Assembly: GCA_003225335.1 (NCBI GenBank)
Contig: QHZE01000441.1
Span: forward strand, 1-38,314
Direction: 5' to 3'
From: Acidobacteriota bacterium
Lineage (GTDB): Bacteria; Acidobacteriota; UBA6911
DNA: 38,314 nucleotides
Part shown: piece after piece, positions 1-38,314 of the stretch
Layout: each line of letters begins with the position of its first letter
Position numbering within the stretch: the first letter of the stretch is position 1
The notes under the pieces: generated by a model
Database searches by the model: none
What the model saw: the letters and a program-made list of their open reading frames with translations, nothing else
Told to the model about the DNA's origin: nothing
Made by a program: the position numbers and the translations under genes

Positions 1-115
1 ACTTATTTTCATAAATAAACGGGGACGCATTTCTTACGGGGAACCTTACAGGACACGGACTTACACGGCGCAACGGAGCCGCAAATCAAAACACATTCAC
101 CGCAGAGTCGCCGAT

Positions 116-206
116 CGTGAGAAATAATTGAAATTTGAAAAATGCGCCCCTTTTTTTTCAATAGCTTCCAGGCGCAAAATTAATATTTTTCCAATTTTTT
201 CTCACG
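116..206. repeat. Imperfect long palindrome upstream of the NamZ gene
   Basis: Left arm near 116-147 begins CGTGAGAAATAATTG. The right arm, about 171-206, ends CAATTTTTTCTCACG and matches its reverse complement at 14 of 15 bases. GCGCC/GGCGC blocks extend the pairing inward. It is AT-rich and non-coding, and would form a large hairpin. No protein-coding signal is visible between 1 and 353. Confidence 0.6.
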
Positions 207-234
207 ACCGCCGAGAGCGCAGAGAGATTGGGCA

Positions 235-330
235 AATGAGCGATGACAAATGACCAATGACAAATGAAGGATGAGGGATTTGTAGACTTGTTCCTCGCTT
301 GCAATTTGTCATTTTTCATTTGTCATTGTT
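235..330. repeat. Palindrome with tandem AATGACA-type arms
   Basis: The left arm repeats units close to AATGACA/AATGACC (about 7 bp period). The right arm (302-328) carries the complementary TTTGTCATT units. It ends about 25 bp before the ATG of the next gene, so it fills most of the upstream region. It is one member of the tandem-armed palindrome set found throughout this window. Confidence 0.6.
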
Positions 331-353
331 CACGTGCCCCATAGCGCTGAGGA

Positions 354-1589
354 ATGGCACTTTTCTTCAAACATATTCTCCCTTGGTCTATGGCCCTTGT
401 ATCGGGGCTGCTCTGTTCCGGGATTGTCTCCGGCGTTTTCCCCGCGGAATTCGCGCCAAGAGTTCTTAATGGCATAGACGTTCTGGTTCAACAGGGATAC
501 ACGCCACTATCAGGCAAGCGGGTCGGCCTCATTACCAACCATACAGGGCGCGCTGCAGACGGCACGAGCACGATCGATCTTCTGTTTCGGTCGGGCGTGT
601 GCAAACTTGTGGCGCTATTCAGTCCGGAGCACGGCATACGGGGCGTCGTGGATGGCAAGGTCAGCTCCTCAATGGACGAGGAGACGGGCCTTCCTGTTTA
701 CAGCCTCTATGGTGAGACCCAGCGGCCCACTCCGGAGATGCTGAAAGGGATTGAGGTCCTGGTCTTTGATATTCAAGATATCGGCGCTCGCTTTTACACT
801 TATGTGACGACCCTTGCCTACTGTATGGAGGAAGCTGCCAGGGCGAAGATTCCTTTCTATGTTCTGGATCGGCCCAATCCTCTCGGTGGGGTAAAAGTGG
901 AAGGGCCGATGCTCGATGCCGACAAGAGGTCCTTTATCGGATACATGCCCCTGCCGGTCCGCCACGGAATGACTATCGGGGAACTGGCGCAGTATTTCAA
1001 CGCGGAAAACAAAACCGGAGCGGACCTGCGCATCATTGCAATGACCGGATGGAAACGGAATTTTTATTTCGAGGATACCGGCCAACTTTGGGTGAACCCT
1101 TCACCCAATATGCGAAGCTTGCTCGAAGCGGTCTTCTACCCGGGAGTGGCCCTGCTCGAGTCTTCCAATGTCTCCGTGGGCCGGGGGACTGACCGGCCTT
1201 TTGAGATCATCGGCGCGCCCTGGATTGAACCCACGCGCCTGGCTGCTGACCTCAATGCCGCCCGCATTCCCGGAGTAAAATTCGTTCCGCTCTACTTCAC
1301 ACCAACTTCCAGCACACATGACGGCCAGAAATGCGGAGGTGTCAACTTGCATCTCACCGATCGCGAAAAGTTCAACTCGGTGCTGACCGGGTTGCATCTG
1401 GTCTCAGCTTTGCACAAACTCTACCCCGGGAAGTTTCAGGTAGATAAAGTTTTGCGTCTTTTGGGGAGTGAGCGGGCTCTAGATGCCATAAAGGAGGGCC
1501 AGCTCCCTGCGCAAGTGCTGCGCGAGGCGACTCTCGAAATGAAGGCCTTTCTGGCGAGGAGACAAAGGGCATTGATTTACCGGCCTTAG
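354..1589 (+). CDS. DUF1343 / NamZ-type exo-beta-N-acetylmuramidase (GH171-like), exported
   Basis: 411 aa with an N-terminal hydrophobic signal segment (about residues 8-30). The rest matches the DUF1343 family, whose characterised member NamZ releases MurNAc from the non-reducing ends of peptidoglycan fragments. Typical family signatures are visible: GLITNHTG near residue 60, SPEHG near 91, FDIQDIGARFYTY near 139, DRPNPLGG near 172, and WVNPSPNMRS near 246. Length is normal for the family. GAGG lies only about 1 bp before the ATG, which is unusually close, but the next Met (position 390) has no Shine-Dalgarno and would shorten the signal. It probably acts in the periplasm in cell-wall recycling or scavenging. 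No recycling kinase or other muropeptide gene is adjacent. Confidence 0.85.
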   Translation: MALFFKHILPWSMALVSGLLCSGIVSGVFPAEFAPRVLNGIDVLVQQGYTPLSGKRVGLITNHTGRAADGTSTIDLLFRSGVCKLVALFSPEHGIRGVVDGKVSSSMDEETGLPVYSLYGETQRPTPEMLKGIEVLVFDIQDIGARFYTYVTTLAYCMEEAARAKIPFYVLDRPNPLGGVKVEGPMLDADKRSFIGYMPLPVRHGMTIGELAQYFNAENKTGADLRIIAMTGWKRNFYFEDTGQLWVNPSPNMRSLLEAVFYPGVALLESSNVSVGRGTDRPFEIIGAPWIEPTRLAADLNAARIPGVKFVPLYFTPTSSTHDGQKCGGVNLHLTDREKFNSVLTGLHLVSALHKLYPGKFQVDKVLRLLGSERALDAIKEGQLPAQVLREATLEMKAFLARRQRALIYRP

Positions 1590-1773
1590 GGCTCGCGCAA
1601 GAATAAGTTGGCGTTTTGGCGCGAGCGCCGGGCAGGCAGATGCAAGGCGCCGCGACGCAGGCGATGTGGTGACATCGTCGAAGATCCCGAGCTCCGCTCG
1701 GGACGCGACCGCGGGGCTGCGGCTCCCATTCCCGGCAAAAAGGATCACGAGGTTCTCCCGGAGGAAAAAGGCA

Positions 1774-2655
1774 ATGACGCCGGTAGCCAGGCGCAGGAGG
1801 AGAGAGGAAATCAAGATTACGATCGGACCCTTTCGCTCGCATTTGGACTACGGCAGCTGCGTCGATATTCAGCGGGAGGTCTGGCGGTTTGAGGACATTG
1901 ATCTCGTCCCGGTCGCGACGCTCATGGTCGTAGACCACTGTGGCGGAATCGTACTGGGAGCCTACAGCGCCATCGGCGAGATGATCGGCTTCGTCTGCAG
2001 CTTTTTGGGCATCGAAGATGGAGATCTCATTCAACACTCTCACATGCTGGCCGTGCGGATCGCCTACCGCAATTTCGACGTTGGCTTCAGACTGAAGCTG
2101 GCCCAAAGAAAGGAAGCCTTAAAACGGAAAATCAGAAGAATCACATGGACCTTTGACCCCATGCAGCCTCCGAACGCCTACTTCAACCTGGGTAAGCTTG
2201 GGGCCTGGAGCGCCAAGTATGAAGAGAACTTCTACGGCGAGAGTACCAGCGCTCTTCATCGAGGACTGCCAACCGACCGCTTCCTGACCCGTTGGGACCT
2301 TGATTCGAAGGAAGTGGAAAAGCGGCTGGAGGAAGGCCCGTCTGCTCACGACCTGCGCAAGGAGCTGAAGAAATACGTCTGTATCAACACCCTGGAGGAA
2401 GTTGCCCCGGGGATGGCCACATGCGCAAATCTGAAAATGAACTGCACGGCTCCGGAATTCCTGTTCGAGATTCCTCACAACCTGCCGGATCTCAAAAACC
2501 GCAGCCTCAGTGTTGCCTTGGACTGGCAGGGCAAGATGCGCCAGGTGTTCAAGCATTACTTCAAGAAGGGGTATGCAACCACTGACTTCTGGGTTTCGGA
2601 GGATGAAGGGCGCCATCGCGCCTTTTATTTTCTGCATAAGAAGCGAGCTCGTTAA
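1774..2655 (+). CDS. GNAT-superfamily acetyltransferase-like protein (COG3375 type)
   Basis: About 293 aa. The ATG at 1774 is preferred over the upstream 1666 start because GGAGG at 1760-1764 sits 9 bases ahead of it and the upstream part is low-complexity. The N-terminal half resembles predicted GNAT proteins of the COG3375 group: a Y/DYGSC..IQREVW opening, then VATLMVVDHCGGIVLGAY, then HSHMLAVR, which resembles the acetyl-CoA-binding strand region. The C-terminal half (DPMQPPNAYFNLGKLG, then FYGE) is also typical of the group. Substrate is unknown. It lies 184 bp after the NamZ gene and is probably transcribed separately. The TAA stop is directly followed by a CAATCCG-family repeat. Family call moderately sure, function unknown. 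Confidence 0.65.
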   Translation: MTPVARRRRREEIKITIGPFRSHLDYGSCVDIQREVWRFEDIDLVPVATLMVVDHCGGIVLGAYSAIGEMIGFVCSFLGIEDGDLIQHSHMLAVRIAYRNFDVGFRLKLAQRKEALKRKIRRITWTFDPMQPPNAYFNLGKLGAWSAKYEENFYGESTSALHRGLPTDRFLTRWDLDSKEVEKRLEEGPSAHDLRKELKKYVCINTLEEVAPGMATCANLKMNCTAPEFLFEIPHNLPDLKNRSLSVALDWQGKMRQVFKHYFKKGYATTDFWVSEDEGRHRAFYFLHKKRAR

Positions 2656-2896
2656 CGATTGCGGATTTCGGATTTGGGGTCCTTGACTCTCTTAAGGGCC
2701 GTGAAGAATTCAAATTCGTGCCAATCGTGGAATTCGTGGCGAGTAAACCCATCACGAATTCCACGATTTTCTCGGAAACGATCATTCGGATGTCATCGGC
2801 GCCCAGGGAAAAGAAATCGCGCGGTTAACAATCCGCAATCCACAATCCGCGATCCGAAATCGCAATCGGGGTACCTGGGAACGCCGGGGAGTGGTA
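2656..2896. repeat. Nested palindromes: CAATCCG family around a CACGAATTC hairpin
   Basis: Immediately after the TAA at 2653-2655 comes a GATTGCGGATTTCGGATT arm; its complementary CAATCCGCAATCC arm is at 2827-2866. Between them lies a perfect 16-bp inverted repeat, AATCGTGGAATTCGTG (2723-2738) with its complement at 2753-2768. At 2878-2895 the motif GGGAACGCCGGGGAGTGG follows; the same 18-mer occurs inverted at 7328-7345. The region 2656-3000 shows no credible gene. TATAGT at 2894-2899 could be a -10 box, but no -35 is seen. Confidence 0.75.
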
Positions 2897-3000
2897 TAGT
2901 AAAAACCCCTCTGGCGCACGACACTAGTGAAATCATTTGCCGTTCGGTATGCGGCTGAAGGTGGGGTGTCCGCAGGCTCGGAGGCGAATTTTTTTCGGCA

Positions 3001-3543
3001 TTGCATAGGTTTCTTATGATGCAGGCGCAGCTCTCTTCTCGCATTCTGGTGGTTGGAGAGAACGCAGAGAAACTCTCGTCTCTTCTTCGCGACCTTCTCC
3101 CCGAGTCTGTCCAGGTACGAGTGGTAACTGAGACGGACCGTGCCTTACGTCTTCTGAACCAGGACAATTTCGAAATCATCATTGCCGGGCCCGAGTTGGA
3201 TGCCGCCGAGTGCGGGACTCTGGTTGCGGAGGCCCGGCGCAAGAAGCCTCAGGATGTCAGCATCGTTTGTCCGCAGGACAAACTGTCCGGCCTGGCGGGA
3301 GCCAGCCGGGAGGTTCAGGCTGTCCCATCGGGTTACATCCATGAGCTTCGGACTCCCATGGTTGCGATTCGCGGGTACGTGAACCTGATGCTGGAGGGGC
3401 ACGCCGGGGCGCTTTCTGAAACCCAACGGAAGTATCTGACGATCGCCGCGGAAAACACCGAAAGGGTGCTCCAGGCGATCAAGAAACTTGAGAAGGAGAA
3501 CGAAAGCAGTCATGAGCAGGGACGCAATTCTGGTCGTCGATGA
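3001..3543 (+). CDS. Degenerate receiver plus HisKA phosphoacceptor domain, no ATPase domain
   Basis: Up to 180 aa. Residues about 13-90 look like a CheY-like fold (RILVVGENAEKL, then FEIIIAGPEL, then VSIVC), but the position of the phosphoacceptor Asp reads Ala/Gly, so it is probably a pseudo-receiver. Residues about 110-165 are a HisKA dimerisation/phosphotransfer helix pair with the H-box HELRTPMVAIRGY. The protein then ends; there is no HATPase domain. The start is uncertain: TTG 3001 is 16 bp after GGAGG (2980-2984), and ATGs lie at 3016 and 3019. Its 3' end overlaps the next gene by 32 bp, so the two are probably co-translated. It may serve as a phosphotransfer or dimerisation partner of the downstream NtrC-like regulator, or be a truncated kinase. 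Confidence 0.6.
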   Translation: MHRFLMMQAQLSSRILVVGENAEKLSSLLRDLLPESVQVRVVTETDRALRLLNQDNFEIIIAGPELDAAECGTLVAEARRKKPQDVSIVCPQDKLSGLAGASREVQAVPSGYIHELRTPMVAIRGYVNLMLEGHAGALSETQRKYLTIAAENTERVLQAIKKLEKENESSHEQGRNSGRR

Positions 3544-4876
3544 CGAAGAGAGCACGCGGGCATTCTTGTCCGATTTTCTCGGCTCTCGAGGATACAAAGT
3601 AGAGGCCGTTGCGACCGGCGAGGAGGCTGTCGCGCGAATCACGAGGGGAGATCCGCCGGCGGTGACACTTCTGGATTTGCTGCTGCCCGACATCGACGGA
3701 TTGGAAGTTTTGACCCGAGTCAAGAACGCGAATGGATCTTTGCCCGTGATCATCATGTCAGCTGTGGGTCAGACAAAGACAGTGGTCGAGGCGGTGAAGC
3801 GTGGAGCTTCGGACTATCTCGTCAAGCCGTTTGAAGAGCAGGAGCTGGAACTGGCGATCGAGAACGCGCTGGAAAAACATAGACTGCGGGAGGAAGTCAA
3901 GAGTCTGAGAAAGCAGCTCGACCAGTTTGCTGAGACAGACCTTATTTCCATGAGTCCGAAGATGCAGAGGATCCGGGAAATAGCGAAGCAGGTCGCCGAC
4001 ACGGATGCGTCGGTTCTGATATCCGGCGAGTCGGGGGTCGGGAAAGAGGTGGTGGCGCGATATATTCACACGCTGTCGAAGCGCCGGGACAGGCCATTTC
4101 TGAGGGTCAACTGCGCGGCGTTGCCCAATGACTTGCTGGAATCGGAGCTGTTCGGTTATGAGCGCGGGGCGTTCACGGGGGCCATGAGCGAAAAGCCGGG
4201 GAAGTTCGAGTTGGCCGGCAAAGGGTCCATCCTGTTGGATGAGATTGGAGAAATGAGTCCCCACCTCCAGGCGAAGCTGCTCCATGTGCTTCAAGACGGA
4301 GAGTACACCAGGCTGGGAGCAAAGCGTCCCCAGCACGTCGATGCCCGGGTCCTCGCTTCGACCAACGTTCGAATCGAAGAAGCGGTGAAAAAAGGTGCAT
4401 TCCGGGAGGATCTTTACTTCCGGTTAAATGTGATACGCCTTACGGTCCCCCCCTTGAGAGAAAGAAGAGAAGACATTCCCCTGCTTTGCAATCACTTCAC
4501 GGAAAGATACGGGGAGCGGTACAAAAGCTCCGTCGAGAGGCTGCCGAAAGAGCTGATGGAGGCAATTCTCAAATACGACTGGCCCGGCAACGTGAGAGAG
4601 CTCGAGAACGCGATAAGGAGATATCTTATCCTGCAGGATCTCAGCCTGGTCTTATCGGAATTGAGAGCGCCCTCGGAGCTGGCGAGGGCGGCTCCTTCGG
4701 CGGGGTCTTCGCTGAAAGAAGTCGCCGCCTATGCGGCGGAACAGGCAGAGCGAGAGGTAGCGCTGCGGGCCCTTCAGGAAGCGAATTGGAACCGTAAGCG
4801 CGCGGCCCAGCAACTCGGTATCAGTTACAAAGCCCTGCTGAACAAGTTGAAGAAATGGCAATTAGAGAACCGATAG
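3512..4876 (+). CDS. NtrC-family sigma-54-dependent response regulator
   Basis: 454 aa from the ATG at 3512, with an AAGGAGAA Shine-Dalgarno upstream. Domains in order: receiver (residues 5-120; acidic pair DD 10-11, phospho-Asp D55 in LLDLLLP, K105); AAA+ ATPase (about 145-375) with Walker A GESGVGKE (172-179), sigma-54-contacting GAFTGA (219-224) and Walker B LLDEIGE (241-247); and a Fis-type helix-turn-helix at the C-terminus (NWNRKRAAQQLGISYKALL). All catalytic features are intact, so it should activate sigma-54 promoters when phosphorylated. Its only linked kinase-like partner is the ATPase-less HisKA protein it overlaps, so the cognate kinase must lie elsewhere. Targets are unknown. Confidence 0.92.
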   Translation: MSRDAILVVDDEESTRAFLSDFLGSRGYKVEAVATGEEAVARITRGDPPAVTLLDLLLPDIDGLEVLTRVKNANGSLPVIIMSAVGQTKTVVEAVKRGASDYLVKPFEEQELELAIENALEKHRLREEVKSLRKQLDQFAETDLISMSPKMQRIREIAKQVADTDASVLISGESGVGKEVVARYIHTLSKRRDRPFLRVNCAALPNDLLESELFGYERGAFTGAMSEKPGKFELAGKGSILLDEIGEMSPHLQAKLLHVLQDGEYTRLGAKRPQHVDARVLASTNVRIEEAVKKGAFREDLYFRLNVIRLTVPPLRERREDIPLLCNHFTERYGERYKSSVERLPKELMEAILKYDWPGNVRELENAIRRYLILQDLSLVLSELRAPSELARAAPSAGSSLKEVAAYAAEQAEREVALRALQEANWNRKRAAQQLGISYKALLNKLKKWQLENR

Positions 4877-4933
4877 CGTCTTCTTTTCCAATGCATCCCG
4901 GCAGATTCCACAAGTGGCAGGAAGATACCGTTG

Positions 4934-5623
4934 CTACTCCGAGTCGAGGTCCAAAGTGGGTGTACTCATGACCGGCAAACGGATGAGGTTCTCGCGGATC
5001 GCAAACTTTATGAGCTCGGCTCGATCGTGAATATCGAGCTTGCGCATGAGGTTGTATTTGTGCACGTCTACGGTCTTGGTGCTGAGTTTGAGGTTCGAGG
5101 CGATTTCCTTGATGGTCAGGCCGTCGGCAAGCAGCTTCAGAACCTCGCGCTCCCGATCGCTGAGTGAATCATATTTCGTTTTCGCACGCGGAGAGCTTGT
5201 GAGGTACTGATCAACCACCTTGTTGAGAGCGCGGGGGCTTAAGTACCTGCTGCCGCTGTGTACCGCCCCGATTGCTTCGACCAGCTGGGACGGTGAAGCA
5301 TCTTTGAGAACGTAGCCTGAGGCGCCTGCCTCCAGGCAACGCGCGACGACCGCCTCTTCTTCATACATCGTCAGGATCAGCACTTTTATGCTTCCTTCAG
5401 TTTGCTTGATGCGTCGTGTCGCCTCAAAACCGTTCAACTCAGGCATCTCGACGTCCATGAGCACGACCGAAGGGCGCAAGCTTAATGCCTTGTCGACGGC
5501 CTCCCTGCCGTTCTCGGCTTCGCCGACAACTTCGACCGAAGGTTCCCCCCTGAGAACAGCCTTAATACCCTCGCGGAAAAGCGCGTGATCGTCACAGATC
5601 ACGACCGTGGCCACTCTGCTCAT
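4934..5623 (-). CDS. NarL/FixJ-family response regulator (receiver + LuxR HTH)
   Basis: 229 aa. Residues 1-120 form a receiver with acidic pair D11-D12, phospho-Asp D57 (LMDVEMP) and the SGYVLKD lysine. A LuxR-type helix-turn-helix spans about 155-215 (LSDREREVLKLLADGLTIKEIA, then STKTVDVHKYNLMRKL). It is the last gene of a three-gene minus-strand operon (kinase, lone receiver, this gene), with only 6 bp between it and the preceding gene. It is convergent with the NtrC-like gene, the ends being 57 bp apart with no obvious terminator hairpin. Presumably phosphorylated by the adjacent DesK/NarX-type kinase. Confidence 0.92.
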   Translation of the reverse strand: MSRVATVVICDDHALFREGIKAVLRGEPSVEVVGEAENGREAVDKALSLRPSVVLMDVEMPELNGFEATRRIKQTEGSIKVLILTMYEEEAVVARCLEAGASGYVLKDASPSQLVEAIGAVHSGSRYLSPRALNKVVDQYLTSSPRAKTKYDSLSDREREVLKLLADGLTIKEIASNLKLSTKTVDVHKYNLMRKLDIHDRAELIKFAIRENLIRLPVMSTPTLDLDSE

Positions 5624-5629
5624 TCTGTA

Positions 5630-6070
5630 CTATTGTCGTCGCGCTTCGGGGCGAGAGGTCAAGCGGATTTTTTCCTCCGTCGGAGGATAATATCTGCCTC
5701 CCGCGCCGACTGCCTGTATGGCTTTAACGAGATGAGCAGCCACCTGGTGTTTGAGTACGTAACCCGAAGCGCCGGCAAACTTGCAACGGTAAAAAAGATC
5801 TTGGTCGGAGTACATGGTTAGAATCAGGACTCTGATTTTCTCATCGGCTTTTACGATGCGCCGAGTCGCTTCGATACCGTCAAGCACGGGCATGTTAAGG
5901 TCCATGACAACGACATCGGGGTGAATCAAGAGAGCCTTATCGAGTCCCTGCTTGCCGTCCCCCGCTTCTGCGACTACCTTGATCGATGGCGCATCCCGCA
6001 GCATTGTTTTAACCAGGTTTCGAAAGACGGGGTGGTCGTCGCAGAGCAAGACTTTGATCGGCCGTGTCAT
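5630..6070 (-). CDS. Stand-alone NarL-type receiver domain protein
   Basis: 146 aa, receiver only. Acidic pair D11-D12, phospho-Asp D57 (VMDLNMP), ILTMYSD switch region and SGYVLKH lysine are all present, so it should be phosphorylatable. The receiver resembles that of the following NarL-type regulator and ends in a short basic tail with no DNA-binding domain. The start codon overlaps the stop of the upstream kinase gene (ATGA at 6067-6070), implying translational coupling. It may be a phosphate sink or phosphorelay intermediate competing with the full-length regulator, or it may have lost its HTH. Confidence 0.88.
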   Translation of the reverse strand: MTRPIKVLLCDDHPVFRNLVKTMLRDAPSIKVVAEAGDGKQGLDKALLIHPDVVVMDLNMPVLDGIEATRRIVKADEKIRVLILTMYSDQDLFYRCKFAGASGYVLKHQVAAHLVKAIQAVGAGGRYYPPTEEKIRLTSRPEARRQ

Positions 6071-7197
6071 ATCGCCTCTGGCGTTGGGACGGGCAAATCG
6101 ATCTCGATTCTGGTGCCGCGGCGCTTGTGCCCGAATTTCGCGGGCCAGGACTCCATATAGAACCGCCCTCCCAGGCCCTCTATTCTCTCCCGCATTGCGC
6201 GCAGCCCAAAACCGGTTTGCTTCTCGCTGGTGAGATCAAACCCAACGCCGTCGTCCTCAATGATCATGATCACCTTTGATTGCTTTGCCCCGCCCACGAC
6301 CACCTTGACGTTCTGGGCGCGGGAATGCTTGACCACGTTCGACAATGCGCCCTGGAACACGCGATACAGTGCTATTTCATGGCTGGAGGGTACAGTATCC
6401 GGAACGCCCGCGTCCTGTATGGTCGCCTTTATTCCGGTGCGGGCACTGAACTGGCGTGAGTAGAGGCGTATCGCGGAAACGAGTCCCGTCTCTTCCAGGA
6501 GCGCCGGGCCTAGATCCAGAATGAGACGCCTCACCGATTCTATTGTATTTGCGATCAACGCTTTTGCCTCTTCAACTTTCGGTTTGATTTGCTCGTCGGA
6601 GTCGCCCTGGGTCAGATCCTTGGATATCATTTCCATGTAAAGCTTGAGCACGACCAGGTTGTGCCCCACGTCATCATGCAGATCGCGCGACAGCTTGTGC
6701 CGCTCCTGTTCGTCGATCCGGCGATAGACCATAGCCAACTGGTCCCCGTAACCCGAGAAGAGGAGACGGTGGCTGGCTACCATCAGCCGGGTCATCGCCA
6801 CGATCATGTTCTTCTCCTTGGCGCCGGCAGGCGCTGTGTGACGGAGACACGTCACAAGGTAGAAGGCCACGACGCAGGTGACGTTTTCGGCCGAAAGGCC
6901 TAGTTGCTCCAACTCCCTCCCGTACGTCTCCAGCTGCAGCCGGTAGTCATCGAACCGGGACGACTTCAGACTCCGGCAAGCGCCGCGAAAATCGAAATCG
7001 TGAAGCGCCTTGTTCTGTTCCTCATTCAGGGACAGGCCCTGGAGGAGGGCTTGCCAGCCTTCGTTTATCTTCTCCAGGTGTGGTGTCAGGGATTTAAGCG
7101 TCGCCAGAAGGGATTGCTTGATCGGCGAAAACAACCGCGCGGTCTCAGAATCCTGCATTTCTTTCATGGCAGCGGTTAGAAGCGTGCTCCCCCTCAA
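6067..7197 (-). CDS. NarX/DesK-type sensor histidine kinase (HisKA_3 + HATPase), soluble
   Basis: Up to 376 aa. The first 150 residues are alpha-helical without membrane segments or a recognisable sensor domain. HisKA_3 motif RRIDEQERHKLSRDLHDDVGH carries phospho-His H174. The HATPase_c domain shows LYRVFQGALSNVVKHSRA (N box), DDGVGFD (G1) and TGFGLRAMRERIEGLGG (G2). The longest frame starts at TTG 7197; ATG 7167 is an alternative, and neither has a well-spaced ribosome-binding site. It heads a minus-strand operon with two NarL-type receivers, which are likely its phosphorylation partners. The signal it senses is cytoplasmic and unknown. Confidence 0.88.
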   Translation of the reverse strand: MRGSTLLTAAMKEMQDSETARLFSPIKQSLLATLKSLTPHLEKINEGWQALLQGLSLNEEQNKALHDFDFRGACRSLKSSRFDDYRLQLETYGRELEQLGLSAENVTCVVAFYLVTCLRHTAPAGAKEKNMIVAMTRLMVASHRLLFSGYGDQLAMVYRRIDEQERHKLSRDLHDDVGHNLVVLKLYMEMISKDLTQGDSDEQIKPKVEEAKALIANTIESVRRLILDLGPALLEETGLVSAIRLYSRQFSARTGIKATIQDAGVPDTVPSSHEIALYRVFQGALSNVVKHSRAQNVKVVVGGAKQSKVIMIIEDDGVGFDLTSEKQTGFGLRAMRERIEGLGGRFYMESWPAKFGHKRRGTRIEIDLPVPTPEAI

Positions 7198-7285
7198 AAG
7201 GATGCTTGCGCCGCTCCTAAAGAACCTCAGGCGGACTCTTCCCGGTTGACGGGCGTCTCGGCAAGGCCGGCTCTGTCAAAACCAA

Positions 7286-7345
7286 GGGAACGCCGGGAAG
7301 GAGGGTCTGGGGCGCGTCGATCCCAAACCACTCCCCGGCGTTCCC
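7286..7345. repeat. GGGAACGCCGGG palindrome
   Basis: A perfect 12-bp inverted repeat: GGGAACGCCGGG at 7286-7297 and its complement at 7334-7345. The right arm region, reversed, contains GGGAACGCCGGGGAGTGG, which is also found at 2878-2895. It lies between the divergently transcribed kinase operon and the stressosome operon. Confidence 0.75.
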
Positions 7346-7535
7346 GCACCTCGCCTATCGTCGCTGGTAGCAAGAGGCGTGCCACTCGAGAAATGTTCGC
7401 GAGACCGCATAAGCTCCAAGTTTGAAAAGGGTTGAATTCCGGATTGGCCGAAGCCATCTCGATAACGAGTCACGCGAGCGGAAACTCGACGGCTCAAAAG
7501 TGGAATCGGAATACCCTCTTCGAAAGGCCGGAAAG

Positions 7536-7753
7536 GCGCAGGGCAAAGGGGCGGAGGGGCGGAGGGGCGGAGGGGCAAAGAGAGGTCTCCTCTGGTCCAC
7601 TGCTCCCTCTGCTCGTCAAGCCAAGTGGCACAACACGTTTTGCGTATCCGGCCCTCGGGCCTCATGTTGTCCGTTTCGGTGTGGCCGCCAGCGATCCCTG
7701 TCTGAATCAGAAGATGTGATGGACCCTCCGCCCTCTGCCCCTTTGCTATTGCG
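7536..7753. repeat. Palindrome with tandem GGGGCGGA arms
   Basis: The left arm (7536-7582) contains successive GGGGCGGA octamers flanked by GGGCAAA and GGGCAAAGAG. The right arm (7724-7753) has the complementary CCCTCCGCCCTCTGCCCCTTTG. The inner 140 bp is non-coding. The frames seen here on both strands are low-complexity and lack start signals, so 7198-7925 is considered gene-free. Confidence 0.65.
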
Positions 7754-7784
7754 TTCACACGTCCAAGAAGACGCATTGGAAACC

Positions 7785-7793
7785 TGATATAAT
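7785..7793 (+). promoter_or_regulatory. Candidate extended -10 promoter of the stressosome operon
   Basis: TGATATAAT reads TGn-TATAAT, a perfect sigma-70 -10 hexamer with the extended TG element. No good -35 is seen 17 bp upstream, as is common for extended -10 promoters. It sits about 130 bp upstream of the first stressosome gene, after the last palindrome, which is a plausible place for the operon promoter. Confidence 0.4.
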
Positions 7794-7925
7794 AATAATT
7801 TGTTGATTTCGACATTCTCTTAGGGCAATTCATCTCCTGTAATTGGCAAGAAAAGCCTGCTGATCGGTTTTTATCGAAGCGACGCAGTTCGCAGAGATTC
7901 ACTGATCTCGGAGGGGAAAAAATTG

Positions 7926-8834
7926 ATGAGAGGCAGAATCAGACGACCGAACCGGGAAGTTGCGCAACCGAGTTTCGAATCTCCGGCTGCACTACTTACG
8001 GAGTTGGTGTTGCACCTACGCGAGAACCGGACCCAGCTTCGCGAGGAATGGGCGCGGCGCGTCACCGAAGACCAACTTCTGACCGCGATGACCAAAGAGG
8101 AAATATTCGCGGAGGCGACGACTGTGTACGACAATTACGTCGCCGTGTTGGAAACGGGGAGCGTCGAAGCGCTGCAGGCTTATGCGCGCGATCTGTCCGA
8201 GCGCATCATCCCGCGGGGAGTTGAAGCGAACGAAGTGGTGGGAATCGTTCTGCTGCTCCGCGACGTGCTGGGTCGTTCTCTGCTCAAGAAATATCAGTCA
8301 GACCTCGTCCTGCTGAACCGCGTGATGGACGCCTACGAGCCTGCTTCCAACCGTATCGCCAATACCGTGGCGGTCAGCTTCGTGCAGGAGCGCGAACGGA
8401 TCATCCGCCAGCAGCAGGAGGCAATCCGGGAGCTCTCCACGCCTGTGCTTCAAGTGCGCGAGCGGCTGCTCATTTTGCCGATCATCGGCGTGATCGACTC
8501 GCAGCGCGCGCGCCAGGTGACCGAGCAGTTGCTCCGCGGCATTCGCGCCAATCGCGCCAAGGTTGTCGTCATAGACATCACCGGCGTTCCCACGGTGGAT
8601 TCCACAGTTGCCAATCACCTGGTGCAGACTGTCGACGCCTCGCGGTTGATGGGCGCGACCGTCATTGTCACGGGCTTGTCGTCGGAGATCGCGCAGACGC
8701 TGGTGACAATCGGCGTGGACCTGACCAAAATGAAGACGGTGGGCGACCTGCAAGGAGGCATAGAGGAAGCCGAGCGCCTCCTCGGCTACAAGGTCATTCT
8801 GGAAGAGTCGGCGAAGGAGTCTGAGACGCCGTAA
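7926..8834 (+). CDS. RsbR-like stressosome sensor/co-antagonist with C-terminal STAS domain
   Basis: 302 aa from ATG 7926 (GGAGGGG at 7910-7916; a TTG at 7923 is an alternative start). Residues about 20-165 form a helical RsbR-type N-terminal sensory domain (LRENRTQLREEWARRVTEDQL opening). Residues about 170-290 are a STAS domain with the RsbR signatures LLILPIIGVIDSQRA, VVVIDITGVPTVDSTVANHL and GLSSEIAQTL. By analogy with Bacillus RsbRA, the Ser/Thr pair in VDST marks the site phosphorylated by RsbT. It is first in the operon, followed 6 bp later by RsbS. Together they would form the stressosome core that sequesters RsbT until stress. Confidence 0.88.
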   Translation: MRGRIRRPNREVAQPSFESPAALLTELVLHLRENRTQLREEWARRVTEDQLLTAMTKEEIFAEATTVYDNYVAVLETGSVEALQAYARDLSERIIPRGVEANEVVGIVLLLRDVLGRSLLKKYQSDLVLLNRVMDAYEPASNRIANTVAVSFVQERERIIRQQQEAIRELSTPVLQVRERLLILPIIGVIDSQRARQVTEQLLRGIRANRAKVVVIDITGVPTVDSTVANHLVQTVDASRLMGATVIVTGLSSEIAQTLVTIGVDLTKMKTVGDLQGGIEEAERLLGYKVILEESAKESETP

Positions 8835-8840
8835 AAACCT

Positions 8841-9227
8841 ATGCGCGTTCCAATTCTCAAACAAGGCGGGTATCTCATTGCCTCGGTTCAATCGGCATTG
8901 ACCGACCGCGATCTGCTGGATTTGCGCGACAATCTGGCCCAACAGGTGGGAAAGTTCCGGTCACGCGGCGTCATCATAGATGTAACCTCGCTCGACGTGC
9001 TGGACTCGTTTGCGGTCCGCACGCTGCGTACCCTCGCCCAGATGATTCGATTGCGCGGAGCAGAGACCGTCATCGCCGGCATCCAACCTGAAATTGCTTT
9101 CGCGATGGTCCAGTTGGGCTTGGATCTGGGAGATGTCGCGACCGCGCTCGATCTGGAAGAAGGTCTGGTGTTGCTGGAACGCAGAACCAGCGGGGGAGGT
9201 CGCCGTGCCAAGCGAAGCGGAAACTGA
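8841..9227 (+). CDS. rsbS: RsbS-like single-domain STAS antagonist
   Basis: 128 aa, a stand-alone STAS domain: MRVPILKQGGYLIASVQSALTD opening, then GVIIDVTSLDVLDSFAVRTL, then GIQPEIAFAMVQLGLDL. The serine in LDSF matches the phosphorylatable serine of RsbS. Length and position (after RsbR, overlapping RsbT) are the usual ones for stressosome operons. Its role would be scaffolding of the stressosome and holding the RsbT kinase. The last residues are basic and low-complexity because the end of this gene overlaps the RsbT start by 23 bp. Confidence 0.88.
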   Translation: MRVPILKQGGYLIASVQSALTDRDLLDLRDNLAQQVGKFRSRGVIIDVTSLDVLDSFAVRTLRTLAQMIRLRGAETVIAGIQPEIAFAMVQLGLDLGDVATALDLEEGLVLLERRTSGGGRRAKRSGN

Positions 9228-9645
9228 AGTCAGCGTGCCTGTCGGTTCGGACGCCGACATCATAATCGCTCGACAGCAGGGGCGCGCGTTGGCGGAAAAA
9301 GCGGGGTTCTCCGGCAGCGACCTTACCCTTGTGGCAACTGCCATTTCCGAGGTCGCGCGCAACATAGTCGAACACGCGAGGCGAGGCGAGGTCGTACTGC
9401 GCATGATCCATCAGGGAGACAAACGCGGTATTTCAATCGTCGCCCGGGATGAAGGTCCGGGGATTGACGACATCTCATTAGCCATGCAGGATGGCTATTC
9501 AAGCGGGAAAGGCCTGGGCCTGGGCTTGCCCGGAGCGCGCCGGTTGGTGGATGAGTTCGAGTTGGAGTCCAGTGTAGGGGTAGGCACGACGGTCAGGATG
9601 AAAAAGTGGTTGAACTCTCATCGCTCGGTTGCAAAGTACCGGTGA
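9205..9645 (+). CDS. rsbT: RsbT-like serine/threonine kinase (GHKL anti-sigma-type)
   Basis: 146 aa from GTG 9205, chosen because GGGGGAGG lies at 9192-9199 and it overlaps the RsbS end by 23 bp. A GHKL ATPase fold is evident: ATAISEVARNIVEHA (N box), RDEGPGIDD (G1), SSGKGLGLGLPGARRLVDEF (G2). RsbT phosphorylates RsbR and RsbS STAS domains and, once released, binds the N-terminal domain of RsbU. No RsbU phosphatase gene follows here; instead a hybrid histidine kinase with an RsbU-N-like domain does, so that kinase is the likely output partner. Confidence 0.9.
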   Translation: MPSEAETEVSVPVGSDADIIIARQQGRALAEKAGFSGSDLTLVATAISEVARNIVEHARRGEVVLRMIHQGDKRGISIVARDEGPGIDDISLAMQDGYSSGKGLGLGLPGARRLVDEFELESSVGVGTTVRMKKWLNSHRSVAKYR

Positions 9646-9684
9646 GCGTTTTGCAGGTAAATTGACCGAGCACATCAAGTCAGC

Positions 9685-10229
9685 ATGAACGCGAAAACAA
9701 ATTTAACGGATGCGATGGTCGAATGGGGAGTTGTGTGTCTGCCAAAGCCCGGGGAGACTCAGTCGGGTGATGGCTACGTGATCAAAGCTTTTCCGGACGG
9801 CGTCCTGGTGGCCGGCATGGACGGGCTGGGGCATGGCGAAGAAGCGGCCGCGGCTACAAAGGTCGCCGCCGCCACGCTGGAGAGCTACGCGCACGAACCG
9901 CTGGTTTCCCTGGTGCAGCGATGTCATCGAGAGCTTAAAGACACGCGAGGGGTCGCGATGAGCCTGGCCTCCTTTAACTCCCGGGAAAATGTAATGGCCT
10001 GGATAGGTGTCGGAAATGTGGAGTCGAATCCCGACGCTCCGGTCTCGGGTGGCGCCGGTTTCGCACGGCGACTACCTCATTCTCGCTACAGACGGCATTC
10101 ATGTCGATTTTGCCGAGAGATTGCCTTTCGGCCTGAACCCACAGGCACTGGCGGACCATATCAGTGCGCACCACTTCAAAGGCACAGACGACAGCCTCGT
10201 CCTGGTTGTGCGCTACGTGGGGAGAACGC

Positions 10230-10249
<20 letters not shown>
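9685..10249 (+). pseudogene. rsbX: RsbX-like PP2C phosphatase, frameshifted with an internal gap
   Basis: The first frame (from ATG 9685) encodes an RsbX/SpoIIE-type PP2C start: GDGYVIKAFPDGVLVAGMDGLGHGEEAA, then VAMSLASFN and MAWIGVGNVE. After about 10020 this frame loses all resemblance. The conserved second half continues in another frame from about 10050 (VAPVSHGDYLILATDGI, then DDSLVLVVRYVG) to the stop at 10249. From knowledge of the family, roughly 20 residues normally lie between these blocks, so the locus combines a short internal loss with a frame change. RsbX resets the stressosome by dephosphorylating RsbR/RsbS; as read, this copy cannot make a normal enzyme. A sequencing or assembly error is possible. 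Confidence 0.75.
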
Positions 10250-12731
<2,482 letters not shown>

Positions 12732-12734
<3 letters not shown>

Positions 12735-12790
12735 TTGCAGATTTCGGATTAAAGAAAAATCCGCAATCCGCAATCCGCAATCGGAAATCC
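12732..12790. repeat. CAATCCG-family palindrome filling the gap before the ABC transporter
   Basis: It begins with the TGA stop itself (TGATTGCAGATTTCGGATT), turns around an A-rich loop (AAAGAAAAA) and returns as three CAATCCG heptamers, ending 1-2 bp before the ATG at 12792. The whole intergenic space is repeat, so the downstream gene has no conventional Shine-Dalgarno. Confidence 0.85.
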
Positions 12791-12791
12791 C

Positions 12792-14291
12792 ATGAATGAC
12801 AGCGCTTTGCTCCATGCCTTCAACATCACCAAATCTTACTCCGGGGTGCAAGCGCTGAAGGGCGCTTCGTTCGAGCTGCGCGCCGGGGAAGTCCATGCGC
12901 TGATAGGCGAGAACGGCGCGGGAAAATCCACACTGATCAAAATCGTCGCCGGCGCTGCGCAGGCCGACGGTGGCGAGATCACGCTGAACGGACGGAGCAT
13001 CGCGCACAATTCCCCGCGCCTGGCGAAGTCCCTCGGCGTAGCCGCAATCTATCAGCAACCGGCCCTCTTTCCCGACCTTACTGTGGCGGAGAATATCGCG
13101 CTTGGTCTGGAGCCGGCGGGTCTGTGGAGGCGGATCGACTGGAGTGAGCGCCGCCGGCGAGCGGCCGAGTTGCTGGGGCTTGTCGGAGCGAGGATGGATA
13201 TCGATGCGTATGCGGGCGATCTCACCATGCCCCAGCAACAACTGGTCGAAATCGCCCGCGCGGCTGGAGCCGAGGCCAAAATTTTGATAATGGATGAGCC
13301 GACGGCTTCGCTCGCGGAGGAGGACGCGCAGAACCTGTTCAGAGTGATTCGCCGGCTCTGCGCGCAGGGCGCCGGCATTATCTACGTCTCGCATCGGTTG
13401 GAGGAGTTGGCGGTGATTGCCGACCGTGTGACCGTGCTGCGCGACGGCTGCACGATTGAGACGAAGCTGATGGCGGAAGTGAATTTTGGTGAGCTGATCC
13501 AGTTGATGGTCGGGCGTGAGTTATCGGCGGTTTTCCCGAAGAGAACGGTCGAGTTGGGCGGCGTGGTGCTGGAGCTTCGCCGTCTGGTCTGCCGCGCTGC
13601 GGGCGTAAGCGGCGTGAGTCTTTCGCTCCGAGCCGGCGAGATCTTAGGCCTGGCCGGACTCGTGGGCGCGGGACGCACGGAGCTGGCGGGAACAATTTTC
13701 GGGCTGACGCCTCCCGACTCGGGCGAGATTCTGCTGCGCGGTATGCCTGTCCGCATCACGAGCCCGGCGCAGGCCATCGCATGCGGCATCGCGTACCTGC
13801 CCGAAGACAGGCTGCGCCACGGCGTCATTCCGGCGATGCCGGTCAGCGCCAACATCACGCTGGCATCACTCGCTCGACTTTCGCGCTTCGGCTCCATGGA
13901 TTTTCGGCGGGAAAGGGAGATCGCTGTCGACTATGCGCGGCGGTTCGCCATCAGGACGCCTGCAATTTTCGCCCGCGTGTCCACGCTCTCAGGGGGCAAT
14001 CAGCAAAAAGTCGCCCTGAGCCGATGGCTGGCGACAAAACCATCGGTCCTCATCCTGGATGAGCCGACGCAGGGGATTGACGTCGGCGCGAAGTCCGAGA
14101 TCCACGCATTGATGTGCGATCTTGCCGCGCAAGGCGCGGCTATCTTGATGATCTCGTCCGAGCTTCCGGAGATTCTCGGAATGAGCGACCGCATCGCCGT
14201 GATGCGCGGTCGAACAATTGGCGGAACCTTGAATCGCTCCGAGGCCACCCAGGCGAAGATTCTGGCGCTGGCGCTGGGACATCGGAATTGA
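12792..14291 (+). CDS. Sugar ABC transporter ATP-binding protein, duplicated ATPase (RbsA/RhaT type)
   Basis: 499 aa with two ABC ATPase halves, as in RbsA/XylG/MglA of the CUT2 family. First half: Walker A GENGAGKST (about 38-46), Q-loop, and Walker B ILIMDEPTASL (about 163). Second half: a degenerate Walker A region (GLVGAGRTEL), LSGGNQQKVALSRWL signature and LILDEPTQGIDVGAKSEI. It powers import of a monosaccharide through the following permeases. Context (RhaS-like binding protein, L-rhamnonate dehydratase) points to L-rhamnose. The start lies directly after a repeat without an obvious ribosome-binding site. Confidence 0.9.
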   Translation: MNDSALLHAFNITKSYSGVQALKGASFELRAGEVHALIGENGAGKSTLIKIVAGAAQADGGEITLNGRSIAHNSPRLAKSLGVAAIYQQPALFPDLTVAENIALGLEPAGLWRRIDWSERRRRAAELLGLVGARMDIDAYAGDLTMPQQQLVEIARAAGAEAKILIMDEPTASLAEEDAQNLFRVIRRLCAQGAGIIYVSHRLEELAVIADRVTVLRDGCTIETKLMAEVNFGELIQLMVGRELSAVFPKRTVELGGVVLELRRLVCRAAGVSGVSLSLRAGEILGLAGLVGAGRTELAGTIFGLTPPDSGEILLRGMPVRITSPAQAIACGIAYLPEDRLRHGVIPAMPVSANITLASLARLSRFGSMDFRREREIAVDYARRFAIRTPAIFARVSTLSGGNQQKVALSRWLATKPSVLILDEPTQGIDVGAKSEIHALMCDLAAQGAAILMISSELPEILGMSDRIAVMRGRTIGGTLNRSEATQAKILALALGHRN

Positions 14292-14358
14292 CGATTGCCG
14301 ATTGCCGATTGCGGATTTCGGATTGAAAAAGATCCGCAATCCGCAATCCGAAATCTGG
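14289..14358. repeat. CAATCCG-family palindrome between ATPase and first permease
   Basis: It starts immediately after the TGA (14289-14291) with three GATTGCC/GATTGCG units plus GATTTCGGATTG, a GAAAAAG loop, then CCGCAATCCGCAATCCGAAATC. It ends 2-3 bp before the GGAG that serves the ATG at 14361. Confidence 0.85.
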
Positions 14359-14360
14359 AG

Positions 14361-15377
14361 ATGAAGATCGGGCGTTACAAGCGGGAAATATCGGCGGCGC
14401 TGGCTTATGCCGCGCTGCTCGCGCTCGTCGGTTTGGCGGCGCCTTCGTTTTTCAGCGCTGCGAATTTGCGGGACCTGGCCCTGAACAACGCGCCTGCGCT
14501 CATTGTCGCGACGGGGATGACCATGGTGATCCTGGCCGGGCAGATTGACATCTCCGTCGGTTCGCAGTTCGCGGTGTGCAGCGTCGCCGCGGGATGGCTG
14601 GCGAAGGCCGGAGTGCCGGTCCCGCTGTTGCTGCCCTGCGGGGTTGTGATTGGCGCTGCGATGGGCGCGGTGAACGGCATCCTCGTGTCGCGGCTCCGTC
14701 TGCCTTCGATTATAGTGACGCTGGCGATGCTGGTGGCCTGGCGCGACGCATTGCGCTGGACTACTCAGGGCGCGTGGTTGCAGGACCTGCCCGGCAACTT
14801 CCAATGGTTTGGACTGGGGCAAACCGCGGGGCAGTGGCTGATCGTAGTCATTGCGCTGGCCGTGGTCGCCGGCTTCGGCTGGACGCTTTACAACCTGGGC
14901 GCCGGGCGAGCGATTTACGCGGTCGGCTCTGACGCCGAGGCCGCGCGGCTTACAGGCATTGAACCGCCCCGCGTGGTCTTCGGCGTGTTTGTTTTGATGG
15001 GGGCGCTCGTCGGGCTGGCGTCGTTGCTCAATGCCGTGCGTTTTTCCGCCGTGCCGGGCAACGCGGGATTGGGCCTGGAATTGAAAGCGGTTGCCGCGGC
15101 CGTGGTGGGCGGAACGGCAATCACAGGCGGCCGGGGGACGCTCGCCGGCACCCTGATCGGGGCCGCGCTGTTGGGCACTGTCGGCACCGCGCTGACCTTT
15201 CTGGGCGTCAATCCGTTTTGGGAAAAAGCAGTTCAAGGCGCGATCATCCTGGCGGCATTGGTGTCAGACGCCGCGCTGGACCGATTGTGGATTGACGATT
15301 TCGGATTGCGGATTGCGGATTGCGAATGCCAGATGAATCCAACAAATCGCAAATCCGCGAGCGAGAGGGGCGGATGA
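14361..15377 (+). CDS. Sugar ABC transporter permease (CUT2, RhaP-like) with repeat-derived C-terminal tail
   Basis: 338 aa from ATG 14361 (CTGGAG upstream); the in-frame ATG at 14295 is inside the repeat and not used. It is a polytopic membrane protein of the BPD_transp_2 family: APSFFSAANLRDLALNNAPALIVATGMTMVILAGQIDISVG is the typical N-terminal part, and VVGGTAITGGRGTLAGTLIGAA the conserved late loop. The native-looking sequence ends at about SDAALDRL; the last about 25 residues (DDFGLRIADCE and onward) are translated CAATCCG-family repeat, so the repeat has extended the reading frame to a new stop. Pairs with the next permease to form the membrane channel. Confidence 0.87.
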   Translation: MKIGRYKREISAALAYAALLALVGLAAPSFFSAANLRDLALNNAPALIVATGMTMVILAGQIDISVGSQFAVCSVAAGWLAKAGVPVPLLLPCGVVIGAAMGAVNGILVSRLRLPSIIVTLAMLVAWRDALRWTTQGAWLQDLPGNFQWFGLGQTAGQWLIVVIALAVVAGFGWTLYNLGAGRAIYAVGSDAEAARLTGIEPPRVVFGVFVLMGALVGLASLLNAVRFSAVPGNAGLGLELKAVAAAVVGGTAITGGRGTLAGTLIGAALLGTVGTALTFLGVNPFWEKAVQGAIILAALVSDAALDRLWIDDFGLRIADCECQMNPTNRKSASERGG

Positions 15378-15513
15378 ATTGTGGATTTGAATTTCGGATT
15401 AGGGATCGTGGATTGAGAAAAGCCAGATGAATCCAACTAATCCGCAATCCCCAATCCCCAATCCGCAATCCGCAATCCGCAATCCGCAATCCGCAATCGT
15501 CAATCCGCAATCG
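15287..15513. repeat. Long CAATCCG-family composite overlapping two coding regions
   Basis: Left part: four CGGATTG-like units at 15297-15326. Two copies of a loop-like motif AGCCAGATGAATCCAAC (about 15327 and 15420) follow, with a short GGATTTGAATTTCGGATT stretch between. The right part is a run of at least seven CAATCCG/CAATCCC heptamers at 15443-15513. It overlaps the 3' end of one permease frame and the 5' end of the next. Confidence 0.85.
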
Positions 15514-16403
15514 GTGGCGCCGTGGCGCGACCGGCTGTTTCCGAATCACGAATGGGTACTGATGCTCGTGCTGCTGTTCGAGTGCGGCATCTTCAGCCTG
15601 AGTGGAGATAATTTTCTGACGTCGGCGAATGCGTTCGAGGTGACCCGGCTGAGCGTCGAAATCGGATTGCTCGCGCTGGCGCTGACGCCGGTAATCATCA
15701 CTGGCGGGATCGACCTTTCGGTCGGCTCGATGGTCGGACTCGCGGCGGTCGTGCTGGGCAGTCTGTGGCGCGACGCGGGCTTGCCGCTCCCGCTGGCTGC
15801 GGCTGCCGCGCTGCTGTGCGGGTTGACTGGCGGGGGCCTGAACGCGCTGGTAATCGCCCGGCTGAACTTTCCGCCGTTGATCGTCACGCTCGGCACGTTT
15901 TCGCTCTTTCGAGGGATTGCCGAAGGGCTCACGCGCGGTATCGAGAACTACTCCGGTTTTCCGCCGGAGTTCCTGTTTTGGGGGCAAGGCCATGTGGGCG
16001 GCGTTGTTCCAACGCAGTTGTTTGTTCTGATTGCGGCAATCGCCGGCTGTTCCTGGTGGGTGCATCGCACAACGGCGGGGCGCAGCCTTTACGCCATCGG
16101 TCATTCTGCCGAAGGCGCCCGCTACGCGGGCATCGAGGTTGCCCGGCGATTGACCTTCGTGTACCTGCTGTCGGGCCTGGCTTCGAGTCTTGCGGCAGTC
16201 ATCTACGTGGCCCATCTCGGGCAGGCGAAGTCGGACGCTGGAACCGGATACGAGCTCAAAACGGGTTGCGTCTGAGCGGGCAGCCCGCGGAACTGTCGGG
16301 GATTCTCACGGGCGCGTTGTTGATCGGTACGATCCTTCTGGATCGCCTCTCAAAACGGGCGGAGACACAACCGCGCGTCTACACCGCGGCGGAGAGGAGC
16401 AAG
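15427..16403 (+). pseudogene. Second sugar ABC permease (RhaQ-like), internal gap and frameshift
   Basis: From ATG 15427 the frame first reads about 30 repeat-derived residues (PQSAIRNPQS repeated), then a normal permease (from about GTG 15514: VAPWRDRLFPNHEWVLML; later VIITGGIDLSVGSMVG and SDAGTGYELK). It stops at 16275. The remaining C-terminus (NGLRLSGQPAELSGILTGALL, then LLDR) continues in another frame from 16260. Compared with the first permease in this window, about 33 residues (the GGT-GGRGT loop and following helix) are absent at the junction near 16258-16262. The second frame has no stop before the binding-protein gene. Either a broken gene or an assembly collapse. Confidence 0.75.
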
Positions 16404-17459
16404 GTGAAGAGAGTGAGGCTCGCGATTGTTAGCGCGGGCATTGCGACGGCCGGGTTGGTCGTAGCCGTCAACTGGTTCGCGCGCTCGCCGCGGCAGGATT
16501 CAGGGAGTGCGGCCGGCCCGCAAAGTTCACCCGGAGCGCTGACGGCCCGCGGGCGCAAGCCCGTGATTGCGATGATGCCGAAGGCGAAGGGCGATCCTTA
16601 TTTCATCAGTTGCAGGCGAGGGGCCGAGGATGCCGCAAAGGAATTGGGCGTGGACTTGTTGTGGGACGGCCCGACCGATCTCGATCCCGCGAAGCAGAAC
16701 GAAGTGGTCGAAGCCTGGATTACGAGAGGAGTGGATGTGATTGCGGTCAGCGTGGAAAATGAAGCGGGGATCTCCACCGTGCTGCGCAAAGCGCGGCAAA
16801 AGGGCGTCCGCGTCATCACCTGGGACGCCGATGCCGAGAAGGATGCGCGCGACTTCTTCATCAACCAGGCGACACCGCAAGGCATCGGTTACGCGCTGGC
16901 TGACGAGGCTGCGAGAATACTCGGCAACACTGGTGAGTTCGCGATCATCACGGCGAGCCTGAGCGCGTCGAATCAGAACGAGTGGATCAAACACATCAAG
17001 GCGCGGGTTGCGGAAAGGTACGGTGCGATGAAGCTCGTGGCGATTCAACCCAGCGAAGGGGACCGCGACCGCGCCTTTGCCGAAACGCAGACGGTGCTGA
17101 AGGTTTATCCGAAGGCGAGGCTGATTATGGCGATCGCCGCTCCCGCCGTGCCTGGAGCCGCCGAAGCAGTCAAACAGTCAGGCCGGAGCGACGTCAGAGT
17201 CATCGGGCTGTCACTGCCCAATATGTGCAAGCCTTACATCCATGCGGGGGTCATCGAGAGCATCGTGTTGTGGAACACGATGGATTTAGGCTATCTGACG
17301 GTCTACGCGTCCAGCGCCCTGAGCGCAGGGGAACTGAAACGCGGCCGCCGCGAGATGGCCGCCGGGCGGCTGGGCAAGATTGAAGTGCTGGGAGACGAAG
17401 TGAGACTCGGCGCCCCCTTCATCTTCAATCGAACCAATATCGACAGGTTCAACTTCTGA
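16404..17459 (+). CDS. RhaS-like sugar-binding protein of the ABC transporter
   Basis: 352 aa from GTG 16404 (AGGAG 4 bp upstream; GTG 16413 possible). Residues 1-25 form a basic-hydrophobic signal or membrane anchor (VKRVRLAIVSAGIATAGLVVAV). The rest is a periplasmic-binding-protein type I fold of the rhamnose/LsrB group: PKAKGDPYFISCRRGAEDAAKELG, then GVDVIAVSVENE, ITWDADAE, FINQATPQGIGYALAD, and LPNMCKPYI near the end. It captures the sugar in the periplasm and delivers it to the permeases. The frame is open upstream into the C-terminal part of the broken permease, so a permease-binding protein fusion cannot be excluded. The TGA stop begins a repeat. Confidence 0.85.
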   Translation: MKRVRLAIVSAGIATAGLVVAVNWFARSPRQDSGSAAGPQSSPGALTARGRKPVIAMMPKAKGDPYFISCRRGAEDAAKELGVDLLWDGPTDLDPAKQNEVVEAWITRGVDVIAVSVENEAGISTVLRKARQKGVRVITWDADAEKDARDFFINQATPQGIGYALADEAARILGNTGEFAIITASLSASNQNEWIKHIKARVAERYGAMKLVAIQPSEGDRDRAFAETQTVLKVYPKARLIMAIAAPAVPGAAEAVKQSGRSDVRVIGLSLPNMCKPYIHAGVIESIVLWNTMDLGYLTVYASSALSAGELKRGRREMAAGRLGKIEVLGDEVRLGAPFIFNRTNIDRFNF

Positions 17460-17602
17460 TTGCGGATTGCGGATTTCGGATTGCGGATTGACAAAGCCAG
17501 ATGAATCCAACAAATCCGCAATCGGCAATCGAAAGAGCCAAATGAGTCCAACTAATCGGAAATCCGCAATCCGCAATCCGCAATCCGAAATCCACAATTC
17601 AA
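17457..17602. repeat. CAATCCG-family composite after the binding protein
   Basis: It starts with the TGA stop (TGATTGCGGATTGCGGATTT), contains the loop motif AGCCAGATGAATCCAAC at about 17493 and a variant GAGCCAAATGAGTCCAAC at about 17535, and ends with tandem CAATCCG units (17560-17590). It separates the transport genes from the L-rhamnonate dehydratase gene. Confidence 0.85.
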
Positions 17603-17629
17603 GGGCAGTTCAATTAGAGGACAAAGGTC

Positions 17630-18853
17630 ATGAGAAAAGCTGTCATCCGCGAAGTACGCGCCTACGTTATCGCGCCGGCCGCGATGGGCGCGGATTATCA
17701 CAACCAGCCGGGGGGCCACTGGATTATCGATCTGCCCATTGCGAACCCAATGTCTGTTTATGAAGAGTACAAAGCCAGGCGCACCAGTTGGGGCATCAAT
17801 GCATTGGGTACTGTCGTCGTGCAGGCCGAGCTTGATGACGGCACTGTCGGTATCGGGTGCAGCATCGGCGGCGAACCTGCCTGCTACATCATCGAGAGGC
17901 ATCTCAGCCGTTTCGTCGAAGGCAAGGACCCGCGTAACGTGGAATTGATCTGGGACCAGATGTGGCGCGCGACGCTCCCTTACGGCCGCAAGGGGGTGAC
18001 CCTGCACGCCATCAGCGCGGTAGACCTGGCAATCTGGGATTGTCTTGGCAAGCTGCGCGAGGAACCGATCTATGCTTTGCTCGGCGGCAAGACGAAAGAG
18101 CGGCTTCCGGTCTATGCGACGACGGCGCGCGCCGACCTGGCCAAAGAGTGGGGATTTCAGGGCGCGAAGATCCCGTGCCGCTACGGACCGGCGGATGGCG
18201 TCGAGGGCTTGAAGAAGAATGTCGCGGTGGTCGCCGAGGCGAGAGGGCAGGTGGGACCTGATTTCCCCCTGAGGCTCGATTGTTACATGTCGCTGACGGT
18301 GCCTTACGCGATCGAGCTGGCCAGAGCGCTCGCCCCCTACAAGCTGCATTGGATGGAGGAATGCCTGCCGCCGGACGATTACGACGGCTACGCGGCGCTC
18401 AAAGCCGCCGTGAGCCACATCTGCCTCGTGAGTACCGGCGAGCACGAATACACGCGCTACGGTTTCCGCGAATTGATCGCGCGCAAGTGCGCCGACATCC
18501 TGCAGCCGGACATCAACTGGGTGGGCGGGTTGACCGAAGCGCGGCGCATCGTTGCCATGGCTGCGGCTTACGACATTCCGGTGATCCCGCACGGATCGAG
18601 CGTCTTTTCCTATCACATGCAGTATGCGTTCACAAACTGCCCGATTGCCGAATTCCTTGTCATGAGCCCGAAGGCGGATCGGATCGTGCCGCTTTTTGGC
18701 GAACTGTTCAAAAACGAGCCTCTACCCAAAGACGGCTGCATGGATTTGCCCGGCGCGCCCGGGTGGGGCGTGGAGCTGAACGACAAGCTCGAGCTGGTCA
18801 GGCCGTATGCGCGGCAGAAATCGGAAGGGAAACAGCATAAAGGACGCGGATGA
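17630..18853 (+). CDS. rhmD: L-rhamnonate dehydratase (enolase superfamily, MR/MLE type)
   Basis: 407 aa. N-terminal capping domain (residues about 5-145) carries the RhmD-specific stretch NQPGGHWIIDLPIANPMS, then SWGINALGTVVV. The TIM barrel shows RLDCYMS (metal ligand strand), WMEECLPPDD (Glu ligand), STGEHEYTRYGF (Glu ligand) and a C-terminal HGSSVFSYHMQ containing the catalytic His. These match L-rhamnonate dehydratases, which convert L-rhamnonate to 2-keto-3-deoxy-L-rhamnonate. Together with the upstream RhaS-like transporter and downstream SDR, it fits non-phosphorylative rhamnose breakdown. Rhamnose dehydrogenase, lactonase and final hydrolase are not in the window. GAGGACAAAGG precedes the ATG. 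Related acid-sugar dehydratase activity is the main alternative. Confidence 0.88.
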   Translation: MRKAVIREVRAYVIAPAAMGADYHNQPGGHWIIDLPIANPMSVYEEYKARRTSWGINALGTVVVQAELDDGTVGIGCSIGGEPACYIIERHLSRFVEGKDPRNVELIWDQMWRATLPYGRKGVTLHAISAVDLAIWDCLGKLREEPIYALLGGKTKERLPVYATTARADLAKEWGFQGAKIPCRYGPADGVEGLKKNVAVVAEARGQVGPDFPLRLDCYMSLTVPYAIELARALAPYKLHWMEECLPPDDYDGYAALKAAVSHICLVSTGEHEYTRYGFRELIARKCADILQPDINWVGGLTEARRIVAMAAAYDIPVIPHGSSVFSYHMQYAFTNCPIAEFLVMSPKADRIVPLFGELFKNEPLPKDGCMDLPGAPGWGVELNDKLELVRPYARQKSEGKQHKGRG

Positions 18854-19165
18854 ACGCCGCGGATTTGAATCCGCGTTGAATCAGGCACGGGCGTCCCGCC
18901 CGTGGAAAGTGAGATCTAACCCGAACTGGGCATGGCCGAGACGGCCATGCCACGAGGGACCTGAGTTTGTACATTTCAATGAGGCCCGAAGATTCACGAG
19001 TGCGGTGGCCCCGGCCGTCAGGCCTGAGGTGTTCCGCTCCGGATTTTGAGCGAAGGCAGTTCCGCTCCAGAGGAGCGGAGGGAGCTTAGCCAGGGGTGAG
19101 CGCTTTTTGCGAACCCCTGGAGACACCACCACCCCAAGACCCCGCCCCGGCAGGGGCAGCAGGAC
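18854..19165. repeat. Intergenic hairpin cluster (several GC-rich palindromes)
   Basis: No gene is seen between 18854 and 19214. Four short palindromes occur in series: CACGGGCG/CGCCCGTG at about 18886-18904, GGCATGGCC/GGCCATGCC at about 18928-18951, CCGCTCC/GGAGCGG at about 19061-19080, and CCAGGGGT/ACCCCTGG at about 19091-19121 with a T-rich loop. They are sequence-unrelated to the CAATCCG family. Any could reduce read-through from the dehydratase gene. Confidence 0.6.
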
Positions 19166-19214
19166 TAAAAATTTAGTGGCGCAAGAATCCAAGGACAGCA
19201 ATGAGGTTGGTGAA

Positions 19215-19961
19215 ATGACCGGTCAATTCAAGGATCAGGTGGCTGTGATCACCGGCGCGGCTTCAGGGATAGGGCTGGCGGTGACGAAGAAGCTTCAAGC
19301 GGAGGGCGCGACGATAGCGATGCTCGACCTGAACGAGCCTGCGCTGGAGGCGGCGGCGAGAGACGTGGGGGAGCGCGCTTTTGCGTTCAATGTCGACATC
19401 ACAAGCGAAGCGCGGGTCGGCGACGTGATCGAGCGGATCGGCAATCGGTTTGGCAGGATTGACATTCTCGTCAACAGTGCGGGAGTCACGGGCAAGACCA
19501 ACGTCAAGAGCCACGAGGCGGAACTGTCTGATTTCCGTTTTGTGTTTGAGGTGAACGTTATCGGCTGTTTTCTGACTTCGCGCGCCGTGCTGCCGTGGAT
19601 GCTGAAGCGGCAGTACGGGCGCATCCTGCATATCGCTTCGATTTCTGGCAAAGAAGGCAACGCCGGAATGCTGGCGTACTCGGCCTCGAAGGCGGCTGTA
19701 ATCGGAATGACCAAGGTGCAGGGCAAGGAATACGCTGAAAGCGGCATCACTGTCAACGCGCTGGCTCCTGCGGTGATTCGCACGGCGATGGTCGAAGCGT
19801 TGCCCGAGGCGCAGGTAAAATACATGACCGACAAGATTCCGATGAAACGTTGCGGCACCCTCGAGGAAGTGGCCCGCATGGCGGCCTGGATCGTCTCGCC
19901 CGCGACCAGCTTCACGACCGGCTTCACTTTCGACCTGACAGGCGGTCGCGCCACCTACTGA
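19215..19961 (+). CDS. SDR-family dehydrogenase, probably 2-keto-3-deoxy-L-rhamnonate/L-fuconate oxidising
   Basis: 248 aa from ATG 19215 (GAGG 8 bp upstream; the upstream in-frame extension is repeat-derived). Classical short-chain dehydrogenase: TGAASGIG cofactor motif near residue 13, LDL acidic residue after strand 2 (NAD preference), NSAG near 86, catalytic Ser (IASISGKEG) and YSASK (Tyr/Lys). The C-terminal TGGRATY is usual. In bacterial diketo-hydrolase pathways an SDR of this type (LRA5-like) oxidises 2-keto-3-deoxy-L-rhamnonate to the 2,4-diketo compound. That role is inferred from position after the dehydratase, about 360 bp downstream; gluconate or other polyol oxidation is possible. 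Confidence 0.8.
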   Translation: MTGQFKDQVAVITGAASGIGLAVTKKLQAEGATIAMLDLNEPALEAAARDVGERAFAFNVDITSEARVGDVIERIGNRFGRIDILVNSAGVTGKTNVKSHEAELSDFRFVFEVNVIGCFLTSRAVLPWMLKRQYGRILHIASISGKEGNAGMLAYSASKAAVIGMTKVQGKEYAESGITVNALAPAVIRTAMVEALPEAQVKYMTDKIPMKRCGTLEEVARMAAWIVSPATSFTTGFTFDLTGGRATY

Positions 19962-20100
19962 CGGAAGGCAGAAGGCGGAAGGCGTTCAGAGAGTGACCCT
20001 GCAGCGGCAAGACGTCCTGCTTCACCAGGGAGACACAGAGGGCACGGAGTTTCACAGAGTTCTCCGTGCATCTTCGTGTACTCCGTGTCTCCGTGGTGAA
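19962..20100. repeat. GGCAGAAGGC tandem plus CACGGAG-type palindrome
   Basis: Directly after the TGA stop at 19959-19961 comes a short GGAAGGCAGAAGGCGGAAGGC tandem-like run. A palindrome follows, with left arm TTCACCAGGGAGACACAGAG (20021-20040, continuing to GGCACGGA) and right arm TCCGTG...GTGTCTCCGTGGTGAA (20063-20100). The rest of the gap to 20271 holds no recognisable gene. Confidence 0.65.
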
Positions 20101-20271
20101 TAAAGTGCTTGAATTTTTCTGGAGCTTGCCTTCCCACAAATCGTCGGGCTCGTGATGACTTTGAGAAGAGGGGCAAAGGGGTAGACAGTCTCCGGATTTT
20201 CTTCGTTGCATTCGCGAATGTTTTCCGGGTAAATGTTTGTCCAGGTGTATGCAATAGAAAGGGTTTCACCC

Positions 20272-22722
<2,451 letters not shown>

Positions 22723-22727
22723 GGCCG

Positions 22728-24182
22728 ATGATATGCTGTGACGAACTCATGCTTCTGCGGACCCGGCGGCACTTTTTCGAAGAGTGCGCCCTGGGCTTGG
22801 GCAAGATGGCGCTCGCCTCGCTCTTCCTGGGGCCTCGAGCGTTCGCCGGTCAGGACGTGAAACTTCCGAACCCGCTCGCGCCGAAGAAACCCCACTTTCC
22901 GCCACGGGCCAGGAGCGTCATTTATCTCTTCATGGCCGGAGGCCCGAGCCAGCTGGAGCTTTTCGACTACAAACCGAAGTTGCAGGAGCTCGACGGTCAG
23001 CCCATTCCGCAATCCTTCATCCAGGGGAAGCGCTTTGCTTTCATGGACACGTTCACCAAAGAGGTTCCGAAGGTGCTCGGAACGCGGCGGAAGTTTGCGC
23101 AGCGCGGTCAGTGCGGCGCCTGGGTGTCGGAATGCCTTCCCCAGATTGCGTCGGCTGTGGATGACGTGGCCTTCGTGCGCGCCGTGGCGACGGAAGTTTT
23201 CAATCACGCGCCGGCAAAGATTTTTACCAACACCGGGAGTCCTCAATTTGGACGGCCGAGCATGGGCGCGTGGGTCACGTACGGCTTGGGGAGCGAATCC
23301 CAGGATCTGCCGGGCTTCGTTGTCCTCCAATCGGGGCCACGCGGCCCGCGCGGGGGCGCCCCGAACTGGGGAAGCGGCTTTCTGCCGACGTCGTACCAGG
23401 GCGTGCCGTTTCGCGCCGTCGGCGACCCGATCCTGAATCTGACGAGCCCCAAGGGATTCAACCAGCGGCGGCAGGGGCAGGCGCTGGAAGTGCTGCGGGA
23501 CCTGAACATGACAAGGCTGGCCGAAACCGGCGACCCGGAGGTCGCGACGAGAATTGCGTCCTACGAGATGGCTTACCGGATGCAGACGAGCGCTCCGGAA
23601 CTTATGGACCTCACGCGCGAAAGCAAAGAAACCCTCGAGCTCTATGGAGCCGAGCCCGGCCGCAGCTCGTTTGCCAACAACTGCCTGCTGGCGCGCCGTC
23701 TGGTCGAACGAGGCGTCCGGTTCGTCCAGCTCTACCACACCGACTGGGACCACCACGGCGGGCCGGGACAGGATCTGGAGGGGAGCCTCGACAAGGTGTG
23801 CGGGGAAGTCGACCGCCCGTCTGCCGCGCTTGTCAACGATCTCAAGCGGCGCGGGCTGCTCGATCAGACACTGGTCGTCTGGGGCGGAGAGTTCGGCCGC
23901 ACTCCCATGGGGGAGAAGCGCGAGACCGTCGGCCGCAATCACCACATTGACGCTTATACCATCTGGATGTCCGGCGCCGGTGTCAAGCCGGGAACAACGG
24001 TCGGGGAGACAGACGAGCTCGGATTTGGTCCGGCTGGAGACCCCATTCGCGTGCACGACATTCAGGCAACCATCCTGCATCTTCTCGGCCTGGATCATCT
24101 CAAACTGACATTCCGCTTCCAGGGCCGCGATTTCCGCCTGACCGACGTAGGCGGCAAGGTCATCACCAAGCTGTTTGCTTGA
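22728..24182 (+). CDS. DUF1501 (sulfatase-like fold) protein with Tat signal, partner of the cytochrome-like protein
   Basis: 484 aa from ATG 22728, 5 bp after the upstream stop with GGGAGTAGGG as ribosome-binding site. Twin-arginine-like start RTRRHFFEECALGLGKMALASLF. DUF1501 hallmarks: SVIYLFMAGGPSQLELFDYKP (metal-site-like strand, residues about 62-85), FTNTGSPQFGRPSMGAWVTYGLG, VRFVQLYHTDWDHHGG, LVVWGGEFGRTPMGE and the C-terminal HDIQATILHLLGLDH. These are alkaline-phosphatase/sulfatase-superfamily features. Likely periplasmic and acting with the preceding gene product. The substrate is unknown. Confidence 0.9.
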   Translation: MICCDELMLLRTRRHFFEECALGLGKMALASLFLGPRAFAGQDVKLPNPLAPKKPHFPPRARSVIYLFMAGGPSQLELFDYKPKLQELDGQPIPQSFIQGKRFAFMDTFTKEVPKVLGTRRKFAQRGQCGAWVSECLPQIASAVDDVAFVRAVATEVFNHAPAKIFTNTGSPQFGRPSMGAWVTYGLGSESQDLPGFVVLQSGPRGPRGGAPNWGSGFLPTSYQGVPFRAVGDPILNLTSPKGFNQRRQGQALEVLRDLNMTRLAETGDPEVATRIASYEMAYRMQTSAPELMDLTRESKETLELYGAEPGRSSFANNCLLARRLVERGVRFVQLYHTDWDHHGGPGQDLEGSLDKVCGEVDRPSAALVNDLKRRGLLDQTLVVWGGEFGRTPMGEKRETVGRNHHIDAYTIWMSGAGVKPGTTVGETDELGFGPAGDPIRVHDIQATILHLLGLDHLKLTFRFQGRDFRLTDVGGKVITKLFA

Positions 24183-24264
24183 CCGGATGCAAATTTGACC
24201 GCTTCGTTACTAGGCTTTGAATTCGTCTTTTCCCGCCTGGAAAGAATCTCATCCGGGTTTTACT

Positions 24265-24364
24265 TGGGAGCGCAGGTATCCTGTTCACCACGAAGACACG
24301 AAGACGCGAAGAATCGCAAAGGATTTCTTCGCGTCTTCGTGTCTTCGTGGTGAGTTTTTTTTGG
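24265..24364. repeat. CACGAAGA-family hairpin with 29-bp perfect stem and T8 tail; copy 1 of a near-identical pair
   Basis: Flank TGGGAGCGCAGGTATCCTGT is followed by a left arm at 24285-24313 (CACGAAGA-type octamers). An 11-nt loop and an exactly complementary right arm at 24325-24353 come next, then TTTTTTTT at 24355-24362. The shape is that of a factor-independent terminator for the DUF1501 operon. The whole 100 bp recurs inverted at 27097-27187. Confidence 0.9.
24353..24362 (+). terminator. Putative rho-independent terminator tail after the first DUF1501 gene
   Basis: The 29-bp perfect stem (24285-24353) is followed after one base by eight T residues. It lies 100 bp past the stop of the DUF1501 gene. 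The hairpin belongs to a repeat family, so termination may be an incidental property. Confidence 0.5.
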
Positions 24365-24486
24365 TTGTCACATCAGACCATAATAGGATCTTCCTTCACC
24401 ACGGAGTTTCCATAATCCCGTGCCTCACCACCGCGAATGAAAACCGGGAGGGCAGCGAAGACGCAACCAGAAACTTGGCTCTTCGC

Positions 24487-24528
24487 GCCTTCGTGGTAAA
24501 GCCTGGCCCAATCCACCACGAAGGCTCG
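24487..24528. repeat. CTTCGTGGT palindrome with conserved CAATCCAC loop
   Basis: Left arm CCTTCGTGGT and right arm ACCACGAAGG enclose a loop containing AAGCCTGGCCCAATCC. A related unit with loop AAGGGCTGTGCTCAATCC lies at 29211-29246, so the loop as well as the arms is conserved. A partial copy of the 24265 flank (GGAGCGCAGGCATCCTGT) lies at about 24699-24716. No gene is seen in 24183-24782. Confidence 0.65.
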
Positions 24529-24782
24529 AAGGACGCGGATTGGCGGATCTTTTGGATCAATTTGCTTGCGTGTGAATCGCCGTCGCAATTTGTAAATTGC
24601 TTGACGGGCGGAGAGCCGGAAGCCAGAATCCAGGAACCACCGATGAACAACTAGCCCGAAAATCCTTTGTTTTTTGGAATTTTTGTGCGTTCTCTGAGGA
24701 GCGCAGGCATCCTGTGATTTTTTTGAGGTTGCGGCTTGCTGCACGGTGTTTATCGGTGGTTTCATTCAGACTCTCGGGAGCG

Positions 24783-27029
24783 ATGAACATGAGGCGCAGC
24801 AAAGCGAAGTTGCCGGGCTTGACCCGCCGTGACTTTCTTACCCAGTCCGCCGGTTCGTTGATCGTGACGTCGGCTGGGCCTTTGCTCGCAGAACCGGCCG
24901 CGAGCCTGGAGAGCCCGGACTCACAAAGAGCTCCCTGGTACTCCTCCATGCGCCGCTGCGGGCAGATTAATTTTAACGAGCGCGATCCGCTCGCGATGGA
25001 CGTGACCGCCTGGGCCGACTACTGGGCCTCTCTCAAGGTGAACGCCGTTCTATTGAACGGCGGGGGAATCGTGGCGTTCTATCCGACCCGGGTTCCGTAT
25101 CATCACCGCAGCGAGTTTCTGGGCTCCAGGGATCTCTTTGGCGAAATGACCGCCGCCATGAAGAAGCGCAACCTGCGCGTCGTGGCGCGCATGGATTGCA
25201 ATTACGCTTATGAAGAAGCCCTGAAGGCCCATCCCGAATGGTTCGAACGGAACGCGGACGGGACTCCGCGGCGCCACAATGAATCCACCTGGCTTTACAA
25301 GACCTGCATGTTCACCTCCTACTTCACGGAGCAAATGCCCGCCATCTATCGCGAGATCAACCAGCGCTACGCTGTGGACGGTTTCTTTACAAACGGGTGG
25401 CCCAGCACGGGGGCGCTGGCCGTCTGCTTCTGTGAGAGCTGCAAAAAGGTTTACCGCGATGAAGTCGGCGGCACGCCTCCCGGCGAGACCGCTGGTTCGG
25501 ATCCCGTGTACCGGAAGTATTACGACGTCTACATCGACCGGGTTCTCGAGGTTTGGAAAAAGTGGGACGGCATCGCCAAGGAAAAGAGCCCGGATTCCGT
25601 CTATGTCGGCAATCTTGGCGGCGGTATCCGCACGGTCAAAAGCGTCAAGAGGCTGGCGGAGGTCGCCGGCTGGTTCAACGCGGATCACCAGGGGCGTTCA
25701 GGTGACACTCCCCTGTGGGACTGTTCCCAACAAGGGCGGGTTGCGCAATCCGTGATGAAGGACCGCGCCATCACGAATGTGACCGGGGCTTACAGCAACA
25801 GCCGGCCTGTCTGGCGGCACGTGGCCAAAGCGCCGGCCGAGGCCACCCTCTGGATGGCCCAGACCACCGCGAGCGGAATGGTGCCGTGGTTTCACTGGCT
25901 GGGTGGCGCGCCCGAGGACAACCGCTGGCGAGAGGCCGGCCGGTCGTTTTTCACGTGGCTCGCCGCGCACGAGCCTCACTTCCAAAACAAACGATCCATC
26001 GCGGACATCGCGGTACTTTACCCGCAGAGTACCATCGCGTTCTACAGGTCCGGCAACGCCTCCGGGAGCTGGCGGGGAGCCGAGCGCGCACAGACAAGCG
26101 AATATTTGCAGGGATTGTATTATGCCCTGCTCGAAGGGCGGTTCCTGTTCGACTTCGTTCACCAGGAGAATCTCTCCGCCGAGACCCTGCGCAAGTACCG
26201 CGCCCTGCTGATCCCGAACGCCGCTTATTTACGCGACGCGGAGTGCGCCAGGATTGCCGATTTTGTCGCCGCGGGCGGCTCGCTGCTCGCCACCTTTGAA
26301 ACCTCTCTCTACAACGAATGGGGCGATCCGCGGCCGGACTTCGCGCTATCCTCCGTCTTCGGCGCAAGCGCGGCGGGCAGCGTCATCGGTCCTTTCGGCA
26401 ACAGCTACGCGCGCATCGAACAGACACATCCCGTTCTGAACGGCTTCGAAGGGACCGCGCTGCTCCCGGGCGCCGAGAACCGTGTGCCCGTGCGCGCTTC
26501 GGAGAAGGCGCGGCTCATCTTATCGGTGGTCCCCTACTATCCCGCATTTCCACCCGAGATGGTTTTCCCGCGAACGCCGCGCACGGAAGAGCCGGCCGCG
26601 GTATTCCGGCAAAGCGGAAAATCCCGGGTGGCGTATTTCGCGGGAGACATCGATCGGACGTTCTGGCGTTCGGGGAATACGGATCTGAGCTTGCTCATCC
26701 AGAATTCCGTGCGCTGGTTGCTGGACGATGCGCGTCAACCCGTCACGGTTGCAGGGGAAGGAATGACCGAGCTCTTCGCCTGGGAAACGGCGCCGGGCTA
26801 TGCCCTGCACATTCTGAATTACAACAATCCAAATATGACTCGCGGCTTCGTGCGGCGATTCTACGCGATCGGCCCCCAAAAGGTGGAGTTTGAAGTCGCG
26901 GCGGGCAAGAAGATCACCGGCGTGCGGGCCCTGCGCGCGGGCGGCGACCTGCCGTTTACGCAACGCGACCGGACTGTGCGCTTCGAAGTCCCCACCGTCG
27001 TCGACTACGAAGTCGCAGCCTTGGTTTAG
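24783..27029 (+). CDS. Tat-exported glycoside-hydrolase-like protein (TIM barrel plus GATase-like beta-galactosidase trimerisation-type domain)
   Basis: 748 aa from ATG 24783; ATG 24789 is better spaced from GGGAG (24776-24780). Twin-arginine signal LTRRDFLTQSAGSLIVTSAGPLLA. Residues about 50-400 form a barrel resembling hypothetical glycosyl hydrolase 6 (PF14871-like): CGQINFNERDP, VNAVLLNGGGIVAFYPT, VVARMDCNYAYEEALKAHPEWF, VDGFFTNGWPSTG followed by CFCESCKKVYR. A GH42-type middle domain seems to follow (YYALLEGRFLFDFVHQENL, RKYRALLIPNAAYLRDAECARIADFVAAGGSLLATFETS), and then a beta-sandwich tail. It probably acts on a plant or microbial glycan outside the cytoplasm; the family is not characterised. 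It is flanked by inverted copies of a 95-100 bp repeat. Confidence 0.75.
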   Translation: MNMRRSKAKLPGLTRRDFLTQSAGSLIVTSAGPLLAEPAASLESPDSQRAPWYSSMRRCGQINFNERDPLAMDVTAWADYWASLKVNAVLLNGGGIVAFYPTRVPYHHRSEFLGSRDLFGEMTAAMKKRNLRVVARMDCNYAYEEALKAHPEWFERNADGTPRRHNESTWLYKTCMFTSYFTEQMPAIYREINQRYAVDGFFTNGWPSTGALAVCFCESCKKVYRDEVGGTPPGETAGSDPVYRKYYDVYIDRVLEVWKKWDGIAKEKSPDSVYVGNLGGGIRTVKSVKRLAEVAGWFNADHQGRSGDTPLWDCSQQGRVAQSVMKDRAITNVTGAYSNSRPVWRHVAKAPAEATLWMAQTTASGMVPWFHWLGGAPEDNRWREAGRSFFTWLAAHEPHFQNKRSIADIAVLYPQSTIAFYRSGNASGSWRGAERAQTSEYLQGLYYALLEGRFLFDFVHQENLSAETLRKYRALLIPNAAYLRDAECARIADFVAAGGSLLATFETSLYNEWGDPRPDFALSSVFGASAAGSVIGPFGNSYARIEQTHPVLNGFEGTALLPGAENRVPVRASEKARLILSVVPYYPAFPPEMVFPRTPRTEEPAAVFRQSGKSRVAYFAGDIDRTFWRSGNTDLSLLIQNSVRWLLDDARQPVTVAGEGMTELFAWETAPGYALHILNYNNPNMTRGFVRRFYAIGPQKVEFEVAAGKKITGVRALRAGGDLPFTQRDRTVRFEVPTVVDYEVAALV

Positions 27030-27050
27030 TGGCAACCAAAAACATGAACG

Positions 27051-27365
27051 AAAACCACAGATGAACACAGCTGAAGACAGAGCGGCCCCGCCGCAGCCAA
27101 AAAATCTCACCACGAAAACACGAAGACGCGAAGAAATCCTTTGCAATTCTTCGTGTCTTCGTGGTGAACAGGATACCTGCGCTCCCAGAGACGACCTCCG
27201 CGTCTCTGCGGTGAGGTTCGGAGTTCAGGCTTTAGCCTGCTACGGACCCAGGGCAGCCTGAAGGCTGGGCTCCAAACCTGGGACAAATGAGTTCGTGGGC
27301 TCTTTTTTTTGGTTTTTTGGTTGCGGCCGTGCTGTTCCAGGTTCATCTGTGTTCATCTGTGGTTT
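27051..27365. repeat. Nested palindromes between two hydrolase-like genes
   Basis: Outer arms: AAAACCACAGATGAACACAG at 27051-27070 and its complement at 27341-27365 (ACAGATGAAC decamer units). Next inward, CCGCAGCCAAAAAA (27091-27104) pairs with TTTTTTGGTTGCGG (27313-27326). Inside lie the CACGAAGA hairpin with its CAGGATACC flank (27097-27187; an inverted copy of 24265-24364) and a TTCAGGCTTTAGCCTG/CAGCCTGAAGGCTG pair at about 27222-27268. No gene is seen in 27030-27417. Confidence 0.85.
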
Positions 27366-27417
27366 CATTTTGTTGTTACGTTTCGGCGTCTTGCGACTCT
27401 ATTGAAGAGGAGGAAGG

Positions 27418-28959
27418 ATGAGAGTGAAAGGAGCGCAACGTCACACGCGTCGCAGCTTCTTGAAAAATGCCACGGGTCTCTCCGTCGCCGCCCTCGGTGC
27501 GCGACCGCATTCCGTGGAGGGATCGAGGCGGGCCGCGCCGGAGAGCGGCGTACCACAGGGGCAAACCGCCGCCGGCAAGAAATTCGTCGCTATTCAGGTG
27601 GGAGCGGTCTCCTTCTTGGATGAAGGTGTAGATAAAGTTCTGGACATTTTCCAGGAGCGCGCTCGCGTCAACACGCTCATGCTCGCCGTCTTTACTTACG
27701 GGCGAGGGATCGCGGGCCGCCAGGTGCCCGACCAGCCCTTGCCGGACCACGGAGGGCAGAACTACGACGCCGATACTTTCCATGGCGGCAGTTACGCGGC
27801 CCTGCATCCGCAGTACTACAGCAAGACGATACTGCGAGACCTGCGGGCGCCCGATCTCGGAGACTTCGATCTGCTTGACGCGGTTGTGCCCAAAGCCAAA
27901 GCGCGCGCCATGAGGAGTTATGCCTGGCTTGAGGATGTCTACAATCCTCGTTTGATCCCGGGCTTCGAGAAAGTCGCCGAGATCGACATTTACGGACGGC
28001 GCACAGGGCAGGCCTGTCTCAACCACCCTGACGTGCGCAACTTTCTCAATTCGCTCGTCGAGGACTACGTCAAGTCTCACGAGATCGACGGCATCATGTG
28101 GGGCTCGGAACGCCAGGGGCCGCTCAATAATGCGATCGGTTCGCGCCACGGAGGATTCGGCTCCTCGATCACCTGCTTTTGCGAATTCTGCCGCCAAAGA
28201 GGACGGGAGCGCGGCATCTCCGTCGAGCGCGCGCTCCAGGGACTGACCGAGTTGGAGGGGTTCGCCCGCGCCGCGCGGGCGGGACAGAAACCGGCCGACG
28301 GATATTTCGTAACCTTCTGGCGGCTGCTCCTGAATTATCCGGAGATCCTGGCATGGGAGAAACTTTGGACGGACAGTCAGCATGAGATATACGGTGAGAT
28401 TTACGGGACCGTGAAGGGCATCAACAGCCACGTTCAGGTCGGATGGCATATCTGGCACAATAACTCCTTCAGCCCCTTCTATCGCGCAGAACAGGATTAC
28501 TGGAAGCTCCGCCAGACCTCGGACTTTCTGAAGGTGGTGATGTACAACAACTGCGGAGGTCCCCGTCTCGCGCAGTATATGAGGAATGTTCACTCCACGA
28601 TCTTCCGCGATGCCAAACCGGAAGAAGCGCTGGGGCTGCACTATCGAATCATGGGCTACGAAGGGGAGCCCGCCTTCGATCGCTTGCCGGCCGCCGGCCT
28701 CTCCGCCGATTACGTTGCGCGGGAAACCAAACGCGCGATCGCCGGCGTGCGGGGCGAGATCGCCATCTACCCTGGAATCGATATCGACATTCCCACGGCA
28801 GCCAACGAAAAGAAGACCCAACCCTCCGACGTCAGCGCGGCCGTGAAGGCCGCTTTCAACGTGGGCGCGCCGGGAGTGGTCCTGTCACGGAAATACTCGG
28901 AGATGAAAATGGCCAACCTCGCAGCCGCAGGGGGAGCGCTCCGGGAACTGGGTCTGTAA
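27418..28959 (+). CDS. Tat-exported hydrolase-like protein, probably TIM barrel, family not recognised
   Basis: 513 aa from ATG 27418, preceded by AGGAGGAAGG. Twin-arginine signal HTRRSFLKNATGLSVAALG. Mature part: FVAIQVGAVSFLDEGVDKVLDIFQE, then VNTLMLAVFTYGRG, AMRSYAWLEDVYN, a CLNHPDVRNFLNSLVEDYVKS segment, then DGIMWGSERQGPL and CFCEFCRQRGRERG. That order of a putative barrel strand followed by a C-x-C-x2-C cluster is shared with the preceding gene, so they may be distant relatives. A WHIWHNNSFSPFYRAEQDY segment and a terminal VLSRKYSEMKMANLAAAG follow. It is likely a secreted glycan-active enzyme, but no active site is assignable with confidence. Confidence 0.6.
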   Translation: MRVKGAQRHTRRSFLKNATGLSVAALGARPHSVEGSRRAAPESGVPQGQTAAGKKFVAIQVGAVSFLDEGVDKVLDIFQERARVNTLMLAVFTYGRGIAGRQVPDQPLPDHGGQNYDADTFHGGSYAALHPQYYSKTILRDLRAPDLGDFDLLDAVVPKAKARAMRSYAWLEDVYNPRLIPGFEKVAEIDIYGRRTGQACLNHPDVRNFLNSLVEDYVKSHEIDGIMWGSERQGPLNNAIGSRHGGFGSSITCFCEFCRQRGRERGISVERALQGLTELEGFARAARAGQKPADGYFVTFWRLLLNYPEILAWEKLWTDSQHEIYGEIYGTVKGINSHVQVGWHIWHNNSFSPFYRAEQDYWKLRQTSDFLKVVMYNNCGGPRLAQYMRNVHSTIFRDAKPEEALGLHYRIMGYEGEPAFDRLPAAGLSADYVARETKRAIAGVRGEIAIYPGIDIDIPTAANEKKTQPSDVSAAVKAAFNVGAPGVVLSRKYSEMKMANLAAAGGALRELGL

Positions 28960-28964
28960 TGTGA

Positions 28965-29290
28965 GTCGAGCAAGAAAGAATGAAACCATGGATGAACGCA
29001 GAGACAGCCGAGCCGCAACCAAACTGATCTGCTTAGCGTTTTCTTTGCGTCCTTCGCGTCTTAGCGGTGAAAGCGCTGTCCGGAATTAACCGCGAAGACG
29101 CGAAGAGCGCAGAGAATCCGCGAAGAAGAATTCTTTCCAAGCGGCAAAGGATTTACACGTTAGTAGTACAGATGAACACAGATAACCAAAAACTTCGCGT
29201 TTCTTCGCATCTTCGTGGTAAGGGCTGTGCTCAATCCACGACGAAGACGCAAAGACGCGAAGAATCACGAAGGCTTTTCCATTGACAATC
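28965..29290. repeat. Mixed CACGAAGA / ACAGATGAAC palindromes
   Basis: TTTGCGTCCTTCGCGTCTT at about 29042-29060 pairs with AAGACGCGAAGAGCGCAGAG at about 29094-29113. A lone ACAGATGAACACAGAT copy lies at 29168-29183, and TCTTCGTGGT/ACGACGAAGA with the conserved CAATCC loop at 29211-29246. The 345-bp gap 28960-29304 contains no credible gene; the next gene has its own GGGGAGG at 29291-29297. Confidence 0.65.
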
Positions 29291-29304
29291 GGGGAGGATG
29301 GAAC

Positions 29305-30375
29305 ATGCGCGGAAGACTCCTGTCTCTTCTCGGAATTTTCTTCATACTTACGCTCGGCCATGCCCGCATGCCGGCCTCTCGCATTGAGTGCGTCGCCGGT
29401 TGCGGCGAGCGCCCGCTCGGAGGCCCCGCCCTGGAGGCCAGGCTCATCGAGCCCTTTGGAGTGGCCTTTGACGGAAAAGAAAACTGGTACATCTGCGAAT
29501 ATAAGGGGCACAGAATTACCAGAGTGACCGGGAGCGGCGTCATCAGCCTGTTCGCGGGCATCGAAAAACCAGGCTACGGCGGCGACGGAGCCGCGGCCGC
29601 GCAGGCATCGTTCAACGAGCCGCACGGACTGGTCATCGGAAACGGCGGGCAACTGTATGTAGCCGACACTCGCAACCACCGCGTCCGAAAAGTGGATTTG
29701 AAGACCGGCGCTATAACGACAATCGCCGGCACCGGAAAACCGGGTTATTCCGGCGACGGGGGTCCGGCGATCGGGGCTCAGTTTGACGGCGTCTTTGGGA
29801 TCGACATCAGCAAAGCCGGGGACAGGATCTATGTCGCCGACCTCGGCAACAAGCGCGTTCGTGTGGTGAGCCTGAAGTCGGGCGAGGTCAGGACAGTTGC
29901 CGGGAACGGCCAGGCCGGCGTCCCCGCAGACGGCGCGGATGCGGCCGGCAGCCCTCTTGTCGATCCCCGGGCGGTCACTGTCGACTCGAAAGGAAACCTC
30001 TACATCCTCGAACGCGGCGGTGATGCGCTGCGCATTGTCGACAAACAGGGCAAGATCCGAACCCTGATTGGTCCCGCAGAGACGGACCAACCGCCCATGC
30101 ATCCAAAGTTGAACGGGCCGAAGCACCTCTGCGTGGATCTCGAGGACAACGTCATTGTCGCGGACTCGGAAAACCACCTCGTCAGAAAATTCACTCCGAG
30201 CAGCGGGAAAACGGTGACGATTGCCGGCACGGGACAAAAGGGGGCGCGTCTGGCGCCCGAGGATCCGCTCAAGACCCAGTTGAACCGGCCCCACGGCGTA
30301 TATGTTCATCCGTCGGGCGCGCTCTACATATCCGACAGCGACAACAATCGCATCCTGAAGCTGACAGGCTGGTAA
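29305..30375 (+). CDS. Exported NHL-repeat beta-propeller protein
   Basis: 356 aa from ATG 29305 (GGGGAGG 7 bp upstream; the upstream in-frame ATG-like start is in repeat sequence). Hydrophobic signal peptide about 1-21. About five to six NHL blades follow, each with the pattern PxGVA...LYVADTxNHRVRK...TIAGTGxPGYSGDG, e.g. GLVIGNGGQLYVADTRNHRVRK, RIYVADLGNKRVRV, NVIVADSENHLVRK and ALYISDSDNNRILK. No catalytic domain is attached. NHL propellers serve binding or scaffold roles and are often encoded beside DUF1549/DUF1501 proteins in Acidobacteria and Planctomycetes, as here. The ligand is unknown; a lactonase-like activity is possible but has no visible support. Confidence 0.85.
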   Translation: MRGRLLSLLGIFFILTLGHARMPASRIECVAGCGERPLGGPALEARLIEPFGVAFDGKENWYICEYKGHRITRVTGSGVISLFAGIEKPGYGGDGAAAAQASFNEPHGLVIGNGGQLYVADTRNHRVRKVDLKTGAITTIAGTGKPGYSGDGGPAIGAQFDGVFGIDISKAGDRIYVADLGNKRVRVVSLKSGEVRTVAGNGQAGVPADGADAAGSPLVDPRAVTVDSKGNLYILERGGDALRIVDKQGKIRTLIGPAETDQPPMHPKLNGPKHLCVDLEDNVIVADSENHLVRKFTPSSGKTVTIAGTGQKGARLAPEDPLKTQLNRPHGVYVHPSGALYISDSDNNRILKLTGW

Positions 30376-30520
30376 AGGTGCAAGGGGCACAAGGGGCAGA
30401 GGGGCAGAGGAGTCAAGGGCAATAAACCTCTATGAATGGAATATGCGTCGCCTGGAAGATTTGCCTTGGGCATTACGCCTTCCCCAGCCTCCCATTCTCC
30501 CCTTTACCCCTTAGTTTTTC
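30376..30520. repeat. GGGGCAGA-type purine-rich tract with complementary pyrimidine tract
   Basis: AAGGGGCACAAGGGGCAGAGG (20-bp core at about 30382-30402) begins 6 bp after the NHL gene stop. A complementary pyrimidine run, CCCCAGCCTCCCATTCTCC continuing to CCCCTT, lies at about 30482-30510. It is a loose palindrome of the same style as the GGGGCGGA element at 7536-7753. No gene is seen in 30376-30612. Confidence 0.5.
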
Positions 30521-30612
30521 TTAGCGTTTGTTAATATTGACAAGCGACGGGCACGAGTCGGAAAATGGCCTGGCCTGCAGTAGAGGCAAAATCCAGATAC
30601 AGAGGTTTAGAG

Positions 30613-32877
<2,265 letters not shown>

Positions 32878-32889
32878 AAGGTATCTTTA

Positions 32890-34335
32890 ATGAAAGACCG
32901 CAACCGCTTCATCTTCTCCGCAGCGTCAAGGCGCGAGTTTCTCGCCCGGACAGGGAGCGGTCTCGGCGGGCTCGCGCTGACCTATTTGCTGGACCGCGAT
33001 GGAAATTTCACCCCCTCGCTTTCGGCAGCCGGCGGCTCGACGAATCCGCTCGCTCCCAAGCCTCCGCATCATCAGCCCAAAGCCAAGGCTGTGATCTGGC
33101 TTTTCATGGAGGGAGGCCCAAGCCACGTCGATCTCTTCGACCCGAAACCGGCGCTCGAAAAGCTGGCGGGGCAGCCTATGCCCGCATCCTTCGGCCGGCC
33201 GATCACCGCGATGGGGACTGCGAACAACACGCTGATGCCTTCCAAACGCGCCTGGAAACAGTACGGCGAGAGCGGCATTTGGGTCTCCGACTGGTACGCG
33301 CGCATTGCGGAGCATGTGGACGATATGGCGGTGCTGCGCGCGTGCTGGGCGGACGGTTTGAACCACGTCGGCTCGGTCTGTCAGATGAACACCGGGTCCA
33401 TCCTGGCCGGCCGCCCCTCCCTGGGGGCCTGGGCGACCTACGGGCTCGGGTCGGCCAATCAGGACCTTCCCACATTTATTGTGCTGACAGACGCGGGCGA
33501 GGTCGTCGGAGGTCCAAAAAACTGGAGCGCCGGTTTTCTGCCGGCAACCTACCAGGGAACTCTCTTTCGCAATGATGAGACACCCATCTTCTACCTCCTG
33601 CCCCCGGACAGCGTCAGCGTCGAGCAGCAACGCAGCAAGCTTGATTTTCTCGCCGAGCTGAACCGATCCTTCGCCGCCGACAAGCCGGAAGACACCGAGC
33701 TTGAAGCGCGGGCGAATTCCTACGAGCTGGCCTACCGCATGCAGTCGGCGGCTCCCGAAGCGATCGACTTTTCCAAAGAATCGGATCTCACAAAAAAGCT
33801 CTACGGCCTGGAGGACCCGATTACGGCCAAATTCGGGGCCAACTGCCTGCTGGCCCGCCGCCTGGTCGAGCGCGGCGTGCGCTTTGTCGAGCTGTATTGC
33901 GGCAGCGGCAGCGGTTGGGATGCGCACTCGAACATCGAGGGTAACCACGGCAAAATGTGCAAAGTCTCGGATCAGCCGATCGCAGGGCTGCTGACGGATT
34001 TAAAGGCCCGGGGACTGCTCGGGAGCACTCTGGTCATCTGGGGCGGGGAGTTCGGCAGGACTCCGTTCAATGAAAAGGGGGACGGACGCGATCACAACCC
34101 CTGGGGCTTCAGCATGTGGATGGCTGGTGGAGGCATCAAAGGAGGACAGGTGATCGGCGCCACCGACGAGATTGGCCTGCGCGGCGTCGAAGGGCGGTAC
34201 CATGTCCACGACATTCATGCGACGATTCTTCACTTGATGGGTCTCAACCATCTGCGGTTGCTTTACTTTCACAACGGCCGGGGTGAACGGGCGACCGTCA
34301 ACGGCGGCACGCTCATCAAAGAAGCCCTGTCCTGA
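32890..34335 (+). CDS. DUF1501 protein with Tat signal (second copy)
   Basis: 481 aa from ATG 32890. Twin-arginine motif SRREFLARTGSGLGGLALTYLL. DUF1501 signatures parallel the copy at 22728: AVIWLFMEGGPSHVDLFDPKP, NTGSILAGRPSLGAWATYGLGS, VRFVELYCGSGSGWDAHSN, LVIWGGEFGRTPFNE, HDIHATILHLMGLNHL. The residue replacing the first paralogue's DWDHHGG differs (GWDAHSN), suggesting a different substrate or metal site. Co-transcribed with the DUF1549/DUF1553 gene 12 bp upstream. Its TGA stop is the first triplet of a CAATCCG-family repeat. Confidence 0.9.
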   Translation: MKDRNRFIFSAASRREFLARTGSGLGGLALTYLLDRDGNFTPSLSAAGGSTNPLAPKPPHHQPKAKAVIWLFMEGGPSHVDLFDPKPALEKLAGQPMPASFGRPITAMGTANNTLMPSKRAWKQYGESGIWVSDWYARIAEHVDDMAVLRACWADGLNHVGSVCQMNTGSILAGRPSLGAWATYGLGSANQDLPTFIVLTDAGEVVGGPKNWSAGFLPATYQGTLFRNDETPIFYLLPPDSVSVEQQRSKLDFLAELNRSFAADKPEDTELEARANSYELAYRMQSAAPEAIDFSKESDLTKKLYGLEDPITAKFGANCLLARRLVERGVRFVELYCGSGSGWDAHSNIEGNHGKMCKVSDQPIAGLLTDLKARGLLGSTLVIWGGEFGRTPFNEKGDGRDHNPWGFSMWMAGGGIKGGQVIGATDEIGLRGVEGRYHVHDIHATILHLMGLNHLRLLYFHNGRGERATVNGGTLIKEALS

Positions 34336-34371
34336 TTGCGGATTTCGGATTGAAAGACAATCCGCAATAGG
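34333..34371. repeat. CAATCCG-family palindrome starting at the DUF1501 stop codon
   Basis: TGATTGCGGATTTCGGATTG begins exactly with the stop TGA, then an AAAGA loop and CAATCCGCAATAG. This is the same arrangement as at 12732 and 17457. Confidence 0.85.
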
Positions 34372-34532
34372 TTCTTAAGACTGTGAGTGCCGTCACCAAA
34401 TGCGGCGGATTGGCGTTGCAGGTCCGTGGGAGGAGTGTTGCGCCCGCCGTGCCTCGCTATTCACTATTGGTTGTCTGAATTATCTCGGCGCTCTCTTTAC
34501 CCCTACAATCCACACTCAAACGGCAATACGTT

Positions 34533-34588
34533 TTCCAATCCGCAATCCGCAATCCGAAATCCGCAATCGGCAATCGGCAATCCGAAAT
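34533..34588. repeat. CAATCCG-family tandem arm
   Basis: Seven consecutive CAATCCG/CAATCGG/CGAAATC-type heptamers. It ends directly against the minus-strand stop of a TonB-receptor remnant (34589-34591), so here too the repeat abuts a stop codon. The segment 34372-34532 shows no recognisable gene. Confidence 0.8.
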
Positions 34589-34696
34589 TTAAAAAGCCAG
34601 GCGTGCGCCCATCTGCATCGTCCGCATGCTCTGGGCGCCGCGAATCTGACCAAAGAAAGCCGAACTGACGTTGGTATCGGGGCCTCCGTAATTCAC
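34589..34696 (-). pseudogene. C-terminal remnant of an Oar-like TonB-dependent receptor
   Basis: Reading the minus strand from about 34696 gives NYGGPDTNVSSAFFGQIRGA, then QSMRTMQMGARLAF and stop. This is the characteristic last strand pair of Acidobacteria Oar-like outer-membrane receptors (FGxI-x(2)-A-x(3)-R-x(2)-Q-x(3)-R/K-x-x-F-stop). An in-frame stop lies just upstream, so only about 35 residues remain. It lies in opposite orientation to the intact receptor at 35070 and between repeats, suggesting deletion of a former receptor gene. Confidence 0.65.
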
Positions 34697-34728
34697 TTAG
34701 AAATTTGAGCACGCATTGGCCGGTCAAT

Positions 34729-34816
34729 TGCCACGAATTCCACGAATTACACGAAGCGAATTTCCCTCGCTTGCTCAGGCGAAAGAGTTTTCGTGAGTTT
34801 CGTGTAATTCGTGGCA
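34729..34816. repeat. CCACGAATT-family palindrome
   Basis: Left arm TGCCACGAATTCCACGAATT (34729-34748, then ACACGAAG). Right arm TTCGTGAGTTTCGTGTAATT at about 34790-34809, ending CGTGGCA at 34816. Units are about 9 bp. Related to the hairpin at 2723-2768. Confidence 0.75.
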
Positions 34817-34888
34817 GATGTTTTTCTCTCGTCAATTCTTTCTCCGACCTTCGAGACTGAGAACGTGTGAAAAAATCCACATCTCGTA

Positions 34889-34962
34889 GGGGCGGCCCTG
34901 CGTGGCCGCCCGCGAGTACCCGCTGTTATTGGCCGGGCGGGGCGACCACGTGGGGTCGCCCC
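34889..34962. repeat. Two GGGGCGGCC/GGGGCGACC hairpins
   Basis: GGGGCGGCC with GGCCGCCC at about 34891-34912, and GGGGCGACC with GGTCGCCCC at about 34937-34960. They lie about 110 bp upstream of the TonB-receptor start and are the only structure in that leader. Confidence 0.65.
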
Positions 34963-35069
34963 AGCGCCGGCTTGAGGCTGTACGATTTCGTGTAAGGGTT
35001 CAGACGTTGTAAAATCTCGCCGGTGGGAGCGCGGTCAAGGCTTCGTCGCTCAAGGACGGCGGTCGGTTG

Positions 35070-37469
35070 ATGTGTGTAAGAGCTCATCGGTCTCTGGTAT
35101 ATCTGGTCATCGCTGGGGCGATCCTTGTTCGCGTGTGCACCGCGCAGATACACGTCGGAACGATACACGGAGTTTTCCATGACGAAACACGCGGGGTTCT
35201 CGAAGGCGTTCGAGTGACGCTGGACAACGCGATCTCCGGCTACCACCGGAGCACGCTCTCGTCGGCGGATGGCGGCTTTGTTTTTCACAACGTCCCTTTT
35301 GGCGCCTATACCATCCGCGCGGAATTTCCCGGATTCCAGGTGTTCTCCGAGACGGTCTCCGTCCGGTCGAATGTTCCGCTCGAGATCCAGGTCCAATTTA
35401 AGCTTAGTCCATTGACTGAGGATATCCTTGTTGTACCGGTTCGTGAACTGGTCGAGAAGGATTCCTCGAGCATGCATGTCACAGTCGATGCAAGCTTTAT
35501 TGAAAGGCAGCCAGGGGCGGCCCCCAGTCGAGGGTTGCAGCCCTTGATCTCCACGCTCCCCGGCTGGACCGGCGACGACGGCGGCCTGCTCCACATCCGA
35601 GGCACTGACGACGAGATTCTGTACGTGGTTGACGGAATTCCGATCCTCGATCGCCTGGACCCTCGATTCAGCGCCCCGGTGAATCTGGAGACGATACGTT
35701 CGATGGAGCTGATTACGGGAGACATTCCGGCGGAATACGGCAACCGGCTGGGCGCCGTTGTGGTTGTCCAATCGAAATCCGGAATCGAGACGCCTTCGTT
35801 TGGCAGCGTGCAGGTCGGAGGCGGGAATTTTCGCAGCGGGGAAATATCTCTGGAGTCCGGGATGAAGTTCAGCGAAAAACTGGGCGTCTTTGTCGCGGCT
35901 GCTTCAAGCGGGTCCCATCGCTTCCTGGACCCGCCGGACATTCGGAACTTCGGCAACGCGGGGGGCACGGGACAGCTGAACTTGCGTCTGGATTGGCGCC
36001 CCTCGACTCATGACACATTCCTGTTCCATCTCTGGAACGGGCTCAGCCGTTTTCGCGTGGCCAATAGTGCCGAGCAAGCGGAGGAGGGTAACCGGCAGAA
36101 AGCACGGTTGCGGAATGACAGCCAATCGGTCATCTGGCAGCACGTGTGGTCTTCCAACAGTGTAAGCAATCTGGCCGTCTACCGCCGCTCCTTTTCAAGC
36201 TGTGTGGCTCCAGGCCCCCGGGACAGCCCCTTCATGGTGACGCAGGATCGAACGCATGGGCGCCAGGGACTCATCGGCAACTTCAGCCATCAGCGCAGAG
36301 GCCACACGCTGAAGTTCGGAATGGAAGGGGTGCGCACGACGCCACGAGAGACTTTCTCTTATGCCGTGACGGACGACGAGGAGGCAGAGGAGCTAGGCTT
36401 CACGGCGGCGGCCCGCAGCTTCGTGCCCGGCCGCCCGTTTGAATTTGCCGGCCGCAGGACTTTCGGACAGGTTTCCGGATTCGCCCAGGATTTCTTCTCG
36501 CCTTTCAAGAACTTCACGTTGGGTCTTGGCCTGCGCTACGATTACTCGCATCAATTGATCTCGGCTCAACACTGGAGCCCCCGCATCGGCGGCGTTTACT
36601 ACAGCCCCAGATTGAAGGCAGCCTTCCGCGGCTCATTCAATCGCCTGTTCGCGCCCCCTCCGGTCGAAAACCTGCTCGTTTCAGCTTCCGAGCAGGCGCG
36701 CCGCTTATCGCCATTGGCGGACGCCGGAGGAGGCTACACGCCAATCAAACCGGGAACCGTTTCCGCATATGAGGTCGGGTGCGCGCATGACGTTCTGGGG
36801 TTCGCCAGGCTCGATCTTGATTACTACTGGCGCAGTTTCGTGAACTTCGGCGATCCAAACGTTTTCTTTTCGACAACAATCATTTTCCCCAACAGTGTTG
36901 CGCGCGGAGGCGTGCATGGTCTCGACGTGCGCCTCGATGTGCCCGAACGTCGCGGCTGGTCGGGCTATGTCAGTTACAACAACCAAAACATTTACCAAAT
37001 CGGGCCGATCAACGGAGGGCTTTTTCTTACGGCCGAGTTGAGCCGGTTCGGCCCAGGGGTGCGCTTCATCCCGGATCAGGATCAGCGCAACAGCGGGTCG
37101 CTGAGTATAAGCTATCACCATCGAAAGAGCGGGGCATGGGCCTCCTTCGCGGGTGCTCACGAAAGTGGGACGCCGCTCGATATTGAAGAGGGGGAGGCAG
37201 ACCGGTTGACTGATCAATTGCGCCGCCAGGGTGTGGAGCCGGACGCCGTCGTCGATTTGAAAACGGGACGCGTGAAGCCGCGGACGCTCTTGAATTTTTC
37301 CACCGGGATGGGGTTGTTGCGCAAGGAGCGCCTCTCGGTGAGCGTGCAATTCGATATCCAGAATCTCGCCAACAGGTTGTTCGCTTACAACGTTGGAAAT
37401 CCCTTCAGCGGAACTCATTTTGGTTACCCTCGTCTTTACAGCGCCCGTTTGAAGCTTACATTTAGATGA
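35070..37469 (+). CDS. Oar-like TonB-dependent outer-membrane receptor with carboxypeptidase-regulatory domain
   Basis: 799 aa from ATG 35070 (a TTG lies just before; AAGGA 13 bp upstream). Signal peptide about 1-26. Carboxypeptidase-regulatory-like (Ig-type) domain about 30-115 (GTIHGVFHDETRGVLEGVRVTL, GGFVFHNVPFGAYTIRAEFPGF). Plug about 130-240 (LIRGTDDE-type stretch LLHIRGTDDEILYVVDGIPI, then IRSMELITGDIPAEYGNRLGAVV). The rest is a beta-barrel with aromatic-rich alternating strands, ending YSARLKLTFR. It imports or binds large substrates at the outer membrane, probably oligosaccharides given the neighbouring hydrolases; the substrate cannot be read from the sequence. It is the only intact TonB-type gene here. 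Confidence 0.87.
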   Translation: MCVRAHRSLVYLVIAGAILVRVCTAQIHVGTIHGVFHDETRGVLEGVRVTLDNAISGYHRSTLSSADGGFVFHNVPFGAYTIRAEFPGFQVFSETVSVRSNVPLEIQVQFKLSPLTEDILVVPVRELVEKDSSSMHVTVDASFIERQPGAAPSRGLQPLISTLPGWTGDDGGLLHIRGTDDEILYVVDGIPILDRLDPRFSAPVNLETIRSMELITGDIPAEYGNRLGAVVVVQSKSGIETPSFGSVQVGGGNFRSGEISLESGMKFSEKLGVFVAAASSGSHRFLDPPDIRNFGNAGGTGQLNLRLDWRPSTHDTFLFHLWNGLSRFRVANSAEQAEEGNRQKARLRNDSQSVIWQHVWSSNSVSNLAVYRRSFSSCVAPGPRDSPFMVTQDRTHGRQGLIGNFSHQRRGHTLKFGMEGVRTTPRETFSYAVTDDEEAEELGFTAAARSFVPGRPFEFAGRRTFGQVSGFAQDFFSPFKNFTLGLGLRYDYSHQLISAQHWSPRIGGVYYSPRLKAAFRGSFNRLFAPPPVENLLVSASEQARRLSPLADAGGGYTPIKPGTVSAYEVGCAHDVLGFARLDLDYYWRSFVNFGDPNVFFSTTIIFPNSVARGGVHGLDVRLDVPERRGWSGYVSYNNQNIYQIGPINGGLFLTAELSRFGPGVRFIPDQDQRNSGSLSISYHHRKSGAWASFAGAHESGTPLDIEEGEADRLTDQLRRQGVEPDAVVDLKTGRVKPRTLLNFSTGMGLLRKERLSVSVQFDIQNLANRLFAYNVGNPFSGTHFGYPRLYSARLKLTFR

Positions 37470-37615
37470 CCGGGAGGAATCCTGTCGAGTGGATTGCCAA
37501 GTTATCAGAAACCCTGCGCCTGCCTCGCCCAGCAGAGTGGACGCAGCATACTGACTATTTCAAGACTCTCAAGTGGATGGAGGTGAGGGATTTCAAATTA
37601 CCGCTGGCAATTTGA
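37466..37615 (+). CDS. Small 49-aa frame overlapping the receptor stop (ATGA)
   Basis: ATG at 37466 overlaps the TGA of the receptor gene by 4 bp and opens a 49-codon frame (TGRNPVEWIAKLSETLRLPRPAEW opening, ending FKLPLAI). A second open stretch without a start codon lies just after it, about 37621-37719 (SEENFNQKRYAREQAYKERKRREF). The two could be pieces of one decayed gene. No family is recognised; the overlap is the only argument for translation. Confidence 0.2.
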   Translation: MTGRNPVEWIAKLSETLRLPRPAEWTQHTDYFKTLKWMEVRDFKLPLAI

Positions 37616-37895
37616 ATTCTAGAGGCACGATCAGCGTTTCAGAAGAGAATTTCAACCAGAAGAGATACGCGCGCGAGCAGGCTTATAAAGAAAGGAAGCG
37701 GCGCGAGTTCAAACCCTGAATACGGAAGGCTATTGCTTCCAGGCGGTCGCTCTGGGCGCACGGTCCGTTATCAAAACGGTGGCACTCCCGGCGATTGTAT
37801 CCAGCAGGATGGTGAAGCCGACCCAGAAGAGCAGCTGCGGGAAAAACGCCGTCTCGAGAAACCTCTCAAACAGCGGCATGGCTCGGAAGAAAGAC

Positions 37896-38150
37896 ACATC
37901 AACAATAGTCGTCATACTGACCGGAGATACAAGGCGGTTTGCCGAAGCGATTGCCAGGAAGCTCGGCATCGACTGGGTCCGGGCAAAGCTCGCCCGCGAG
38001 GAAAAGTCTCAGCGATTGCGGATTTGCAGGCGAAGGCCGGAAGACCGCTATGGTGGGCGATGGGGTCAACGACGCTGCGCGCTCGCCCAGGCCGACGCAG
38101 GAATGGCGATCGGCGCCGCAGGGCTGCGCTGCGGGGCTGCTTGTACTACT
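37896..38150 (+). pseudogene. Fragment of a metal-transporting P-type ATPase (copper type), multiply frameshifted
   Basis: Conserved HAD-domain pieces occur in order but in different frames: VVILTGDTRRFAEAIARKLGI and LAREEKS (frame A), SAIADLQA (frame B), EGRKTAMVGDGVNDA (frame C; the GDGxND motif), and ALAQADAGMAIGAAG (frame A again). At least three indels separate them. The phosphorylated DKTGT site and all membrane helices upstream and downstream are absent. This is a decayed fragment about 40 bp upstream of tRNA-fMet. CopA/CopB/CcoI types cannot be told apart. Confidence 0.75.
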
Positions 38151-38190
38151 TGACACTCACCGTGGGCGACGCGTATATTTCACCGAGTGT

Positions 38191-38267
<77 letters not shown>

Positions 38268-38314
38268 CCGCCCTCATACGATTCTCATTCCAGCTAATAT
38301 CAACGAAACAAGGG

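Follow-up and report, generated by a model that had tools for sequence, protein, structure and literature searches.

Nested tandem-unit palindromes in an Acidobacteriota genome as probable gene-less derivatives of very small mobile elements

Introduction

REP systems are composed of small, high-copy palindromes at gene ends, which form mosaics and include a few gene-bearing copies with the same flanking palindromes (PMC3733652). The intervening sequences (IVS) of 23S rRNA, whose ORF is the IVP, are patchily distributed and replace the tetraloop of an rRNA helix, which is a hairpin-tip position, and in Coxiella the heptamer is repeated in tandem, (GACAGAT)n, ahead of the IVS ORF (PMC4990558). 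The IVS is an independent precedent for the unit arrays and for the hairpin-tip location described below. In cyanobacteria, very small mobile repeats were reportedly described by Elhai and colleagues inside tandem repeats, with filled as well as empty sites, and to our knowledge no enzyme is known for them.

The window, which is the whole stretch of 38,314 nucleotides analysed here, had been reported in a preliminary description to contain palindromes nested inside other palindromes at 27051-27365 and at 2656-2866. The nesting had been read as insertion of elements into the loops of older ones, giving a relative order of events.

Results

Layout of the nested composite at 27051-27365

The nested arms were found where the preliminary description had placed them; features are given without strand unless one is stated. 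The outer arm A, with the 10 nt unit ACAGATGAAC, was found at 27052-27070 on the left, with at least 89 own-genome 24-mer matches at up to one mismatch, and at 27341-27365 on the right, in inverted-repeat pairing with the left arm (27052-27070 with 27347-27365, and also 27056-27066 with 27341-27351). The centre of A contained the arms of module B (GCCGCAACCAAAAAA family), of which the left, a CCGCAGCCAAAAAA arm at 27083-27104, pairs with the right at 27313-27334, and A together with the CCGCAGCCAAAAAA arm forms one inverted repeat of 53 nt with 81% complementarity. The C hairpin (27107-27167, 8 nt unit CACGAAGA) contained arms at 27107-27126 and 27148-27167 that are 95% complementary, and a loop, AAATCCTTTGC, that resembles module F. 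This hairpin and the TTCAGGCTTTAGCCTG pair (27224-27239 with 27255-27262) are adjacent inside B and neither encloses the other. Module D (27170-27193), a weak pattern, was found to be half of a GGGAGCGCA palindrome, followed by module J (27194-27216), half of a palindrome of 8 nt units, CCGCGTCTCTGCGGTGAGG, and by module E (27217-27279), which contained two opposite-facing REP-like hairpins with a GTAG tag and then CAGGCTAAAGCCTG on the minus strand. The conserved tail of E, named E3 (ACAAATGAGTTCGTGGGCTC), was found at 27283-27302. The predicted RNA fold of 27048-27369 reached -173 kcal/mol (z = -12.9), and the only match in an Rfam scan of the window was a tRNA at 38191-38264.

With an inverted-repeat pair defined as at least 11 bp exact with a span of at most 350, 46 pairs were counted in the window, where block shuffles averaged 3.5, and nested pairs numbered 12, with 0.01 expected from shuffles. 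A 726 kb sample of the own genome contained 488 pairs against about 63 in shuffles, with 83 nested pairs against 0-1. The nesting of palindromes in the window is real and beyond chance.

The nest at 2656-2866 and other composites of the window

The CAATCCG arms at 2656-2866 do enclose a perfect hairpin, as had been described, of 16 bp (2723-2738/2753-2768). The arms belong to module I (7 nt unit GCAATCC; left arm 2656-2674, right arm 2830-2862), and the region 2654-2868 was predicted to fold with z = -4.8. The loop of this I hairpin was found to be 153 nt long against mostly 0-49 nt in the other I hairpins, and the additional sequence comes from the H repeat family, as a fragment (2681-2799, plus strand) with the perfect hairpin as its core. 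Full H copies are about 300 bp in length with their own terminal inverted repeats; the family is MITE-like, with GGGTGCAATTAGAAGTGGGAGTCAA ends and a central CACGAATTC hairpin, and was found in the window, at the own-genome loci L049, L002 and L066, and at others.

A second composite (24266-24761) contained modules C, B, A, F and D, and a third (28984-29254) contained modules A, B, K, F, A and C. At 20233-24182 the window carries a planctomycete-type gene pair, PSCyt1/PSCyt2/PSD1 and DUF1501, in what is presumed to be an Acidobacteriota genome.

Module families and filled or empty palindromes

At least 93 partial matches to the 336 bp around the nested composite were found in the own genome (40 of the 994 candidates scored), and in the 30 own-genome places compared the modules were found to recur in many combinations. 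The parts of the composite are separable repeats, each also present by itself at other places. The units were ACAGATGAAC (10 nt) in A, GCCGCAACCAAAA in B, CACGAAGA and its relatives (8 nt) in C, J and K, AATGACA (7 nt) in G, CACGAATTC (9 nt) in H and GCAATCC (7 nt) in I. All module patterns except D were far above the shuffled control, D being near chance with 81 matches against 51; these patterns were defined after inspection of the sequences, and the statistics come from about one tenth of a genome assembled in 795 fragments, in a sample partly picked for matches.

The A hairpins of the own genome were found to be empty in 6 cases and filled in 20, and the B hairpins were filled in 14 of 14, whereas the I (CAATCCG) hairpins were empty in 24 cases and filled in one, the filled copy being that at 2656-2866. 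A and B are thus the usual hosts, and other palindromes are nearly always empty. The combinations seen were A empty, A with F, A with B and E, and A with B and C. Read inward from its outer end, A is GAAACCACAGATGAACACAGATGAACACGGATC, and the empty copies continue directly into the complementary arm (ACACGGATCTGTGTT); in the filled copies B takes over after ..GGA, or F after ..GGATC, in either case only a few bases from the dyad. The position of these fillings agrees with entry at the hairpin tip.

The composite A-B-C-D-J-E-B-A was found to recur at L007 and L010 (reversed), and in a degenerate, partial form in L074, with unrelated flanks. Since the composite recurs whole elsewhere, the nesting at 27051-27365 was probably fixed before its arrival and gives no local order of events, so that the relative order claimed in the preliminary description is not obtained here. 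The copy at L010 holds an additional REP-pair element beside the J arm, between two copies of AGC; L002 provides the empty site of this insert, reading CTCTCAGCGTCTC across it, and the window and L007 are also without it. The ends of this element (L010, about 1560-1690) read GGTCGTGAGAAAAAAT/ATTTTTTCTCACGACC and GTAGCGCCGGCGTCTCGCCGGC, with AGC on both sides. Growth by insertion is therefore real, yet it is not solely into loops, and finished composites are copied too. The part of the earlier reading that concerns insertion into the loops of older palindromes is accordingly retained for the separable repeats, the filled and empty paralogs and the A fillings at the dyad centre, and does not extend to the L010 element, which sits beside the J arm.

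Arm similarity within elements exceeded random re-pairing only for C and H; arm covariation is weak as proof of a conserved RNA, and the other families appear to be without visible pairing constraint. A palindrome in L074 (6619-6799) contained perfect arms of 57 bp with the same departures from the family consensus in both arms, a pattern suggestive of copying from one arm to the other. No match to the composite element was found at E <= 1e-6 in 14 other members of the family; the flank gene of the window locus has only 38-39% identity within the family, and one genome represented the genus in the comparison.

GxxExxY genes between tandem-unit arms

The A pattern was found in 26 of 396 genomes across the phylum, in scattered families, and several of the loci have a small gene between the two arms, GxxExxY (TIGR04256/PF13366 profile match above cut-off). 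Five GxxExxY loci were found in the own genome, of which L128 lies in K arms and L131 in arms of 8 nt units, L129 has an A arm on one side only, and the remaining two are broken or at contig ends. Of the A type, only one GxxExxY gene was found in the own genome, and it retains a single arm, whereas A palindromes number in the dozens. The arm type of the C hairpin also flanks own-genome GxxExxY genes (L128 and L131). In the A-type genes (L102, L105 and L129), the ATG was found inside the arm unit (GATGAACAC), and the arm encodes the N-terminus MNTD.

Arms were scored at 108 GxxExxY loci, from many phyla and two archaea and with 30 from the phylum, as the best alignment of the upstream flank to the reverse complement of the downstream flank. 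A score of at least 15 was found in 83% of these loci, in 0.9% of 466 other positions within them and in 12% of swapped pairs, and a score of at least 20 in 61% against 0.6% of other positions. The arms were found to be arrays of 8-10 nt tandem units and were more periodic than shuffled arms in 76 of 76 cases. The arm class (GAT, GAG or AAG core) tracks the protein tree, needing 8 changes where shuffles gave 28.7 and none of 200 shuffles came as low, a result to which the use of two locus sets from different searches may have added signal.

The predicted model of GxxExxY (pLDDT 94.7) contained a minimal PD-(D/E)XK core, and its nearest solved folds were lambda-exonuclease and Cas4-like nucleases, with modest scores (E 0.002-0.01); no sequence match was found in the PDB. 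D66 and E76 (A2 numbering) were invariant and K78 was nearly invariant. With these residues, GxxExxY would probably be an active nuclease. Within the full-text library searched, no paper was found to tie GxxExxY to repeats, and the arm letters gave only chance matches.

S23/IVP genes between tandem-unit arms

Eight IVP loci were found in the own genome, of which L282 lies between G arms and four others between different tandem-unit arms. An arm score of at least 15 was found in 30 of 34 IVP loci (29 from the phylum and 5 of the own genome) against 0 of 58 other positions. The IVP arms contained units of 7-8 nt, and unit length differed by gene, with 10/9/8 nt in GxxExxY (28/12/5) against 7/8 nt in IVP (22/6; p = 3e-13).

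Two gaps across Geothrix species

The first gap, with a DUF350 gene on one side and a spermidine-synthase-like gene on the other, was compared in 29 Geothrix species, of which 19 were empty and 5 contained a whole A-armed GxxExxY element of about 420 bp. The gene was found to be internally deleted in G256 (element of 298 bp), G226 contained a bare hairpin, G332 a C-type palindrome, G176 a degraded K-like palindrome and G152 K-like arms with DUF4268. The G152 gene (PF14088; L250, in the L245-L274 gap) lies between tandem-unit arms (CACCACCAAGACACCAAGG), and cargo beyond GxxExxY and IVP therefore exists. The states are scattered on the species tree (10 changes), and gains and losses are not separable at every species. 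The short element of G256 and the hairpin of G226 look like gene-bearing elements minus the gene, and G256 is sister to G377, which carries the full element, so that the pair provides a route by which gene-less copies arise. Such gene loss means that an outer palindrome without the inner one can also come from loss.

In the second gap, at the 3' end of guaA, the empty species were found to have directly overlapping genes, and palindromes of four unit families, or what is left of them, were present in 18 other species. In a clade of six species the palindrome was present in G160 only and the five others were empty; by parsimony, this gene-less palindrome is most simply a gain, which shows that gene-less palindromes of this kind do come in. 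The four unit families of the guaA gap (L313-L342) occur in different species and always right at the gene end, which may mean either that the site is strongly preferred or that the unit sequence turns over. A clean target-site duplication of constant length was not found in the highly diverged Geothrix gap alignments, AGC being present only at the L010 insert. Equivalent elements were found in near-complete Geothrix genomes (G377, G211 in one contig).

Discussion

The palindromes are probably gene-less derivatives of very small mobile elements. In its full form, an element would consist of inverted arms of about three short tandem units each around one small gene, which is either GxxExxY (PD-(D/E)XK nuclease fold, 8-10 nt units) or an S23/IVP four-helix bundle (7-8 nt units). 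In the own genome, modules A, C, J and K, with H by unit grammar, belong to the GxxExxY kind, and G, with I by unit length, belongs to the S23/IVP kind. B, D, E and F were found to have no tie to either gene, E being a REP pair.

Internal deletion would strip the gene and leave the hairpin, and the hairpins would come to lie at the ends of genes and in the middle of palindromes already present, giving nests, of which finished ones, such as that at 27051-27365, would then be copied as a single block. That elements insert secondarily at the centre of palindromes finds support in paralogs with and without a filling. In the likeliest scheme, the nuclease would cut the target or the hairpin and repair would copy the element in, and a few intact genes may mobilise the gene-less copies in trans; mobilisation by GxxExxY is what we infer. 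Folding of the transcript may let host RNA tolerate the insert, as with the 23S rRNA IVS, and a folded transcript, if trimmed in the manner of the IVS, would account for tolerance near or within operons.

The 23S rRNA IVS (e.g. of Coxiella and Leptospira) and the elements described here both contain inverted-repeat ends that form a long stem around a small four-helix-bundle gene, the S23/IVP ORF lying in the loop of full copies (30 of the 34 IVP loci; L282 with the G arms of the window module). The elements described here differ from the IVS in that those of A, C, J and K type carry GxxExxY instead of S23/IVP, many elements here are gene-less and the unrelated GxxExxY family uses the same plan. 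The window and listed loci also sit between protein genes and not in rRNA, and the elements here are therefore not classed as IVS. MITEs are alike in being gene-less internal-deletion derivatives with inverted ends common to a gene-bearing parent, as in the deletion series of G256 and G226, whereas no DDE transposase parent was found here and the ends are tandem-unit arrays. The cyanobacterial repeats reportedly also include very small elements lodged within other repeats, some sites being filled and others empty. REP, REPIN and BIME systems with RAYT (REPtron, TIRtron) are alike in their high-copy gene-end palindromes, mosaic composites and few gene-bearing copies, and module E resembles a GTAG REP pair; the enzyme fold here is PD-(D/E)XK or a four-helix bundle, not HUH Y1, and the arms are short direct-repeat arrays. 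The own genome contained two Y1_Tnp (PF01797) genes, at L095 and L096, both flanked by other palindromes (GCCCAGGGCGCGAGCCCTGGG-type at L095) and neither by module E. A RAYT as mover of all the palindromes was rejected on the flanks of these genes.

The nests could instead represent one old, MITE-like compound block that spreads whole, the nesting being an ancient build and not ongoing hairpin insertion. This is possible, if somewhat doubtful: the module succession A B C D J E B A is common to L007, L010 and part of L074 between unrelated flanks, and only A and B are common hosts. Against such a block stand the many other module combinations, the extra insert of L010 that is missing at that site from L002, L007 and the window, and the one I hairpin of 25 that is filled. 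It is unlikely that the composites are REP/BIME-like mosaics spread by RAYT (Y1) transposases with the tandem-unit palindromes as passengers, in spite of the two PF01797 genes and the opposite orientation of the GTAG-tagged hairpins of E, as known for REPs (PMC3733652), since A, C, G, H, I, J and K contain neither a GTAG nor a CGTC tag in their consensus, neither Y1 gene has E or tandem-unit arms at its flanks, and it is GxxExxY and IVP genes that the arms enclose.

Hairpins with a regulatory function in the host (terminators, attenuation signals or RNA processing signals), which selection or replication slippage would have multiplied and on which the small genes would land, would fit the gene-end location, the strong folding and the four unit families in different species at the second gap. 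This account is a shade less likely again than spread by RAYT, given the patchy presence, the neighbouring genes that overlap exactly when the palindrome is absent, the arrival of gene and arms together as one insert and the arm class that tracks the protein phylogeny. Repeats can be misjoined in an assembly of 795 contigs, but chance or an assembly artefact is very improbable as the origin of the nests, because almost no nesting is found in shuffles and equivalent elements are present in the near-complete Geothrix genomes.

Beyond the preferred reading, that of gene-less derivatives of very small mobile elements, a wider proposal is offered tentatively as quite possible, though short of probable. 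GxxExxY proteins may be the movers of unrecognised, very widespread minimal elements with short tandem-unit arms, of which the rRNA IVS would be a special case with another gene, and the gene-less copies may target hairpin tips, including those of each other, and so account for much of the palindromic sequence accumulated between genes in many environmental genomes. No role is known for the common small families GxxExxY and S23/IVP, and their shared status as cargo of palindromic elements would give them a testable one. The rRNA intervening sequences would thereby be tied to a broad class of dispersed elements, and a large share of the intergenic palindromes in such genomes would be explained.
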